NCBI GenBank assembly: GCA_030430205.1
Contig: JAUIGE010000039.1
Span: 1-58,129 of the forward strand
Reading direction: 5' to 3'
DNA length: 58,129 bases
Origin: Bacteroidia bacterium
GTDB lineage: Bacteria > Bacteroidota > Bacteroidia > J057
The position numbers and the translations under genes are program-made. This document shows, piece after piece, positions 1 to 58,129 of this stretch. The stretch's first letter is position 1. Every line of letters starts with the position of its first letter. The notes under the pieces are model-generated. The model did not search any database, had not been told where the DNA came from, and worked only from the letters and a program-made list of their open reading frames with translations.

Positions 1-170
1 GCCAGCTCTTTCGAAACTCAGAGCTGTCATCCTACCTGCTTTCCCTTCCTCACTCCTCATAGCACCTCCCAGCCCTGTTCACTCCGCGGACTCCGTTCCA
101 GTGCTTTCGGTGCATCTGTTAGGCTCAGCTGCGGGTCGGTGCGGGCTTCGAGCTGTCACCTTTTTTGCTG

Positions 171-214
171 CCATCGTCAGTCTTCAACTTCTTTCAGGAT
201 GAGCAAATGGCTTC
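171..214 (+). repeat. Direct repeat, copy 1
   Basis: About 44 bases here recur almost exactly at 1393-1437 in the same orientation, with one inserted base near the left end. The two copies flank the AT-rich lipoprotein gene at 738-1355. Confidence 0.75.
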
Positions 215-279
215 TTTGCCGGGAGTTGGAGAGCCGTTTTTCATTTGTAATCGGGTGTGGCTTATTTGGGGGATTGCAC

Positions 280-354
280 ACCATATAAGGCCATAAAAGT
301 TCATATAAGCCTTTTCACGGCCTGCCTTATATGCCCTTATATTCCTTTTATGGT
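280..354. repeat. Dispersed long-hairpin element, copy 1
   Basis: The left arm (280-309, starting accatataagg) and right arm (326-354, ending cttttatggt) are near-complementary, giving an imperfect stem of about 29 bases around a loop of about 16. A second element with the same arm motifs (catataag, cttatatgccctta) and the same preceding bases (tgcaca) lies at 27568-27642 inside a broken restriction endonuclease gene. This resembles a small non-autonomous element or REP-like sequence. Confidence 0.65.
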
Positions 355-737
355 TTTATGGGAAAACCCCGGCGGGGGATAGTAATCTAAAGTGTCCACC
401 CTGATCAGGATTTCCCATCCTGCCCTTGCCCTGAATCGCTTTGCGATTCATAAGATTCCATCTCTTTTGGTTGGATAAACAGGAAGAGTTATCTTCATGT
501 TAGGAGCGAGCTGAGTGGCAGCGGTGGCTTGCTTGGGACTGGGGAAATTTGGGCTGGCGGGGGATTACTTTTTTTGTACCTGGGGACGCGGGGCCCATGG
601 CTGTAGGTTCGGGACTGGGGAAGTCCCGAACAGCTTTGGGGAGAAGTTAGCGCATCAACACCTAAAATTATGGGCAATACATTTTCTGCGGGTATGAAAC
701 ATTATATTAAATTGAATCCAAACTAAAGATTGTGATT

Positions 738-1355
738 ATGAAAATAAGTTACTTAATGGCTTTAATCCTTCTTCTTAGCTGTCAAGAAATAAAAGTGAAG
801 AGGGGAACCTTAAATAACGAAAAGCATAATGGATTAAGATTAACCATCTATAATGATGTCCTAAAATCTGTTCAAACAAAATATCCAAATAATTGGAAAA
901 TTATAGATGACAAGGAAAGTTTATTTGCTGCACAATCGCAAATCAACCGTAACAATCATATTGGAATAGTTGCAGTTGAAAAACAAGAATTTAATATTAA
1001 TCTTAGCGATTATGTCCTTGAAATGTATAATGGTATAAAGGAACTAGGAGAAATAAATAAGTCAATATCTTTGATTAATTACATAGGAACAGAATTGAAT
1101 TTTAACAAAAATGCAGCATATTATTCAGTTGTAAACTCAATACAATCCGACAAACAAATTATTGTGATGGCTTTTTATGTAGATGCTGTGGGTAAAATTT
1201 TTGATTTTAAGTATAGGTTTGAGTTTAATGATAACATGGAAGAAACAGAGAAAATTTTTTGGGAAATAATTTACAGTTTTAAATATAATGCCAAACCATT
1301 GGTATTACAGGATGACTTCGAAATAGTCCGCCCTTCTCCCTTGGCTTTTCCTTAA
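738..1355 (+). CDS. Predicted lipoprotein of unknown function
   Basis: This encodes a 205-residue protein with a lipoprotein signal: a short charged N-terminus, a hydrophobic run and a lipobox ending at Cys15 (LLLSC). It is therefore probably anchored in a membrane facing the periplasm or cell surface. The rest looks like a compact alpha/beta domain without a motif I recognise. A GTG two codons upstream is possible, but ATG 738 gives the better signal peptide. The gene is clearly more AT-rich than its neighbours and is flanked by copies of a 44-base direct repeat, which suggests it was acquired. Gene reality is likely from the signal peptide and sustained frame; function is unknown. Confidence 0.7.
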   Translation: MKISYLMALILLLSCQEIKVKRGTLNNEKHNGLRLTIYNDVLKSVQTKYPNNWKIIDDKESLFAAQSQINRNNHIGIVAVEKQEFNINLSDYVLEMYNGIKELGEINKSISLINYIGTELNFNKNAAYYSVVNSIQSDKQIIVMAFYVDAVGKIFDFKYRFEFNDNMEETEKIFWEIIYSFKYNAKPLVLQDDFEIVRPSPLAFP

Positions 1356-1392
1356 TTTATCATCATTTAATAAACTTCATCAGGCCCAAAGG

Positions 1393-1437
1393 CCATCGTC
1401 AAGTCTTCAACTTCTTTCAGGATGAGCAAATGGCTTC
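1393..1437 (+). repeat. Direct repeat, copy 2
   Basis: This is the second copy of the repeat at 171-214, in the same orientation, downstream of the lipoprotein gene. Confidence 0.75.
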
Positions 1438-1661
1438 ATTAAAATCGTCAGCCATTTTCCCAACCAGATGCTTTCCCACTCCAAATTGGCGCTTTCCTCT
1501 CGCAGTTTTGTGCTTTTTAAAGGATTGAATGGCCTGAATCACACCTGCCCTGCTTGCCGGGATTTTCAATAAAACAACCCGCTCAGTGCACCACAGATCA
1601 TAAAGATTCCCATCCTACTAGACATTTTGCCTGCTTAGCCAAGCTGAAGAGAAGATTTAGC

Positions 1662-1738
1662 CAGGATAAACATGATTTTCAGGATTTACAAGAAAAACAA
1701 ATGGCATCCTGTTAATCCTGAAAATCCTGTATTCCTGT
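1662..1738. repeat. Self-complementary caggat-type element
   Basis: The left arm (1662-1695, with caggataaac and ttcaggattt) is nearly complementary to the right arm (1706-1738, with atcctgttaa and aaaatcctg). It forms a long imperfect hairpin built of short aggat/atcct modules. From memory, repeats of this style are scattered between genes in many Bacteroidota genomes. Confidence 0.6.
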
Positions 1739-1959
1739 CAAAAAAGGGGGTATGACAATTTTGTCTGGTAGTATGAAAGATTCCCACAAATTTAGTTCAT
1801 CCCAAAATTCCATTTATTTGCCAAAATCAGCGCCATCTGCGGCGCAAATTATCATGCTCCCCTTCGGGCTTTTGTGCATGTTGATGAATTATCATGCCAG
1901 GATGACCGATCACTTGAAATCAGCTCATTTCCGAATCCTCTAATCTTCACATCCTCTAA

Positions 1960-2769
1960 TTATTCAATCCTCTCCAACCTCTTCCCTTTCTCCAGATCAA
2001 AAATCCTGGATTTCGTCAATCCCCATTTGTTGAAGCGGAAGAGCAGGGAGGTGCCGAGCACGCCCATGCCGTACTTCGCCGAGCGGCGAAAGTTGATGGA
2101 GGAGGCGTCGTCGAAGTATTTGGTGGGGCAGGTGACTTCCCCTATGGTGAAACCGCCATAGGCGATTTGGGCGAGCATTTGGTTGTCGAAGACGAAGTCG
2201 TCGCTGTTTTCTTCCAGCGGAAGGCTGGTGAGGATCTCGCGCGAGAATGCGCGGTAGCCGGTGTGGTACTCGGCCAGTTTCTGGCCCATCCAGATATTCT
2301 GAAACCAGGTGAGGAAGCGGTTGGCGATGTATTTGTACATGGGCATGCCGCCTTTGAGGGCGCCTTTTCCCAAAATCCGCGACCCCAACATTACCGGAAA
2401 GAGACCATTGGCGATGGGATAAACCATGGCTTCCAGCAGCTTGGGCGTGTACTGATAATCGGGATGCAGCATCACGACGATATCCGCGCCGATCTTGATG
2501 GCTTCTGTATAACAGGTTTTCTGGTTGCCACCGTATCCGCGGTTTTGCGGATGCACGATCACATGATTGATGCCTAGCTCTCTTGCCTTCTCCGCGGTAT
2601 TATCCCTGCTTTTGTCATCTACCAAAATCACCTCATCGACTATGTCCAGGGGGATTTCCTTGTATGTTATCTCGAGGGTTTTCTCTGCATTGTATGCAGG
2701 CATAACCACTACGATCTTCTTGCCATGTATCAAAATCTTCGCTTTTTTTTGAGGGGCAAAACTAAACAT
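1960..2769 (-). CDS. Family 2 glycosyltransferase (DPM1/polyprenyl-phosphate type)
   Basis: The product is about 269 residues and probably transfers a sugar from a nucleotide sugar to a lipid-phosphate or glycan acceptor at the cytoplasmic membrane face. The GT-A fold is visible: a VVMPAYNAEKTL start strand, then ILVDDKSRDNT (nucleotide-binding DD) and the HPDYQY segment where the metal-binding DxD-like site is expected. No long hydrophobic C-terminal segments are present, so it resembles the soluble dolichol-phosphate-mannose-synthase type. ATG 2769 was chosen because the family usually begins shortly before the first strand; an upstream ATG at 2802 would add 11 residues. The gene is divergent from the FadL-like gene across a heptamer-repeat region. 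The acceptor is not identifiable. Confidence 0.82.
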   Translation of the reverse strand: MFSFAPQKKAKILIHGKKIVVVMPAYNAEKTLEITYKEIPLDIVDEVILVDDKSRDNTAEKARELGINHVIVHPQNRGYGGNQKTCYTEAIKIGADIVVMLHPDYQYTPKLLEAMVYPIANGLFPVMLGSRILGKGALKGGMPMYKYIANRFLTWFQNIWMGQKLAEYHTGYRAFSREILTSLPLEENSDDFVFDNQMLAQIAYGGFTIGEVTCPTKYFDDASSINFRRSAKYGMGVLGTSLLFRFNKWGLTKSRIFDLEKGKRLERIE

Positions 2770-2895
2770 ATTCACCACAACCGACAAACCCGGCTTGGTC
2801 AAATACCAAAGGCTTTGTATCTTTTGCCCCGATGAACTAATTTTGCACTACACTTATCTAACAGGAGACAGTATCGGAAAAGCTTTACCTTTTTA

Positions 2896-2940
2896 GTTGG
2901 CAGTGGGCAGTTGGCAGTTGGCAGTTGGCAGTGGGCAGTT
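2896..2940 (+). repeat. Heptanucleotide tandem array (GTTGGCA/GTGGGCA)
   Basis: Six consecutive 7-base units read GTTGGCA, GTGGGCA, GTTGGCA (three times), GTGGGCA and then a partial unit. The array lies between the divergent glycosyltransferase and FadL genes. Confidence 0.9.
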
Positions 2941-2970
2941 TTCATTTGAATGAAAGCAAACTTACATTCC

Positions 2971-3019
2971 TGCATACTGCATACTGCATACTGCATACTA
3001 AATACTGCAAACTAAATAA
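2971..3019 (-). repeat. Heptanucleotide tandem array (TGCATAC)
   Basis: Four perfect TGCATAC units are followed by TAAATAC, TGCAAAC and TAAATAA, all in 7-base register. Read on the minus strand the unit is GTATGCA, which fits the same GTnnGCA pattern as the nearby plus-strand array, so the two arrays are inverted relative to each other. Confidence 0.88.
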
Positions 3020-3047
3020 CCGACTTTCACGCACAACACGGTACTAG

Positions 3048-4292
3048 ATGAGAGCATTCTCCTTCCTGATTTCTTTATTTTTTATTTTTCAGATAACTGT
3101 ATCTGGCAGTGGTTTTCAGCTTTACCTGCTGGGAAGCAGGTCTCTTGCTATGGGACAGGTAGGCACAGCCATCCCGTTGGATGCAAGCAGCCTTTTTTTC
3201 AATCCGGGAGCCGCAGCTTTTGAGGCTCCCCAACTGCTGATAGGAGGCACTTTTTCTGTCTCCAATACGGCTTATTTGCAAGCCAATCCTGGTATAGGAC
3301 TTAGTTTTTCTGAGCCGAGCTACCTCAGTCCCTTTTATTTTTATGGCATATTGCGTCTGGGAGAAAACAGCCCCTTACGGCTGGGATTGAGCATCAATAG
3401 CCCTTTTGGCAATGGCATCCGATGGCCCCGTGATTGGGATGGGAGGTTTATTTCCCTGGAAAACAGACGCAACAGCCTTTTTATCCAACCCACCCTGAGC
3501 TATCGCATCGGAACCCAATTTGGGATCGGTGCCGGCCTGGTGATCGCGCGCAGCAGTTTGTTTTTTAAAAAGACAATCCTGGCCAACCGCATACCTCCTA
3601 CGGGTGTCAACCCCACGGCCAGCCTATCCAGTGAAGGCACTGCCCTCGGGGTGAATGTAGGCCTCTTCTATAATCCACATAGCGAATGGAGCTTTGGACT
3701 CAACTACCGCTCAGCGGTCAATTATAAAGAATTGCAGGGACTCGCCTCCTATGATGTCCCCGTCTCTGTCTCGTCTGAATTTCCAGACGAAGCTTTCACG
3801 ACCTCCCTGCCCTTACCGGCAGTATTGACCCTGGGAACAGCTTTTCGGCCACAGCAAGGCGTACTGATTTGTTTTGAAATAAATTATACCGCCTGGCATA
3901 CCTTTGATACACTGGCTTTTATCTTTGAGCCGGGCGCAGTACAGGAAGAAGATTTTGGTTCTGTACCCAATTATAAAAATACTTTTACCTATAGATTGGG
4001 AGGGGAAATCCAATTGACTTCCAAAGCAAAACTGCTTTTGGGGACATATTATGACCTTTCTCCTGTTCAGGATGGTTTTATGTCTCCCGAAATGCCCGAT
4101 GCCAACAGACTGGGTGCGACAGGAGGCCTGTGCCTCGAATGGGGCAATCAACTGGAGGTGGATTTGGCGGTCATGTTTGAGACGACAGGAGAGCGGACGT
4201 CTACTTTTGAACAAAAGGGATTTGCCGGCACCTATCAAACCCAGACAACAGCTATAAGCCTTGGGATAAAATACGCTTTCTCAGCACGTTGA
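3048..4292 (+). CDS. FadL/OmpP1/TodX-family outer-membrane protein
   Basis: This is a 414-residue outer-membrane beta-barrel of the family that lets long-chain fatty acids or other hydrophobic compounds enter the cell. The N-terminus is a signal peptide, followed by GFQLYLLGSRSLAMGQVGTA and DASSLFFNPGAAAF, the typical FadL N-terminal plug region (GSRxxxMGxA and NPAAxA-type motifs). The remainder is alternating amphipathic strands ending in ISLGIKYAFSAR. The next gene on the same strand is an SGNH-type lipoprotein, a pairing seen in other Bacteroidota, so the two may act together in lipid handling. The substrate is not determined by the sequence. Confidence 0.88.
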   Translation: MRAFSFLISLFFIFQITVSGSGFQLYLLGSRSLAMGQVGTAIPLDASSLFFNPGAAAFEAPQLLIGGTFSVSNTAYLQANPGIGLSFSEPSYLSPFYFYGILRLGENSPLRLGLSINSPFGNGIRWPRDWDGRFISLENRRNSLFIQPTLSYRIGTQFGIGAGLVIARSSLFFKKTILANRIPPTGVNPTASLSSEGTALGVNVGLFYNPHSEWSFGLNYRSAVNYKELQGLASYDVPVSVSSEFPDEAFTTSLPLPAVLTLGTAFRPQQGVLICFEINYTAWHTFDTLAFIFEPGAVQEEDFGSVPNYKNTFTYRLGGEIQLTSKAKLLLGTYYDLSPVQDGFMSPEMPDANRLGATGGLCLEWGNQLEVDLAVMFETTGERTSTFEQKGFAGTYQTQTTAISLGIKYAFSAR

Positions 4293-4488
4293 GTCAACGC
4301 TTTAGGCCAAACCTTCGATATGATATATAGACACTTGCATACGAAAACTGAACTTTTTTTTGTTGATTCGTTTTGGGGAGTTTATTTGAGCATAAATTTT
4401 TATGGAAACAGGCAACGAGCGGCAACTGCCAAACGATAGCAAGAAGGTTTTCAGATTCACTTTCTTTTTCGGCAATTTATTACTCTGG

Positions 4489-5766
4489 ATGAAACAAAAG
4501 TACACAACTCACATTTTCGTTCTCATATTCATACTCTCCATCTTTGGTTGTACACCAACGATTGAGCCTCCTTTACCCACATCCGGCGAACTCGATTTTT
4601 CAAATTTTCTGGCAGTTGGGGGGTCTTTAACGGCGGGCCTGAGTAACAGAGAAGTGCTGGCAGGAGGAGAACTTCCTGAGGGTGGCCTGTATGCCGAAGG
4701 CCAGATGAATAGTTTTCCCGCTATTTTAGCCCGACAAATCAATCATGTAGAAGCGATCACTTTTTCTCAGCCCATGACTGAGGGCAATGGTTCCAGCTAT
4801 GTAAAGCTGGATGGTTTTCGCACTACCTGCACCAATTTTGACGCTACGCCCCGCGTATCCATGGCCCGCGCCAACAGCAGTTGGAGTACCCCTGTGGAGG
4901 AGCAGGGCCCCTATAACAATATGGGTATCCCCCAGCTCCGCATGGCGGATATACATAACCCATCAGAGCACAATCCTTACCTCAACCGGGTCGTGGGAGA
5001 CTCCACAAGCTATTTTGAGGCTATTCAGACGACAGCTCCATCCTTTTTCACTTTGTGGTTGGGCCTGGAAGACTTTTTCCAGTTTGCTTACCTGGGCGGA
5101 AAGGGAAGTCCCATTCCCGATGTCGAAAGCTACCAGAGTCATTTGAAAAATTTGCTCGAAGTATTGCTTGAAAAAAAGGAGTCACATGGGCTTGTAGCCA
5201 ACCTGCCTGATATCACTCAAATGCCTTTTTTTCACTGCATAAAGCCCCTTGCCCATGACCAGGACTGCATACCGCAGGAATTGTGGGTAGAGACCTGCTC
5301 CACCCAGATATTGTCTGCCCGCAAGACAGATTTGGTTCTGCTCACCTGTTTCAACCAGGTTTTGGGACAAATCGGTTCTGGCTGGGGAAGCAGCGAGAAC
5401 AACCCTATTCCCAACAAATACATTTTGGATGAGGATGAGGTATTGTATATCCAATACATGATCCGCGCCTATAATCAGGTAATCAAAGAGGTCGTAGACG
5501 AAGCAAATAAGGATGGCAAACGAGTTGCACTCGTGGATATGTACACTTTATTCAACCAGATTGACCAGGGCAAAGTAATCAATGGGGTTGAAGTAAATGG
5601 CCAATATATCCATGGAAGCTTCTATTCACTGGACGGTATATTCCCTACAGCGCGGGGCAATGCGCTGATCGCCAACCACTTCATCCGCACGCTCAACAGC
5701 GCCTTTGAAGGCAGCAGCGTCCCACCGGTTGAGGTTACCAACTATCCTGGTGTGGCTTTCCCGTAG
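4489..5766 (+). CDS. SGNH/GDSL-like lipoprotein with a substituted catalytic-His position
   Basis: The 425-residue product begins with a lipoprotein signal peptide (MKQKYTTHIF..., lipobox Cys21). Residues 41-52 (LAVGGSLTAGLS) match block I of SGNH hydrolases with the nucleophile Ser at about 46. The C-terminal block V reads SLDGIFPTARG (Asp at about 382), where the family normally has D-x-x-H; here Phe replaces His. Enzyme activity is therefore uncertain. A longer frame reaches back to 4402, but only the ATG at 4489 places a signal peptide at the N-terminus. It follows the FadL-like gene by about 200 bases. It could be a lipid-binding or altered-specificity relative of the esterases. Confidence 0.8.
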   Translation: MKQKYTTHIFVLIFILSIFGCTPTIEPPLPTSGELDFSNFLAVGGSLTAGLSNREVLAGGELPEGGLYAEGQMNSFPAILARQINHVEAITFSQPMTEGNGSSYVKLDGFRTTCTNFDATPRVSMARANSSWSTPVEEQGPYNNMGIPQLRMADIHNPSEHNPYLNRVVGDSTSYFEAIQTTAPSFFTLWLGLEDFFQFAYLGGKGSPIPDVESYQSHLKNLLEVLLEKKESHGLVANLPDITQMPFFHCIKPLAHDQDCIPQELWVETCSTQILSARKTDLVLLTCFNQVLGQIGSGWGSSENNPIPNKYILDEDEVLYIQYMIRAYNQVIKEVVDEANKDGKRVALVDMYTLFNQIDQGKVINGVEVNGQYIHGSFYSLDGIFPTARGNALIANHFIRTLNSAFEGSSVPPVEVTNYPGVAFP

Positions 5767-5779
5767 GGAGGGGAGAGAT

Positions 5780-5885
5780 GTTTCGGGTTTTGAGTTTCGG
5801 GTTTCGAGTAACGACTTGAAACCCGGAACCCGAAACCCGGAACCCGAAACCCGAAACCCGAAACCCGAAACCCGAAACCCAAAAC
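5780..5885. repeat. Heptanucleotide tandem array with inverted arms (GTTTCGG / AACCCGA)
   Basis: Five units in 7-base register (GTTTCGG, GTTTTGA, GTTTCGG, GTTTCGA, GTAACGA) are followed by about ten units of the complementary type AACCCGA/AACCCGG. The two halves can pair into a long hairpin. The array fills the gap between two convergent genes, so it may also stop transcription from both sides. Confidence 0.9.
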
Positions 5886-5891
5886 TTCCTC

Positions 5892-6677
5892 CTACTCTCC
5901 TTTCCAGTTTGGTTTTCGCTTTTGGATAAAAGCCATTACTCCTTCGATAAAATCTTTGGAAGTAAAATTGACGCTTTGGGTGCTGGCTTCCTGCTCCAGG
6001 GCTGCGGCCAGCCCGCTTTCCATAGCTGTGCGCAGGTTGGCTTTGTTGCCTTGTATGGCGAGGAAAGGGCCATTGGCAAGCTTTTGGGCGAGTTCATCGA
6101 CATAGCTGTCGAGTTCTTCGGAAGCGATCACGCGGTTGACAAGCCTCAGCTCGGTGGCTAATGGCGCATCCACTATATCGCCCTGGGCGATCAGTTCAAA
6201 TGCTTTGTGGTAGCCCAGACGCTCCAGCATAAAGAAAGCTCCTCCACCATCGGTAGAGAGGCCTATTTTGCTGAAAATCTGGCTAAAACGGACGGTCTCA
6301 TCCGCAAAGACCATGTCACATGCCAGCGCAAAATTGCAGCCTACGCCCACAGCATTGCCGCGCACTTTGGCGATGATGGGCTTGTTGCTCTGGCGCATCG
6401 CCAGTATCATGGGGTTGTAGTGCGTGCGCAAAAATTCGCCCACATCAAAACCGCCTGACACGGCCTGCAGATCCAAATCTGCACCCGCACAGAAGTCGCT
6501 TTCAGCGCCTTGAAGGACGATCACACGGCAGCTGGCATCTGCCAGGGCAGCATGCATCTCATCGCGCAATTGCGCGGACATCGCCACGCTGATGGCGTTT
6601 TTCTTCGCCGGTTGGTGGATGGTCAGGTAGCGAACGCTGCCTTCATCGGAAACAAGTATTTGAGCAGATATGGTCAT
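5892..6677 (-). CDS. Enoyl-CoA hydratase/isomerase (crotonase) family protein
   Basis: The 261-residue product is full length for the crotonase fold. The oxyanion-hole segments are visible: DFCAGADLDLQAV at about residues 61-73, and VRGNAVGVGCNFALACDMVF at about 105-124. The segment IGLSTDGGGAFFMLERLG places Asp where hydratases often have the second catalytic Glu, which resembles the PaaG-type isomerases more than classic hydratases. It probably acts on a CoA thioester in fatty-acid or aromatic-acid breakdown in the cytoplasm. It is convergent with the SGNH lipoprotein gene. The exact substrate cannot be read from the sequence. Confidence 0.87.
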   Translation of the reverse strand: MTISAQILVSDEGSVRYLTIHQPAKKNAISVAMSAQLRDEMHAALADASCRVIVLQGAESDFCAGADLDLQAVSGGFDVGEFLRTHYNPMILAMRQSNKPIIAKVRGNAVGVGCNFALACDMVFADETVRFSQIFSKIGLSTDGGGAFFMLERLGYHKAFELIAQGDIVDAPLATELRLVNRVIASEELDSYVDELAQKLANGPFLAIQGNKANLRTAMESGLAAALEQEASTQSVNFTSKDFIEGVMAFIQKRKPNWKGE

Positions 6678-6839
6678 GGAGATAAAAATAAAACTTCTCT
6701 GATCCCTTTTCTCTTTTCTTCTGCTTTTTTAAGCGAAAAAAGAGGACAATAAAAATATTTTGAAAGTAAATGCATGTTTTTCAAGAAGTGTGGAAAATTA
6801 AGCATACCTTCGCGGCTCATTTACAATAACATTTACATA

Positions 6840-7034
6840 ATGAATACCGGTACAGTAAAATTTTTCAATGAGTCTAAAGGATTTGGATTTATTACTCCAG
6901 AAGATGGAGGTAAAGATATTTTTGTCCATGCAAATGGATTGATCGACGACATCCGTGAAGGAGACAAAGTTAGCTACAAAACAGAAGAAGGTCGTAAAGG
7001 CCTGAACGCTGTTAGCGTTAAGATTGTAGACTAA
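6840..7034 (+). CDS. Cold shock domain protein (CspA family)
   Basis: The product is a 64-residue single cold-shock domain that binds single-stranded RNA or DNA and acts as an RNA chaperone. RNP1 is seen in SKGFGFIT and RNP2 in DIFVHANGL, the two signature motifs of the five-stranded barrel. The start MNTGTVKFF at 6840 fits the family length; an in-frame ATG at 6774 would add 22 residues that do not belong to the fold. A TACCTTCG box at 6807-6814 resembles the Bacteroidota -7 element and would leave a short leader. A strong hairpin terminator follows, so it is probably a single-gene transcript. Confidence 0.95.
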
Positions 7035-7063
7035 TCTTTATCTCTTATTAAGAGATTTTGTGA

Positions 7064-7095
7064 AGCCTGTCATTTTATGACAGGCTATTTTTTTG
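7064..7095 (+). terminator. Rho-independent terminator of the cold shock gene
   Basis: A perfect 10-base-pair stem (AGCCTGTCAT / ATGACAGGCT, loop ttt) is followed by a run of T starting at 7088. Confidence 0.92.
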
Positions 7096-7133
7096 TTATT
7101 TGTTTCCCTTAGACCATTTAAAAAATTAACGCC

Positions 7134-7685
7134 ATGAAGCTCACCAAAAAGATAGCAGCCTTTCAGACAGAACAAAAACTTGCTCATATCGTCAGCGAGC
7201 TAAAAGGAAAATTTTCCGAAACCAATAGCGGGTATATCGTCGAGCATTCGAAGGATTTCCTGATCCTGCAACAGACAGATGATTTTCAGTTGGAAGGTTT
7301 TAAAATCCTGCCCATCGACCAGATCAAAAAGATCCGGTATAACAAGTTTGATAAATATGTTGACCAAATCATGGATTGGGAAAAAATGAAGGAAGGCATC
7401 AAGTCTCCCGGGACCATTGACCTGACAAGCTGGAGCTCGATCTTCAAAACTTTTATGGAAAGCGGTGAGAATATCATCATCGAATGCGAAGGGGATAAGC
7501 TGTTTGCGTTCAATATTGGCCCGGTTGTTCAGGTCAAAAAGAACAGTGTTTCCATCCAGCATTTTGGCGCCACCGGCCTCTTTGATGAACTTCCCACCAA
7601 AATCAAATTTGGCAAAATCACCAGTGTGATTTTTGCAGATCGCTACATTGATGTTTTTTCTAAGTATACCCGAAAGAGGGCATGA
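7134..7685 (+). CDS. Conserved-looking hypothetical cytoplasmic protein
   Basis: This is a 183-residue protein without signal peptide or membrane segment. It begins with a charged helix and continues as mostly beta strands (for example DFLILQQTDDFQLEGFKILP and ENIIIECEGDKLFAFNIGPV), suggesting a small beta-rich fold. I recognise no catalytic motif. The stop codon overlaps the start of the secreted esterase gene (ATGA at 7682-7685), so the two are probably translationally coupled, although one product is cytoplasmic and the other secreted. No function is assigned. Confidence 0.75.
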   Translation: MKLTKKIAAFQTEQKLAHIVSELKGKFSETNSGYIVEHSKDFLILQQTDDFQLEGFKILPIDQIKKIRYNKFDKYVDQIMDWEKMKEGIKSPGTIDLTSWSSIFKTFMESGENIIIECEGDKLFAFNIGPVVQVKKNSVSIQHFGATGLFDELPTKIKFGKITSVIFADRYIDVFSKYTRKRA

Positions 7686-8905
7686 AAATTCTTTTTTCCC
7701 TACTTATCCTCCTCAGTTTCACGGCAAGTGCACAGACCTGCCATCCCGATTCTCTCCGCACTTACGAAGTGCGCGCCTCTGAAACCGATGCCCGCATCGC
7801 CTTCGAATTGCGAAAGCATTTCGCATGGCATAATCCCAGCTGCCAGCCGAAAAATCTGCTGTTGTTACACCTTGTCGGTACCATCGACCATCCTCAAAGC
7901 ACCACCTACTTCCCGGCTCTCGCCGCCAACCACGGCTACCATGCCCTCAGCCTCAAATACCCCAACGGCACCTCTGCCCAGTCTCCCTGCCGCAACAGCA
8001 TCGATAGCAGCTGCTTCGAAAGATTTCGGAGAGAAATCATCGAAGGGATAAATTATAGTCCTGACATTCAGGTGGATACGGTAGATTGTATCAACAATCG
8101 GCTGATCAGATTGCTGCAGTACCTGCATGCCCAGCACCCAGCCGAAGGCTGGGATACCTACTTTAGCGGCAACGCTATCCACTGGTCTCAGCTTGTCCTT
8201 TCAGGACATTCACAAGGCGGCGGCCATGCCGCCCTGATCGCCAAAGACCATCGGGTAAATCGGGTGATCATGTTTGCCTCCCCCAATGATTTCAGCGAGC
8301 ACTTCAACGAACCCGCCTTTTGGGCTTCCAGGCCTTCAAGCACGCCAGCGGCGGCTTTTTATGCCTTTGCCAACCTGCACGACGACATCGTCGATTTTCC
8401 GGAGCAATACCAGCACTGGACCCTGATGGGCATGGCAGCTTTCGGAGATAGCCTCCGCATACAAGGCGCTGCCTGCCCCTTTGACCATAGCCATCGCCTG
8501 TATACCATCGATAGCAGGCCTGGCCTGGCAGTCAGCCACAGCCTGATGATACGCGACGATGATACGCCTTTGGATTCCACAGGAAAAGCTGTCTATGAAG
8601 ATGTTTGGAAATATTTGCTGGGCCTGCCTTGCGGGAATGTGGGTATGCAGGAAAGCCGGTGGAAGGAAAAGATTCGGCTGTACCCCAATCCATGCAGGGA
8701 CGAGCTCTTCCTTGAAGGCTTGAATCAGGGATTCGGGTTGGAGATCATGAACCTGCAGGGGATCGTCTGCCAGCGCATGAGTGCCCTGCCTCCTTCGGCA
8801 AAAATTGATTTGGGCAAGCTGCCAGCAGGAGTTTATGTGGTTCACATGCGTTCAAAGGACGGGGCATATCGGGGATGCAGGAGGTTGGTGAAAATTGATT
8901 TTTGA
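7682..8905 (+). CDS. Secreted alpha/beta hydrolase with T9SS sorting domain
   Basis: The 407-residue product has a signal peptide (cleavage after about residue 18, SAQ), an alpha/beta-hydrolase domain and a C-terminal type IX sorting domain. The nucleophile elbow is GHSQGGG, with Ser at about 177. An acidic candidate lies in HDDIVD, and a late His in SHSLM. The C-terminal 75 residues begin with LYPNPCRDELFL and end LPAGVYVVHM...RRLVK, typical of Por-secretion cargo, so it should be exported and attached to the cell surface. Cysteines in the mature part suggest disulfides. The family resembles esterases or acetyl-xylan esterases; the substrate is unknown. The start overlaps the preceding gene by four bases. 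Confidence 0.85.
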   Translation: MKILFSLLILLSFTASAQTCHPDSLRTYEVRASETDARIAFELRKHFAWHNPSCQPKNLLLLHLVGTIDHPQSTTYFPALAANHGYHALSLKYPNGTSAQSPCRNSIDSSCFERFRREIIEGINYSPDIQVDTVDCINNRLIRLLQYLHAQHPAEGWDTYFSGNAIHWSQLVLSGHSQGGGHAALIAKDHRVNRVIMFASPNDFSEHFNEPAFWASRPSSTPAAAFYAFANLHDDIVDFPEQYQHWTLMGMAAFGDSLRIQGAACPFDHSHRLYTIDSRPGLAVSHSLMIRDDDTPLDSTGKAVYEDVWKYLLGLPCGNVGMQESRWKEKIRLYPNPCRDELFLEGLNQGFGLEIMNLQGIVCQRMSALPPSAKIDLGKLPAGVYVVHMRSKDGAYRGCRRLVKIDF

Positions 8906-8925
8906 TTAGCTTGTGCCCAAAATAA

Positions 8926-9660
8926 TCTCCCATCGACTACTCTTACCTCTTCGCAATCGGCTCGGCCTTCATCCTTGGCTTCGCCAAGTCAGGTTTTAAA
9001 GGGCTGGGTTTCATCATCGTTACGCTGATGGCCCTGGCATTTGAGAGCAAGGCCTCTACAGGCATTTTGCTGCCGCTGCTGGTGCTCGGCGATACCTTCG
9101 CCATCATTTACTACCGCAAGGATGTGAACTGGAAGACCCTGTTCAAACTCTTTCCGCCGATGGCGGTGGGGGTGGTGGTAGGTGTTTTTGTAGGGGAAAA
9201 AATGCCGGAAACACTTTTCAAGCAGGTGATGGCTGTAATTATTTTTATCAGCGGTATCATGATTGTGGTTTTGCAGCGCATGCAAAAGGACAAAATCCCC
9301 CAACACTGGAGCTTCGCTACACTGATGGGGCTGGGAGCGGGCTTCACCACCATGGTGGGCAACCTTGCCGGCGCTTTTACCAACATCTATTTCCTGGCCG
9401 TAAAGTTCCCCAAAAGGGCATTTATCGGTACAGCCGCCTGGCTATTCTTCTTCATCAATATCTTTAAACTGCCTTTTCACATCTGGTCCTGGGGCACAAT
9501 CAATGAGGATTCACTTTTAGAAAACCTCTACCTGGCACCTTTCGTCATTCTCGGCTTTTTTGTGGGAATAAAGCTCATAGAGAAAGTCAGCAACGCTTTT
9601 TTTATCCGCTATATATTGGTGATGACGATGGTGGGCGCAGTTTTGATTTGGCTGCGGTAG
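8926..9660 (+). CDS. TauE/SafE-family membrane permease with unresolved 5' end
   Basis: The frame encodes a TauE/SafE-type exporter (small sulfonate, sulfite or related anions) with about seven to eight hydrophobic segments. The first ATG (9028) would cut off a clear first membrane segment: codons from 8926 read DYSYLFAIGSAFILGFAKSG, followed by FKGLGFIIVTL. No ATG, GTG or TTG precedes this in frame, and a stop lies at 8923. A GTG at 8913 reads MPKIIS in the neighbouring frame and would join DYSYLF if one base in the CCC run at 8929-8931 were absent. So either this is a recent frameshift (or assembly error) or a non-standard start such as ATC 8932 is used. The gene lies 20 bases after the secreted esterase. 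Confidence 0.75.
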   Translation, partial: SPIDYSYLFAIGSAFILGFAKSGFKGLGFIIVTLMALAFESKASTGILLPLLVLGDTFAIIYYRKDVNWKTLFKLFPPMAVGVVVGVFVGEKMPETLFKQVMAVIIFISGIMIVVLQRMQKDKIPQHWSFATLMGLGAGFTTMVGNLAGAFTNIYFLAVKFPKRAFIGTAAWLFFFINIFKLPFHIWSWGTINEDSLLENLYLAPFVILGFFVGIKLIEKVSNAFFIRYILVMTMVGAVLIWLR

Positions 9661-9713
9661 AGGAAATAGATTTCCCATTTTCGGAAAAGGGGAATTTCGC
9701 GATATTTACCCTT

Positions 9714-12635
9714 ATGATATGGAAATTTCTCCTCTCCCTGTTTTTTTTGAGCTTTTTTGCCTTGCCGGCAGATTCCTTCGCTCAGCAAATACGCCTCAAT
9801 GAGGTCGCCTCTTCCAATTCGGTTTTTGAAGATGAAGATGGCGACAAGCCAGACTGGTTTGAGCTATACAATACTGCTGGTCAGCCGCTTAACCTCAGTG
9901 GCTGGACAATCACAGACAACAAAGACAAGCCCGCAAAATGGGCTTTTCCGGCTGTCATCATAGGCCCTGGCGAATATCTGCTCATCTGGGCTTCGGGCAA
10001 GGATCGGGACAATCACAGCAATTTTAAAATTTCCTCCGCAGGAGAAACAATCTACCTATTCAATCCCAATCAGCAACTGATTGATGAGCTCCCGGCAGAA
10101 AATCTGCCCGCTGATATCTCCTTCGGCATCGCTGCCGATGGCAGCAAGCGGTATTTTGAGACGCCCACTCCCGGCCAGCCCAATGGCGGCCTTTCCTATG
10201 CAGGCATCAGCCTGGCTCATATTGACTTTTCCCATCCCGGCGGGCCGGTAGATACTTTTTCGCTCATACTCAGCGGCCTAGCCGCCACCGACACCATCCG
10301 CTATACGCTGGATGCCAGCCTCCCTCACGATAGCTCTGCTATCTATACAGGCCCCATACCGATCCGACAACATACAGTCGTCAGGGCGAGGGTCATGCGC
10401 GCCGATGTGAGGCCTTCCCCTCTGCAAAGCCATAGCTACCTGGTCAATACCCGTCATCAGCTGCCGATCATTTCGCTGGTGACAGACCCGTACAATTTTT
10501 TTGATGATGACTATGGCATGTATGTCTATGGCAACTCCTATAGCCCGGAATTACCTCATTTTGGAGCCAATTTTTGGGAAGATTGGGAGCGGCCCCTTCA
10601 CTTTACTTTGTATGAAAAGGATGGAAGCCTGGGAACCTCTTTTGAGGCGGGGGCCAAAATATTTGGGGCATGGAGCCGCGCTAACGATCAGCGCTCGTTT
10701 TCTATTTTTGCCCGAAAAAAATATGGCACAGAAGAAATCAATTATCCTTTATTTCCCCAGCTTCCTTACCAAAACTTCCAGGCCATCGTGCTGCGAAATG
10801 CGGGAAATGACTGGCTCAACAGCATGATGCGGGATGCTGTGCTCACAGGTCTCATGCATGATACAGACCTGAGCGTGCAAGCCTACAGGCCTGCTGTCAC
10901 CTACATCAATGGGACGTATTGGGGTTTTTACAATATGCGCGAAAAGATCAATGAGCACATGCTCGCCTCCAAACATCAGCTAAATCCTGATGACATAGAC
11001 CTGCTGGAAGCAGGGGGGGACATCGTGCAGGGCGATAATCGCGATTATCTGAACCTGATTCATTTTCTACAAACCAATAACCTGGTGCAGGAAAGCCCTT
11101 ATGCGCATGTGGCTAATGAAATTGATATCGACAATTTCATCCTCTACTATGTCACCCAGATTTACATCGACAACCAGGATTGGCCTGGCAACAATGTGAA
11201 ATTTTGGCGTGCCAATGGCAGCAAATGGAAGTGGATCCTCTATGACACAGATTTTGGCTTTGGCATTTGGAATACCAACAATTATCAAAACAATACACTT
11301 GCTTTTGCCCTGGAGCCCAATGGCCCCGGCTGGCCCAATCCGCCCTGGTCGACCTTGCTTTTCAGAAGACTGACACAGAACCTCGGCTTTCGCCAGCAGT
11401 TTGTCAATCAGTTTGCCGACGAGCTTAACTCACGCTTTTTGCCTGAACGCGTCACCCACTTCATAGATAGCCTGTCGTCGGCCATAGAGCCGGAAATCCA
11501 GGCGCATTATGTGCGTTGGGGCGGTTTTACCGGCTACTGGCGGGACCAGGTGAGCAACATGAAAATCTTTGCGAACAATCGCCAGACCTACCTCAAAAGC
11601 CATATTCGCAACCAGTTTCGTTTCCCCGCTTTTCATACGCTTAGGCTTGAAAACGAGGACCCAAAACACGGCTACATTCAGCTTAACAGCCTGACCATCA
11701 AGCAAAAAAGCTGGCAGGGGGACTACTTTCAGACTGTACCTATCACCCTCACAGCCATCCCCCAGGGCGGCATGGTATTCTCTCATTGGGAAGGGGCAGG
11801 AGTTTCAGACTCTACCCAGCTTCAGATTGAAGTGGACATGAAAGGCCCGATGACCATCATTCCGCATTTTATCGAAGAGCCCATAGAATTGGGAAATATC
11901 ATCATCAATGAGATCAACTATCAGTCAGATGAAGCCTTCAATACAGATGACTGGGTAGAGTTGCACAATGTCAGCTCGAAGGAAATTGACCTTTCAGGCT
12001 GGGAGTTGAAAGGCAATGCCGGTCGCTATGTGATCCCGCCTGGTCGCACGCTGGCTCCACAGGCCTATCTGGTGCTGGCGAAATCTATTTTTGCCTTTAG
12101 GGCGATCTATCCTGACATCCGCGATGCCATTGGCGGCTTTGCTTTTGACTTGTCAAAAGAAGGCGATGTCGTCAGGCTGCTGGATAGAAATGCTGTACAG
12201 CAGGATGTGGTGGCATATATGCCAGAAGCTCCCTGGCCCCTCCCTGCCAGGGGCAGGGGGCCTACGATGGAACTGTTGGATCCATCACTCGACAACAGCC
12301 TGCCCGAAAACTGGGCCTCCATACACACCGTCGGGAGTCCGGGCGAGAGCAATATCGCTTCAACAAAATACTATTTTGAAGGGTTTCAACAATATCCGAA
12401 TCCATTTGGTGATCAGGCACAACTGGATTTCCACCTGGTCGGGCGAAGCCTGGTGGTCGCGGAGTTATACGACCTGAGCGGAGCGAAAGTGTACACCCTT
12501 TTTGAAGGGGAGCTGGAGACGGGGGCACATCAGCTGAAAGCTGATTTAGGCTTTTTGAGCAGCGGGCTGTATATCCTGAGATTCAGGAAAGGTGATGAAC
12601 CAGAGGTAGTCACCCAATGGGTTAAATCGCGCTAA
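9714..12635 (+). CDS. Large secreted CotH-kinase protein with lamin-tail domains and T9SS sorting domain
   Basis: The 973-residue product has a signal peptide (MIWKFLLSLFF..., cleavage near FAQQ). The first lamin-tail domain spans about residues 25-140 (IRLNEVASSN, DWFELYN, LSGWTITDN). A chitobiase/FN3-like segment (about 165-240) contains TIRYTLDASLPHD. A CotH-type atypical kinase domain lies at about 250-560, with YNMREKINEHML and KWILYDTDFGFG as the key motifs. A small beta-repeat domain (about 620-715) and a second lamin-tail domain (about 720-830, INEINYQSD, WVELHNVS) follow. The end (QYPNPFGDQAQLDF ... LSSGLYILRFRKG) is a type IX sorting signal. CotH proteins of spore formers phosphorylate proteins; the role in Bacteroidota is not established. 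ATG 9714 is preferred over 9648 because it starts the signal peptide. Confidence 0.88.
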   Translation: MIWKFLLSLFFLSFFALPADSFAQQIRLNEVASSNSVFEDEDGDKPDWFELYNTAGQPLNLSGWTITDNKDKPAKWAFPAVIIGPGEYLLIWASGKDRDNHSNFKISSAGETIYLFNPNQQLIDELPAENLPADISFGIAADGSKRYFETPTPGQPNGGLSYAGISLAHIDFSHPGGPVDTFSLILSGLAATDTIRYTLDASLPHDSSAIYTGPIPIRQHTVVRARVMRADVRPSPLQSHSYLVNTRHQLPIISLVTDPYNFFDDDYGMYVYGNSYSPELPHFGANFWEDWERPLHFTLYEKDGSLGTSFEAGAKIFGAWSRANDQRSFSIFARKKYGTEEINYPLFPQLPYQNFQAIVLRNAGNDWLNSMMRDAVLTGLMHDTDLSVQAYRPAVTYINGTYWGFYNMREKINEHMLASKHQLNPDDIDLLEAGGDIVQGDNRDYLNLIHFLQTNNLVQESPYAHVANEIDIDNFILYYVTQIYIDNQDWPGNNVKFWRANGSKWKWILYDTDFGFGIWNTNNYQNNTLAFALEPNGPGWPNPPWSTLLFRRLTQNLGFRQQFVNQFADELNSRFLPERVTHFIDSLSSAIEPEIQAHYVRWGGFTGYWRDQVSNMKIFANNRQTYLKSHIRNQFRFPAFHTLRLENEDPKHGYIQLNSLTIKQKSWQGDYFQTVPITLTAIPQGGMVFSHWEGAGVSDSTQLQIEVDMKGPMTIIPHFIEEPIELGNIIINEINYQSDEAFNTDDWVELHNVSSKEIDLSGWELKGNAGRYVIPPGRTLAPQAYLVLAKSIFAFRAIYPDIRDAIGGFAFDLSKEGDVVRLLDRNAVQQDVVAYMPEAPWPLPARGRGPTMELLDPSLDNSLPENWASIHTVGSPGESNIASTKYYFEGFQQYPNPFGDQAQLDFHLVGRSLVVAELYDLSGAKVYTLFEGELETGAHQLKADLGFLSSGLYILRFRKGDEPEVVTQWVKSR

Positions 12636-12651
12636 ACACATATAGTTTTAT

Positions 12652-13599
12652 ATGAAACAATACCTGGGAATTATCACTGGAGGCCTTTATGGCTTCCTGT
12701 TTCGCCTTTTGGGCGAATTTGAATTCGGGTTTGAGGAGCTTGTAGAAAACTTCTACAGCCTTTCTTCCATCACTTTTATTTGGATAGTACCTATGGTTGT
12801 AGGGGTCATTCCTATCTTTATCGCTCGTGATAAAGTGGGTAATTCGAGGCTCAGGCAGTTTTTCTTCCCGCTGCTCAGCGTGCTCTTTTTCTTCCTGCTT
12901 GCTTTTAGCACGCGCCTGGAAGATGCAGTTTGCATCCTGATCATGAGCCTGCCATTTCTGCTGATGGCAGGTTTTTCCGGCTTGATTTTGAGCCATTGGA
13001 TCAAGCGGCAAAACGAGAAAAAGATGTATGTCATCCTTTTTCTGCCATTGCTTCTCAGCCCTTTGGAATCTTTGCTCCCCACACCACAAAGCTCCTATGA
13101 AGTCAAAAATGAAGTAGTTTTGGAGAAAAGCCCGGCAGAAATCTGGCAACACCTGACAGAAGTACCCGAAATCAGGGAAGAAGAATATGCACCTGGTTTT
13201 TTCAACCGCATCGGGCTTCCCCGCCCGGTAAAATCCCAATTGGAAGTAATGGATGGCAAGACCTACCGCGTAGGCTATTTTTCGGATGGCCTGAAACTGG
13301 TCGAATCCATCTCTTACAAAGACAGCCTCAAGGCCTTGCATTTTCGCATCCACATGGATAAATCCACGCTGCGCGACTTGCCGATGGACAAGCACATCCT
13401 GGGCAGTGGGTATTTTCAATTTACAGAAATCGCCTATCAACTGGAGGCTTTGTCTCCGCACCGGACGCGCCTGAGCCTAAGCTGTAGCTACAGCATCCAT
13501 ACCCGTTTCAATTTCTACGGAAATTTTTGGGCGAAAAGGGTGATTGGAGATTTTGAGAAAAGGTTGCTGGAGGCGCTGAAAGGGAAGCTGGAGGATTAG
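12652..13599 (+). CDS. Membrane protein with C-terminal START/SRPBCC-like domain
   Basis: The 315-residue product starts with four hydrophobic segments (about residues 5-20, 42-60, 75-95 and 100-120). These are followed from about residue 145 by a soluble domain of the polyketide-cyclase/START type, recognisable by KNEVVLEKSPAEIWQHLTE and the closing pattern TRLSLSCSYSI. Such domains bind hydrophobic ligands in a deep pocket; what this one binds is unknown. It lies 16 bases after the CotH gene on the same strand and could be cotranscribed with it. A bidirectional hairpin terminator follows the stop. Confidence 0.75.
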   Translation: MKQYLGIITGGLYGFLFRLLGEFEFGFEELVENFYSLSSITFIWIVPMVVGVIPIFIARDKVGNSRLRQFFFPLLSVLFFFLLAFSTRLEDAVCILIMSLPFLLMAGFSGLILSHWIKRQNEKKMYVILFLPLLLSPLESLLPTPQSSYEVKNEVVLEKSPAEIWQHLTEVPEIREEEYAPGFFNRIGLPRPVKSQLEVMDGKTYRVGYFSDGLKLVESISYKDSLKALHFRIHMDKSTLRDLPMDKHILGSGYFQFTEIAYQLEALSPHRTRLSLSCSYSIHTRFNFYGNFWAKRVIGDFEKRLLEALKGKLED

Positions 13600-13615
13600 G
13601 GTAATGGATCAGAAT

Positions 13616-13657
13616 AAAAAAGATGAGCCACCCAGCTAAGGATGGCCCATCTTTTTT
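13616..13657. terminator. Bidirectional hairpin terminator
   Basis: A stem with A-rich left flank and T-rich right flank (AAAAAAGATGaGCCA ... TGGCcCATCTTTTTT) lies between convergent genes. It can terminate the START-domain gene on plus and susD on minus. Confidence 0.8.
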
Positions 13658-13658
13658 A

Positions 13659-13718
13659 GTTTGCAGTATTCAGTTTGCAGTATTCAGTAAATCCCACTGC
13701 CAACTGTCCACTGCCAAC
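13659..13718. repeat. Heptanucleotide tandem array (GTTTGCA/GTATTCA and complementary CACTGCC/AACTGTC)
   Basis: GTTTGCA, GTATTCA, GTTTGCA and GTATTCA in 7-base register are followed by CACTGCC, AACTGTC, CACTGCC and AACTAG. The second half resembles the reverse complement of the TGGCAGT type. The array sits at the end of susD between convergent genes. Confidence 0.85.
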
Positions 13719-15178
13719 TAGTTAGGATTCTGCTCTGCAGCAGAGATCGCATCATTTGCGTTCAACTCATCTTCCGGAATCTGGAATCTGAATTTGTTGT
13801 CTTCAGCAGGTAGGTTGAAGAGGCCAAAAGAGGCATGGTTGGTACCAGCATAATCTCTTTCCAAAGGCTTCTTCAGTCTTTTCAGGTCATACCATGCATG
13901 ACCTTCACCCCAAAGTTCAATCCTTCTCTGAAGGTAAATCTCTTCGATCAGATCATCACCTGTAGCTGTAGAGAGGGTATAAGCAGGATCTTTGGTACTT
14001 ACCAGGTCAAAAAGAACCTGAGCAGCGCCAGAAGCATCTCCTGAGCGGGCTTTTGCCTCGGCTTCGATGAGATACATCTCAGCTACACGCAAGTAGATAT
14101 AATCTCCTTCGAAGAAGGAAGGATCTCTAAACTTGATATTGGAATAAGCTGGAAGCTGAGGATAGGTTGGATTGGCACTATCCGGGCTTACAAATGCAGA
14201 TTTGCGGATGTCAGAGTCAGGAATCTGGCTATACAGTTTGGCATCAATCAGTTTGTAAACGCCCAATACACCTGCATATCCATTGTTGGTATTGTCAAAG
14301 TGAGAGAAGAAAGAAGCAAAGATCGTAGAAGACTCGCCATCTATATCTGCTCCCCACATACACTCAGACTGATTGATATCAGAAAAACCGCTCAACCACT
14401 CAGCAGCTGACATAGGCGCCATGCCTGCACGTGCAGCAGAAGCCATCTCAGCAGCTTTTGACCACTCACCCATCTCGAGGTATACACGAGCGAGGAAAGC
14501 CTGTGAAACAGCCTGGTTTACTTCCTGCTTGGTAGACCTTGAAAATCCTTCCAACAATGGAACAGCAGCTTCCAGGTCAGCCTTGATTTGAGCATATACA
14601 TCTCCCACTGAAGCGCGTGCTTTACCTTCGAAAGACTTGCCATTAGGCATAGGGATACAGAGATCACCTTCGTGTCCGAGATAGGTATGTGCGTAGATTC
14701 TGGCTGTATTGAAGGTAAATAAGGCCCTCAAAGCCAGCGCCTGTCCAAGTAGTGCTTTTGCAGCAGGATCTGCAGTAGCAGGGTCAATCGCATTGATCAC
14801 AGAGTTGGCTTCCGCTACTTGTGTGTAGTAAGTATTCCAAATAATACGGGTTCTGGAGGAGGTTTGTACACGGGCATCATAGTTATAGAAAAAACCATAC
14901 CAGTGGAAAACAGACAGGGTATTGTCATGACTCATCATGTCAAGACCCGCCATGACACCTCTCAACCCATAATCGATGTGGCCTGTATTGCCACCGATGG
15001 CATAGGTTCTGAGGTTTGCATAGATACCATTGATAATGGCTTGCAGTGCTGCGGGATTTTCCGCGAGTTGGGCATTCGAAATAGTATTCGCTGGCTTGGT
15101 ATCCAGGAATTCTTTCTGGCAGCTCGTCGCGATCAGCGCGATGAACAATACCATGATAATGATTAATTTATTTCTCAT
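13718..15178 (-). CDS. SusD/RagB-family nutrient-binding lipoprotein
   Basis: The 486-residue product is a surface lipoprotein of the SusD family that caps the partner SusC transporter and captures oligosaccharides or peptides outside the cell. The lipobox ends at Cys20 (ALIATSC). The N-terminal SusD-like domain has FLDTKPANTISNAQL, and the TPR-like helices include ALLGQALALRALFTFNTARIY. The C-terminal RagB domain has YLRVAEMYLIEAEAKARSG and RIELWGEGHAWYDLKRLK, both hallmark segments. It directly follows susC with 34 bases between, in the usual susC-susD order. The ligand is not identifiable because no degradative glycosidase lies nearby. Confidence 0.95.
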   Translation of the reverse strand: MRNKLIIIMVLFIALIATSCQKEFLDTKPANTISNAQLAENPAALQAIINGIYANLRTYAIGGNTGHIDYGLRGVMAGLDMMSHDNTLSVFHWYGFFYNYDARVQTSSRTRIIWNTYYTQVAEANSVINAIDPATADPAAKALLGQALALRALFTFNTARIYAHTYLGHEGDLCIPMPNGKSFEGKARASVGDVYAQIKADLEAAVPLLEGFSRSTKQEVNQAVSQAFLARVYLEMGEWSKAAEMASAARAGMAPMSAAEWLSGFSDINQSECMWGADIDGESSTIFASFFSHFDNTNNGYAGVLGVYKLIDAKLYSQIPDSDIRKSAFVSPDSANPTYPQLPAYSNIKFRDPSFFEGDYIYLRVAEMYLIEAEAKARSGDASGAAQVLFDLVSTKDPAYTLSTATGDDLIEEIYLQRRIELWGEGHAWYDLKRLKKPLERDYAGTNHASFGLFNLPAEDNKFRFQIPEDELNANDAISAAEQNPN

Positions 15179-15212
15179 TGGATTTCTTTTAAATTATATA
15201 AAAGCTTGATTG

Positions 15213-18200
15213 TTAGAATCTTACATTTGCACCGATAGACATAGACCTCATGATAGAGTACTCATTGCTGGCATTACCAACTACACTCAATCGAGGATCA
15301 TATCCCTGACGTGCAGACCACAGGTACACATTGCTGGCAGCAGCATAAAGTCTCAGGCCATTGACGCCGATTTTGCTGTATACAGAAGAAGGCAGCTCAT
15401 AGCCCAGGATAACATCCTGGAGAGACAGGTAAGAAGCATCCACCAACCAGAAGTCAGAGGCGTTGTCATTCTGTGTATCAAAAAGGTCGATCCTTGGAAT
15501 AGTTGCATCTGTATTTTCTGGAGTCCATGAATTGAAAATGTCTTTGTGGTAGTTTTGTCCCACGTCTGGAGCAGAACCCAAAGAGTTTTGGTACACACCA
15601 TCATATCCATATCCGCCCATCTGGTAGGCAAAGTTGACATCCAGGCTGATGCCTTTGAAAGTCAAGCTGGTAGCAAAACCACCGTATAGATCAGGAATAG
15701 CTGATTTTCCAACAAAATACTCGTTGGCATCATTGTACTCAGTGGTAGTCAAACGGTTGCCTGTAGGCTCGCCATTTGCATCCAACTCGTCTATATACCA
15801 CATAGCGTCGCCTGTCTCCGTTTCGATTCCGGCATACTCTCTCATGTAGTACTCATAGCGGTTTCTTCCTTCTTCCAGTCTGAAGTTGCCATCATCAATA
15901 AACTCCTGAGGCAAACGTGTAATCAGGTTCGTAAAGTTAGTTGCATTCAGGTTGATGTTCCAGGTGAAATCGCGTGTTCTCACGACCTGAGCACCTACAG
16001 TGAACTCAATACCTTTGTTTTCCATATCTCCCACATTATCAGGGAAAGAACCACGTCCTTCAGAGAGAGGCAGCGGATTGTAAAACAAGAGATCATTTAC
16101 CTTGCGGATAAAGTACTCTACATTCAGGCTGAAGCGATCTTTGAGGAACCTTGCGTCAAAGCCCAGGTTGATGTTGGTAGAGTTTTCCCATCTGAGGGCT
16201 GTGTTGCCGAGAGATACGAAGCTAACTCCTGGTACGCCACCACCTGCGTTGATCACATTGTACTGGTCAACATAAGAATAGTAGTTTCTTCCACCACCTT
16301 CATACAGGATAGCGTCGTTTCCTTGCTGTCCATAACTGGCTTTCAGGCGCAGGCTTGTCAGGAAGCCAACATTATCGAGGAAGCTTTCCTCTGTCATGTC
16401 CCATGCAGCACCGACACCGTAGAATGTTCCCCAACGGCTTTCAGGAGAAAAAACAGAAGTTCCATCTCTACGGAAGCTGGCGTTGATGAAGTACTTATTT
16501 CTGAAGTCATAATTCAGTCTGGAGAAATAGCCTTCTACTCTGTAGTCCGTCTCAAATCCAGTGGCAAACTGGATATTGGTAGCATTATTCAATACAGCCA
16601 AATCACCCAACAGCGCCTGAGTCTTAGAAGCGCTCAAAGAGCTGAAGTGATAATCATTGCTCTCATGACCTGCCAAAGCAGCAAAAGTATGCTCACCGAA
16701 AGATTTCTTCCAGTTTAACAGTTGCTGATGAGCTACAGTCAATGCTGTAGTCGCAGTAGTGGTCAGACGACCATTTACGCCACTGGCATCTCCACCTACT
16801 GGAGTAGCAAAAGTGGTGATATTGCTACCGATATAGTCAGCAGAAAGGTTGTAAGTGAAATCAAAGTCTTCCAGGAAAGTAATGCGACCATAAACTCTTG
16901 TAGAGAGGTTGTCTCTGCTGTTTTTGTCTATGTCCAATAGCGTAGTCGCTACGGGGTTGTTAAACGCACCATAAGGCCTTACGCCCGGGATGCCGTCACC
17001 CACCTGACCGAAGTCATAAATCTTGTCTCCATTCTGATCCAGCATAAGTGCACCATTCTCATCCCTTGCATATACAGGATAGATAGGACCTACATTTCTG
17101 GCCCAGCTAAAGAGGTTGCTATAAGTAGAAGAACCTACGTTCTGAACAGGCGCATCCTGCTGGGTATTCGCATAGTTGATGTTACCACCTACTTTGAGCC
17201 ACTTGGAAGGTTTGAAATCCATAGAACCACGGCCGGTGATCCTCTGGAATCCTGACTTCAGCGCATAGCCTGAATCATCCAAATATCCCAAAGAGAAGAA
17301 GGCATTGGTTTTATCCGTCATGGACCTAACACCCAGGTGGGTTTCGTTTCTGGAAGAAGGGCTAAATAGCTCTTCTGCCCACAGATCCTGGTACAACAGG
17401 TTTGCGCCAGCGCGGACTTTTCCGGTAGAAGGATCAAGTACCTGATCATCAGGCAGGTTGTAGTTGTTGTAGCCGAGAGAAAATTCTCCGCCAGAAATCA
17501 ATTCTGCAGCAGCAATCATAGCAGCTGTATCAGCAGAAATGCCCTGATTGATCAGGCCAATGCGATGTCTGTCATACCAGGCTTCGTAATACTGAGCCGG
17601 ATCGGTGATCACATCATAGTCAGCAACGGATCTTGTGTTTCTTCCTGTCTTAACGTCCAGGGTGATTTCGATTCCGTTTTTCTTGCCTTTCTTGGTAGTA
17701 ACGATGATCACACCGTTGGCACCTCTGCTACCGTAGAGCGCGTTGGAAGAAGCGTCTTTCAGGAAAGTCATTGACTCAATATCTTGCGTAGCGATAGAGT
17801 TAATGTTTCCGTTGAAAGGCACACCATCCACCACATAAAGCGGCTCATTGGAGGCATTGATAGAACCGATACCTCTGAACCGTACAGAGGGACCTTCTCC
17901 AGGCTGACCATTTTGGGCGATGATCTGTACACCGGCGATTTTTCCGGTCAGGCCCTGTACGATGTTGGAGTTCTGGATTTTCTCGATCTCCCCAGAATTG
18001 ATGGAGACTACCGAACCTGTGATTTCTCTTTTGGTTTGAGAACCATAAGCTGTTACCACAACTTCGTCCAGGACATAGGATCCAGGGATCAGGGTTACGT
18101 CTACCCTTGAGCCGGTCACTACAACTTCCTGAGATCTGAATCCCGTGAAGCTGAATACCAAAGTATTTGTGCCGGCAGGCATTTTGATAGAGAAGTTTCC

Positions 18201-18362
18201 AGCATCATCTGAAAAGGTTCCGGTAGTAGTGCCTTGTACCAAAATGGAAGCACCTGCGAGGGGTTCATTATCCCCGGTTACCGTTCCGGTAACGGTCTGT
18301 TGCGCTTGGGACAGACCCGTAAAAATGAACAGGGTCATGAATGTCCATAGTAGTTTTTTCAT
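15213..18362 (-). CDS. SusC/RagA-family TonB-dependent transporter
   Basis: The 1049-residue outer-membrane transporter works with SusD to import nutrients using TonB-ExbBD energy. After a signal peptide (MKKLLWTFMTLF..., cleavage near SQAQQ) comes a carboxypeptidase-regulatory-like domain (TVTGTVTGDNEPLAGASILV, about residues 22-105). Next is the TonB box/plug with LDEVVVTAYG and the SusC signature SSNALYGSRGANGVIIVTTKKG. The barrel ends in GLRLYAAASNVYLWS and SIGANVRF. An in-frame ATG at 18407 would add 15 residues before the signal peptide, so 18362 was chosen. A metalloprotease gene precedes it in the same direction, which suggests a peptide-related substrate, but that is inference. Confidence 0.95.
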   Translation of the reverse strand: MKKLLWTFMTLFIFTGLSQAQQTVTGTVTGDNEPLAGASILVQGTTTGTFSDDAGNFSIKMPAGTNTLVFSFTGFRSQEVVVTGSRVDVTLIPGSYVLDEVVVTAYGSQTKREITGSVVSINSGEIEKIQNSNIVQGLTGKIAGVQIIAQNGQPGEGPSVRFRGIGSINASNEPLYVVDGVPFNGNINSIATQDIESMTFLKDASSNALYGSRGANGVIIVTTKKGKKNGIEITLDVKTGRNTRSVADYDVITDPAQYYEAWYDRHRIGLINQGISADTAAMIAAAELISGGEFSLGYNNYNLPDDQVLDPSTGKVRAGANLLYQDLWAEELFSPSSRNETHLGVRSMTDKTNAFFSLGYLDDSGYALKSGFQRITGRGSMDFKPSKWLKVGGNINYANTQQDAPVQNVGSSTYSNLFSWARNVGPIYPVYARDENGALMLDQNGDKIYDFGQVGDGIPGVRPYGAFNNPVATTLLDIDKNSRDNLSTRVYGRITFLEDFDFTYNLSADYIGSNITTFATPVGGDASGVNGRLTTTATTALTVAHQQLLNWKKSFGEHTFAALAGHESNDYHFSSLSASKTQALLGDLAVLNNATNIQFATGFETDYRVEGYFSRLNYDFRNKYFINASFRRDGTSVFSPESRWGTFYGVGAAWDMTEESFLDNVGFLTSLRLKASYGQQGNDAILYEGGGRNYYSYVDQYNVINAGGGVPGVSFVSLGNTALRWENSTNINLGFDARFLKDRFSLNVEYFIRKVNDLLFYNPLPLSEGRGSFPDNVGDMENKGIEFTVGAQVVRTRDFTWNINLNATNFTNLITRLPQEFIDDGNFRLEEGRNRYEYYMREYAGIETETGDAMWYIDELDANGEPTGNRLTTTEYNDANEYFVGKSAIPDLYGGFATSLTFKGISLDVNFAYQMGGYGYDGVYQNSLGSAPDVGQNYHKDIFNSWTPENTDATIPRIDLFDTQNDNASDFWLVDASYLSLQDVILGYELPSSVYSKIGVNGLRLYAAASNVYLWSARQGYDPRLSVVGNASNEYSIMRSMSIGANVRF

Positions 18363-18516
18363 GTAAAAATAATTAGGTTTAAAAAAGGTTGAATCGTAAA
18401 AAAGCAAAATTTCTCGGTATCATACCAAATATGAAGGAATCAAATTTCCTTTTCAGCCTGCTTTTCTATGCCCCTGCCGACGTCCGTCTTCCCCGGTTTC
18501 TTAGCCATAACATGGC

Positions 18517-20994
18517 TTACTCTATGTCCAGAATATCCTCAATCCGAGCCTGAATGTCTTCCAAATGGAGGCGAGATAAGTCATCCACAGCGATTTTAAT
18601 CGCTCTGGGGAGCATCTTGTACAGCTTCATCAATTCTGCCCTGGCAGCAGCCCGGATGTCGGATTGGCCGACATCTATTTTGGTAAAACCCACAAAGCGC
18701 TGCGCGCGCTCAGGAAGAGGAGCTTGCTCCTCATTGAGCAAAAACTCAAGGCGCTCCACATAGGCGCGCTGGAGGTTACGCCGATAGGTGTCTATGCTTT
18801 TTTTGTAATAAAGCTCCTTCCATACGCCCAGATGAATGTTATTCATCATCTCAAGTAAGCCGTAGGCTTCTGCGCCATTGAGAGCTTCATTTTCGATCAC
18901 CCGGGCCAGTCGGCCTGGATCGAGCAGGTTATTGAGGCTGCGCACCTGGATGCTGCGAATCCGCTCGACAGTCCCAGCCGATTCAAATCGGCGAAGCACT
19001 TCGGGCCTGATCAGCCATTGAGGCGTCTGAAAGAGGTTTACATTGATAAACCCAACAGACTCCTTCTGCTTTGCTTTAGGTACATGAACATAGACGACAC
19101 CTTCCTGATCATAGGTTTTGTAAAATTCATATACCCCTCCCACATTCGCAGCAACATGCCCCATATAGCGGTTCATTTGCCCTACAAGCTGACCGTATAG
19201 CTCTTCCAGTTCGGCATAGTCTTCAGCCTCTTCTCCTGTCCATTCTACCAGAGAAGGCAATATCCGCTGCAGGTTCATGAGGCCATAGGTACTGGCCTTT
19301 ACGGCATCATCTCCCAAATCTTCCGTCTGTGAACTCGGGTCAATGGGGTTAGCCATCTGGCGGCCAAAACGATACAAGGGATCGCCTTCATGCTCACGAA
19401 TCCATTCATTGAGCACCTTCCGCTCATCATCGGGCGTCCTGGCTCCCGCTATCTGTTTGTAGCCCCATTTGATAGAATAGATATCATAAATGCCTACATC
19501 AGGGATGAGGTTGACGCCTTCATCTTCAGGCTGGGCGATATAGTTGAATCGCGCATAGTCCATGATCGAGGGAGAGGTATTCATTTTTTGGGTAAAAGAA
19601 GCAGAACGCAGAGAATCCACAGGATAGGCTGAGCTCGCGCCCATATTGTGGGGTAAGCCCAGCGTATGTCCTACCTCATGAGCCGCTACAAAGCGGATCA
19701 ACCTGCCCATCACCTCGTCCGATAACTTCGGACGACGCGCCTGGGGGTTGGCCCCCGCAGTCTGTATGAAATACCAATTGCGTTGCAGGTTCATGATGTT
19801 GTGATACCACATGATGTCGGATTCGAGTATCTCCCCTGTGCGGGGATCATGTACATGCGGCCCCTGGGCGTTTTGAATCGAAGTGGTGATATAGCGGATC
19901 ACCGAGTAGCGCACATCCTCCGGGCTCCAGTCCGGATCTTCCTCTTTTGTAGGCGCGTCTTTGGCCACGATCGCATTTTTGAAGCCAGCCGCTTCAAAGG
20001 CGCGCTGCCAGTCTTCTACGCCCTGCTTGAGGTAGGGTATCCATTTGGTAGGGGTAGCAGGATCGATATAATATTCGATCGGTTTGATGGGGTCCACCAA
20101 TTCTCCACGGGCATAAGCCTCGGGATCACTGGGCTCCAGGCGCCATCTGGTGATATACTGACGCTTCGCCGCCCGATGATCTTCGCGGCCATAATCATAT
20201 TGTTCCAGAGAAAAATACCCAACCCTGCTATCAAAACGCCGTGGCATCATCGGCTCCTCGGGCAATAAAATAAAAGATTGATTCATCTCTACTGACAGCA
20301 AATCGGCAGAAGAGCCAGAAGGCAACTTACCCGCTTTATAGGTCATGATATGGCGTACTTCTGTATTCTGGGGAAAGCTTTTCATCCAGTTGATCAGGCT
20401 CAACTTCGAATCCAATCCTTTTACTTCAAATTTCTTGCGCTGGCCGTCATTCAATGCGCCCAGCAAGGGTACATCCTCTTCGAAAAGATCATTTACCTCA
20501 ATGATAACAGAAGTACTGTCTTTCCCAAAAGCCTTTATGGGAAAGACCATGATGATGGGCTCAAAGTTGTTGTTGCGAAGCGATTGGTAAATGGGTTTTT
20601 CCATACTTGCAACGCTGTTGTAAGAAACCGAGCGAAGCAACAATTTATTTTCATGGCGCTGCCAGCGGATGACTTGCTGCGGGCGAGACTTCATCCCGGC
20701 GCCACCAAAAGTGAGGCCATCGACGGTGCCAGCCATCCGGCTGACGACCAGTATCTCCTTTTCCAGTAAATCATCCGAAATCTCAAAGAAGTATTTGCTT
20801 TTGATTTTGTGAACGGTGAAGAGCCCTTCATCACTGACCGCCTGCGGCGTGATGATTTTTTCAAAGGGCATGATGGTGTCATTTTTGGTGCCACCGCCAC
20901 CGGGCTGGGCCAGGGCTGTTTGAAATACCAGTGTAAGCAAAGCGACTCCTATCCATCGGAAGGTGGATTTTATTGAAAAAAAAGAAAGGTTCAT
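18517..20994 (-). CDS. Secreted zinc metalloprotease (DUF5117/DUF4953 metzincin-like)
   Basis: The 825-residue product has a signal peptide (cleavage near LAQPGG). The N-terminal half matches the DUF5118/DUF5117 pattern (LFTVHKIKSKYFFEISDDLL, ILVVSRMAGT). The catalytic part carries HEVGHTLGLPHN near residue 437, an extended HExxHxxGxxH zinc motif of metzincins, with SPSIMDYARFNY downstream as a Met-turn-like segment. It is probably exported to the periplasm or surface and degrades proteins or peptides. It is upstream of and codirectional with susC-susD (about 150 bases to susC), so the three may form a peptide-acquisition unit. The physiological substrate of this family is unknown to me. Confidence 0.88.
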   Translation of the reverse strand: MNLSFFSIKSTFRWIGVALLTLVFQTALAQPGGGGTKNDTIMPFEKIITPQAVSDEGLFTVHKIKSKYFFEISDDLLEKEILVVSRMAGTVDGLTFGGAGMKSRPQQVIRWQRHENKLLLRSVSYNSVASMEKPIYQSLRNNNFEPIIMVFPIKAFGKDSTSVIIEVNDLFEEDVPLLGALNDGQRKKFEVKGLDSKLSLINWMKSFPQNTEVRHIMTYKAGKLPSGSSADLLSVEMNQSFILLPEEPMMPRRFDSRVGYFSLEQYDYGREDHRAAKRQYITRWRLEPSDPEAYARGELVDPIKPIEYYIDPATPTKWIPYLKQGVEDWQRAFEAAGFKNAIVAKDAPTKEEDPDWSPEDVRYSVIRYITTSIQNAQGPHVHDPRTGEILESDIMWYHNIMNLQRNWYFIQTAGANPQARRPKLSDEVMGRLIRFVAAHEVGHTLGLPHNMGASSAYPVDSLRSASFTQKMNTSPSIMDYARFNYIAQPEDEGVNLIPDVGIYDIYSIKWGYKQIAGARTPDDERKVLNEWIREHEGDPLYRFGRQMANPIDPSSQTEDLGDDAVKASTYGLMNLQRILPSLVEWTGEEAEDYAELEELYGQLVGQMNRYMGHVAANVGGVYEFYKTYDQEGVVYVHVPKAKQKESVGFINVNLFQTPQWLIRPEVLRRFESAGTVERIRSIQVRSLNNLLDPGRLARVIENEALNGAEAYGLLEMMNNIHLGVWKELYYKKSIDTYRRNLQRAYVERLEFLLNEEQAPLPERAQRFVGFTKIDVGQSDIRAAARAELMKLYKMLPRAIKIAVDDLSRLHLEDIQARIEDILDIE

Positions 20995-21100
20995 GTTGTA
21001 ATTTAGCTTTTGAATGAAATGAATAAATAGCTGAAAAAGGCGTAATTGGCGAACGAAATGCTGAGTTTAATACTTTTTTAGGAAAATTCTTATTCCCCTG

Positions 21101-22297
21101 ATGAAAGCCTACGATTTCCTCATCATCGGCGGTGGCATATTTGGCCTCTCTGCGGCCATCGAACTCGCAAAGCGAAAATACCGCGTCGGTCTTCTCAATC
21201 CCGACAGCCTGCCGCACCACCTGGCGGCATCTACTGACGTGAGCAAAATCGTGCGCATGGAGTACGGCACGGATAGGGAATATTTCCGCATGGCCGAGCG
21301 CAGCATCGGGCGGTGGCATGAATGGAACGAACTTTTGGGAGAGGAACTCTACCACGAAGTAGGCATGCTCATGCTTTGCCGGGACAGATGGGAGGCTGCA
21401 CGGCAGCCTTTCGAATACAGCAGCTACCAGCAGCTGCAGGCCCACGGCTACGCCTCCGAGGTCCTGGATGCCCAGGCCCTTCAGCAGCGCTTCCCAGCTG
21501 TCAACAGCCAAACCTACCCTCATGCGCACTTCAACCCGCGGGCGGGTTGGGTGGAGTCCGGCAGGGTGATCGAAAAGCTGGCGGCTTATGGCCGCTCCCT
21601 GGGCGTGGAGATCCACGAGGGGCAAACCGCCGAAGGCTTTGTCATCGAAAAAAACCGCTTACAGGCGGTCAAAACGCGGGAAGGCAAAAGCTATCCCTGC
21701 GGTCATGCCATCGTCGCCGCGGGCGCGCATACGCCCTATTTACTCCCCGAACTACAACCCTATATGAAGGCCACCGGCCATCCCGTCTTTTGGCTTAAAC
21801 CCCGGGCCCCAGGGCTGTTTCAGGTTCCCAAACTCAGCGTTTTTACTGCGGACATAGCCCATACGGGCTGGTATGGCTTCCCCTGGCACCCGAAACAGGG
21901 CATCGTCAAAATCGCAAAGCATACCGACGGTATGGCGCTGCATCCCGATCAGGATGATCGGCAAATCACAGATGCAGAGGTCGCGGAAATGCGGGATTTT
22001 TTGGCGAAAAGCTTTCCGCTCCTGGCCGATGCCCCTTTGGTCTATACCCGCCGCTGTCTGTATACAGATACCCTGGACGGGCATTTTTGGATAGACCAAC
22101 ATCCGCTGGTAGCGGGACTTTCTGTCAGCACGGGCGGTAGCGGCCATGGCATGAAGATGGGCCCGGTACTCGGGGAGATGACCGCCGATATGGCGGAGGG
22201 GAAATCGCATGAATTTTCAGCGCGCTATCGCTGGCGGGAATTGGGGGAGAAAACGCCGCAGGCGGAGGAGGCACGTTTTGTCAATAGAAAAACATAG
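21101..22297 (+). CDS. FAD-dependent amine/sarcosine oxidase-like enzyme (DAO family)
   Basis: The 398-residue flavoprotein begins with the dinucleotide-binding motif FLIIGGGIFGLSAAIELAKR (residues 6-25). Near the C-terminus it has RRCLYTDTLDGHFWID, where the Cys corresponds to the covalent-flavin Cys of monomeric sarcosine oxidase and N-methyltryptophan oxidase. The motif GSGHGMKMGPVLGE follows, the usual C-terminal flavin contact. It should oxidise a secondary amine or N-methyl amino acid with oxygen or another acceptor. It is divergent from the metalloprotease gene and 33 bases upstream of a 2OG-Fe(II) oxygenase gene, so both oxidative enzymes may be cotranscribed. The substrate is not predictable by eye. 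Confidence 0.87.
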   Translation: MKAYDFLIIGGGIFGLSAAIELAKRKYRVGLLNPDSLPHHLAASTDVSKIVRMEYGTDREYFRMAERSIGRWHEWNELLGEELYHEVGMLMLCRDRWEAARQPFEYSSYQQLQAHGYASEVLDAQALQQRFPAVNSQTYPHAHFNPRAGWVESGRVIEKLAAYGRSLGVEIHEGQTAEGFVIEKNRLQAVKTREGKSYPCGHAIVAAGAHTPYLLPELQPYMKATGHPVFWLKPRAPGLFQVPKLSVFTADIAHTGWYGFPWHPKQGIVKIAKHTDGMALHPDQDDRQITDAEVAEMRDFLAKSFPLLADAPLVYTRRCLYTDTLDGHFWIDQHPLVAGLSVSTGGSGHGMKMGPVLGEMTADMAEGKSHEFSARYRWRELGEKTPQAEEARFVNRKT

Positions 22298-22330
22298 ATT
22301 TGGAACAGCTCAAAGATTAAATGGAAATAG

Positions 22331-22951
22331 ATGAAAGAAATTTTTGATACAGATTCAGAAGCCTCATTCGAACCGCTGATCAGCGGCATGATTGACGAGG
22401 GCTTTGGCAGTGCCGATGATTTTTTGCCCCCTTGGGTGGTGGCAGGCTTGCGCACCAATCTTCTTCACGCCAGGGATACAGACCTGATGCACCCCGCAGG
22501 CATAGGGCGGAAATTCGATTTTCAAAAGAATACGCTTGTGCGGGGGGATGAAATCCTTTGGCTGGAGAAAGACACGAAAGATCCTTTCGAGCAGGCTTTT
22601 TTCGAGCGGGTAGAACAATTTATTCAGTACCTGAACCGCTCCTGCTATACCGGCATCAATGACTATGAATTTCATTATGCCTACTACGAGCCAGGTAGCT
22701 TTTATAAGCGACACCTCGACCAGTTTAAAAGCAATCGCGCGCGAAAATTTTCGCTGGTCACCTACCTCAATGAGGACTGGAGGCCCGACCATGGCGGGCG
22801 CTTGTCGCTCTACCTGAAGGAGGGAGAAAAAGAAGTTTTGCCGCTGGGCGGGAGGGCTGTTTTTTTCAAAAGCGATGAGATAGAGCATGAAGTGCATCCT
22901 TCGGCAGCGCGCTATCGGCTGAGTATTGCAGGTTGGTTGAAGAGTGTGTAA
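22331..22951 (+). CDS. 2-oxoglutarate/Fe(II)-dependent oxygenase (prolyl 4-hydroxylase-like)
   Basis: The 206-residue product has the double-stranded beta-helix signature of 2OG-Fe(II) oxygenases: HLDQF gives the HxD iron ligands, EHEVHP the distal His, and the following RYRLSIAGWLK the 2-oxoglutarate-binding Arg. NDYEFHYAYYEPGSFYKRHLD and FSLVTYLNEDW are typical of the SM-20/PHD group. It is therefore likely to hydroxylate a protein or small-molecule substrate in the cytoplasm. It follows the flavin amine oxidase gene closely on the same strand. No signal peptide is present. Confidence 0.85.
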   Translation: MKEIFDTDSEASFEPLISGMIDEGFGSADDFLPPWVVAGLRTNLLHARDTDLMHPAGIGRKFDFQKNTLVRGDEILWLEKDTKDPFEQAFFERVEQFIQYLNRSCYTGINDYEFHYAYYEPGSFYKRHLDQFKSNRARKFSLVTYLNEDWRPDHGGRLSLYLKEGEKEVLPLGGRAVFFKSDEIEHEVHPSAARYRLSIAGWLKSV

Positions 22952-23034
22952 GAGGCGGGATGGCGGATGCAGAAGCGCTCCTGGCGCGGGTGGAGGAAGC
23001 TATTGAGCTTTCGAAATAAAATCCCCACTGCCCC

Positions 23035-23682
23035 CTATTTTCCTTTCCCAAATCGGAGGTTATACCCTATGGTAGTTTGCATACCCGCCAACTTCCCGGC
23101 CAGAACAAAACTGGTAGAGAAGCAAATTTTATTCTTCTTGCCAGCCATCACATTCAGCGAATTGTATAGCGCCAGATGCGAATCGCCAGCAAGTTCCTGA
23201 CTACTGAACTGAAAGGCTGGCGAATAAGTCACGGATAGTCTGTCTTTATTGTCATAAACCGAAAACAAAAAAGGCACACGAAACGCAAAGACCGCGTCCT
23301 CTGTTCCAAAGCCCAGGGCCAATTTGGGATACAAAGCCGTCGCAAAGCGTCCCCCTGGCTTGCCGCTTAAGCGGATTTTTGTGCCATAACTTAGGCCATC
23401 AGCCACTGACAGGCCCAGGCTCATGTCTACATTTCTCCTGCTTCCCCAGGCATACTCGATGCCCGGCGCAAAGGGGATCAGCCCCTGAATCTTGGACTCC
23501 GGCAAAATATTGTCATTAAACAAATCCACCTGCACATGAGAGTCCATCCGAAGGGATAGGTTTTTCTTGCCTTTCGCCATGGTCCGGGCGTCATACATAT
23601 TGGTTAAAGAGCAACTGGAAAAGGTGAGGATACAAAGGAGAAGGGTGCTGTTGAGGAGGAGATTTTGGATTGATTGCTTCAT
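23035..23682 (-). CDS. Predicted outer-membrane lipoprotein of unknown function
   Basis: The 215-residue product carries a lipoprotein signal (MKQSIQNLLLN..., lipobox Cys24, TFSSC). The mature part is rich in short amphipathic strands (VDMSLGLSVADGLSYGTKIRLSG, FAFRVPFLFSVYDNKD, TTIGYNLRFGKGK), like a small outer-membrane beta-barrel or beta-sandwich. The frame is open further upstream to 23853, but the extra 57 residues are Cys-rich and not protein-like, so ATG 23682 is preferred. The enzyme gene at 23861-24988 lies just upstream on the same strand. No functional motif was recognised. Confidence 0.75.
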   Translation of the reverse strand: MKQSIQNLLLNSTLLLCILTFSSCSLTNMYDARTMAKGKKNLSLRMDSHVQVDLFNDNILPESKIQGLIPFAPGIEYAWGSRRNVDMSLGLSVADGLSYGTKIRLSGKPGGRFATALYPKLALGFGTEDAVFAFRVPFLFSVYDNKDRLSVTYSPAFQFSSQELAGDSHLALYNSLNVMAGKKNKICFSTSFVLAGKLAGMQTTIGYNLRFGKGK

Positions 23683-23860
23683 GATGTTGGGGATTTGTAG
23701 AAAATTACAGAGGCAAGTTGGGAGATTCCTGAGAGAGATGGAATTACATATTTTTGGGGTTTTTAAGTGTATCAAACACCCCAAATTAGAGCAGGATGTA
23801 AAAGTCAGATTCGATACTTCATGGCGTGTACGTCCATGAGTTTGAAAAAGCACTCGCTGT

Positions 23861-24988
23861 TCAATCCAATTTCAAGCTGATCTTATCAACCAAAAACTGC
23901 CTCATCGCGTCTTCATCCACCTCCACAGGCTTCGCCTGTGAAACCTCCATGAAGCCATCGGCTTCCATCTTCAGCGGTTGCTGCACGATATCCCGCGCAA
24001 AATAGCGCGAAGAGGGGCTCAGGTCATGCGCCCTGGCGCTGGGGAGATGCGCGGCAAAGCGCACATTGAGCGCCCGGCCAATGCCGGTCTCAAACATCCC
24101 GCCTACCCAGGCGGGGATGTGGTGGTCAAGACAGTAGTCTGCCATTTGCAGGCTGTTGTAGAGGCCGCCTATGCGGCCCGGTTTGATGTTCAACTCGTCA
24201 ATCGCGTTGAGTTGGTGCAATTTGATCAAATTGCCGATGCCTTTCACTTCTTCGTCAGCACATACTTTCAGCGCTGGAAATTCCTGCTTTGCAGCCTGGT
24301 AGATGTCGATCCGATGGGGAGGGAAAGGCTGTTCCAGGGCATTGCCGTAGGCAATAAACTTCCCCAACTGCGGAATATCTTTCCGCAAAAAAGTCCCATT
24401 AGCATCAAAGCTAATGACCGGAGAATGGCCCTCGTACGCAAACTCAAACACCTTCATCCCGGGCATAATTTTAAACTTCAATCTCCGATAGCCTTTCTGT
24501 ATCGACTTTTCCACCACCTCTTCAAAAGCTTCCTTATCTTTCTGTATCCCCAGGGATATCCCAATCGGAATCCGATCCATCGCGGGCCTTTGCCATTCAT
24601 CAAAGATGCTATCTCCATCTCTTCGCTCGATCAGGTCGTGCATAGCATATTCAACTGCGGCTTTGGTGAAGTTCCAGCCACGCACACGGCTGAGCACTGC
24701 CAGGACTTCCTGATAGCTCTGTTTTTTTTTCAAAAAAGGAAAGACAAAGGCCTGTATACAAAGCTTGGAAGCAGCGATAAATTCATCTGAATAAAAAGGA
24801 TCAGGCCGGGAGGAGCTTTCGCCATAGCCCACATTTCCCTCGCGGTCCTGCCAACGTACGATCAATGCCTGCTTGGAAGGCCGTTTGCCAATCGCAGATT
24901 GAAAGACGATTTTTTGGGGGATATCGAGATGGAGAATGTCTAGTTGAGAGAGGGATATCTTCTTTTGGAGGAAGTTCATATTTGTCAA
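23861..24988 (-). CDS. Enolase-superfamily enzyme, o-succinylbenzoate synthase/N-acylamino-acid racemase type
   Basis: The 375-residue product shows the MenC-type active site. GYRRLKFKIMPG supplies the KxK acid/base pair; metal ligands come from VISFDANGTF (Asp), ALEQPF (Glu) and KVCADEEV (Asp). The second base is the Lys in ELNIKPGRIGG. VGGMFETGIGRALN is the closing motif of the OSBS/NSAR group. It would dehydrate the menaquinone precursor to o-succinylbenzoate, or racemise N-acyl amino acids; the two cannot be separated by eye. No other menaquinone genes lie in the window. ATG 24979 is an alternative start three codons in. Confidence 0.85.
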   Translation of the reverse strand: MTNMNFLQKKISLSQLDILHLDIPQKIVFQSAIGKRPSKQALIVRWQDREGNVGYGESSSRPDPFYSDEFIAASKLCIQAFVFPFLKKKQSYQEVLAVLSRVRGWNFTKAAVEYAMHDLIERRDGDSIFDEWQRPAMDRIPIGISLGIQKDKEAFEEVVEKSIQKGYRRLKFKIMPGMKVFEFAYEGHSPVISFDANGTFLRKDIPQLGKFIAYGNALEQPFPPHRIDIYQAAKQEFPALKVCADEEVKGIGNLIKLHQLNAIDELNIKPGRIGGLYNSLQMADYCLDHHIPAWVGGMFETGIGRALNVRFAAHLPSARAHDLSPSSRYFARDIVQQPLKMEADGFMEVSQAKPVEVDEDAMRQFLVDKISLKLD

Positions 24989-25046
24989 TGGCGTTTTTTT
25001 TAAAAAGAAAAGGCTGAGCGAACGAGGAATTCAAGAGTAACCTCTT

Positions 25047-25544
25047 TCAATTTTCCAAAATCTTCACCTCATCCCCCACGCGAATCGCGCCGGCCTCAAT
25101 CACACGGGTACACAGTCCTCCATGCCCTGTCATGGCGTTATAGCCGCCGGGGCCGAGGTTTTCCTCCATGCGCGAGCAAGGCTCGCAGGGGCCGGTGCCT
25201 TCCAGCACGGCATCTCCGATGCGGAAACGCTTGCCTTCCAGCGACATCAGGTTGATGCCGCGGACCACGATGTTGCGGCGCGTGAGCACCGGATCTATCT
25301 GATCCTGTCCCAAAATGGCCGCGACCGCGTCCAGGTGCTCACCCTGGATGAGGGTGACTTGCCGCTTGCTTTGCGGCTTATTGGCGAAGCGGTCGCCGTC
25401 GAGGCCTTCGCCGGGGGCGGCTGTGGTCGCCTGCACGGATTGCAGGGGCATTTTGCGGCCCGGACGCAAGCCGATCCAGTTGACGGTCCCGATTTGGGGA
25501 AGGATGGCGCGTAGCGCCTCGAGGGAGGGTTGAGGGGTGGACAT
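25047..25544 (-). CDS. MOSC-domain protein
   Basis: The 165-residue single-domain product matches the MOSC (molybdenum cofactor sulfurase C-terminal) family, beta-rich domains that carry sulfur or bind molybdenum-cofactor-linked groups. Visible features are VNWIGLRPGRKMPLQSV at the start, GDRFANKPQSKRQVTLIQ, RRNIVVRGINL and the conserved cysteine segment GPCEPCSRME, followed by GHGGLCTRVIEAG. The start MSTPQPS at 25544 fits; a 24-residue upstream extension to 25616 is not family-like. It lies downstream of the MenC-like gene's start region on the same strand but belongs to a separate transcription unit if a promoter lies in 25545-25715. Confidence 0.88.
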   Translation of the reverse strand: MSTPQPSLEALRAILPQIGTVNWIGLRPGRKMPLQSVQATTAAPGEGLDGDRFANKPQSKRQVTLIQGEHLDAVAAILGQDQIDPVLTRRNIVVRGINLMSLEGKRFRIGDAVLEGTGPCEPCSRMEENLGPGGYNAMTGHGGLCTRVIEAGAIRVGDEVKILEN

Positions 25545-25715
25545 GATGTTATTTTTTGAAGGGTAAAAATAGGGGGATTGGGGGTGGGTTCCAAAAGTGC
25601 TATATGCAAACAGCACTTTTGGGAGGTTGAAAAAATGGCAGGTCGATTAGGCTTCAATAATGATTGGAAATCAGGGGCTGGCAAATTGAGTTTGTATTAT
25701 TTTTGTATACGAATG

Positions 25716-27299
25716 TTACGGTTCAAATAAAACCAATTGACCTTCTTCTACCTCAAAAGTTGAAATATTTTCTACCGTTATCAGCTTGTTGATCAAGGCA
25801 AAATCTTTTTCCTTATATGCATGTATAAGCTGAGAAGAAGTAGTCTGAGGAATAGAAGAAAGTATGGGGAGCTTTAGTTTTTTGATATTCTGGCTTTGCC
25901 ACCTTGGATACCCGCCATTCATTTTATTGCCAACCTCAAGAAGTTGCTTTTTTACAAAATCAGACAAGAGGATTGCTGCTAATAACTCAAGTTCTTCAAG
26001 TGATTTTCCTGAAATATAATATAGATTATGGTGAGGATAGAACTCCCCTTTATCTATATGAAGAAATTTGTTTCCCGTAATATCTGGAAGAATGATTTTA
26101 GGTGTTTCTCTAAGTCCGAAATGAACTCTATCTATGGTTCTAAACCAGTTTTCAGGGTTCTTTTTCGCTATATGCCTACTGGAAAGGGCCTCTCTATTTG
26201 CCTCAAAATACGCTTTTGCTTTTGGGTAATGATCAAGATCAATTAATTTTCCATCGGCTTCATAAGGATTGATTAAGTAGTTTCCCTGCCAGCTTATTTG
26301 ATCTCCTTTTACTCCTTTTGAAGTCAAAATTGGAAGAAGCACTTGCTGTTCAACTAGTTTGTTAAAATCTTTTCGGATGAAAATTTTGTCTCGACCTGTG
26401 GCTACGCCAATGCCAATTGAAAAGCCCTGTTCAGCAATAGATGCGAGTTTTAAACGAATATTCCCATGCTCATACTTCCGGGCGAACCAATTGGTAGTTG
26501 CCTGGTTGAGCTCCCTTTGGGGTTGAGATTCCTGAGAAAAATGAATAAACGAAGACAGATCGCTCAATTGAAAATAAGGAGCCGTCGCCTTGTTCCGTGA
26601 GTTTACAATGTTTGTAATAGCAGGATAAGCAATAACAGATTCCTCAAAGGCATCTACTTCTTCTAAATCAATTATTTCCTGAATACGGTATTGGGCAGAA
26701 ATTAATTCCCTCAGGTTTTTTCCATATTGATTTTTCAACCATCTATTGGAACAAATAAATGAAAGACAACCATTCGGTTTTAAAAGACTTAGTCCTTTTT
26801 CGTAAAAGGGTATGTAGAGATCACTCCTATGGGTAAATGTTCGGTATTTTGTTTTGTAAATCTCTTTTTGATCATCTGGAATATTTTCATGCCTTACGTA
26901 AGGAGGATTACCGATGATTAGGTCGCATGATTGGGGTTCCATTAATAAAAAATCGCCCTGCTTGAAAAGCGAATCTATTGGAATGCCTCCTAACTCCCTG
27001 ATAAGAGAGGACACACGGGTTTTAAGTATCTCCATACTGGCCTTATCAATATCATAAAACTCAAGGTTCTCCAGCGCATGCTGAAAATCAAATCCAAAGT
27101 CGATAGCTGATTTGTAAAGTCTTTTGATTATAGCGAGCGTGAAAACACCCTCTCCAGCTGAAGGCTCTATGACTCGTAGTTTACGCAAATCTTTTTCTGG
27201 TACGTAATCAACCAAATCAAGCATTTTTTCAACCACAGAAGCCTTCGTCAGGACCACTCCATGATGTTTGCCATTTGATCTTTCCCCGTACATTTTCAT
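25716..27299 (-). CDS. Type II DNA adenine-N6 methyltransferase, PaeR7I/XhoI-type
   Basis: The 527-residue methyltransferase has an N-terminal SAM-binding region (LRVIEPSAGEGVFTLAI, about residues 40-56), the catalytic motif IGNPPYVRHEN near residue 130 (NPPY, adenine-specific), and a C-terminal target-recognition half with ILPDITGNKFLH and GGYPRWQSQNIKKL. Its size and layout match M.PaeR7I, which methylates adenine in CTCGAG. The upstream overlapping gene (ATGA overlap at 27296-27299) is a broken endonuclease that also resembles PaeR7I, supporting this assignment. With the nuclease dead it is now an orphan methyltransferase that could still mark DNA. The locus is AT-rich compared with the surrounding genes. 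Confidence 0.87.
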   Translation of the reverse strand: MKMYGERSNGKHHGVVLTKASVVEKMLDLVDYVPEKDLRKLRVIEPSAGEGVFTLAIIKRLYKSAIDFGFDFQHALENLEFYDIDKASMEILKTRVSSLIRELGGIPIDSLFKQGDFLLMEPQSCDLIIGNPPYVRHENIPDDQKEIYKTKYRTFTHRSDLYIPFYEKGLSLLKPNGCLSFICSNRWLKNQYGKNLRELISAQYRIQEIIDLEEVDAFEESVIAYPAITNIVNSRNKATAPYFQLSDLSSFIHFSQESQPQRELNQATTNWFARKYEHGNIRLKLASIAEQGFSIGIGVATGRDKIFIRKDFNKLVEQQVLLPILTSKGVKGDQISWQGNYLINPYEADGKLIDLDHYPKAKAYFEANREALSSRHIAKKNPENWFRTIDRVHFGLRETPKIILPDITGNKFLHIDKGEFYPHHNLYYISGKSLEELELLAAILLSDFVKKQLLEVGNKMNGGYPRWQSQNIKKLKLPILSSIPQTTSSQLIHAYKEKDFALINKLITVENISTFEVEEGQLVLFEP

Positions 27300-27845
27300 A
27301 CATCAAAATGGTTTGATTTGCCCTGCAAATGGCCCATAAACGCTAGCAGAAATGAATGAATTGAAATCGTTTCATCGAGTGATCCAAATTGACCGCTTGA
27401 ATCAGACCAAATTAATGAAGCTGCAGAATAGTGTTTTTCAAGCATCAGTTTCTGACAAAGCAAGACATACCGATCCAGGTAACTTGTCAAAATGAATTCT
27501 GACCTGGCAGAATAATGAGGCTCATTTATTTTATACTTTGAACCGCATAGAAAGTCCTGTTTGCACAACCATATAAGGGCATATAGAACATATAAGTATG
27601 ACCGCATTTTCGCCTTATATGCCCTTAAATGGCCTATATGGTTTCAAAACAGGTATTGCATGAGCAGAAACTTAAACAGACAATCTACCAGGTCCTAAGT
27701 ATAATTGTTTTCCTCCTGTCACAGCTCCTCTATTCCCTTGGTCAACTTTCTTGCCTCCGTGAAACTGTGCATTTCGTGTATCCCAGAAGTGCTTAATAGC
27801 TCTTACTATCAAAGGATCATATTGGTCTATAGATAGGTTTTCCAT
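27296..27845 (-). pseudogene. Disrupted XhoI/PaeR7I-type restriction endonuclease
   Basis: Two fragments of one gene are visible. The first (ATG 27845 to stop 27672, 57 codons) reads LIVRAIKHFWDTRNAQ and QGNRGAVTGGKQ, matching the N-terminus of XhoI/PaeR7I nucleases (VAQFWDGR, GVLGGRN). The second (about 27540 down to 27296) reads EPHYSARSEF, SYLDRYVLLCQKLMLEKHY and SAASLI, matching the C-terminal third. A full protein is about 245 residues; roughly 100 central codons containing the catalytic PD-(D/E)xK core are missing. A 75-base hairpin element (27568-27642) lies at the junction. Around 27680 a second frame reads DLVDCLFKFLL, so there may also be a frameshift. The continuous 103-codon frame from 27607 starts inside the hairpin and is unlikely to be functional. 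Confidence 0.72.
27568..27642. repeat. Dispersed long-hairpin element, copy 2
   Basis: Arms accatataagggcatataga.. (27568-27596) and ..aaatggcctatatggt (27614-27642) are near-complementary around a loop of about 17 bases. The arms share catataag, cttatatgccctta and atggt with the element at 280-354. It sits at the deletion junction of the restriction endonuclease pseudogene. Confidence 0.7.
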
Positions 27846-27881
27846 GTAACTTTAAAGATAAACAAAATTTGGATTCCCCCG

Positions 27882-29192
27882 CTACACTACCCGCAACCGC
27901 ACCTTCTTCCGCTTCAGGCGGGAATTATCCAGCTCCCGGATCACCCGCTCCACTTCCCCCGCCGCTAGCGCGACGAAAGCGCAATCCTGCTTCAGCTCGA
28001 TGCCACCGACCTGATCTGAGGAAAGCCCTCCCTGCTTAAAAAGCAGGCCCGCAATATCTCCCTTGGAGATCTTATCTTTTCGGCCACCCGAGACGAAAAT
28101 CGTCTTCCAGCCCGTCGGCTCCGGCAGCGGCGCTGCCTGCAATTTCTCCACCTGTGGAGCATCTATGAAGAAGGGCAATTCTTCTCCGCTCCAATGCAGG
28201 ATATAGGCGGTGCCATCGCTATGCATGCGGGCCGTACGGCCGTTGCGGTGGGTGAATTCATGCTCATGGACCGGCAGGTGATAATGGATAATGAAAGCGA
28301 GCTCGGGGATGTCGAGGCCGCGGGAGGCCAGGTCTGTGGCGAGGATGAGCTGGTGGGTGCCGTTGCGAAATTTGATCAGGACGCGCTCGCGGTCCTGCTG
28401 CTCCAGGCCGCCGTAGTAGCAGCCGTGGGCGATGCCCTTTTCGCTGAGGTAGTCGCTGATGCGCTGTATGCTTTCTTTGAAGTTGATGAAGACGATGCCC
28501 GGCTTATTGCCGATGTGGCAGAGGGCCTGTACAAGCGTATCGAGCTTGTCTTTGTCAGGCGAAAGGATCCGCCGGAGCTGGAGTTTGGGCGGCCCATCGG
28601 CCGCGAAGTTGAGCTTTTTGGGCTCTTTCAGCCCGACGAAGTCGGGGATCTCTACCTCATGCGTAGCAGAGGTCAATATCTTCCTGCGCAGATTGCGCAG
28701 GGAGACGAGGATCTCCCGCATCTCGGTCTCGAAACCTATTTCGAGGGATTTGTCAAACTCGTCCAGCACCAGGGTGCTGATGTGCCCGGTAGAGAAGGTT
28801 TCTCTTCTCAGGTGGTCGGCCACCCGGCCGGGCGTCCCGATCAGGATGGCTGGCGCATGCGCCAGTTCGATTTTGTCTTTGGCGATCGGCCTGCCGCCGT
28901 AGACGGCATTCGCCTTATAGCCGGTCCCCATCTCGCGGATGACCTGCTCGATCTGTATCGCGAGTTCGCGCGAAGGCACCAGGATCATCACCTGCACATC
29001 CGTGCAGTTTTCATCCAATGCAGCCACGATGGGCAGCAAAAAGGCAAGGGTCTTGCCGGTGCCGGTAGGGGAAAGCAGCACCACTTCATCGGAGCTGTCG
29101 ATCGCTTTTTGGGCTGCTTCCTGCATCGGATTGAGTTGCTCAATCTGAAGTTTCTGAAGGATTTGCCGAAGGGTTTTTGTGGGAGTAGACAT
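27882..29192 (-). CDS. DEAD-box RNA helicase, DbpA-like
   Basis: The 436-residue helicase has the motifs in order: Q-motif region (LNPMQEAAQ), motif I SPTGTGKT, Ia PSRELA, Ib TPGR, motif II DEFD (instead of DEAD), motif III SAT, IV IVFINFK, V TDLASRGLDIP and VI HRNGRTAR. The C-terminal 75 residues (KTIFVSGGRKDKISKGDIAG ... KKVRLRV) match the DbpA RNA-binding domain, which in E. coli directs the helicase to 23S rRNA during large-subunit assembly. A role in ribosome biogenesis is likely. ATG 29192 is preferred; ATG 29213 would add seven residues. DEFD rather than DEAD is a mild deviation seen in some relatives. Confidence 0.88.
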   Translation of the reverse strand: MSTPTKTLRQILQKLQIEQLNPMQEAAQKAIDSSDEVVLLSPTGTGKTLAFLLPIVAALDENCTDVQVMILVPSRELAIQIEQVIREMGTGYKANAVYGGRPIAKDKIELAHAPAILIGTPGRVADHLRRETFSTGHISTLVLDEFDKSLEIGFETEMREILVSLRNLRRKILTSATHEVEIPDFVGLKEPKKLNFAADGPPKLQLRRILSPDKDKLDTLVQALCHIGNKPGIVFINFKESIQRISDYLSEKGIAHGCYYGGLEQQDRERVLIKFRNGTHQLILATDLASRGLDIPELAFIIHYHLPVHEHEFTHRNGRTARMHSDGTAYILHWSGEELPFFIDAPQVEKLQAAPLPEPTGWKTIFVSGGRKDKISKGDIAGLLFKQGGLSSDQVGGIELKQDCAFVALAAGEVERVIRELDNSRLKRKKVRLRVV

Positions 29193-29219
29193 GTTTTTTA
29201 CCTGTTTCGGCAAATTGAT

Positions 29220-29759
29220 TTATGCAGTAAACTTAAGGACGCTTTCAACTTTCGCCGCTTCCCGAATTCTTGTTTCATTATCTTTTTTAATGACATATTC
29301 TTGCTTTTTCACAACCAATTTCCACCATAATACTGCTGGAATAAGATTGCCGGCATGCTTTTCAAGCCTGTAAATAAACTCAATATTAGGGTCTTCTCTA
29401 TCATTGAAAATCCTACTAAGTCGGGTATAGTGTATTGCCAGATCTTCAGAGAGTGACTTCTTGGTCCTATTCAAAATTCGAATATACTCAGACAAATAAA
29501 CCCCAAAACTTTTCTCAGGAGTGAAAGCTTCTTTATCGATATAGTTTTCCATTTGAAATCGGAGCCTCATTAAATCGGAGAAGATCTGCTGATCTTTTGT
29601 CCTTTCTCTTAAAAGCTTAAATCTAAAAGCTTTTATTTCTTCATTTGAGCTTTTCCTCTCAGCCACCGTCATATCTTGAGGAATCATCATGGATTCAGCT
29701 ATTTCTTCATCTGAGTACTGCTTCCGGAGTTCTGTATATATTTTTTCGTACTTATCCAT
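29220..29759 (-). CDS. HTH-containing protein, candidate antitoxin
   Basis: The 179-residue product is charged and helical, with a Cro/C1-like helix-turn-helix pattern in the C-terminal half: GVYLSEYIRILN, SEDLAIHYTRLSRIF and NIEFIYRLEKHAG (about residues 88-150). The start overlaps the end of the upstream gene by eight bases, so the two are translationally coupled. A small HTH protein downstream of a small enzyme-like protein, behind a palindromic operator, is the usual reverse-order toxin-antitoxin layout. I infer that it represses the operon and neutralises its partner; this is not shown by the sequence alone. Both genes are AT-rich compared with the helicase and transporter genes around them. 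Confidence 0.7.
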   Translation of the reverse strand: MDKYEKIYTELRKQYSDEEIAESMMIPQDMTVAERKSSNEEIKAFRFKLLRERTKDQQIFSDLMRLRFQMENYIDKEAFTPEKSFGVYLSEYIRILNRTKKSLSEDLAIHYTRLSRIFNDREDPNIEFIYRLEKHAGNLIPAVLWWKLVVKKQEYVIKKDNETRIREAAKVESVLKFTA

Positions 29760-30222
29760 CTTTCAGGTATTTTGAAATTAATAGTTTTGAGGTTTCCCCA
29801 AATACTGCCATTTGATTTCCGATTTGAATGAACCCATATTGTATCTGATAGTAACTGATTAACTGGGTTTTAGGAACTAAGAAAACAAAGCCGTCATAAC
29901 CATTTAAGAAAGCTTTCTTACACGTAAATGAGATGAGACAACCTGGTATGTTTTTGATTTTTTTCCCTTTCCCCTTATTTTTTTCGGAAGATTCTATTAG
30001 GTTAATGTGAATCCTAAACTCTTCGGGAATATCAATTAGAGAAATAAGTCCTAAGATTTCTTCCTGATCAAGTAAATGAATCTTGTAAACTTCATGATTC
30101 TTTTCTTGGTACCAATCAAAAATAAACCGGGAATCCTGCTTAAGCTTTCTCAATTCAATCAAGCTAACTCTTTCAATAATTCCCTTTATTTTCTCTTCAG
30201 TTTCAGCATTTATTAAATCCAT
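29752..30222 (-). CDS. GNAT-like small protein, candidate toxin
   Basis: The 156-residue product has features of a GNAT acetyltransferase-type fold: paired strands HEVYKIHLLDQEEILGLISL and EEFRIHINLIE, then GCLISFTCKKAFLNGYDGFV, where the helix after the GCLI segment would sit at the acetyl-CoA site, and finally LVPKTQLISYYQIQYGFIQIG. The classic Q/RxxGxG/A loop is not obvious, so cofactor binding is uncertain. It is the first gene of a two-gene operon with the HTH protein and lies about 30 bases downstream of an 11-base palindrome. Toxin activity is inferred only from this arrangement; a simple metabolic acetyltransferase-like role is the alternative. Confidence 0.65.
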   Translation of the reverse strand: MDLINAETEEKIKGIIERVSLIELRKLKQDSRFIFDWYQEKNHEVYKIHLLDQEEILGLISLIDIPEEFRIHINLIESSEKNKGKGKKIKNIPGCLISFTCKKAFLNGYDGFVFLVPKTQLISYYQIQYGFIQIGNQMAVFGETSKLLISKYLKDG

Positions 30223-30251
30223 TCAAGTACAATCATCTATCTAAATCATAC

Positions 30252-30282
30252 AATAATATTTATGAATATAGTAAATATTATC
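30252..30282. promoter_or_regulatory. Palindromic operator-like site upstream of the GNAT-like/HTH operon
   Basis: Arms AATAATATTTA (30252-30262) and TAAATATTATC (30272-30282) match at 10 of 11 positions around a 9-base spacer. The site lies 30-60 bases before the start codon of the operon, where an autoregulating HTH protein would bind. Confidence 0.55.
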
Positions 30283-30339
30283 AACGAATAGAAGCAATAA
30301 ATTTGGGGATTTATCTTAAGCAATAAGGACATTTAATTT

Positions 30340-30374
30340 CCCCAAAAAACAAAAGACCCGGCCAAGGCCAGGTC
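30340..30374 (-). terminator. Rho-independent terminator after the ABC ATPase gene
   Basis: Read on the minus strand, GACCTGGCC-TT-GGCCGGGTC forms a strong stem followed by TTTTGTTTTTT. It ends the adaptor-ATPase operon. Confidence 0.88.
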
Positions 30375-30404
30375 CAATAATTTATAAAAAAGCTGTTTAC
30401 ATGC

Positions 30405-31103
30405 TTATTTCGTCATGTCGATCGGCATATTGGTTCTGTTTTCAGAAACGATTTTGCCGTCGAGCAGGCGCACGATGCGGTGACCGTACTCAGCGTTGGC
30501 TGAGGAGTGCGTCACCATGATGACGGTGGTGCCTTCCTCATTGAGTTTGGTCAACATTTTCATCACATCATTGCCGTTGGCGGAGTCCAGGTTACCTGTA
30601 GGCTCATCCGCCAGGATGATTTTGGGGGTGTTGACGATGGCGCGGCTCACAGCGACACGCTGCTGCTGACCACCGGAAAGCTGCTGTGGGAAGTGGTTGC
30701 GGCGGTGCATCATGCTCATGCTTTCGAGCACTTCTTCGACGCGCTTCTTGCGATCAGAGGCTTTCATTTTTGTATAAATGAGGGGCAGCTCGACATTTTC
30801 GAATACTGTCAGCTCATCGATCAGGTTAAAGCTTTGGAAAACAAAGCCGATGTTCATCTTGCGCAGGTTGGCGCGCTGGCGCTCATTGTACTTCGACACC
30901 TCGTGATCGAGGAAGTGGTACTCCCCACCAGATGGATTGTCAATCAATCCGAGGATGTTGAGCAGGGTAGACTTTCCACAACCCGAAGGACCCATGATGG
31001 AAAGAAACTCCCCTTCTTTGACCTCCAAAGAGATTTCATTGAGTGCTGTAGTTTCGATCTCCTCCGTGCGGTAGTACTTGGTTAAATTGACTATTCGTAT
31101 CAT
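30405..31103 (-). CDS. ABC transporter ATP-binding protein (LolD/MacB type)
   Basis: The 232-residue ATPase has Walker A GPSGCGKST (about residues 39-47), Q-loop FVFQSFNLIDELT, signature LSGGQQQRVAVSRAIV, Walker B ILADEPTGNLD and switch His in MVTHS. These and the size place it in the MacB/LolD/FtsE-like class that drives FtsX-type permeases for export of peptides, lipids or drugs. It follows the adaptor gene on the same strand with an 86-base gap and is followed by a strong terminator. No permease gene is next to it, so the membrane partner must be encoded elsewhere. Confidence 0.93.
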   Translation of the reverse strand: MIRIVNLTKYYRTEEIETTALNEISLEVKEGEFLSIMGPSGCGKSTLLNILGLIDNPSGGEYHFLDHEVSKYNERQRANLRKMNIGFVFQSFNLIDELTVFENVELPLIYTKMKASDRKKRVEEVLESMSMMHRRNHFPQQLSGGQQQRVAVSRAIVNTPKIILADEPTGNLDSANGNDVMKMLTKLNEEGTTVIMVTHSSANAEYGHRIVRLLDGKIVSENRTNMPIDMTK

Positions 31104-31189
31104 ATCGTGGGGGGTAAGTTGGTTTGTTATAGTAAATAATGTAGGATAAGCTTTAGCTAAAGATAATTTGCAGAGGCAAAAGGTTGCAT

Positions 31190-32443
31190 CTATTCAGTAA
31201 GAACCAATTGATCTACTTCATTAAAAGTCTGGTAATTGGAAGTGACCACCTTCTCGCCTTTTTCAAGACCTTCAAGCACTTCATAGAAGCGGTCGCTCTG
31301 GCGTCCGATGCGGATATCGCGTTTGTAGGCGATGTCGCCATCCACGACATAAACCCAATTGCCACCCGTAGACTGGTAGAAGCCGCCTCTGGCGAGCAAT
31401 ATGGCTTGTGTCTCCTCGCTTAAAGCGAGGCGAATTTGCAGCGTTTGTCCACGCTTGATACCGTCAGCCACCGAGCCTTCAAACTCCATATCTACTTCGA
31501 AAGTACCGTTATTGATTTCGGGATAAACCTTCCGGATCACCAGCGAATAGCGATCACCGGCATAGGGGAAATCCCCTTTCAGGCCCGCGCTGATGCGCGA
31601 GTTGTAGTGCTCATCTATGCGCGCGCGCACTTTGAAGCCGTCCGGCTCATCGACCTGCCCCAGGCGCTGTCCCTGCGAAATCGTCTGACCGATTTCTACA
31701 CGGATATTGCCCAGCTGCCCGCTGACGGGCGCTTTGATCGTCAGGTTGGCGAGGCTTTGCTGAATGGCGTCGAGGTTGCGGTCAACAAGCCGCAGAGACT
31801 TTTCCACCTGGAAAAGCTGCTGCTCCCGCAGCACTGAGTCCTTATCTATGCGACGGCGCATGATGCTGCGGCGCTTGGCAACCTGCTCATAGCTGATTTC
31901 CAGCGTTTGAAACTCCTGCTCCGATATCACCTGATCCTTAAACAGCTGCTTGCTGCGCGTGTATTGCTGTTTGAGGTCTTTCATTTGATAATCAAGCTGT
32001 GCCAGCTGATCTTCCAGGGCAAGGCCGCTGGTCTCCAGGTTGATTTTCGTATTGCGAAGCTGATCTGCCTGCTCCAATAGATTGGTCTGCAGGTTCATAT
32101 AATTGAGCTCCAACCCAGGGTTGGTCAATTTCATGATCAAATCCCCTTTCTTCACATTTTCACCCCCTTCCAGATATATCTCTTTTACCTGCCCGCCTTC
32201 AATAGCTGTAACAAAAACAGTATTCAGGGGTAATACTTCGCCGTTTATAGCGATAAATTCCTGAAAGGCGCCATAGTCTACGGTAGAGACGGTCAGTCTC
32301 TCCTTTGGCACTTTGAGGCGGGAAGTTCCCGATTGCCGGTAAACCATCGTTGCTAAAAATATCAACAATGCGGGGACCCCGACGTAAACGAGGATTTTTT
32401 GTAACGACCACTTTTTCTTTGAAATTTGTCGATCCATTGCCAT
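31190..32443 (-). CDS. HlyD/MacA-family membrane-fusion (periplasmic adaptor) protein
   Basis: The 417-residue adaptor has an N-terminal membrane anchor (about residues 14-32, ILVYVGVPALLIFLATMVY). A lipoyl/barrel-sandwich half-motif follows (VKKGDLIMKLTNPGLELNYM), then a long coiled-coil hairpin (about 100-215, rich in Q, L, R and E), the second half (LANLTIKAPVSGQLGNI) and a beta-barrel. It would bridge an inner-membrane ABC transporter and an outer-membrane channel. ATG 32443 and ATG 32437 are both possible starts. A sigma-54-like promoter lies 46-60 bases upstream, and the divergent NtrC-type regulator is the likely activator. Confidence 0.9.
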   Translation of the reverse strand: MAMDRQISKKKWSLQKILVYVGVPALLIFLATMVYRQSGTSRLKVPKERLTVSTVDYGAFQEFIAINGEVLPLNTVFVTAIEGGQVKEIYLEGGENVKKGDLIMKLTNPGLELNYMNLQTNLLEQADQLRNTKINLETSGLALEDQLAQLDYQMKDLKQQYTRSKQLFKDQVISEQEFQTLEISYEQVAKRRSIMRRRIDKDSVLREQQLFQVEKSLRLVDRNLDAIQQSLANLTIKAPVSGQLGNIRVEIGQTISQGQRLGQVDEPDGFKVRARIDEHYNSRISAGLKGDFPYAGDRYSLVIRKVYPEINNGTFEVDMEFEGSVADGIKRGQTLQIRLALSEETQAILLARGGFYQSTGGNWVYVVDGDIAYKRDIRIGRQSDRFYEVLEGLEKGEKVVTSNYQTFNEVDQLVLTE

Positions 32444-32488
32444 GAAAGGTAGCTTTTTCGGATTAATTCTTCTATCTTTCCTCTAAGG

Positions 32489-32503
32489 TCAATAAATGTG
32501 CCA
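32489..32503 (-). promoter_or_regulatory. Sigma-54-like -24/-12 promoter for the exporter operon
   Basis: The minus strand reads TGGCAC-N5-TTGA, one base from the sigma-54 consensus TGGCAC-N5-TTGC. Spacing between the GG and the -12 G is correct, and the adaptor start codon follows about 46 bases downstream. The mismatch at the -12 C lowers certainty. Confidence 0.55.
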
Positions 32504-32567
32504 CCGGGCCTAATGCATTGATAGATAGATATTTACATTCCGTTTTCTCTATTTGAAAGCAAGCGAT

Positions 32568-32584
32568 TGTTCCACTGTGGTACA
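32568..32584. promoter_or_regulatory. Candidate enhancer (UAS) for the NtrC-type regulator
   Basis: TGTtCCAC-T-GTGGtACA is a near-perfect 17-base palindrome. It lies about 65-80 bases upstream of the sigma-54-like -24 element, within the usual enhancer distance, and just before the regulator gene. A second small palindrome (TTTCAaaaTGAAA) follows near 32594. Confidence 0.5.
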
Positions 32585-32616
32585 TTGCTGCGTTTCAAAA
32601 TGAAACATAAACAAAA

Positions 32617-33999
32617 ATGACCTCCAAACAAGGAAAAATACTGATCGTTGACGATGATGACGACATCCTGTTGACAGCACGGATTGTACTCAAGAAGCAA
32701 TATGCCAGGGTGCAGACCGCCAATGATCCGCACCGCATTGCGGATTTGCTGGAGAGAGACAGCTACGATGTCGTCTTGCTGGACATGAACTTTACGACAG
32801 GCTTTACCAGTGGAAAGGAGGGGCTTCGTTGGTTGAAAAAAATCCATAAGATCTCCCCCACTACGCGGGTGGTGCTGATGACCGCCTACGGCGAGATCGA
32901 CCTGGCCGTCAAGGCCATGAAAGAAGGGGCCACCGACTTCGTCGTGAAACCCTGGGACAATGAGCGCCTGCTTTCAGCTGTCAAAAACGCTTTTGAAGCG
33001 ACGCACGGCGCCGCGAGCATCTCCGCCGAGCCGGGTTCCCCGGCCTTCTCTACGGCCAAAGCCATCGGCTTTTCGGGCATCATCGGCGAGTCCGCCATCA
33101 TGCAAAAAGTCTATTCCTCCATCGACAAAGTCGCAGGCACAGACGCCAATGTGCTGATTTTGGGAGAAAATGGCACCGGCAAGGAGCTCGTGGCGCGGGC
33201 CTTGCACAGCCGCTCTCCCCGGGCCAAACAGGCCTTTGTGCATGTAGACCTGGGGGCGGTGCCGGAGAGCTTGTTTGAAGCGGAGCTTTTTGGGCATGTG
33301 AAAGGCGCTTTCACCGATGCGCGCGAAGCGCGGGAAGGCCGCTTTGAAGCGGCAAATCAGGGAACTTTGTTCCTCGATGAAATCGGAAATCTCTCTTTGC
33401 CTATGCAGGCAAAGCTATTGACCGCGCTGCAGGCGCGGCGTATCACGCGCGTCGGCTCCAACCAGCCGATAGATATTGACATTCGCCTGATCTGCGCTAC
33501 CAATATGCCGCTCTATGAGATGGTGAAGGAAAATAAATTTCGCCAGGACCTCATCTACCGCATCAATACAGTGGAATTGCAATTGCCTGCTTTGCGGGAT
33601 CGGAAAGGCGATATTCCCCTTTTGTCCCAACATTTCCTCAAAATCTACAGCGAAAAATACCAGCGCCAGGGCATCAAGCTATTGGAAGAAGCCATCACCA
33701 AACTGCAGCAATACCAATGGCCAGGCAATATCCGGGAGCTGCAACATACGTTGGAGCGCGCCGTGATCATGGCAGAGCGGGGCGAAATCAAGGCTTCTGA
33801 CCTTTCTATTTCCCTGGAGCAGGAATCCGAAAATGTAGCTTCTCAGGCCCTCAACCAGGATTTTAATCTGGAAGAAGTCGAAAAAGTGGCCATTCAGCAT
33901 GCCATCAAAAAGCATAATGGCAACCTCAGTAAGGCCGCCAGGGAATTGGGGCTGGGAAGGACGACTTTGTATAGAAAAATGAATAAATACAGCTTGTGA
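32617..33999 (+). CDS. Sigma-54-dependent response regulator (NtrC family)
   Basis: The 460-residue regulator has a receiver domain (residues 1-125, ILIVDDDDDIL acidic pocket, phospho-Asp in VVLLDMNF), a sigma-54 AAA+ domain (about 148-385) and a Fis-type HTH at the end (NGNLSKAARELGLGRTTLYRK). Walker A is GENGTGKE, and the sigma-54 contact loop reads GAFTDA, the common Bacteroidota variant of GAFTGA. It should activate sigma-54 promoters when phosphorylated by the downstream histidine kinase, whose GTG start overlaps its stop by four bases. The divergent exporter operon with its sigma-54-like promoter is the likely target. Confidence 0.94.
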   Translation: MTSKQGKILIVDDDDDILLTARIVLKKQYARVQTANDPHRIADLLERDSYDVVLLDMNFTTGFTSGKEGLRWLKKIHKISPTTRVVLMTAYGEIDLAVKAMKEGATDFVVKPWDNERLLSAVKNAFEATHGAASISAEPGSPAFSTAKAIGFSGIIGESAIMQKVYSSIDKVAGTDANVLILGENGTGKELVARALHSRSPRAKQAFVHVDLGAVPESLFEAELFGHVKGAFTDAREAREGRFEAANQGTLFLDEIGNLSLPMQAKLLTALQARRITRVGSNQPIDIDIRLICATNMPLYEMVKENKFRQDLIYRINTVELQLPALRDRKGDIPLLSQHFLKIYSEKYQRQGIKLLEEAITKLQQYQWPGNIRELQHTLERAVIMAERGEIKASDLSISLEQESENVASQALNQDFNLEEVEKVAIQHAIKKHNGNLSKAARELGLGRTTLYRKMNKYSL

Positions 34000-35345
34000 G
34001 AAATTTTCGTCTCAATGTGCTGATCCGCGTGATCCTGCTTTGCGCCACCATCTTTGTATTGATCTATGCCTTACAGCAGGAAGACTGGTTTATGACCACG
34101 ATCTTTGCCGGAGTGGGGGTCTTGCTGGTAAGTGCGGAGCTGATTCGATATGTGGAAAAGACCAACCGGGATTTACACAGCTTTTTGCTTTCTGTCAAAT
34201 ACAATGATTTTACCAACAGCTTTGTCTCTACACGCCAGGGCAAATCTTTTGCTGACCTGAAAGAGGCTTTTCAGCTCGTCACGACAGAGTTTCAGAACCT
34301 GCGGGCAGAGAAGGAGTCTCAGTATCGTTATTTGCAAAATGTGATCGAGCATGTGCGCGTCGCGCTGATCTGCTTCAATCCCGAAGGAGAAGTCCTTCTC
34401 CTCAACCGGGCAGCCAAAAACCTGCTCAACAAACCCTACCTGAACAACATTCAGGCGCTGGAAAAAACCCATCCCAAATTGCATGAAATCATCCAAAGCC
34501 TGAAGCTGCGCGAAAGACGTCTGGTAAAGGTCCTTTTGCAGGATGAACTCGTACAACTCGCGGTGCAAAGCACCGAATTCAAGCTACAGGATCAGGAATA
34601 CAAGCTCGTTTCTTTGCAGAATATCCGCAGCGAACTGGAGGCCCAGGAGATAGACACCTGGCAAAAACTCATCCGCGTGCTCACGCATGAGATCATGAAT
34701 TCTGTCACGCCCATCATATCGCTCAGCGAGTCTATAGATGGCCTGCTGGAAGATGGAACGGATGAGGCCGGAAAACTCACCCAGCTCGAAGAGGAGGATG
34801 CCGACGACATCCGCGATGGCATCAAGACCATCATGGGGCGTACCCGTGGCATGCTCCATTTTGTGGATGCCTACCGCAACCTTGCGCGTATCCCCAAGCC
34901 GCAATTTCAAAAGCTGCCGCTTTCCCTTCTTGCGCATAGCGCGCAGACGCTGCTCCAGCCCGAGATGGACAAGCGGGACATCCTTTTCGAACTGCACATC
35001 CAGGAGCCTTCTCCTGAGATACAGGGCGACCCGGACTTGCTCTCGCAAGTCCTCATCAACCTGCTCAAAAATGCCATGGAGGCATTGGACGGGCAGGATT
35101 CCCCCAAAATCACCCTGCAGGTCCTGCAGCCCGCAGATGGCAAAGCCATGATCAAGGTCGAAGACAATGGACCCGGAATTTCGGATGAATTCCTTCAGCA
35201 GATTTTTATCCCTTTTTTCACCACGAAAAAAAGAGGATCGGGCATCGGTTTGAGCCTTTCGCGTCAGATCATGCGGATGCATCGGGGCAATATTTCGGTG
35301 CAGACCCGCGAGGGTCGGGGGACGGTTTTTACGCTGGGGTTTTGA
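33996..35345 (+). CDS. Sensor histidine kinase, NtrB/NtrY-like
   Basis: The 449-residue kinase starts at a GTG overlapping the regulator stop (GTGA). Two N-terminal membrane segments (about residues 5-25 and 28-48) have almost no loop between them, so there is no periplasmic sensing domain. A PAS-like segment follows (about 105-170, VRVALICFNPEGEVLLLNRAA). HisKA holds the phospho-acceptor in VLTHEIMNSVTPI. The ATPase domain has the N-box INLLKNAMEAL, G1 DNGPGI, F-box FTTKKRGSGIG and G2 GIGLSLSRQIM. It probably senses a membrane or cytoplasmic signal and phosphorylates the coupled NtrC-type regulator. Confidence 0.93.
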   Translation: MRNFRLNVLIRVILLCATIFVLIYALQQEDWFMTTIFAGVGVLLVSAELIRYVEKTNRDLHSFLLSVKYNDFTNSFVSTRQGKSFADLKEAFQLVTTEFQNLRAEKESQYRYLQNVIEHVRVALICFNPEGEVLLLNRAAKNLLNKPYLNNIQALEKTHPKLHEIIQSLKLRERRLVKVLLQDELVQLAVQSTEFKLQDQEYKLVSLQNIRSELEAQEIDTWQKLIRVLTHEIMNSVTPIISLSESIDGLLEDGTDEAGKLTQLEEEDADDIRDGIKTIMGRTRGMLHFVDAYRNLARIPKPQFQKLPLSLLAHSAQTLLQPEMDKRDILFELHIQEPSPEIQGDPDLLSQVLINLLKNAMEALDGQDSPKITLQVLQPADGKAMIKVEDNGPGISDEFLQQIFIPFFTTKKRGSGIGLSLSRQIMRMHRGNISVQTREGRGTVFTLGF

Positions 35346-35718
35346 TTTCTTTCCCGCTCTCACTCTTTCTTCGAAGTTGTCTCAAGTTAAATTCATATAG
35401 CGTCTTTTGTTCTGTCATCCCTTCGGCAGGCTCAGGGCAGGCTCCTTCGGGATTTCAGAAAACAGGTTTTTTCCAAAACCTACGAATTTTCAATCCCGAA
35501 GGGATGGTAAGATTATAACTATAATCCATCAACATTCGCAAAACCCCGAAGGGGTGGCATAATTATAAGGAGTGGCATAATTACAAAATGTCTCCTATCC
35601 CCCAAAAACCTCCCCCAATTGGATGAGTTTTTTTTAAATCCATCGGCTTAATTTTAAGCGCTCAGATGGATTACCCCCAATCGAATATCAAAAATTGTTT
35701 AAGAAGAAGTACCAAGCC
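35346..35718. other. Non-coding stretch with cccgaaggg-type repeats
   Basis: No gene. It contains a ggctcagggcaggctccttcg segment (near 35425-35450) related to the 24-base repeats at 37521-37591. It also holds two copies of a cccgaaggg(a/g)tgg ... ataattata unit (about 35494-35520 and 35544-35572) with an extra partial copy, typical of short interspersed repeats. The converging ends of the kinase and aminopeptidase genes flank it. Confidence 0.6.
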
Positions 35719-37314
35719 TTATTTTTTTCCCGCTTCCTTCTCCATCAAAACCCAAACATTCGGGTCCAATACCAGCTTTTCCACCTTGCCGTCAACGGCA
35801 AACTCAAAACGGGCCTCCCGTTCCTTCATCACGATTCGCTCGATCCGGGGCCCAGCCTCGCCTTCAACATAAATCCCCACTTCCAGTGGCATGTCAAAAA
35901 GCAGTTCCTGCTTTTGGGAGAGCGAAAGTTTCACTTTCTGTTTCTTGGCCTTCCAGCTGATTTCATAGACGGGATGTCCCGCCTGGTAGACCCATTGGTC
36001 AAAAAACCAGCCCAAATCCTGGCCCGAAACGCGCTCCATAACGCGCTGAAGGTCGCTTGTCAGTGCATTTCCCAACTGAAATTCTTCATAATATGCAGCA
36101 ATGCCTTTCCAGAAAGCGGCATCTCCCATCACATAGCGCAGCATGTGCAGCACCCAGCTCCCTTTCTGGTAGGAGTTGGGATTGAGCAGCAGGTTGAGGT
36201 CTGTGATGGTCGTGTCAACGATGGGTTGGGGCGAAAGCCTGTGAAAAGTCAGGACGCGGGCGCGATCCTGGAGCAGGTCTTTGACCATGGCTTCGCGGCC
36301 ATAGGTATGCTCTACATAGAGATGTGTAAAATAGGTTGCAAAACCTTCGCTCAGCCAGATGTGGGCCCACTCCTTCTCGGAGGCAGAATTGCCAAACCAC
36401 TGATGCGCAACCTCATGCGCAATGAGTTTTTCGCTTTCGCGATCGCCCGTCACGGAGGTCTCCGAATAGAAGATGCAACTGGCATTTTCCATGCCGCCAT
36501 AGCGGGTTTTGGACTGCACATTCGCCAGTTTGGTGTAGGGATAGGGGCCGATGTGGCTCCCCATAAATTCGAGCACAGGCACCGCCACGGCATAGTCATA
36601 AAAACCTTTTTCCCGATCCTGCGGATATACCCAGCTCGTGACGGGGATGCCTTCATACAGGCCTGAAACTTCCATGGCAAAGCGGGCTGCGCCTATCACC
36701 ATGACCTTGGTCGGCAGGATGACAGTACTTTTCCAATGCGTGCGTTTCGTGCCATCCATGAGGGAGGATTCTTCCAGCTTCTCGCCATTGGCGATGATGG
36801 CATACTGCTCGGGCGCCGTGACGACAAACTCGACGCTGGCTTTATCCGCAGGATGATCCACACATGGCAACCAGTTGTGGGCCCGGTTGGGCCAGTTGTC
36901 GCCAAAGAAGGTGCGGTCGCCATATTTGTTTTTGGCGATGATGAGGCCGTCGGCCGGGATGCCGCCGTAGGCGATGGCGAGTTGGAGTTGGTCGGGGATT
37001 TCGGAGAAATCAGCGAGGGAGATAATCAGGCTTTCGCCTGTTTGCTGAAAGCTCATTGCTTTTTCGCCCGCCTTTACAGAAGAGACGGTCATGCCTTTTC
37101 CGCCTTTTTGGGCCACCAGATCGAGCGTGATGCTCTTTTTGCTTTTGTCTGTGACCAGCAGCTCTATCAGGGCATTGCCCTGGATATTGTCTGTGGAGTC
37201 GTTCAACTCCAGCTGGAATTTGTAGTGCTGGATGTTGATGTTGGGCTGTTGGGCGAAAGAGATGTGTATCGCCAGAAAAACCAGGATATAAAATGTGGAA
37301 ATTTGTTTTTTCAT
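35719..37314 (-). CDS. M1-family zinc aminopeptidase, secreted
   Basis: The 531-residue product has a signal peptide (cleavage near FAQQPN), an N-terminal beta-sandwich and the M1 catalytic domain. The substrate/exopeptidase motif reads YGGMENASC (GxMEN) and the zinc motif HEVAHQWFGN near residue 300, with the third ligand Glu in WLSEGFATYF. It removes N-terminal residues from peptides in the periplasm or outside the cell. It is shorter than multi-domain M1 enzymes such as PepN because the C-terminal helical bundle is short, as in other small M1 proteins. The gene stands alone between repeat-rich intergenic regions. Confidence 0.92.
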   Translation of the reverse strand: MKKQISTFYILVFLAIHISFAQQPNINIQHYKFQLELNDSTDNIQGNALIELLVTDKSKKSITLDLVAQKGGKGMTVSSVKAGEKAMSFQQTGESLIISLADFSEIPDQLQLAIAYGGIPADGLIIAKNKYGDRTFFGDNWPNRAHNWLPCVDHPADKASVEFVVTAPEQYAIIANGEKLEESSLMDGTKRTHWKSTVILPTKVMVIGAARFAMEVSGLYEGIPVTSWVYPQDREKGFYDYAVAVPVLEFMGSHIGPYPYTKLANVQSKTRYGGMENASCIFYSETSVTGDRESEKLIAHEVAHQWFGNSASEKEWAHIWLSEGFATYFTHLYVEHTYGREAMVKDLLQDRARVLTFHRLSPQPIVDTTITDLNLLLNPNSYQKGSWVLHMLRYVMGDAAFWKGIAAYYEEFQLGNALTSDLQRVMERVSGQDLGWFFDQWVYQAGHPVYEISWKAKKQKVKLSLSQKQELLFDMPLEVGIYVEGEAGPRIERIVMKEREARFEFAVDGKVEKLVLDPNVWVLMEKEAGKK

Positions 37315-37381
37315 CAGGTTATTGAAATTGGGATAAAGACAGCCCCTTTAATGAAAGGGGGCTGTTAATAACGAAACTAAT

Positions 37382-37603
37382 GGAATAGCGATAAAATAAA
37401 TCATCAGTTTGTTTCAAGTAGTTTGTCATTTCGACGAGGCTTTGCGAGGAGAAATCTCCTGAACTCATTCATTAAAAGCCTGATTATCAATAACTCAGGA
37501 GATTTCTCCTCGAAGACTCCCTTCGACAAGCTCAGGGCAGGCTCCTTCGACAAGCTCAGGGCAGGCTCCTTCGACAAGCTCAGGGCAGGCTGTCGAAATG
37601 ACA
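37382..37603. repeat. Composite inverted repeat with three 24-base tandem copies
   Basis: The outer arms are tgtcatttcgac (37424-37435) and gtcgaaatgaca (37592-37603). The inner arms are cgaggagaaatctcctga (near 37445-37462) and tcaggagatttctcctcg (37495-37512). Between them stand three tandem copies of a 24-base unit (37521-37544, 37545-37568, 37569-37591) that begins cttcgacaagctcag. The first 50 bases (37382-37431) recur at 51298-51347. Confidence 0.85.
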
Positions 37604-37859
37604 CCTCCTTGCGAAAAATGAAACTGATAGTTTATTTCGTCACCGTTCCTTATATGGGAGATTTTGAGGTTGCCAAGTCATCGTTTCTTTTATTTTTCTC
37701 ATGTAAAGAAAATCGCATTTTCTTTACATGAAACACCCTACATGTAAAGCAGCTTTACACGTTATTTTCGCCTTGACCTGCTAAGGTTTAATTCTTGTAT
37801 CTTGATCAACTATGGTTTGCGAAGCAAGCGCCATATCCCGATATTTACCCTCTAATGCA

Positions 37860-37933
37860 GTTTGCAGTAGGGAGTAAGCAGTTGGCAGCTTGGTCGCCAT
37901 TCCTGCATACTGCCAACCTTGCATACTGTTAAC
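37860..37933. repeat. Heptanucleotide array, degenerate (GTTTGCA/GTAAGCA/GTTGGCA; TGCATAC/TGCCAAC)
   Basis: Four plus-type units (GTTTGCA, GTAGGGA, GTAAGCA, GTTGGCA) are followed after a short gap by minus-type units TGCATAC, TGCCAAC, TGCATAC and TGTTAAC. The halves are inverted to each other, as in the arrays near 2.9 kb. It directly precedes the TonB-receptor gene. Confidence 0.8.
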
Positions 37934-37947
37934 TAAATTTTTGCCGC

Positions 37948-40785
37948 ATGCGTCTTTATTCAACTCTTCTTCTTTTTGCTTTATTTTCTCTTTTCTCGAC
38001 CAGCCTTTTTGCCCAAAATGGTGAGATCAGCGGAAAAGTCACCCATGAAACTACAGGCGAAGCCCTGGTTGGGGCTACGGTTTTTATCATTGGTACCTAT
38101 AAAGGAGGGCTGACGGATGGAAATGGCAATTATAGCATAAAAGGGATCAAGGCCGGAGACTACTCTGTTCGCTTTACCTATGTGGGATTTAATGAAAAAA
38201 TCTACAATGGCATCAGCATAACCGAAGGCGGTAGCCGAACGCTGAATGTGAAGATGGAAGAAGTGGGTACGACCCTGGGCGAGGTGGAGATTATCGGAAA
38301 GAAAAACCTGATTGACCTGGAATCAGGGCAGTCGGAGACGGATGTCTCCGCCAAAGACATCGCCCAGATGAGCGTCACCAATGTGCAGGATGTCGTGGCG
38401 ATGCAGGTGGGCGTAAGCCAAAATCCCGATGGCATACAGATACGCGGCGGCCGCGTCTATGAGACAGAATATCTGGTGGATGGCATCAATGCCCAGGACC
38501 CGCTGGCCGGTACCGGCTTTGGGGTGGATGTGAATGCTTCTGCGGTGCAGAATGTCAAGGTCGTCACAGGCGGATCTTCCGCCGAATACGGCGGAGGCAC
38601 CTCCGGCGTGATCGCTACCAACATCCGCGAAGGCGCGGATAAGTTTGAGTTTAGCGGCAGCTACCGCCGCGACAACCTCGGATTCAATACGAATCAGGGC
38701 CCCAGCTGGAATACAGACGAAGGAAATATTTCCTTTGGGGGGCCGGTTCCATTTACAAATGACAAACTGACATTTTTTGTCAATGGAAGCATGATGCTTT
38801 CGGATAATTATTTTGGCCCGACGGCCGATCAGCTTCACAGCTCGATCTTTCCTGCCAACGACTCCATCTGGGCACCACGGCAGGACAATAGCTGGGGAAA
38901 TACCGTCAAGCTGGCGCTGAAAATCAAGCCAGGCATGCGCCTGACCCTCACCAATCAGCACAGCCTCAACATCAACCAGAGCACCCGCTCGCTTCAGATC
39001 ATTGGCAATGACCAGGTGGTTCAACCGGGATTCCAGTTTCCTTTTAGCCTCGATCTCGACAATGCGAGCACCTATACCCACCACTCCAACCTGAGTGTGC
39101 TGAACCTCAAAGGCATTTTCGGTGAGCGCTGGAGCTACAGCCTTACCGGCGGTCGCCTGTTTACCAACCTGCGCGCCGATGCCAACGGCAGGCCTTTCCG
39201 CACCGAGACCGTGGATCAAATTTTTGATCCGGCCTCTATCGTCACAGGCGAAGTGGATATTTTTAACCCCAATGACAACTTTGTCTATGTATTTCCGGGT
39301 CCGGGCCTCTACAACAATGGCGGCATTTCTACCCTTTGGCACGATCACTATGCGGAAGAATACACCCTGAAGAGCAAATTTACCTTTAAGTCCAAAAGCA
39401 AAATCCACTACCTCGGGATGGGCTTTGAGCACAAAGAGCAAACCTATCAGTGGATAGATGTGACCCGTCCCTGGGTGGGCGCGCCCATCCAGATCAATGA
39501 TTCATTGACGACGCCTTCTACCAGCATCGGCCGCAGCAGCGATGTGTGGAAAGCCAGTCCTGCGACCGGAGGCCTCTTTTTTGAGGATGAAATTCGCTAT
39601 AAAGGCATTATCGCTACGCTGGGCCTGCGCCTCAACTACTGGGCACCCGGCAAATTTGTGGATGAGGCCGTAGCCAATCCCGCAGCACCGGTGCTGGATG
39701 CCATCCGGGAAGAGTATATGGAGCAAAGCTTTGCGCTGGCGGGTCGCCGCTGGAAAGCGCGGCTCCTGCCGCGCATCAATGTCTCCTTCCCAGTGACGGA
39801 CAACAATGTCCTCTACTTCAACTATGGCCACTCGATGCGTCTGCCGCATCCGCGCTTTGTCTATGCAGGCCTCGACCCTGTCTTTCAGGATCGCTCCTTC
39901 CTTTCCAATTTGGGTAACCCCAATTTGAATCCGGAAGTGACGGTGGCCTATGAAGTAGGCTTAAAATCGCAGATTACAAAGGACCTGGCGCTGACAGCGA
40001 CAGCTTTTTACAATGACAAATTTGAATATATCGTCAGCCGCCGCATCGAGGTGAAAGACCAAACCGGACGATTTGTAGAAAAAACTTTCTACATCAACCA
40101 GGACTACGCCCGCATACGCGGGCTGGAGCTGGGGCTTACGCGCCGCCTCGGCAACAGCTTCGTCGGCAACGTGAGCGGTGCCTATCAGATTGCCACGGGC
40201 AAGTCAAATAGTGCCGCTGAATCTGCTTTGCAGATTCGCCAGCAAGGCTTTGTCAATACCACCAAAGAACAGTTCCTGGCCTGGGACAGGCCTTTTGACC
40301 TGAAAATGCTGCTGGTCTTTACGCCAGATTCAACGGTTTATTTAGGGAAAATACCGCTTGAAGGTTTTCGCGTTACGCTTTCTTCCTCCTTTAAATCCGG
40401 CCTTCGCTATACGCCTTTTGCCTTTTCTCAAAACAATGAACTCTCCGGCCGCCCCGAATACGAGCAGATCGACGATCAGCCTTTTGCCAAAGTGGGCGCG
40501 CCCTGGTTTTGGACCAATCTGCGGATCAGCAGGGACTTCTTCTTTGGGGTAAGAAGAGATATGTTTCTCAGCCTGAGTTTTGAGGTCGAAAACCTCACCA
40601 ACTACCGGTCCTCCACCATCATCAATGGTGTGACAGGCCGGGCTTATGAGCCCGGAGACGATGTGCCCATCAGCTGGCGCGATCCGCGCTATCCCGATCC
40701 GCAGGACAACGGCATACCAGCAAACAATCCTGCACGTTATTTACAACCCAGACAGATTTGGTTTGGAATTCAGTTAAATTTGTAG
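37948..40785 (+). CDS. TonB-dependent outer-membrane receptor
   Basis: The 945-residue receptor has a signal peptide (cleavage near LFAQNG), a carboxypeptidase-regulatory-like domain (about residues 24-110, GKVTHETTGEALVGATVFI), a plug domain (QDVVAMQVGVSQNPDGIQIRGG, YLVDGINAQDPL, VVTGGSSAEYGGGTSGVI) and a long beta-barrel ending in IWFGIQLNL. It lacks the SusC-specific signature and has no susD next to it, so it is more like the Oar/siderophore-type receptors of Bacteroidota. The substrate is unknown. A thioredoxin-like periplasmic protein gene follows after a heptamer array. Confidence 0.92.
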   Translation: MRLYSTLLLFALFSLFSTSLFAQNGEISGKVTHETTGEALVGATVFIIGTYKGGLTDGNGNYSIKGIKAGDYSVRFTYVGFNEKIYNGISITEGGSRTLNVKMEEVGTTLGEVEIIGKKNLIDLESGQSETDVSAKDIAQMSVTNVQDVVAMQVGVSQNPDGIQIRGGRVYETEYLVDGINAQDPLAGTGFGVDVNASAVQNVKVVTGGSSAEYGGGTSGVIATNIREGADKFEFSGSYRRDNLGFNTNQGPSWNTDEGNISFGGPVPFTNDKLTFFVNGSMMLSDNYFGPTADQLHSSIFPANDSIWAPRQDNSWGNTVKLALKIKPGMRLTLTNQHSLNINQSTRSLQIIGNDQVVQPGFQFPFSLDLDNASTYTHHSNLSVLNLKGIFGERWSYSLTGGRLFTNLRADANGRPFRTETVDQIFDPASIVTGEVDIFNPNDNFVYVFPGPGLYNNGGISTLWHDHYAEEYTLKSKFTFKSKSKIHYLGMGFEHKEQTYQWIDVTRPWVGAPIQINDSLTTPSTSIGRSSDVWKASPATGGLFFEDEIRYKGIIATLGLRLNYWAPGKFVDEAVANPAAPVLDAIREEYMEQSFALAGRRWKARLLPRINVSFPVTDNNVLYFNYGHSMRLPHPRFVYAGLDPVFQDRSFLSNLGNPNLNPEVTVAYEVGLKSQITKDLALTATAFYNDKFEYIVSRRIEVKDQTGRFVEKTFYINQDYARIRGLELGLTRRLGNSFVGNVSGAYQIATGKSNSAAESALQIRQQGFVNTTKEQFLAWDRPFDLKMLLVFTPDSTVYLGKIPLEGFRVTLSSSFKSGLRYTPFAFSQNNELSGRPEYEQIDDQPFAKVGAPWFWTNLRISRDFFFGVRRDMFLSLSFEVENLTNYRSSTIINGVTGRAYEPGDDVPISWRDPRYPDPQDNGIPANNPARYLQPRQIWFGIQLNL

Positions 40786-40828
40786 GGGAGGGATAGTTTT
40801 TAGTTTTTTGAATGTCATAACTCGATTA

Positions 40829-40908
40829 TCTCTATTCTCTGTTCTCTATTCTCTATTCTCTATTCTCTATTCTCTGTTCTCTATTCTCTATTCTCTATTC
40901 TCCGTTCT
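40829..40908 (+). repeat. Heptanucleotide tandem array (TCTCTAT/TCTCTGT)
   Basis: About eleven 7-base units (TCTCTAT with some TCTCTGT and TCTCCGT) fill the gap between the TonB-receptor and thioredoxin-like genes. An open frame runs through it from 40808, but its product is a repetitive LFSILYS-type peptide fused to the real signal peptide, so it is not taken as coding. Confidence 0.9.
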
Positions 40909-40921
40909 AACAAAAAAAACT

Positions 40922-42106
40922 ATGAAATCAAGTAAAATTATACTTCTGCTGCTTCTGCTGGGCCTTTTTTCCCAGCAGGCAATAGCACAGGATGCCGGCA
41001 TGGAATTTTTCCATGGTACATGGCAGGAAACCCTGGACGCTGCTCAAAAAGAGCGCAAACTCATCTTTGTAGATGCCTATACCGAGTGGTGTGGCCCTTG
41101 CAAGATGATGTCCCGCAATACCTTCACCGACCCTGAAGTCGGTAAGGTGTACAACAAAAACTTTGTCAATTATAAATTTGACATGGAGAAGGGCGAAGGC
41201 CCGGAGTTTGCCCGCAAATATGGCATCACGGCTTATCCGACCTTGTTTTTCATCAATTTCAAAGGAGAAGTCGTGCATAAAGTGGTGGGTTACCGTGCGC
41301 CTGACAAGTTTTTGGGGGAAGCAGAGATTGCGCTTCGGCCGGAAAACCTGGCTGCTTATGACAACATGAAATACAAGGCCGGAGACCTGGAGGGCGAAAA
41401 ACTTCTGGCTTATGCCATCAAAAAGAAAGCCGATGGCGGCGATTACCAGGAGGCGGCGCGGGAGTATTTTGACTCACGCAGCAAAAAGCAATTGCTGAGC
41501 AAGGAAGGCTGGGAAGCCATTGAGCAATTGACTTTTGATGTCAATTCACCTGAATTTCAGCTTTTGCTCAAAAAGCAAAAGAAGTATATCAAGCAGGTGG
41601 GCAATGGCCCGGTGGAGGCGAAGATCGCGGATGTATTCAAGAAAAACGCGCTGAAAGCGGCTCTTTCCGGCGATAATGCAGGCTACCGCAGTTTGGTTGA
41701 AATGGCTGACAAGTTGAAAGACAAAGGCAAAACCGCTTCGCGGATCAAAATCACCTATGCCGAAGCCCAAAAAAACTGGGACCTCTATGCGCGTTCAGTG
41801 GTTGAATTTTTCGATAAATTCAGCAGTACACAGTTGGATGAGCTGGTGCATATGTCCAACATATTTTTGGATCATGTGGACAATCCCGCGCAGTTGCAAA
41901 CTGCGCTGAACCTGGCTCGCCAGGCTACCAGCCTGGACAATTCTTATGAAAATAATGACCTCTATGCCCGCCTGCTCTTCAAAGCAGGCAAGTACCGCGA
42001 GGCTTACCAAACCGCCAATAAGGCGGTCACCCTGGCTCAGGAGAGTTCAAAAGAATTTGAATTGACAGAAAAATTGCTGGAGGAAATCCGGAAGAATTTG
42101 AACTAA
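40922..42106 (+). CDS. Periplasmic thioredoxin-like protein with helical C-terminal region
   Basis: The 394-residue product starts with a signal peptide (MKSSKIILLLLLLG..., cleavage near AIAQDA). A thioredoxin-fold domain follows (about residues 25-135) with redox motif EWCGPCKMM and the cis-Pro segment AYPTLFFINF. The remaining 250 residues are helical and TPR-like (LLAYAIKKKADGGDYQEAAR, ARLLFKAGKYREAYQTANKA). It probably reduces or isomerises disulfides of exported proteins. The start 40922 was chosen over 40808 because the extra N-terminus is translated heptamer repeat. Confidence 0.88.
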   Translation: MKSSKIILLLLLLGLFSQQAIAQDAGMEFFHGTWQETLDAAQKERKLIFVDAYTEWCGPCKMMSRNTFTDPEVGKVYNKNFVNYKFDMEKGEGPEFARKYGITAYPTLFFINFKGEVVHKVVGYRAPDKFLGEAEIALRPENLAAYDNMKYKAGDLEGEKLLAYAIKKKADGGDYQEAAREYFDSRSKKQLLSKEGWEAIEQLTFDVNSPEFQLLLKKQKKYIKQVGNGPVEAKIADVFKKNALKAALSGDNAGYRSLVEMADKLKDKGKTASRIKITYAEAQKNWDLYARSVVEFFDKFSSTQLDELVHMSNIFLDHVDNPAQLQTALNLARQATSLDNSYENNDLYARLLFKAGKYREAYQTANKAVTLAQESSKEFELTEKLLEEIRKNLN

Positions 42107-42221
42107 AAAGGATGAAGAAATAAAACTCTTCACGATCTTAACAAAGCGTTAAACCCCTTTTCCTTAATTGGAATACTAAATGGATTTGCGTTATTTTGGG
42201 CTTCTCAAAATGGAATAAATC

Positions 42222-42587
42222 ATGACTGCAAAGCAAGCTGGAAATAAAAGAGTTGTAAAGACTCAAAACCGTGGAAACGTCAACCTTTCTAAAAAAGCAG
42301 AAGCAAAGCCTCGTGTAGGGAGTGTCGCCAATGTGTCAAGTTCCAACAAAAGCAAGGAGAGTTTGCCTTTTACCAAAAAGAACTACCTCTTGCTGCTGCT
42401 CGGGGTGGGCATCATCGCATTCGGTTTTATCCTGATGTCGCTGGAGCCTTTTATTGACGCCACGAAATTTTCCATAGCCCTATATATCGCGCCCTTCGTC
42501 GTTGTAGGTGGATTTGTGGAAGTTATTTTTGCCATCATGTACCGCGAAAAAGACGCTTCTTCGCAGAAAGTAGCAGAAATGGAATAA
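42222..42587 (+). CDS. DUF3098-like small membrane protein
   Basis: The 121-residue product has a basic, Ser/Lys-rich N-terminal tail of about 50 residues, then two membrane segments (NYLLLLLGVGIIAFGFILM and FSIALYIAPFVVVGGFVEVI). This matches the DUF3098 family, which in Bacteroidota lies between ftsX and uppP. Here uppP follows after 19 bases, but no ftsX lies upstream. A role near cell division or undecaprenyl recycling is suggested only by that conserved neighbourhood. Confidence 0.8.
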   Translation: MTAKQAGNKRVVKTQNRGNVNLSKKAEAKPRVGSVANVSSSNKSKESLPFTKKNYLLLLLGVGIIAFGFILMSLEPFIDATKFSIALYIAPFVVVGGFVEVIFAIMYREKDASSQKVAEME

Positions 42588-42606
42588 TATCTGCTTCCCG
42601 CACTAC

Positions 42607-43410
42607 ATGGAAATTTTCAATGCAATTCTTAATGCAATCGTCCTGGGGATCATCCAGGGCCTAACCGAATTTCTTCCGGTTAGCAGCAGTGGTCATTTGG
42701 AGCTCGCCAAGGCCATCCTTGGAGATAGCAGCACAGCGGAGGCCAGCTTGCTGATGACAGTTGTCCTCCATGCCGCGACAGCCTTGAGCACGGTTGTGGT
42801 TTTTTGGAAAGACATCGTGGAGCTGTTGAAAGGCTTATTCCAGTTTAAATGGAATGAAGAAACGAAGTTTTCGCTCAAAATCATCCTTTCGATGATCCCG
42901 GCCGCCCTGGTAGGGATTTTGTTTGAAGAAGAAATCGAACAACTTTTCAGTAAAAATATATTGCTGGTAGGCGCTATGCTCCTGATAACGGGACTTTTGC
43001 TCTTTTTGGCAGATCGTGCCAAAAATACGGAGCGCAAAGTAGGCTTTGGCCACAGCATCATTATCGGCATCGCCCAGGCGATCGCCATCCTGCCGGGCAT
43101 CTCGCGCTCAGGCGCGACGATCTCCACCTCTGTCCTGCTCGGCATAGACAGGGCCCGCGCTGCCCGCTTTTCCTTCCTGATGGTCGTACCACTCATCTTA
43201 GGCAAGATGGCCAAAGACATCGGCAGCGGAGAGATCAGCACTTCCAACGGAAACTTTCTCGCCTTAACTATCGGCTTTGCCGCAGCTTTCATCACAGGCA
43301 TCTTTGCCTGTCGGTGGATGATCGCGCTTGTCAAACGCAGCCAGCTGAGCTGGTTTGCTTATTACTGCTTTGCAGTGGGTGCGCTAGCTTTGATTTGGGC
43401 GGCCTGGTAG
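42607..43410 (+). CDS. uppP: Undecaprenyl-diphosphatase UppP (BacA)
   Basis: The 267-residue polytopic enzyme removes a phosphate from undecaprenyl pyrophosphate so that the lipid carrier can be reused in peptidoglycan and surface-glycan synthesis; it also underlies bacitracin tolerance. Both signature motifs are present: GLTEFLPVSSSGHLELA near the N-terminus and ILPGISRSGATISTSVLLG in the middle. Around eight membrane segments are visible. It belongs to the DUF3098-uppP-truB-ribF cluster, although here a slyD-like gene on the other strand separates it from truB. Confidence 0.96.
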   Translation: MEIFNAILNAIVLGIIQGLTEFLPVSSSGHLELAKAILGDSSTAEASLLMTVVLHAATALSTVVVFWKDIVELLKGLFQFKWNEETKFSLKIILSMIPAALVGILFEEEIEQLFSKNILLVGAMLLITGLLLFLADRAKNTERKVGFGHSIIIGIAQAIAILPGISRSGATISTSVLLGIDRARAARFSFLMVVPLILGKMAKDIGSGEISTSNGNFLALTIGFAAAFITGIFACRWMIALVKRSQLSWFAYYCFAVGALALIWAAW

Positions 43411-43419
43411 AGGGGGGGT

Positions 43420-43555
43420 GGTTCGAGTTTTGGGTTTCGAGTTTTGGGTTTCGAGTTTTGGGTTTCGAGTTTTGGGTTTCGAGTTTTGGGTTTCGGGTTT
43501 TGGGTTTTGGGTTTCGAGTAAACTTACCCGAAACCCGACACTCAAAACCCGAAAC
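43420..43555. repeat. Heptanucleotide tandem array with inverted arm (GTTTTGG/GTTTCGA)
   Basis: About thirteen 7-base units alternate GTTTTGG and GTTTCGA, then complementary units (ACCCGAA, ACCCGAC, ACTCAAA, ACCCGAA) follow, so the array can fold back on itself. It fills the gap between the converging uppP and slyD-like genes and is the same unit family as the array at 5780-5885. Confidence 0.9.
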
Positions 43556-43559
43556 AATC

Positions 43560-44051
43560 CTAGTGATTATGTCCGCCTGGACCATGGATATGGCCATGAG
43601 CGAGTTCTTCTTCAGTTGCGTTGCGCACGTCGAGCACCATCACTTCAAAGTGAAGGTCAACTCCTGCAAGCGGATGGTTGAAATCCATCACAACTTCTTC
43701 TTCGCCTATGCTAAGAATGGTTCCCGGGATGGGATTTCCATCCTGATCCTGCATGTGCAGGGTATTTCCTACAACCATTTGTTCTGCGGGAGCTTCTGCA
43801 AAAATATTGGCAGGCAGGGGTACGATAGCTTCTTCTTCACGCAAGCCATATCCGTCTGCAGCACTCAATACGGGCTTGATCATATCCCCAACAGTCATTC
43901 CTTCCAAAGCAGTTTCAAAAGCTGGCAACATCATTCCTACGCCATGCAAATAGGCCAAAGGGCGCTCCGTTGTGGCCTGATCCAGGATTTGTCCTCCTTC
44001 ATTTTTGAGGGTATAGGAGATGGTTACAGCCTTCTTTTCTGTGATTTTCAT
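43560..44051 (-). CDS. slyD: SlyD-like FKBP-type peptidyl-prolyl isomerase
   Basis: The 163-residue chaperone-isomerase has the FKBP part split around an insert-in-flap domain, as in SlyD. The N-terminal part reads VTISYTLKNEGGQILDQA and LAYLHGVGMMLPAFETALEGM. The insert lies around YGLREEEAIVPLPANIF, followed by GNPIPGTILSIGEEEVVMDF and NHPLAGVDLHFEVMVLDV. The His-rich tail (HGHIHGPGGHNH) is a metal-binding feature of the family. It catalyses proline isomerisation in the cytoplasm and may bind nickel or other metals. A TACCTTTG promoter box lies 35 bases before the start. Confidence 0.93.
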   Translation of the reverse strand: MKITEKKAVTISYTLKNEGGQILDQATTERPLAYLHGVGMMLPAFETALEGMTVGDMIKPVLSAADGYGLREEEAIVPLPANIFAEAPAEQMVVGNTLHMQDQDGNPIPGTILSIGEEEVVMDFNHPLAGVDLHFEVMVLDVRNATEEELAHGHIHGPGGHNH

Positions 44052-44085
44052 AAATATGATTTCAAATTTTGGTTTAAAAAGAGTG

Positions 44086-44093
44086 CAAAGGTA
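44086..44093 (-). promoter_or_regulatory. Bacteroidota -7 promoter box for slyD
   Basis: The minus strand reads TACCTTTG, a full match to TAnnTTTG, 35 bases upstream of the slyD start codon. Confidence 0.65.
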
Positions 44094-44109
44094 GGGAAAA
44101 TATTTTACT

Positions 44110-44117
44110 TACTTTTG
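44110..44117 (+). promoter_or_regulatory. Bacteroidota -7 promoter box for truB
   Basis: The plus strand reads TACTTTTG (TAnnTTTG) 20 bases before the truB start. It lies only 16 bases from the divergent slyD box, so the two promoters face away from each other. Confidence 0.6.
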
Positions 44118-44136
44118 CAGGACAAAGCGTTTTCCC

Positions 44137-44829
44137 ATGTTAGACTTTCAATCCGGACAGATACTCCTCTTCAACAAACCCAAAGGATGGACCTCCTTTG
44201 ATGTGGTAGGAAAGGTGCGCGGCATGCTCAAAAGTACCCTTCAGGTAAAAAAAATCAAGGTGGGCCATGCAGGCACCCTGGACCCTTTGGCAACGGGTTT
44301 GTTGCTGATTTGCACCGGCAAAGCCACCAAGCAGGCAGAAGCGCTTCAGGGATTGGGAAAGGGCTATGAAGTCATCTTCAAGCTGGGCGCTACCACGGCT
44401 TCCTTTGATATGGAGCACCCTGAGGAGAATCCCATAGATGCCTCGCATATCACAGCAGCGGCTGTAGAAACTGCCATAGACGCTTTTAGAGGCGAAATAA
44501 AGCAATACCCTCCGATTTTTTCCGCCGTCAAAATCAACGGCAAACGCGCATACAAATCAGCCCACAAAGGAAAAGATGTGGAAGTACGCCCCCGCTTTGT
44601 GCATGTGTACAAATATGAGTTGCTGGAATTCGAAGATCCAACCCGTGTGAAAGCTTTAATTCACTGTAGCAAAGGGACTTACATCCGATCTCTGGTACAT
44701 GACCTGGGACAGCTATTGGGCGTAGGCGCTTATATAGTGGAGCTAAAGCGAACATTTATTGGCGACTATAAGTTGGAAGATGCCTTAGAAATCGAAGTTT
44801 TTGAAAAAAGCTTACAAGAAAGTCAGTAA
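44137..44829 (+). CDS. truB: tRNA pseudouridine-55 synthase TruB
   Basis: The 230-residue enzyme converts U55 of the tRNA T-loop to pseudouridine. The N-terminal motif ILLFNKPKGWTSFDVV and the catalytic segment VGHAGTLDPLATGLLLIC (catalytic Asp in TLDPLA) are intact, followed by YPPIFSAVKINGKRAYK and CSKGTYIRSLVHDLG. The length is typical for Bacteroidota TruB, lacking a C-terminal PUA extension. It is followed after 29 bases by ribF, with which it is usually paired. Confidence 0.97.
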   Translation: MLDFQSGQILLFNKPKGWTSFDVVGKVRGMLKSTLQVKKIKVGHAGTLDPLATGLLLICTGKATKQAEALQGLGKGYEVIFKLGATTASFDMEHPEENPIDASHITAAAVETAIDAFRGEIKQYPPIFSAVKINGKRAYKSAHKGKDVEVRPRFVHVYKYELLEFEDPTRVKALIHCSKGTYIRSLVHDLGQLLGVGAYIVELKRTFIGDYKLEDALEIEVFEKSLQESQ

Positions 44830-44858
44830 TTTGAGCTCAAAACGCCTAAGTAGTTTAG

Positions 44859-45803
44859 ATGGAAGTATATCATTCCCTGGAATCTTATCAGGCAGGCTCT
44901 AAAGCGGTAGCTACGCTGGGGACCTTTGATGGGGTTCATATTGGTCACCGCAAGATCTTGTCTCGCCTGAAGGCTGCCGCACAGGCAATCGGCGGTGAGT
45001 CTGTCCTGATTACCTTTCACCCGCATCCCCGCCTGGTGCTTTTTCCCGAAAACAATTCTCTGAGGCTCTTACAGACCCTGGATGAAAAAATTCGGCTTTT
45101 GGACGAATATGGCATCGATAAGCTGCTCATCGTCCCTTTTACCCGCGAATTTTCCCGCACGCCTCCCAAAGTATTTATTCAGGAAATCCTGGTAGATGCC
45201 GTACAGGTGGACAGGATCATCATTGGATATGATCATCGTTTCGGCAAAAACCGCGAAGGCGGCATAGAGAAATTGCGTGAGTTTGCGGAGCAATTCCACT
45301 ATGAGGTGGAGGAAATTCCTGCTCAGGCCATAGATGACGCCAACGTCAGCTCCACCAAAATCCGCAACGCATTGCAGGAGGGCGATATCATCACGGCTAA
45401 CCGCTACCTCGGCTATGCCTATGGCTTTTCGGGTACGGTGGTGCATGGCGAAAAGCTGGGCCGCAAAATCGGCTATCCCACGGCAAATATCCAAATTGAC
45501 GATCCGCTCAAACTCTGTCCGGCCATAGGCGTCTATTTTGTGCGCTTCTTTGTGCGTGGAAAAGCCTATTATGGCATGATGAATATCGGTACCAAACCGA
45601 CCGTCGGTACCTTTGGGCTGGGCGCCGAAGTGTATGTTTTCGATTTTGATGACGACATATACGATGAGGTCGTCCGGGTAGAAATACTGGAATACCTGCG
45701 GGAAGAGAAGAAGTTTGATTCCCTGGAAGCCCTGGTCAAAGCCATAGATGGGGACCGTGATCGTTCGTTGAAATTGATCCGGGAGTATGGGGCGTTGGAT
45801 TAG
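44859..45803 (+). CDS. ribF: Bifunctional riboflavin kinase/FAD synthetase RibF
   Basis: The 314-residue enzyme makes FMN and then FAD from riboflavin. The N-terminal nucleotidyltransferase domain has ATLGTFDGVHIGHRKIL and ITFHPHPRLVLFP. The C-terminal kinase domain has GEKLGRKIGYPTANIQID and GVYFVRFFV, followed by GMMNIGTKPTVG and VEILEYLREEKKFDS. It is in the conserved truB-ribF order. A heptamer array starts exactly at its TAG stop codon. Confidence 0.97.
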   Translation: MEVYHSLESYQAGSKAVATLGTFDGVHIGHRKILSRLKAAAQAIGGESVLITFHPHPRLVLFPENNSLRLLQTLDEKIRLLDEYGIDKLLIVPFTREFSRTPPKVFIQEILVDAVQVDRIIIGYDHRFGKNREGGIEKLREFAEQFHYEVEEIPAQAIDDANVSSTKIRNALQEGDIITANRYLGYAYGFSGTVVHGEKLGRKIGYPTANIQIDDPLKLCPAIGVYFVRFFVRGKAYYGMMNIGTKPTVGTFGLGAEVYVFDFDDDIYDEVVRVEILEYLREEKKFDSLEALVKAIDGDRDRSLKLIREYGALD

Positions 45804-45879
45804 TGGGTAGTTTGCAGTGGGCAGTGGGCAGTGGGCAGTTTGCAGTGGGTAGTTTGCAGTGGGCAGTTTGCAGTAAAAT
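45803..45879 (+). repeat. Heptanucleotide tandem array (GTTTGCA/GTGGGCA/GTGGGTA)
   Basis: Eleven consecutive 7-base units in perfect register (GTGGGTA, GTTTGCA, GTGGGCA three times, GTTTGCA, GTGGGTA, GTTTGCA, GTGGGCA, GTTTGCA, GTAAAAT) occupy the whole gap between ribF and the PH-domain gene. Confidence 0.93.
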
Positions 45880-45882
45880 TTT

Positions 45883-46428
45883 ATGATGATGGAATTTGAA
45901 AATATACAGCTTGAAATCGGGGAGCTGCCTGCGGTAGAGTCTCTGGATTTTCATCCGCTGCCTCCCGCTTATCTTGAATTGAGCCAGGCGCAAAACCTGC
46001 TGAGCATGATCCTGCTGCTGGGGGCGGGGGTGCTGGGGGTGACCTTCTCGGGCAGTTGGAGCAATCCCTGGATCTGGGGCGGCGTACTGGCCGGATGGCC
46101 CGTATTGATGGTGTTGAGCGTCTTTGTGACGCGTGCGCGATTTCGGCAAAAGGCCTATGCCTTGCGCGAGCGGGACATCAATTACCGCCAGGGCTGGCTG
46201 GGTCGCCGCTTTACAACGGTACCTTTTAACCGCATTCAACATGCGGAGGTGAGCCAGGGCATCATTGAAAAAGCATGGGAGCTTGCCTCCCTCAAAGTAT
46301 ATACTGCCGGCGGTCGCTCCAGCGACCTGAGTGTGCCGGGCCTCAAGCCCGAAGAGGCGCATCGCATCAAAGACTTTTTGCTCAACAAAATCAAGCAGGA
46401 TGGAAGCACCGAAGCTACAACAACTTGA
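45883..46428 (+). CDS. Bacterial PH-domain membrane protein, YdbS-like
   Basis: The 181-residue product has two adjacent membrane segments (about residues 42-60 and 63-82) and a C-terminal bacterial PH domain (YALRERDINYRQGWLGRR, VPFNRIQHAEVSQG, ASLKVYTAGG). This layout matches YdbS. Three consecutive Met codons open the frame, so the exact start is uncertain by up to two codons. The next gene overlaps its end by 29 bases and encodes the larger YdbT-like partner. The pair in firmicutes has been linked to envelope stress or antimicrobial resistance; the role here is inferred only from the family. Confidence 0.85.
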   Translation: MMMEFENIQLEIGELPAVESLDFHPLPPAYLELSQAQNLLSMILLLGAGVLGVTFSGSWSNPWIWGGVLAGWPVLMVLSVFVTRARFRQKAYALRERDINYRQGWLGRRFTTVPFNRIQHAEVSQGIIEKAWELASLKVYTAGGRSSDLSVPGLKPEEAHRIKDFLLNKIKQDGSTEATTT

Positions 46429-48010
46429 GGAGCAATTTAGCCAGCCTACGCGCCAGTCTCCGCTGGCCATCATCTTCCTTTTGGTCAACTTTGTAAGAGG
46501 GCTCATTTCGCGCTTTTGGCCGCTTTTGATTGCCTTTCTCATTGGCAGCAACAGCCGGGAAAGCCGTTTTGATAGCTGGGTAGCGCAGGTCGGTATCGTC
46601 CTTTCGGCCTTCTCTGTGATCGTCTCCATTATCTCTTATTTTCGGCTGTATTACTATATGGAAGGCAAAGACCTGGTCCTGGAAAAAGGCTGGTTGCGCA
46701 AGCTCAAGCTGAGCATTCCCATAGACCGCATACAGTCCATCAATTTTGAGCAAAATGTGCTGCACCGCCTGCTGAATGTCGTCAAAGTCGACATAGAGAC
46801 GGCTGGCTCCAAAGACAACGAGCTTTCGCTCATAGCTTTGAGCAAGAGCCGGGCGGAAGAGTTGCGGGAGTTTTTGCTGGAAGAGCGGGAGAAGATGGGG
46901 GGGGAGAGCAGAGAGGAGAGAGCAGAGAGCAGAGAGGAGAGAGGGGAGAGCAGAGAGGAGAGAGGGGAGAGCAGAGAGGAGAGAGCAGAGAGCAGAGAGG
47001 AGAGAGGGGAGATGCGAGATGGGGGAAAGTCTACGGAATTGCTTCGCTTGTCGGTGCGAGACTTGCTGCGGGCGGGGCTGAGCGAAAATCCTTTTCGGGG
47101 ATTTGCCATAATACTTGCCGTTGGCGGTTTTATCCTGGGGCAATTGTCCAGTGTCATAGGCGATGATTGGCTGAATAGGCTGGTGAATTCTACCGGCCTG
47201 GAAATTGAACAAACGGCCATCAGCATATTTATCCTGTCGGTTACGGTGATTTTTCCGATCATGATGGTCGCCTCCTGGCTGCTGACCTTTGTGCTGACGG
47301 TGACGACCTATTACGATCTCCGTTTTTCGGAGACCCGCCGAGGCTATCGCCTCATACACGGCATATTTCAGCGCAAAGAGCGCTCCGCCCAACGCAAGAA
47401 GATCCAATACTTTTCGTGGAGCACGCAGCCCCTGCAGAAGATTTTCGGCATGTTTCGTGTGCGCCTGCACCTGGCAGGCGACGAAAGCAGCCGTCGCAGC
47501 ACGATCCGCCTCGTGGGCGCCTATGGGCACCATATCCGTACGCTGCGCGAAAGCCTCTTTCCGGGTCATGACCCGGCGGACCTCAGCCTCCAAGGCATTC
47601 ACTCCAAGGCGGGATACCGCCGCTTTCTCTTTCTGGGGATCATCCCTGCCGTAGGGATGGCCCTGCTAGCCTGGGGCTGGCTCAGCCTGGCGGCCCTGCT
47701 CTGGCTGCTGGTTCAGCAGCCTTTGGCGCGGCGCTACCAGCGCCTGTGGCGCTGGGGGATCGATGACGAAGTCATCTACACCCACCAACAGATCATCGCC
47801 CAATCCCAAAAAATGCTCTCTCTCTACAAAGTACAGACCGTCACCATCAACCAGGGATGGTACCAGCGCCGGCACGGCCTGGCAACGCTGATGCTGCACA
47901 CCGCCTCCGGCCGTTCCTTCAACATCCCCTACCTGGAGCTGGAAATGGCGCAGCGCCTGCGCGATTATGTGGTGTATCGCGTCGAAAGCGACGCGCGGGA
48001 GTGGATGTAG
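46400..48010 (+). CDS. Bacterial PH-domain membrane protein, YdbT-like, with seven-residue repeat insertion
   Basis: The 536-residue product has three PH-like domains separated by membrane segments: the first near DLVLEKGWLRKLKLSIPIDR (about residues 90-160), the second near FQRKERSAQRKKIQYFSW, and the third near IYTHQQIIAQSQKMLSLYKV at the C-terminus. Membrane pairs lie around 30-75, 230-300 and 405-440. Between the first PH domain and the next membrane pair, about residues 169-203 are a tandem ESREERA/ESREERG repeat produced by fifteen GAGAGnn heptamers. The repeat keeps frame and forms a charged helix. ATG 46400 lies inside the end of the upstream gene, so the two are coupled. Confidence 0.87.
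   Translation: MEAPKLQQLEEQFSQPTRQSPLAIIFLLVNFVRGLISRFWPLLIAFLIGSNSRESRFDSWVAQVGIVLSAFSVIVSIISYFRLYYYMEGKDLVLEKGWLRKLKLSIPIDRIQSINFEQNVLHRLLNVVKVDIETAGSKDNELSLIALSKSRAEELREFLLEEREKMGGESREERAESREERGESREERGESREERAESREERGEMRDGGKSTELLRLSVRDLLRAGLSENPFRGFAIILAVGGFILGQLSSVIGDDWLNRLVNSTGLEIEQTAISIFILSVTVIFPIMMVASWLLTFVLTVTTYYDLRFSETRRGYRLIHGIFQRKERSAQRKKIQYFSWSTQPLQKIFGMFRVRLHLAGDESSRRSTIRLVGAYGHHIRTLRESLFPGHDPADLSLQGIHSKAGYRRFLFLGIIPAVGMALLAWGWLSLAALLWLLVQQPLARRYQRLWRWGIDDEVIYTHQQIIAQSQKMLSLYKVQTVTINQGWYQRRHGLATLMLHTASGRSFNIPYLELEMAQRLRDYVVYRVESDAREWM
46904..47008 (+). repeat. In-frame heptanucleotide array (GAGAGCA/GAGAGGA/GAGAGGG) inside a coding sequence
   Basis: Fifteen 7-base units without a break lie in the YdbT-like gene. 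Fifteen units are 105 bases, divisible by three, so the frame is kept; three units encode one heptapeptide. Confidence 0.95.
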
Positions 48011-48011
48011 A

Positions 48012-48074
48012 GAGGCGAGAAGCGGGAGGCGAGACTGTAGACTGTAGACTGGAGACTGTAGACTGTAGACTGCC
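48012..48074 (+). repeat. Heptanucleotide tandem array (GAGGCGA then GACTGTA)
   Basis: GAGGCGA, GAAGCGG and GAGGCGA are followed in the same register by GACTGTA twice, GACTGGA, GACTGTA twice and GACTGCC. The array begins immediately after the stop of the YdbT-like gene. Confidence 0.92.
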
Positions 48075-48141
48075 AACCGGCCCCCCGGCCGTCCTTTTGA
48101 ATAAAAAAGAGAATTATCTTTTCAAATTACCCAAAACTCCC

Positions 48142-48149
48142 TACCTTTG
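48142..48149 (+). promoter_or_regulatory. Promoter of the tRNA-Met gene
   Basis: TACCTTTG matches the Bacteroidota -7 box. A TTTTC run at 48119-48123 lies about 19 bases upstream at the -33 position, and the tRNA starts 18 bases downstream. Confidence 0.7.
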
Positions 48150-48166
48150 CCACGCCTTAAAAATAT

Positions 48167-48240
48167 GGCGCGGTAGCTCAGACGGTTAGAGCGCAGGATT
48201 CATAACCCTGAGGTCGCGGGTTCAACTCCCGCTTGCGCCA
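48167..48240 (+). tRNA. tRNA-Met (anticodon CAT)
   Basis: A full cloverleaf of 74 bases can be drawn. The acceptor stem is GGCGCGG/TTGCGCC with two G-U pairs, the D-arm is in gtagctcagacggttagagc, the anticodon loop is TTCATAA, and the T-arm is GCGGG-TTCAACT-CCCGC. The discriminator is A and CCA is not encoded in full. GGCGCGG at the 5' end pairs normally, so this looks like an elongator-type methionine tRNA; CAT could also mark a tRNA-Ile decoded after lysidine modification. Confidence 0.95.
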
Positions 48241-48256
48241 CAGACTGATGATATGA

Positions 48257-48290
48257 AAAGTCGATTCCTTTGGGATCGGCTTTTTTGTTT
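48257..48290 (+). terminator. Terminator after tRNA-Met
   Basis: AGTCGAT ... GATCGGCT forms a stem (with G-U pairs) around a short loop, followed by TTTTTTGTTTTTT. Confidence 0.78.
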
Positions 48291-48418
48291 TTTGAGGGTA
48301 CATGCAATTTGCTATTCAGTGAATTTTGACTTCTCATTTTCCCTAAGTCATCCTATTTTTTGAAAACAGACCCCAAAATAACTATGCAATTTTAACATTT
48401 CATGTTAGATTTACATAG

Positions 48419-49591
48419 ATGATACAAAGAACAATAGAAGAAAAGGTAAAAAAACGCCTGGCAAATATGCCTGCTGTGGCGCTTATGGGGCCGAGGCAGG
48501 TCGGTAAAACGACTTTGGCATTTGAGATTTCTCAAAATATGTCTTCAGTTTACCTTGATCTGGAAAATCGCCTGGACTTACAGAAGATCAGTGACATTGA
48601 AGCCTTTCATGCTGCAAATCGAGGAAAACTTATCATTCTTGATGAAGTTCACAGAGCGCCAGAAATTTTTGCTCCTATCCGTGGAATCATTGATAAGGAA
48701 AGAAGGGCTGGGAACAGAACAGGCCAATTCCTTTTCCTTGGATCAGCTTCTATTGACCTATTGAAGCAATCAAGTGAAACCCTTGCAGGACGCATTTCAT
48801 ATATCGAACTCCATGGAGTTAATGTACTTGAATATTTACAGGATGCAGGAGATATTCAAAAACTCAATGCCTTATGGCTTAGAGGTGGGTTCCCAGATAG
48901 TTTGTTGAGTATGGACGATACGATTAGCCTGGAGTGGCGGTACGATTTCATCAAAACATATCTGGAAAGAGATATACCCCAGTTCGGCCCACGAATTCCA
49001 TCAACAACGCTCGAAAGATTCTGGATGATGTTGGCCCATAGTCAGGGTACAAGCATTAATGCCTCAAAAATTGCTGCGAATATAGAAGTCTCAAATACCA
49101 CAATTGCCAGATACATAGACTTACTTACTGATCTATTATTGATCCGTAAAATTCAGTCTTATTCGACTAATATCAAGAAACGATTAGTAAAATCCCCTCG
49201 CATATATGTGAGAGATAGTGGCATTACCCATGCTCTTCTCAATATTTCAACCTATAATGACTTGTTAGGCCATCCCATCGTAGGTAAAAGTTGGGAAGGC
49301 TTTGTTGTCGAAAACATAGCATCAAACTTGCCCTCAGGAGTCAATCTTTATTATTACCGCACAGCTGGAGGGGCAGAAATTGATTTGGTCATTGAGTTCT
49401 CATCAAAAGAGCGGTGGGCAGTAGAAATTAAGCGAGGGACTTCCTTAAATTTAAGCAGGGGCTTTTTTGAGGCTTGTGAAGACATTAAGCCAACTCGAAA
49501 ATTTGTTGTCTATGCTGGAGGAGATGATTTTCCTATGAAGGATGATGTGATGGCTATTTCGCTTTATGGTTTGATGGAGTTGCTTACTTAG
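48419..49591 (+). CDS. AAA-type ATPase with DUF4143 domain
   Basis: The 390-residue product has an N-terminal ATPase (Walker A GPRQVGKTT near residue 24, Walker B IILDEVHRAP, sensor FLFLGSAS) and a C-terminal DUF4143 domain with a winged-helix part (INASKIAANIEVSNTTIARYID) and a PD-(D/E)xK-like end (GGAEIDLVIEF ... WAVEIKRG). This is a widespread family of accessory ATPases whose function is unproven; it is often found in variable genome regions. It is AT-rich compared with genes before the tRNA and lies 180 bases behind it. An unrelated-family ATPase relic lies just downstream on the other strand. Confidence 0.9.
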   Translation: MIQRTIEEKVKKRLANMPAVALMGPRQVGKTTLAFEISQNMSSVYLDLENRLDLQKISDIEAFHAANRGKLIILDEVHRAPEIFAPIRGIIDKERRAGNRTGQFLFLGSASIDLLKQSSETLAGRISYIELHGVNVLEYLQDAGDIQKLNALWLRGGFPDSLLSMDDTISLEWRYDFIKTYLERDIPQFGPRIPSTTLERFWMMLAHSQGTSINASKIAANIEVSNTTIARYIDLLTDLLLIRKIQSYSTNIKKRLVKSPRIYVRDSGITHALLNISTYNDLLGHPIVGKSWEGFVVENIASNLPSGVNLYYYRTAGGAEIDLVIEFSSKERWAVEIKRGTSLNLSRGFFEACEDIKPTRKFVVYAGGDDFPMKDDVMAISLYGLMELLT

Positions 49592-49628
49592 CCAACAGTA
49601 GTTTTTCTCTTTCCACCTTTTGCGAAGT

Positions 49629-49889
49629 CTATTCTTTTGCTGTTGCATAGACTTGAGGAAAAACAGACATCCAATTTCCCATCCAATTTGAGGGTGGCTT
49701 TGCAATAATCAAATTATCCGACGAAAGCTGGAGGGCATAGGTAAAGTTGGTAAGCTGCTCTGATAAGGGGGCGTTTTGTGTACCTGTCAATTCAAAAACA
49801 ATATGCTCCTCGCAAACTGTCTTGATAAGAAAGGTTTTCCCTATCTATTTTGCTTATTAGTCACCAAAACATATTAAAAATACACCATT
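49629..49889 (-). pseudogene. Relic of a DUF234/ATPase_2-type AAA ATPase
   Basis: From 49844 down to the TAG at 49629 the minus strand reads IGKTFLIKTV, then EHIVFELTGTQNAPLSEQL and KPPSNWMGNW. This matches the start of archaeal-type ATPases common in Bacteroidota (RRRVGKTFLIR ... FELTG..NA...QL). Upstream in the same frame, GVFLICFGD is interrupted by two TAA and one TAG codon exactly where the Walker A loop (GRRR) should be. Only about 85 of several hundred codons remain, and both ends are missing. Confidence 0.6.
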
Positions 49890-49970
49890 TTGGCGAGCAA
49901 TAACGTCCTCTACAAACCCAAAATTTCAGATATCAATTGTTGAAAATCCTTTTTCTTTTTACTTTAAGGC

Positions 49971-50414
49971 ATGACCTTAGAAATCCTCATCAAATACCTC
50001 CACTTCCTCAGCATTTTCGCTATAGTGGGCGCCCTGGTCAGCGAACATCTCCTGATTCGCTCCACCATGACACGGCGGGAAATCCGCCGGATTTCCATCA
50101 TAGATGCCATCTATGGCATGGGTGGTATCTGTGTCTGGGCCGCAGGCCTGACGCTTTGGTTTGCCGTAGGCAAGCCGGCGGCTTACTACTCCAACAATTG
50201 GATTTTCCTATGCAAAATTGGCTTACTGGTCACGATGACGCTGCTATCGATTGCGCCAACGATATTTTTTGTCAAGCATGCAAAGGGGGATATGGAGGAG
50301 TCTGTGGAGGTGCCTAAAAGTATTTTTATGTATATCCGGCTGGAGCTGGTAGTGGTGGTGATTATTCCGCTCTTGGCGGTGCTGATGGCGAAGGGGGTGG
50401 GGTATTTTGGGTGA
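49971..50414 (+). CDS. DUF2214-like four-helix membrane protein
   Basis: The 147-residue product consists mainly of four membrane helices (about residues 5-27, 48-67, 80-100 and 120-142). The start LIKYLHFLSIFAIVGALVSEHLL with its His in the first helix matches the DUF2214 family, as does SIIDAIYGMGGICVWAAGL. A His in helix one raises the possibility of metal or heme binding in related families, but that is speculation here. It lies 36 bases before a secreted T9SS protein gene on the same strand. Confidence 0.82.
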   Translation: MTLEILIKYLHFLSIFAIVGALVSEHLLIRSTMTRREIRRISIIDAIYGMGGICVWAAGLTLWFAVGKPAAYYSNNWIFLCKIGLLVTMTLLSIAPTIFFVKHAKGDMEESVEVPKSIFMYIRLELVVVVIIPLLAVLMAKGVGYFG

Positions 50415-50450
50415 CTTCTGTTATATTGAGAAAATAAACACCTTACTCAC

Positions 50451-51173
50451 ATGAAACACACCTTGATCTTCCTGATTACGCTACTCGCGCTGACCCTAAA
50501 TGCTCAGGCCCAATCCTACGAAATGCTATATGCACCAGACACGACCTGGTATGACCCGGCAGATGGCGATGTGACGATAAGCTCCTACCTGAAGAACATT
50601 TCAGGCACTACAGATAGCATCTTTGCCAAACGCATCGCGAATGAACGGGCACCGGGTCATCGAACTGCCTTTGCCTGGAATCATCTTTCATTTGCCTATG
50701 AAATCAACTCATCTGAAGATGCAGGTATTTATGTGGTGCTACAGGATCAGGAAGTCGACAGTTCCTTCCAACTTGTGCTTTCGCCAGACCAAAATGGTGG
50801 GACAACAAAGGTGACTATGCGTTTTTACAATTTGAATGACACAAGTAAATGCCTGGATCAAACCTATGTGTTTGTTTCGAGCTCGGCTACTGCGATCTCG
50901 CAAACAGAGTTAGAGCATGGGATTATGCTTGGCAAGCCTTACCCGAACCCCGCTCATCATCTGGTCAATATCGACTATCAACTCCCAAAGCATAATCAAA
51001 AAGCATATGTATATGTGGTAACTCTTGAGGGGAAGCAGGTCTTGCAGCGCCCCCTTTCCCCTACTGAAAATAAAGCGACCTTGTCGATTAGGCAGCTTCC
51101 GGCTGGCGTTTATTTTATGTATGTAGGGCTTGATGGCCGTAGAATAGGTCAAACGAGATGTCTGATCAGGTAG
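50451..51173 (+). CDS. Secreted protein with T9SS sorting domain, unknown N-terminal domain
   Basis: The 240-residue product has a signal peptide (MKHTLIFLITLL..., cleavage near AQAQ). A beta-sandwich-like region of about 130 residues follows (TISSYLKNISGTTDSIF, YVVLQDQEVDS). The C-terminal type IX sorting domain starts GKPYPNPAHHLVNIDYQLP and ends LPAGVYFMYVGLDGR. It should be exported by the Por system. The N-terminal part resembles generic Ig-like repeats in such cargo and has no visible active site. The binding partner is unknown. Confidence 0.85.
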   Translation: MKHTLIFLITLLALTLNAQAQSYEMLYAPDTTWYDPADGDVTISSYLKNISGTTDSIFAKRIANERAPGHRTAFAWNHLSFAYEINSSEDAGIYVVLQDQEVDSSFQLVLSPDQNGGTTKVTMRFYNLNDTSKCLDQTYVFVSSSATAISQTELEHGIMLGKPYPNPAHHLVNIDYQLPKHNQKAYVYVVTLEGKQVLQRPLSPTENKATLSIRQLPAGVYFMYVGLDGRRIGQTRCLIR

Positions 51174-51297
51174 GATCAAAAGGCTGCGTGGCAGCGGGAT
51201 TTGGAAACGTAAAAATAGGATATCTCCAAACCAGCAAGTTGTAGAAATCAATGAAAAACCTTTCCTTGCTACCATAGGAACCCATCTTTAATATTAG

Positions 51298-51347
51298 GAA
51301 TAGAGATAAAATAAACCATCAGTTTGTTTCAAGTAGCTTGTCATTTT
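51298..51347 (+). repeat. Second copy of the 50-base segment at 37382-37431
   Basis: The segment starting ggaatagagataaaataaac and ending agcttgtcatttt differs from 37382-37431 at about four positions. The rest of the composite inverted repeat is absent here. Confidence 0.8.
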
Positions 51348-51415
51348 ATCTCAAAAGCTAAGTCTTTGCTTTTTTATTTTGAAAAAGGGAACTTGGGAAA
51401 ATAAACCCTACCCCA

Positions 51416-53089
51416 ATGAAAAAACTTATCTCCTGCCTTTTCAATCTAATTTTCCTTTTCACCATATCTGTAAACGCCCAAACTGATCTTCCATATGAAT
51501 TAACCATATGTGAGGACATAATAGATGAAAAAGGTATCTGTAGTCCTGATTTTTTGGAAAAAGATGATGGGGGCTACTATTTCTTTCAAAAACCATTCGG
51601 CAATAAAATTAAAAGCTTCCACCTCCTAAAGCTGGATTCCAACTTTAAACTTGAAATAAAGACTACTCATGCTTTTGGAGAGGAGGAAATGTTAAAAGAG
51701 ATTTATTCTACTAATAATGGGAATTTTATTGCCTTGTTTTATACGCTAAAAAAGGAGAAAAAAAAGAAAACAGTTAGTATGTTTTATCGACTCATTAGCA
51801 AGAAAACATTACTGTTTTCTGGTGAAAAAAAACTCCTATTTGAAGCTGATGAAAGTGCATTGAACTCGTTTTCTTCTCCATTCTTTCTTACTTCTCCTGA
51901 TAAATCAAAATTGCTTTTGGTATATCAAGTAGAGGTATATGGAGAAAATAAGCGGGAACCCATTCCTGAACTTTATGTTAAAGTTTTTTCAAGTGAAATG
52001 CTTCCCCTTTGGTCAACAAAATTAGTAACCAATGAAAACCAAGGGATCAAATGTCCTGATGATTTTGTGATTACAAACGAAGGACATGTATTCACTTTAG
52101 GGTATAAAATCAGAAAAGAAGTTACGGTAGAACGTAGCAAAATGGTGTTCCCAAATTCAATTAACCTTTGTAAGGTAAATTCAAATGATACACCGCCAGA
52201 CATATATGGGATAAGTTTTTCCAGATCTGGTGTAAGAGATTTTGCATTGGTAATTGGGCCTGACGAAAATTTAATTCTAACTGCCAGTTATTTTGAAAAA
52301 AATGATAAAGGAAACAGCATCCTGCGGGGGATAGCCTATCAGAAAATAAGCATACAAACCTTGGATGTACTCTATTCAAATATTGGAATAATCCCGGAAT
52401 CTCTCATTAAAGATACCTTTTCCCATGATATAGCTGGGAAGTCAACCGAAAAAGCAAATGAGATAATTGATTGGACGCTCTTCAGAACTGATTTGTATTC
52501 ATTGGTGGTTCGGGATAATGGTGGACTAATTTGGGTTGGTGAGGAAAGACAAAGTGTGGGTAATGCTTCAGATAATAATGCCTTTGTAGATTTTTACTGT
52601 CAGGATCTTTTTGTAATCCAGGTAGGTCCAAAAGGTAGTATCGATCAATTTAACAGGATTCGAAAGGATCAGTTAGGAATCGGTTTTGCAGGACTCAATT
52701 CGACTATTCAATCACGATTAAGGATTGCGTCTGGAAGCACGCCACCCGACCGAATTTCATATGGCCTTATGGCAGCAAAAGACAAGGTTTGTCTTTTATT
52801 TAATGATGACCCCAGGAATATGACGCTGGAACCTGATAAGAAGCCTGTTGTTTACAAAGCAATGAACATAACAAGTTCCTCTGCTGATGATATTTGTATG
52901 AGCATTATTGACAAGCAAGGGAATCAAAAAAGATACCATCTGATAGATTCAAAGGAATATAAAAAGGTCTCAAAAACTTCAACTTTGGCCCAGGTTTCAG
53001 AGAATGAGGCTATTCTACTGCTTTTTTCTCCTGACCCAGGAAAGAATGAAGAGGTTAAGTATAGTTTAGTGAGGTTAAGAATAAAATAA
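51416..53089 (+). CDS. Secreted protein of unknown function
   Basis: The 557-residue product has a signal peptide (MKKLISCLFNLIF..., cleavage near VNAQTD). The mature part is rich in beta strands with repeated patterns such as GYYFFQKPFG, FVITNEGHVFTLGYKI, LVVRDNGGLIWVGEER and GPKGSIDQFNRI, which suggest a beta-propeller-like repeat. No catalytic motif and no T9SS signal are visible, so it may stay in the periplasm. The gene is AT-rich and lies in the accessory part of the window. Function unknown. Confidence 0.78.
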   Translation: MKKLISCLFNLIFLFTISVNAQTDLPYELTICEDIIDEKGICSPDFLEKDDGGYYFFQKPFGNKIKSFHLLKLDSNFKLEIKTTHAFGEEEMLKEIYSTNNGNFIALFYTLKKEKKKKTVSMFYRLISKKTLLFSGEKKLLFEADESALNSFSSPFFLTSPDKSKLLLVYQVEVYGENKREPIPELYVKVFSSEMLPLWSTKLVTNENQGIKCPDDFVITNEGHVFTLGYKIRKEVTVERSKMVFPNSINLCKVNSNDTPPDIYGISFSRSGVRDFALVIGPDENLILTASYFEKNDKGNSILRGIAYQKISIQTLDVLYSNIGIIPESLIKDTFSHDIAGKSTEKANEIIDWTLFRTDLYSLVVRDNGGLIWVGEERQSVGNASDNNAFVDFYCQDLFVIQVGPKGSIDQFNRIRKDQLGIGFAGLNSTIQSRLRIASGSTPPDRISYGLMAAKDKVCLLFNDDPRNMTLEPDKKPVVYKAMNITSSSADDICMSIIDKQGNQKRYHLIDSKEYKKVSKTSTLAQVSENEAILLLFSPDPGKNEEVKYSLVRLRIK

Positions 53090-53655
53090 TGCAGTTGAGT
53101 TGTTCAAGCTTACATAATATAGGCAACTCCCAATTTAAAATTGAGCAGAATATACTCAGATACCCGGTCCCAGCCCATGTTGTAATCACGAGTTGGAATT
53201 GCAAAAAAAAGTAGACAGTAAAAAAGATTATGCTACATTTTGCAAATGTAGTAGCTGTTTGTCGAATAGATTGGGAGTTTGATATCCCAAAGCGGAGTGA
53301 AGTCTTTGATTATTATACCCTTGTAAGTAGAAAGGCAAAAGTGACAGATTTGGGCAAGGAGAAAGATATCTGTCAAGATCGCGGTGCTTGGTCAAAGGCT
53401 CATTGGTCTTTACCTCTATATGGGCGATGACCTCGCCCATAATCTCCCTATATGCCTTGCTATAATCGGGCTGGTAGAAATTGGAGATTTCCATACCCTG
53501 CCTGACCTCCATATTCACCGCAAGCTTTCGGCTGCTTTCTCTGGCGAGGATGATATCTTCCTGAGAGGGAAGAGCGGGGGTATTTATGTGATGATATGAG
53601 GTCTCACTATGCACTCTTTAATAGATGCAATAAACGAAATAAGTGCAATGGAAGT
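53090..53655. other. Decayed region with transposase remnant
   Basis: Between the secreted protein and the SEC-C gene there is no intact gene. The minus strand carries a short IS3 transposase end and an antitoxin-like N-terminus joined in one frame (53228-53614). On the minus strand, after the fragment's stop, a ctgtctacttttttt segment (around 53203-53219) could be the IS end. Confidence 0.55.
53228..53614 (-). pseudogene. IS3-family transposase remnant fused by chance to an antitoxin-like N-terminus
   Basis: The last 30 codons (53317 to 53228) read YNNQRLHSALGYQTPNLFD, the end of the IS3-family integrase core (YNxxRxHSALGYxTPxxF). The first 30-odd codons (53614 downward) read ALPSQEDIILARESSRKLA, which resembles the start of excisionase-like HTH antitoxins that partner PIN toxins. 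The middle matches neither. I read this as two decayed genes brought into one frame, not as a working 128-residue protein. Confidence 0.55.
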
Positions 53656-55290
53656 CTACTTCCCCAAACAACACTTCTTATACTTCTTCCCACTCCCACA
53701 GGGACAGGGAGAATTGCGACCCACTTTTTTCACCTGGCCTGGCAAGTGGGTCTTGGGCGGGCTCATCGATAGGGGTTTGGGTAATGTTGGAGGTGAAGCA
53801 GGCCTTTGATTCTCCGCTTTATCTTCTGTATAGTAAGCCCATGTATTGACTGCTTTATCATAAAATGAAAAGATGTCTCCAAATAGGGGATAACTGAAAG
53901 GAGGATATTTCTCCTCAAATGCTTCCTGGTAGCTTTCAAATGAGGAGAAATCAAAACTGCTTACTAATTCCTCCTCAAAAAAGGATTTAACCTGAGGCAA
54001 TAAGTCATGATTGCCCATTTCCAGTATTGCATATAAAATTGAGTCCAAAAAATCAGGGTCAAGCAGGCTTTTGTCTCTTCTATTTTCCCAGAAAAAAGTT
54101 AATAAGTGCCCAAAAATGGTAGCAACCTCCTCTTTTCTATCCGGTTGGTAATAAGCTACATGCGTAAAAACAGTGATGGCACAGCCTCTTGCATAGGTGT
54201 ATAATCCTGGCTCTTTGACAAAATCTACCACAGGCTCTAAGTCATCTGCGGTAATGGCATATAATACTTTCCAGAGATCTTCGGTCAAAAAATCTGAGAG
54301 AAAAAAGTCCAGCAACTCGTCCCCTTGCCTCAATAGGTCAAAAATGGATTCAAGCCCTTCCCTGGCTTTGAGTTCGGCCATGATGGCGAGGGCATGCAGG
54401 ACAAATTCTCCTTCCTCTCGTTTCCATCCGTCATTCGATTTTTCTTCATAGTATTCAAACCGACGGACAGCATCCTTCAATATTTCTGAAAGGTCTTTTA
54501 TGAGGCTGTCTCTCTCCAGCTTGAGGATATGAGTCAATCGTTCGCGGGGAATACTCAGGTCATTGGTATATAAATCCCTAATCTCCTCATGAATAAAAAC
54601 CGGAGGGCTCTCTGTCTGAATCTCTGTATTATATCCTCTTGCCTGATAAGCCAGGCTATCCGTTCTCTCTTTTCGAAATTCCATCTTGGCTGTCATTCTA
54701 TCCATCCCTTTTTTCAAAATTGCCATGGAAATTTCCCTTGCCCTATCTTCATCAATTTCTGCCAACATTTCCTGCACCTCTATCGCCTTATCTATATTAT
54801 CTGTCTCGATATAATAGTGTCCTGCCAGCCGATAATAAGAAACAAACTCCGTGACATGAAAGATTTCCCTTTGAGGAGCAAGCTCCCTGAGCTCAAGCTT
54901 CTCTCCCAAAGCAGCTCTCGTCTTTTCATAATCCTCCTGTTCCAGGTAATAGGAAGCCATATTTAAGGAGCCAAATAAATAAGCCGGATGCGCTGCGATC
55001 ATCTCTTGCGTAGTTTTCAAAAACTGATCAAAATTCTTCCTCTGGAAATGCCAGGTGGATAAAAACTGCTTAAATTGAGGTACATGAGGATAGCTTAGGA
55101 TAGCTAAAACAAGCTCTTCATACAGTTTTTTATCTGTAGCAGTCTTTTTGTTTTTGAGGGAAAGTAAAAAGTATTCAAGCTTATCGCCTACGGCTTCAAT
55201 ATACTGCTCATTGGAGTCTGCCTCAGTACCCTCATCTGTCAGGATATATCCATGGTGAAGGAAGGCGTGGGGAGGAAGGTTCTTTTTCAT
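53656..55290 (-). CDS. Helical-repeat protein with C-terminal SEC-C zinc motif
   Basis: The 544-residue cytoplasmic product has TPR-like helices in the first 200 residues (NFDQFLKTTQEMIAAHP, DYEKTRAALGEKL). A DUF1186/HEAT-like region follows in the middle (FVLHALAIMAELKAREGLE, GLYTYARGCAITVFTHVAYY), then a Pro-rich linker (about 500-520). The SEC-C motif GRNSPCPCGSGKKYKKCCLG ends the protein and coordinates zinc with CxC...CC. SEC-C tails occur on SecA and on many unrelated proteins as small interaction modules. Its role is unknown. It stands between decayed mobile-element sequence and the Avs-like gene. Confidence 0.83.
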   Translation of the reverse strand: MKKNLPPHAFLHHGYILTDEGTEADSNEQYIEAVGDKLEYFLLSLKNKKTATDKKLYEELVLAILSYPHVPQFKQFLSTWHFQRKNFDQFLKTTQEMIAAHPAYLFGSLNMASYYLEQEDYEKTRAALGEKLELRELAPQREIFHVTEFVSYYRLAGHYYIETDNIDKAIEVQEMLAEIDEDRAREISMAILKKGMDRMTAKMEFRKERTDSLAYQARGYNTEIQTESPPVFIHEEIRDLYTNDLSIPRERLTHILKLERDSLIKDLSEILKDAVRRFEYYEEKSNDGWKREEGEFVLHALAIMAELKAREGLESIFDLLRQGDELLDFFLSDFLTEDLWKVLYAITADDLEPVVDFVKEPGLYTYARGCAITVFTHVAYYQPDRKEEVATIFGHLLTFFWENRRDKSLLDPDFLDSILYAILEMGNHDLLPQVKSFFEEELVSSFDFSSFESYQEAFEEKYPPFSYPLFGDIFSFYDKAVNTWAYYTEDKAENQRPASPPTLPKPLSMSPPKTHLPGQVKKVGRNSPCPCGSGKKYKKCCLGK

Positions 55291-55708
55291 AAAGTGTACT
55301 CAGTAGGTGGACATTTTTTTTCAAATGGGAAATTTACAAAGATAGGTATCCAAACAAATCATCCAACGCCTGATCCTGATTCATGAGTCCCAGGCTATAT
55401 TCATTTTGCACCACGCTTAAAAGTTGTAATGATGATGAGAGGACTTGTAGCTTTTTGTTTTGAGTCCTTTTTGGGGTTTTTTGGGGGGGAGTTTCTAGAA
55501 GCCTTTTTCTATGTTGGAACGTAGTGGGATTTCTGTTAGCAATCCATGGATTGTGGTTTAAAGGGATCGGAGTATTTCAATGCCATTTTTCTGCAAATTC
55601 AATTCTAGCCGAGAAAATCTTTATTTTTGAAGGGGGTAATTAAATTGTTATGCCCATTTTAAAAAGAAGCCTTTTTTTGTGAAATTAAAAGCCCTTACAG
55701 AGATAATA
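55291..55708. other. Intergenic region with a possible gene relic
   Basis: No complete gene. On the minus strand a frame without start codon runs from about 55573 to a TAA at 55334 and ends with helical-looking sequence (LQVLSSSLQLLSVVQNEYS, GLMNQDQALDDLFGYLSL), like the C-terminus of a lost protein. The G/T-rich run at 55476-55496 is otherwise featureless. Confidence 0.35.
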
Positions 55709-58012
55709 ATGAGCATCAATTGGAACAACATCAGACCTCTAAATAATTCCCAAAATGATGGATTTGAAGAATTGGTATGCCAACTTGCAAGAGTAGAAGA
55801 TATAAAAAATAGGAAAACATATATCCGAAAAGGAAAACCTGATGCAGGTGTAGAATGCTTGTGGGTTTTAAATAATAATGAAGAGTGGGCATGGCAGGCA
55901 AAATTTTTCACTAGTTCGTTAGAAGTTTCTCAATGGAATCAATTGGATGACTCTGTTAAAACTACTCTGGAGAAGCATCTCAATTTAAAGAAATACCATA
56001 TTGCAATTCCGATTGATCCACCAGACGCAAGGTTAAAGAATCAAATTTCATTCCTTGAGAAATGGAATAAAAGAGTAACTAAATGGAATAATTGGTCAAA
56101 AGAAAAAGGAATGGACGTAGAGTTTATTCCTTGGTGGAGTTCTGATTTAATTAATCGGTTACAGAAGCCCCCAAATGTAGGTTTGACATACTTTTGGTTT
56201 AATAAAGAAGAGTTTTCTGATGATTGGTTTAAATTTCAAACAGAGCTAGCGATCTCTGACTTGGGAAAAAGATATACCCCAGAACTCAATGTGGAACTAG
56301 AAATTTCTAAAATATTTTCTGGCATTTCTAGAGATAAGACCTTTTGTCAGGACGTCAATAAGTTATTTCACGAGTTAATTATTGAAAGTAAACAAGCCAT
56401 ACCGAAAACAAATGAACTTAAAACTGAGAAAGAATCGCTTATAAAGCTTGCTGTTTCCCTTTCTAGTTTATTCACTTCCACGGAGTTTTCTGGAATAAAT
56501 CCAATTCAGGTAGATCAACTTCAAGGTTTGACCAAAGATGCAGAGCAATTATCAGATAAAATCAGATCATTCTATATAGCTGAAGAAGATAAATTAGCGG
56601 ATAAAAAAGATCAACAAAGGTTTTATAAAAAATACACTTGGGAAATTCATCAACTAAACAAGTTTGATACAGCTGTTTACAATTTCAAAAGGTTCTTTGA
56701 TGGGTTTCGGATTAAATTGGCAAACCAACCTTTTTTAATTGTAGAGGGAGAAGCTGGTATCGGCAAATCACATTTACTTGCAGATGTAGTTAGTAAGAGA
56801 AATGCAATGGGCCTATTGACCCTTTTTTTTCTGGGGCAGCATTTTGTAACCGAAGAAGACCCCTGGACTCAAATATTTAAAAAGAATAAGATCCGTTGTT
56901 CTATTGACGAATTTTTAGGTGCAATCAATGCAAAAGCTCAATTAAGCCGAAATAGAGCACTTTTTATCATTGATGCAGTTAACGAAGGCAAAGGAAAATA
57001 TTTCTGGAAGTCAAACATTAAAAGTTTTCTATTGCAAGTGAGGAGGTATGAATGGCTAGGTGTAGTATTTTCTATTCGGTCTTCATATTCAGAATTAATT
57101 TTTCCAAGAGAAGAGTTAATGGACGATCTAATCCATCGTTACCGACACTATGGATTTAGATTTCAAGAGTATGAAGCAACAAAAATCTTTTTTGCAAACT
57201 ACGAGATTGCATTGCCTGAAATTCCTTTACTGCATCCAGAGTTTCAAAACCCTTTATTTTTAAGATTATTCTGTGAAGCCTTATTTAAAGCTGGGGAAAA
57301 AAGGATACCAGATGGTTTTCAAGGCATTTCAAGTATCATTGATCTTTTTCTAAATAGCATTAATAACAAGCTTTCTGAACCTATACGATTAAATTATTCC
57401 AAAGGAATAAATATTGTTAAGGAGGCCGTTGATCAGATAATTTCTCTTAGAATTGAAAATCGTCTCCAGCCTGTCTCTTACCAAAAAGCATTTAAACTAT
57501 TGCATAGGTTTTCACAGGAGTATGGCTTGAAACCTGGATTATTAGAGGAACTAATTTCTGAAGGCGTATTCTCCAAGAATATATTTTGGACGGAAAAAGG
57601 GAAAGATGAAGAAGGTATTTATTTAGCCTATGAAAGATTTGAAGATCACCTTCTCGGAAGCTTTCTAATATCAAAATACCCTAATCTTAAGGAGGCTTTT
57701 TCCAAGAGCGGGGAATTATACCATTTAATTGAGGATGAGAATAAATGCTTTTTGAATAAAGGGTTGATAGATGCACTTTCTATTCAAATACCAGAAAAAT
57801 GTAATTTTGAATTACACGAGTTAGTACCATCCTTGAGTTCCAGTTTCCCTCTTGTTGAAAGCTTTGTCCTGAGCTTAATTTGGCGCAAGAAAGAAACGAT
57901 TACGGAAAACCTTAAGGACTATATCAATACTGCTGTTTTTCAGTATCAAGAGTCATTTGAGCTATTTTGGGATACTGTCTTGACTGTTAGTTCAATACCT
58001 GGTGTCGGATGA
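55709..58012 (+). CDS. Avs-like STAND NTPase with N-terminal nuclease domain, truncated by an insertion sequence
   Basis: The visible 767 codons encode a PD-(D/E)xK-like nuclease domain, then a helical linker and a STAND NTPase. The nuclease part reads GFEELVCQLA near residue 10, PDAGVE near 45 and WAWQAKFF near 61. The NTPase has Walker A VEGEAGIGKSHLL near 350, Walker B LFIIDAVNEGKG near 418 and sensor VFSIRSSYSE near 455. This matches antiviral Avs proteins, which recognise phage terminase or portal and then cleave DNA. Such proteins normally run well beyond 1,000 residues with a C-terminal TPR-like sensor region. Here the frame ends at a TGA formed by the first bases of an IS21-like terminal repeat, so the sensor is missing. 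ATG 55709 is preferred over an upstream GTG at 55679. Confidence 0.78.
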   Translation: MSINWNNIRPLNNSQNDGFEELVCQLARVEDIKNRKTYIRKGKPDAGVECLWVLNNNEEWAWQAKFFTSSLEVSQWNQLDDSVKTTLEKHLNLKKYHIAIPIDPPDARLKNQISFLEKWNKRVTKWNNWSKEKGMDVEFIPWWSSDLINRLQKPPNVGLTYFWFNKEEFSDDWFKFQTELAISDLGKRYTPELNVELEISKIFSGISRDKTFCQDVNKLFHELIIESKQAIPKTNELKTEKESLIKLAVSLSSLFTSTEFSGINPIQVDQLQGLTKDAEQLSDKIRSFYIAEEDKLADKKDQQRFYKKYTWEIHQLNKFDTAVYNFKRFFDGFRIKLANQPFLIVEGEAGIGKSHLLADVVSKRNAMGLLTLFFLGQHFVTEEDPWTQIFKKNKIRCSIDEFLGAINAKAQLSRNRALFIIDAVNEGKGKYFWKSNIKSFLLQVRRYEWLGVVFSIRSSYSELIFPREELMDDLIHRYRHYGFRFQEYEATKIFFANYEIALPEIPLLHPEFQNPLFLRLFCEALFKAGEKRIPDGFQGISSIIDLFLNSINNKLSEPIRLNYSKGINIVKEAVDQIISLRIENRLQPVSYQKAFKLLHRFSQEYGLKPGLLEELISEGVFSKNIFWTEKGKDEEGIYLAYERFEDHLLGSFLISKYPNLKEAFSKSGELYHLIEDENKCFLNKGLIDALSIQIPEKCNFELHELVPSLSSSFPLVESFVLSLIWRKKETITENLKDYINTAVFQYQESFELFWDTVLTVSSIPGVG

Positions 58013-58129
58013 CATAGAGTTTTAAACAAAAAGTGACATATAGTTTTGCACACTTTTTTTATTTTAGTTCTTTGAAAATTTGAAAAATCAAGGACATGCC
58101 TATGCCTATTCCAATGGCCATCCGCCAGA
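58010..58129 (+). mobile_element. Left end of an IS21-like insertion sequence
   Basis: Two imperfect direct repeats (TGACATAGAGTTTTAAAC at 58010-58027 and TGACATATAGTTTTGCAC at 58034-58051, 24 bases apart) match the multiple terminal repeats typical of IS21-family ends. They are followed by an AT-rich leader and the start of a transposase-like gene. The rest lies beyond the window. Confidence 0.6.
58096..58129 (+). CDS. Start of an IS transposase (IstA-like), partial
   Basis: Only eleven codons are visible (MPMPIPMAIRQ). A start reading PIPMAIRQ followed by a helix-turn-helix is typical of IS21-like transposases. It is cut by the window end, and a start two codons later (58102) is possible. 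Confidence 0.45.
   Translation, partial: MPMPIPMAIRQ

What the first reader, a model, noticed from the sequence alone, without database searches (positions are those of the whole stretch)
55709..58129. Avs-like antiviral STAND NTPase interrupted by an IS21-like element
The protein begins with a PD-(D/E)xK-like nuclease and a STAND NTPase that strongly recall Avs defence proteins. Its stop codon is made by the first three bases of a terminal repeat, and a transposase start follows. The C-terminal sensor half is missing at this side. The gene may be dead, switchable by IS excision, or the remaining N-terminal half could still act as a nuclease-NTPase module.
Basis: partly seen in the sequence, partly recalled or inferred. 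Interest (0 to 1): 0.72.

Follow-up and report, generated by a model that had tools for sequence, protein, structure and literature searches.

The report
Antiphage gene avs2 split by transposon
A bacterium's large antiphage sensor gene (avs2) has been cut in two by a small jumping element, most likely switching that defence off; this is a well-preserved but ordinary kind of event.

Summary
Window 55709-58012 encodes the first half of an Avs2 antiphage STAND protein (PADLOC Avs2, 833.6 bits, profile 2-766 of 1504). The window is a whole contig (C46) that ends 127 bases inside an insertion sequence. The other half of the gene lies at the end of contig C11 of the same genome (profile 761-1494, 799 bits), behind the right end of the same element. 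The flanks share a 4-bp duplication, CTGG. With one copy dropped, the frame runs for 1491 codons without a stop and aligns to relatives across the junction. So this is one avs2 gene with one clean insertion.

Two details of the reading change. The element starts at 58003, so the stop is its bases 8-10, not 1-3. It is probably not IS21: the one complete relative found is 1357 bp with one (frameshifted) transposase gene, closest to IS481 but below the cut-off. Our element's body is not assembled.

The likeliest consequence is loss of Avs2 defence (inferred). The C-half frame gains an ATG inside the element, so a two-chain protein is conceivable but unsupported. An independent avs2::IS1 exists in E. 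coli CRE10. Ordinary; low interest.

The parts
55709..58002 (+). avs2 N-terminal half, host part: 764 whole codons plus two bases of codon 765 (nuclease-like domain, STAND NTPase and, by inference, the first part of the sensor)
   Evidence: PADLOC Avs2 PDLC02164, 833.6 bits, profile 2-766/1504; NCBIfam NF041813, 667.8 bits, cut-off 1000; PDB 9o4e Avs2, E 2.8e-119 from residue 168 on
55709..56218 (+). N-terminal effector region, PD-(D/E)xK-like: D45, E49, Q63 and K65
   Evidence: Invariant in 7 of 7 sequences of alignment A1, own included; in the wider D45 in 9 of 14 rows, E49 and QxK in 13 of 14; Mrr_cat_2 E 0.028 and NA37 E 0.016, both below cut-off; Avs4 8dgf E 0.13
56747..56773 (+). Walker A motif GEAGIGKSH (residues 347-355)
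   Evidence: Position and alignment
56960..56989 (+). Walker B-type motif LFIIDAVNEG (residues 418-427)
   Evidence: Position and alignment
57999..58002 (+). Left copy of the 4-bp target duplication CTGG; the right copy is on C11 next to the IS right end
   Evidence: Flanks compared; chance of a 4-bp match 0.4%
58003..58129 (+). Left end of the insertion sequence, cut by the contig end; 27-bp perfect terminal inverted repeat, 81-82% over 90 bases
58010..58012 (+). TGA stop of the truncated avs2, IS bases 8-10; each of the three frames entering this end meets a stop within 23 bases
58096..58129 (+). Start of the presumed transposase frame (MPMPIPMAIRQ), same direction as avs2, cut by the contig end
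   Evidence: by eye it resembles the start of the relative's transposase MPRSTSMAVRQQ

Best explanation
An intact, single-gene avs2 (about 1491 codons) of a probably Bacteroidota bacterium was hit by one insertion of an IS element at codon 765, in what is by family architecture the sensor region, with a 4-bp target duplication. The element gives the upstream half a stop after two and a third extra codons and separates it from the 727-codon remainder. Shown: two halves of one gene, matching IS ends, target duplication, no stop or frameshift in either half. Inferred: Avs2 needs its C-terminal half to sense the phage protein, so the strain has lost this defence, probably recently. The contig break is the usual effect of a repeated element on short-read assembly.
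For: Complementary profile coverage 2-767 and 761-1494 in one genome, the only two matches, both free of stops. The halves match solved Avs2 9o4e consecutively, chain 164-761 and 759-1451. CTGG duplication and a continuous 1491-codon frame; 13 of 13 relatives have no gap at the junction columns, one (G312) has a 5-residue gap three residues before it. A second pair of flanks of the same IS (C43/C35) shows TCCT on both sides. IS right ends identical over the 101 bases compared in 3 of 3 contigs. The 12 other phylum genomes with Avs2 at E<=1e-40 have it in a single open frame of 1385-1598 aa (only 2 candidates per genome were scored, so a further broken copy could be missed). C-terminal deletions abolish PaAvs5 immunity (PMC12931631, passages).
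Against: The IS body was not assembled, so the join C46-IS-C11 rests on ends, duplication and frame, not on a contig that spans it. Loss of function is inferred; PaAvs5 is another Avs type; there are no phage data. An intact allele in part of the population cannot be excluded without reads.
Confidence: 0.9

Rival explanations
1. Split but working Avs2: the N-half (767 aa) and a C-half (732 aa, begun at an ATG in the IS right end) are both made and assemble into a two-chain sensor-nuclease.
For: The C-half frame opens with an ATG inside the terminal repeat (MSSDTGHHF...); the presumed transposase frame reads in the same direction as avs2; neither half holds a stop.
Against: An in-frame ATG is expected by chance: two of the three frames leaving this IS end hold an ATG that stays open to the edge. 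No promoter or ribosome site was shown; a simple Bacteroidota promoter pattern (recalled) printed nothing at the right end, but it printed nothing upstream of avs2 either, so that test says little. The 12 other phylum genomes have one-frame genes.
Confidence: 0.05
2. Reversible switch: the IS leaves precisely and restores avs2 in a fraction of cells.
For: Target duplication and stop-free halves would allow it.
Against: No third, intact avs2 match is in the assembly; precise excision of such elements is rare (general knowledge); the flanks of the other copies are a repeat-rich tract and a frame that I recall as IS110-type, by eye only.
Confidence: 0.03
3. The element is an IS21 member.
For: TG...CA ends and two repeated motifs in each end fit IS21; the duplication is 4 bp, against the 5 bp seen for the IS21 element of PMC10122671 (passages).
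Against: The one complete relative is 1357 bp with one transposase gene; its two pieces score best with NCBIfam IS481 (55.4 and 43 bits), then IS630 (41.1, first piece only) and IS21 (24.8 and 15.3), every one below its cut-off. The rve search of the genome (0 matches) says nothing, since the body is unassembled and the relative's pieces do not match rve either.
Confidence: 0.15

Closest known systems
Avs2 (AVAST type 2), e.g. PDB 9o4e
   Same: N-half residues 168-765 and C-half residues 4-701 of 732 match it consecutively; Walker motifs kept.
   Different: Gene is interrupted at codon 765; the first 167 residues do not align to 9o4e, so the effector domain may differ.
avs2::IS1B in Escherichia coli CRE10 (NZ_CP034404.1)
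   Same: Independent avs2 broken by an IS; by eye a 9-bp target duplication, TTCACTTAA, and a stop supplied by the IS.
   Different: Other IS family, other insertion point, other phylum.
IS insertions into cas genes (PMC10359306, passages)
   Same: Natural inactivation of an immune system by IS.
   Different: CRISPR-Cas rather than a STAND sensor.
   Same: Ends 77-78% identical over 90 bases, short duplication CGTGG.
   Different: Its transposase is frameshifted; from another genus of the same family.

Membership tests
Avs2 | Match to Avs2 profiles over the whole length | tested here: met
   PDLC02164 2-767 plus 761-1494 of 1504, in two pieces
Avs2 | NCBIfam NF041813 curated cut-off of 1000 bits | tested here: inconclusive
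   N-half 667.8, C-half 842, each alone below the cut-off; the joined protein was not scored
Avs2 | STAND NTPase with Walker A and B motifs | tested here: met
   GEAGIGKSH and LFIIDAVNEG; Pfam NACHT and nSTAND3 only below cut-off
Avs2 | N-terminal nuclease effector | tested here: inconclusive
   D45/E49/Q63/K65 in 7 of 7, D45 in 9 of 14; Mrr_cat_2 E 0.028 below cut-off; prediction pLDDT 38
Avs2 | Senses a phage packaging protein and protects | not testable with these tools
   Needs a phage assay
IS21 | About 2-2.6 kb with istA and istB (size partly recalled; one example of 2631 bp in PMC2516522, passages) | tested here: inconclusive
   Own body not assembled; relative 1357 bp with one gene. 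In the own genome IstB gave 5 matches, 3 over the cut-off, in frames of 328-1416 aa that I did not examine; 13 of 14 control genomes ring too. rve 0 matches
IS481 | About 1-1.4 kb, one DDE transposase gene of this family | tested here: inconclusive
   Met by size in the relative; best NCBIfam family there, but below the cut-off of 224 bits
Insertion sequence | Terminal inverted repeats and target duplication | tested here: met
   27-bp perfect repeat; CTGG and TCCT duplications in the 2 pairs of flanks that could be paired; the fifth end, C9, has no partner

The most novel reading that the evidence does not exclude
The IS supplies both a stop for the first half and a start for the second, turning a one-chain Avs2 into a two-chain one that still senses phage.
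Probability: 0.05. Interest if true: 0.55.

Novelty: new member of a known kind. Interest (0 to 1): 0.2.

Why it matters
It adds one clear natural case of an antiphage STAND gene broken by an IS, outside E. coli, and shows that such halves can be scattered over contigs and be miscounted as partial or as whole systems. As a break in the middle of the protein it also gives a natural truncation point to copy in a laboratory Avs2.

Tried and rejected
Avs2 in close relatives as an intact allele: of 60 relatives searched (own included) 7 match at E<=0.001; only the own genome matches strongly, the other 6 are weak partial matches, and the same-genus genome G001 has none. Synteny in G001: the upstream neighbour gives 3 matches to its C-terminal tail only, and a downstream AraC-type regulator gives 9, best 34% identity, so no empty locus could be defined. 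Defence-island context: the C-half and 9 neighbouring proteins against PADLOC; apart from avs2 only an AAA/DUF4143 protein (PDC-S01, E 1.5e-86), tail matches of the SEC-C protein and a partial mad2 match of a methyltransferase-like frame. Full copy of the IS: the exact 27-base border gave 2 loci in genome contigs, both cut at a contig end and 0 in viral contigs; the looser pattern 2 of 22 genomes of the order, own included; the relative's transposase piece in the own genome 0, which the tool says shows nothing by itself; in plasmids 13 records, the best by my reading a broken copy. Avs2 elsewhere: none in viral contigs by a close-relative search; 1 phage record over 37% of the query; 70 plasmid records, all below 60% identity. 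AlphaFold of the N-domain alone: pLDDT 38, not searched further. Alignment: three relatives (G066, G338, G378) were read on the wrong strand; those rows were dropped and redone. Papers: the listings of searches showed no report of an IS in an avs2 gene; two searches added nothing used here.

Full report
What is there. The window is the whole of contig C46 of a 7.24 Mb genome in 80 contigs. An ATG at 55709 opens a frame of 767 residues that ends at TGA 58010-58012. PADLOC gives 6 families, all Avs2, best 833.6 bits over profile positions 2-766 of 1504; NCBIfam gives Avs2 at 667.8 bits, under the cut-off of 1000, as expected of half a protein. Pfam matches are all below cut-off, NACHT and nSTAND3 best. 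The solved Avs2 9o4e aligns from residue 168 on (E 2.8e-119). GEAGIGKSH (347-355) and LFIIDAVNEG (418-427) are in place. That the host is of the Bacteroidota is an inference from a type IX secretion sorting domain in a window protein (50451-51173, 40.5 bits, cut-off 27).

The other half. The same Avs2 profile finds two places in the genome: C46 (2-767) and C11:136599-138782 on the minus strand (761-1494, 799 bits, no stop). The C11 frame matches NCBIfam Avs2 at 842 bits and 9o4e at E 6.2e-203, chain 759-1451. C11 ends right there, in an IS end.

The element. The border pattern occurs 5 times in the genome, each time within 127 bases of a contig end: C46 and C43 (identical 127-base left ends), C11, C35 and C9 (right ends, identical over the 101 bases compared). 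The overlap of 127 bases suggests an assembler word length, so the repeated body was probably dropped (inference). Flanks pair up: C46/C11 by CTGG, C43/C35 by TCCT; C9 has no partner and lies in a frame that I recall as IS110-type, not tested. A 4-bp match arises by chance in 0.4%. With one CTGG dropped the avs2 frame runs 1491 codons; in 13 of 13 aligned relatives there is no gap at the junction columns, and one of them (G312) has a 5-residue gap three residues before. Codon 765 is Gly on both readings.

Stop and start. All three frames entering this end stop within 23 bases, so any insertion in this orientation would truncate. At the other end an ATG in the repeat opens the C-half frame (732 aa); two of three frames there have such an ATG, so it is no surprise. 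Nothing shows that it is used.

Which IS. A relative with ends 77-78% identical over 90 bases lies whole in G004:C455:2786-4142: 1357 bp, CGTGG duplication, one transposase broken by a frameshift. Its two pieces hit IS481 best (55.4 and 43 bits, cut-off 224), then IS630 (41.1, first piece) and IS21 (24.8 and 15.3). The ends themselves fit IS21 too (PMC10122671, passages). A published IS21 element is 2631 bp with istB and an IS481 element 1105 bp (PMC2516522, passages). I favour IS481-like; the own body must be read to decide.

How common. Of 395 phylum genomes, 13 (own included) have Avs2 at E<=1e-40; the 12 others show an open frame of 1385-1598 aa with no stop, 3 of them as two profile matches inside one frame (2 candidates per genome scored at most). 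Of 5426 E. coli genomes, 87 match the first 4000 bases of a V. parahaemolyticus avs2; I saw two overlapping spreads of 40 and 60 of these 87, in which one, CRE10, is in two pieces, with an IS1B and a 9-bp duplication. The rows not listed were not seen. IS loss of immune genes is published for cas genes (PMC10359306, passages).

Function. STAND proteins have an N-terminal effector, a central NTPase and a C-terminal sensor, and Avs1-4 recognise terminase, portal or another phage protein (PMC12931631, passages). The break leaves effector, NTPase and some sensor on one side and 727 of 1491 codons (49%), by inference all sensor, on the other. In PaAvs5 short C-terminal deletions abolish immunity (same passages). 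Loss of function is therefore the best reading. The halves hold no stop or frameshift, so the event is probably recent (inference).

Nuclease. The pattern D45, E49, Q63-x-K65 is invariant in the 7 closest sequences; in the wider set of 14 rows D45 is kept in 9 and E49 and QxK in 13, the exception being the V. parahaemolyticus protein, whose N-terminus is of another kind. Pfam and PDB profile hits are below significance, so the nuclease label is likely but not shown here.

Verdict. Confirmed observation, interpretation corrected in detail, ordinary in kind.

Noticed in passing
L067 (E. coli CRE10 NZ_CP034404.1:4451804-4461497): Independent avs2 interrupted by IS1B with a 9-bp target duplication; RefSeq calls the C-half alone avs2 and the N-half a hypothetical protein, which may mislead counts of defence systems.
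   Followed up: yes
L026 / G004:C1092:4325-4543: A 219-bp MITE-like derivative of the related IS, with both terminal repeats and no room for a transposase; no clear target duplication.
   Followed up: partly
G000:C9:22791-22917: Third right end of the same IS, inside what I recall as an IS110-type transposase frame (not tested); its left flank was not found.
   Followed up: partly
L029 and L030: IS left ends identical by eye to the window's (111 and 127 bases) in MAGs titled Bacteroidia and Oligoflexia with the same bin naming: transfer between phyla or mis-binning.
   Followed up: no
window 53228-53614 (-): Remnant of a transposase C-terminus (rve_3, 22.2 bits, below cut-off) about 2 kb upstream of avs2.
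   Followed up: no
window 53656-55290 (-): DUF1186/SEC-C protein next to avs2; in the same-genus genome G001 only its SEC-C tail finds matches.
   Followed up: partly
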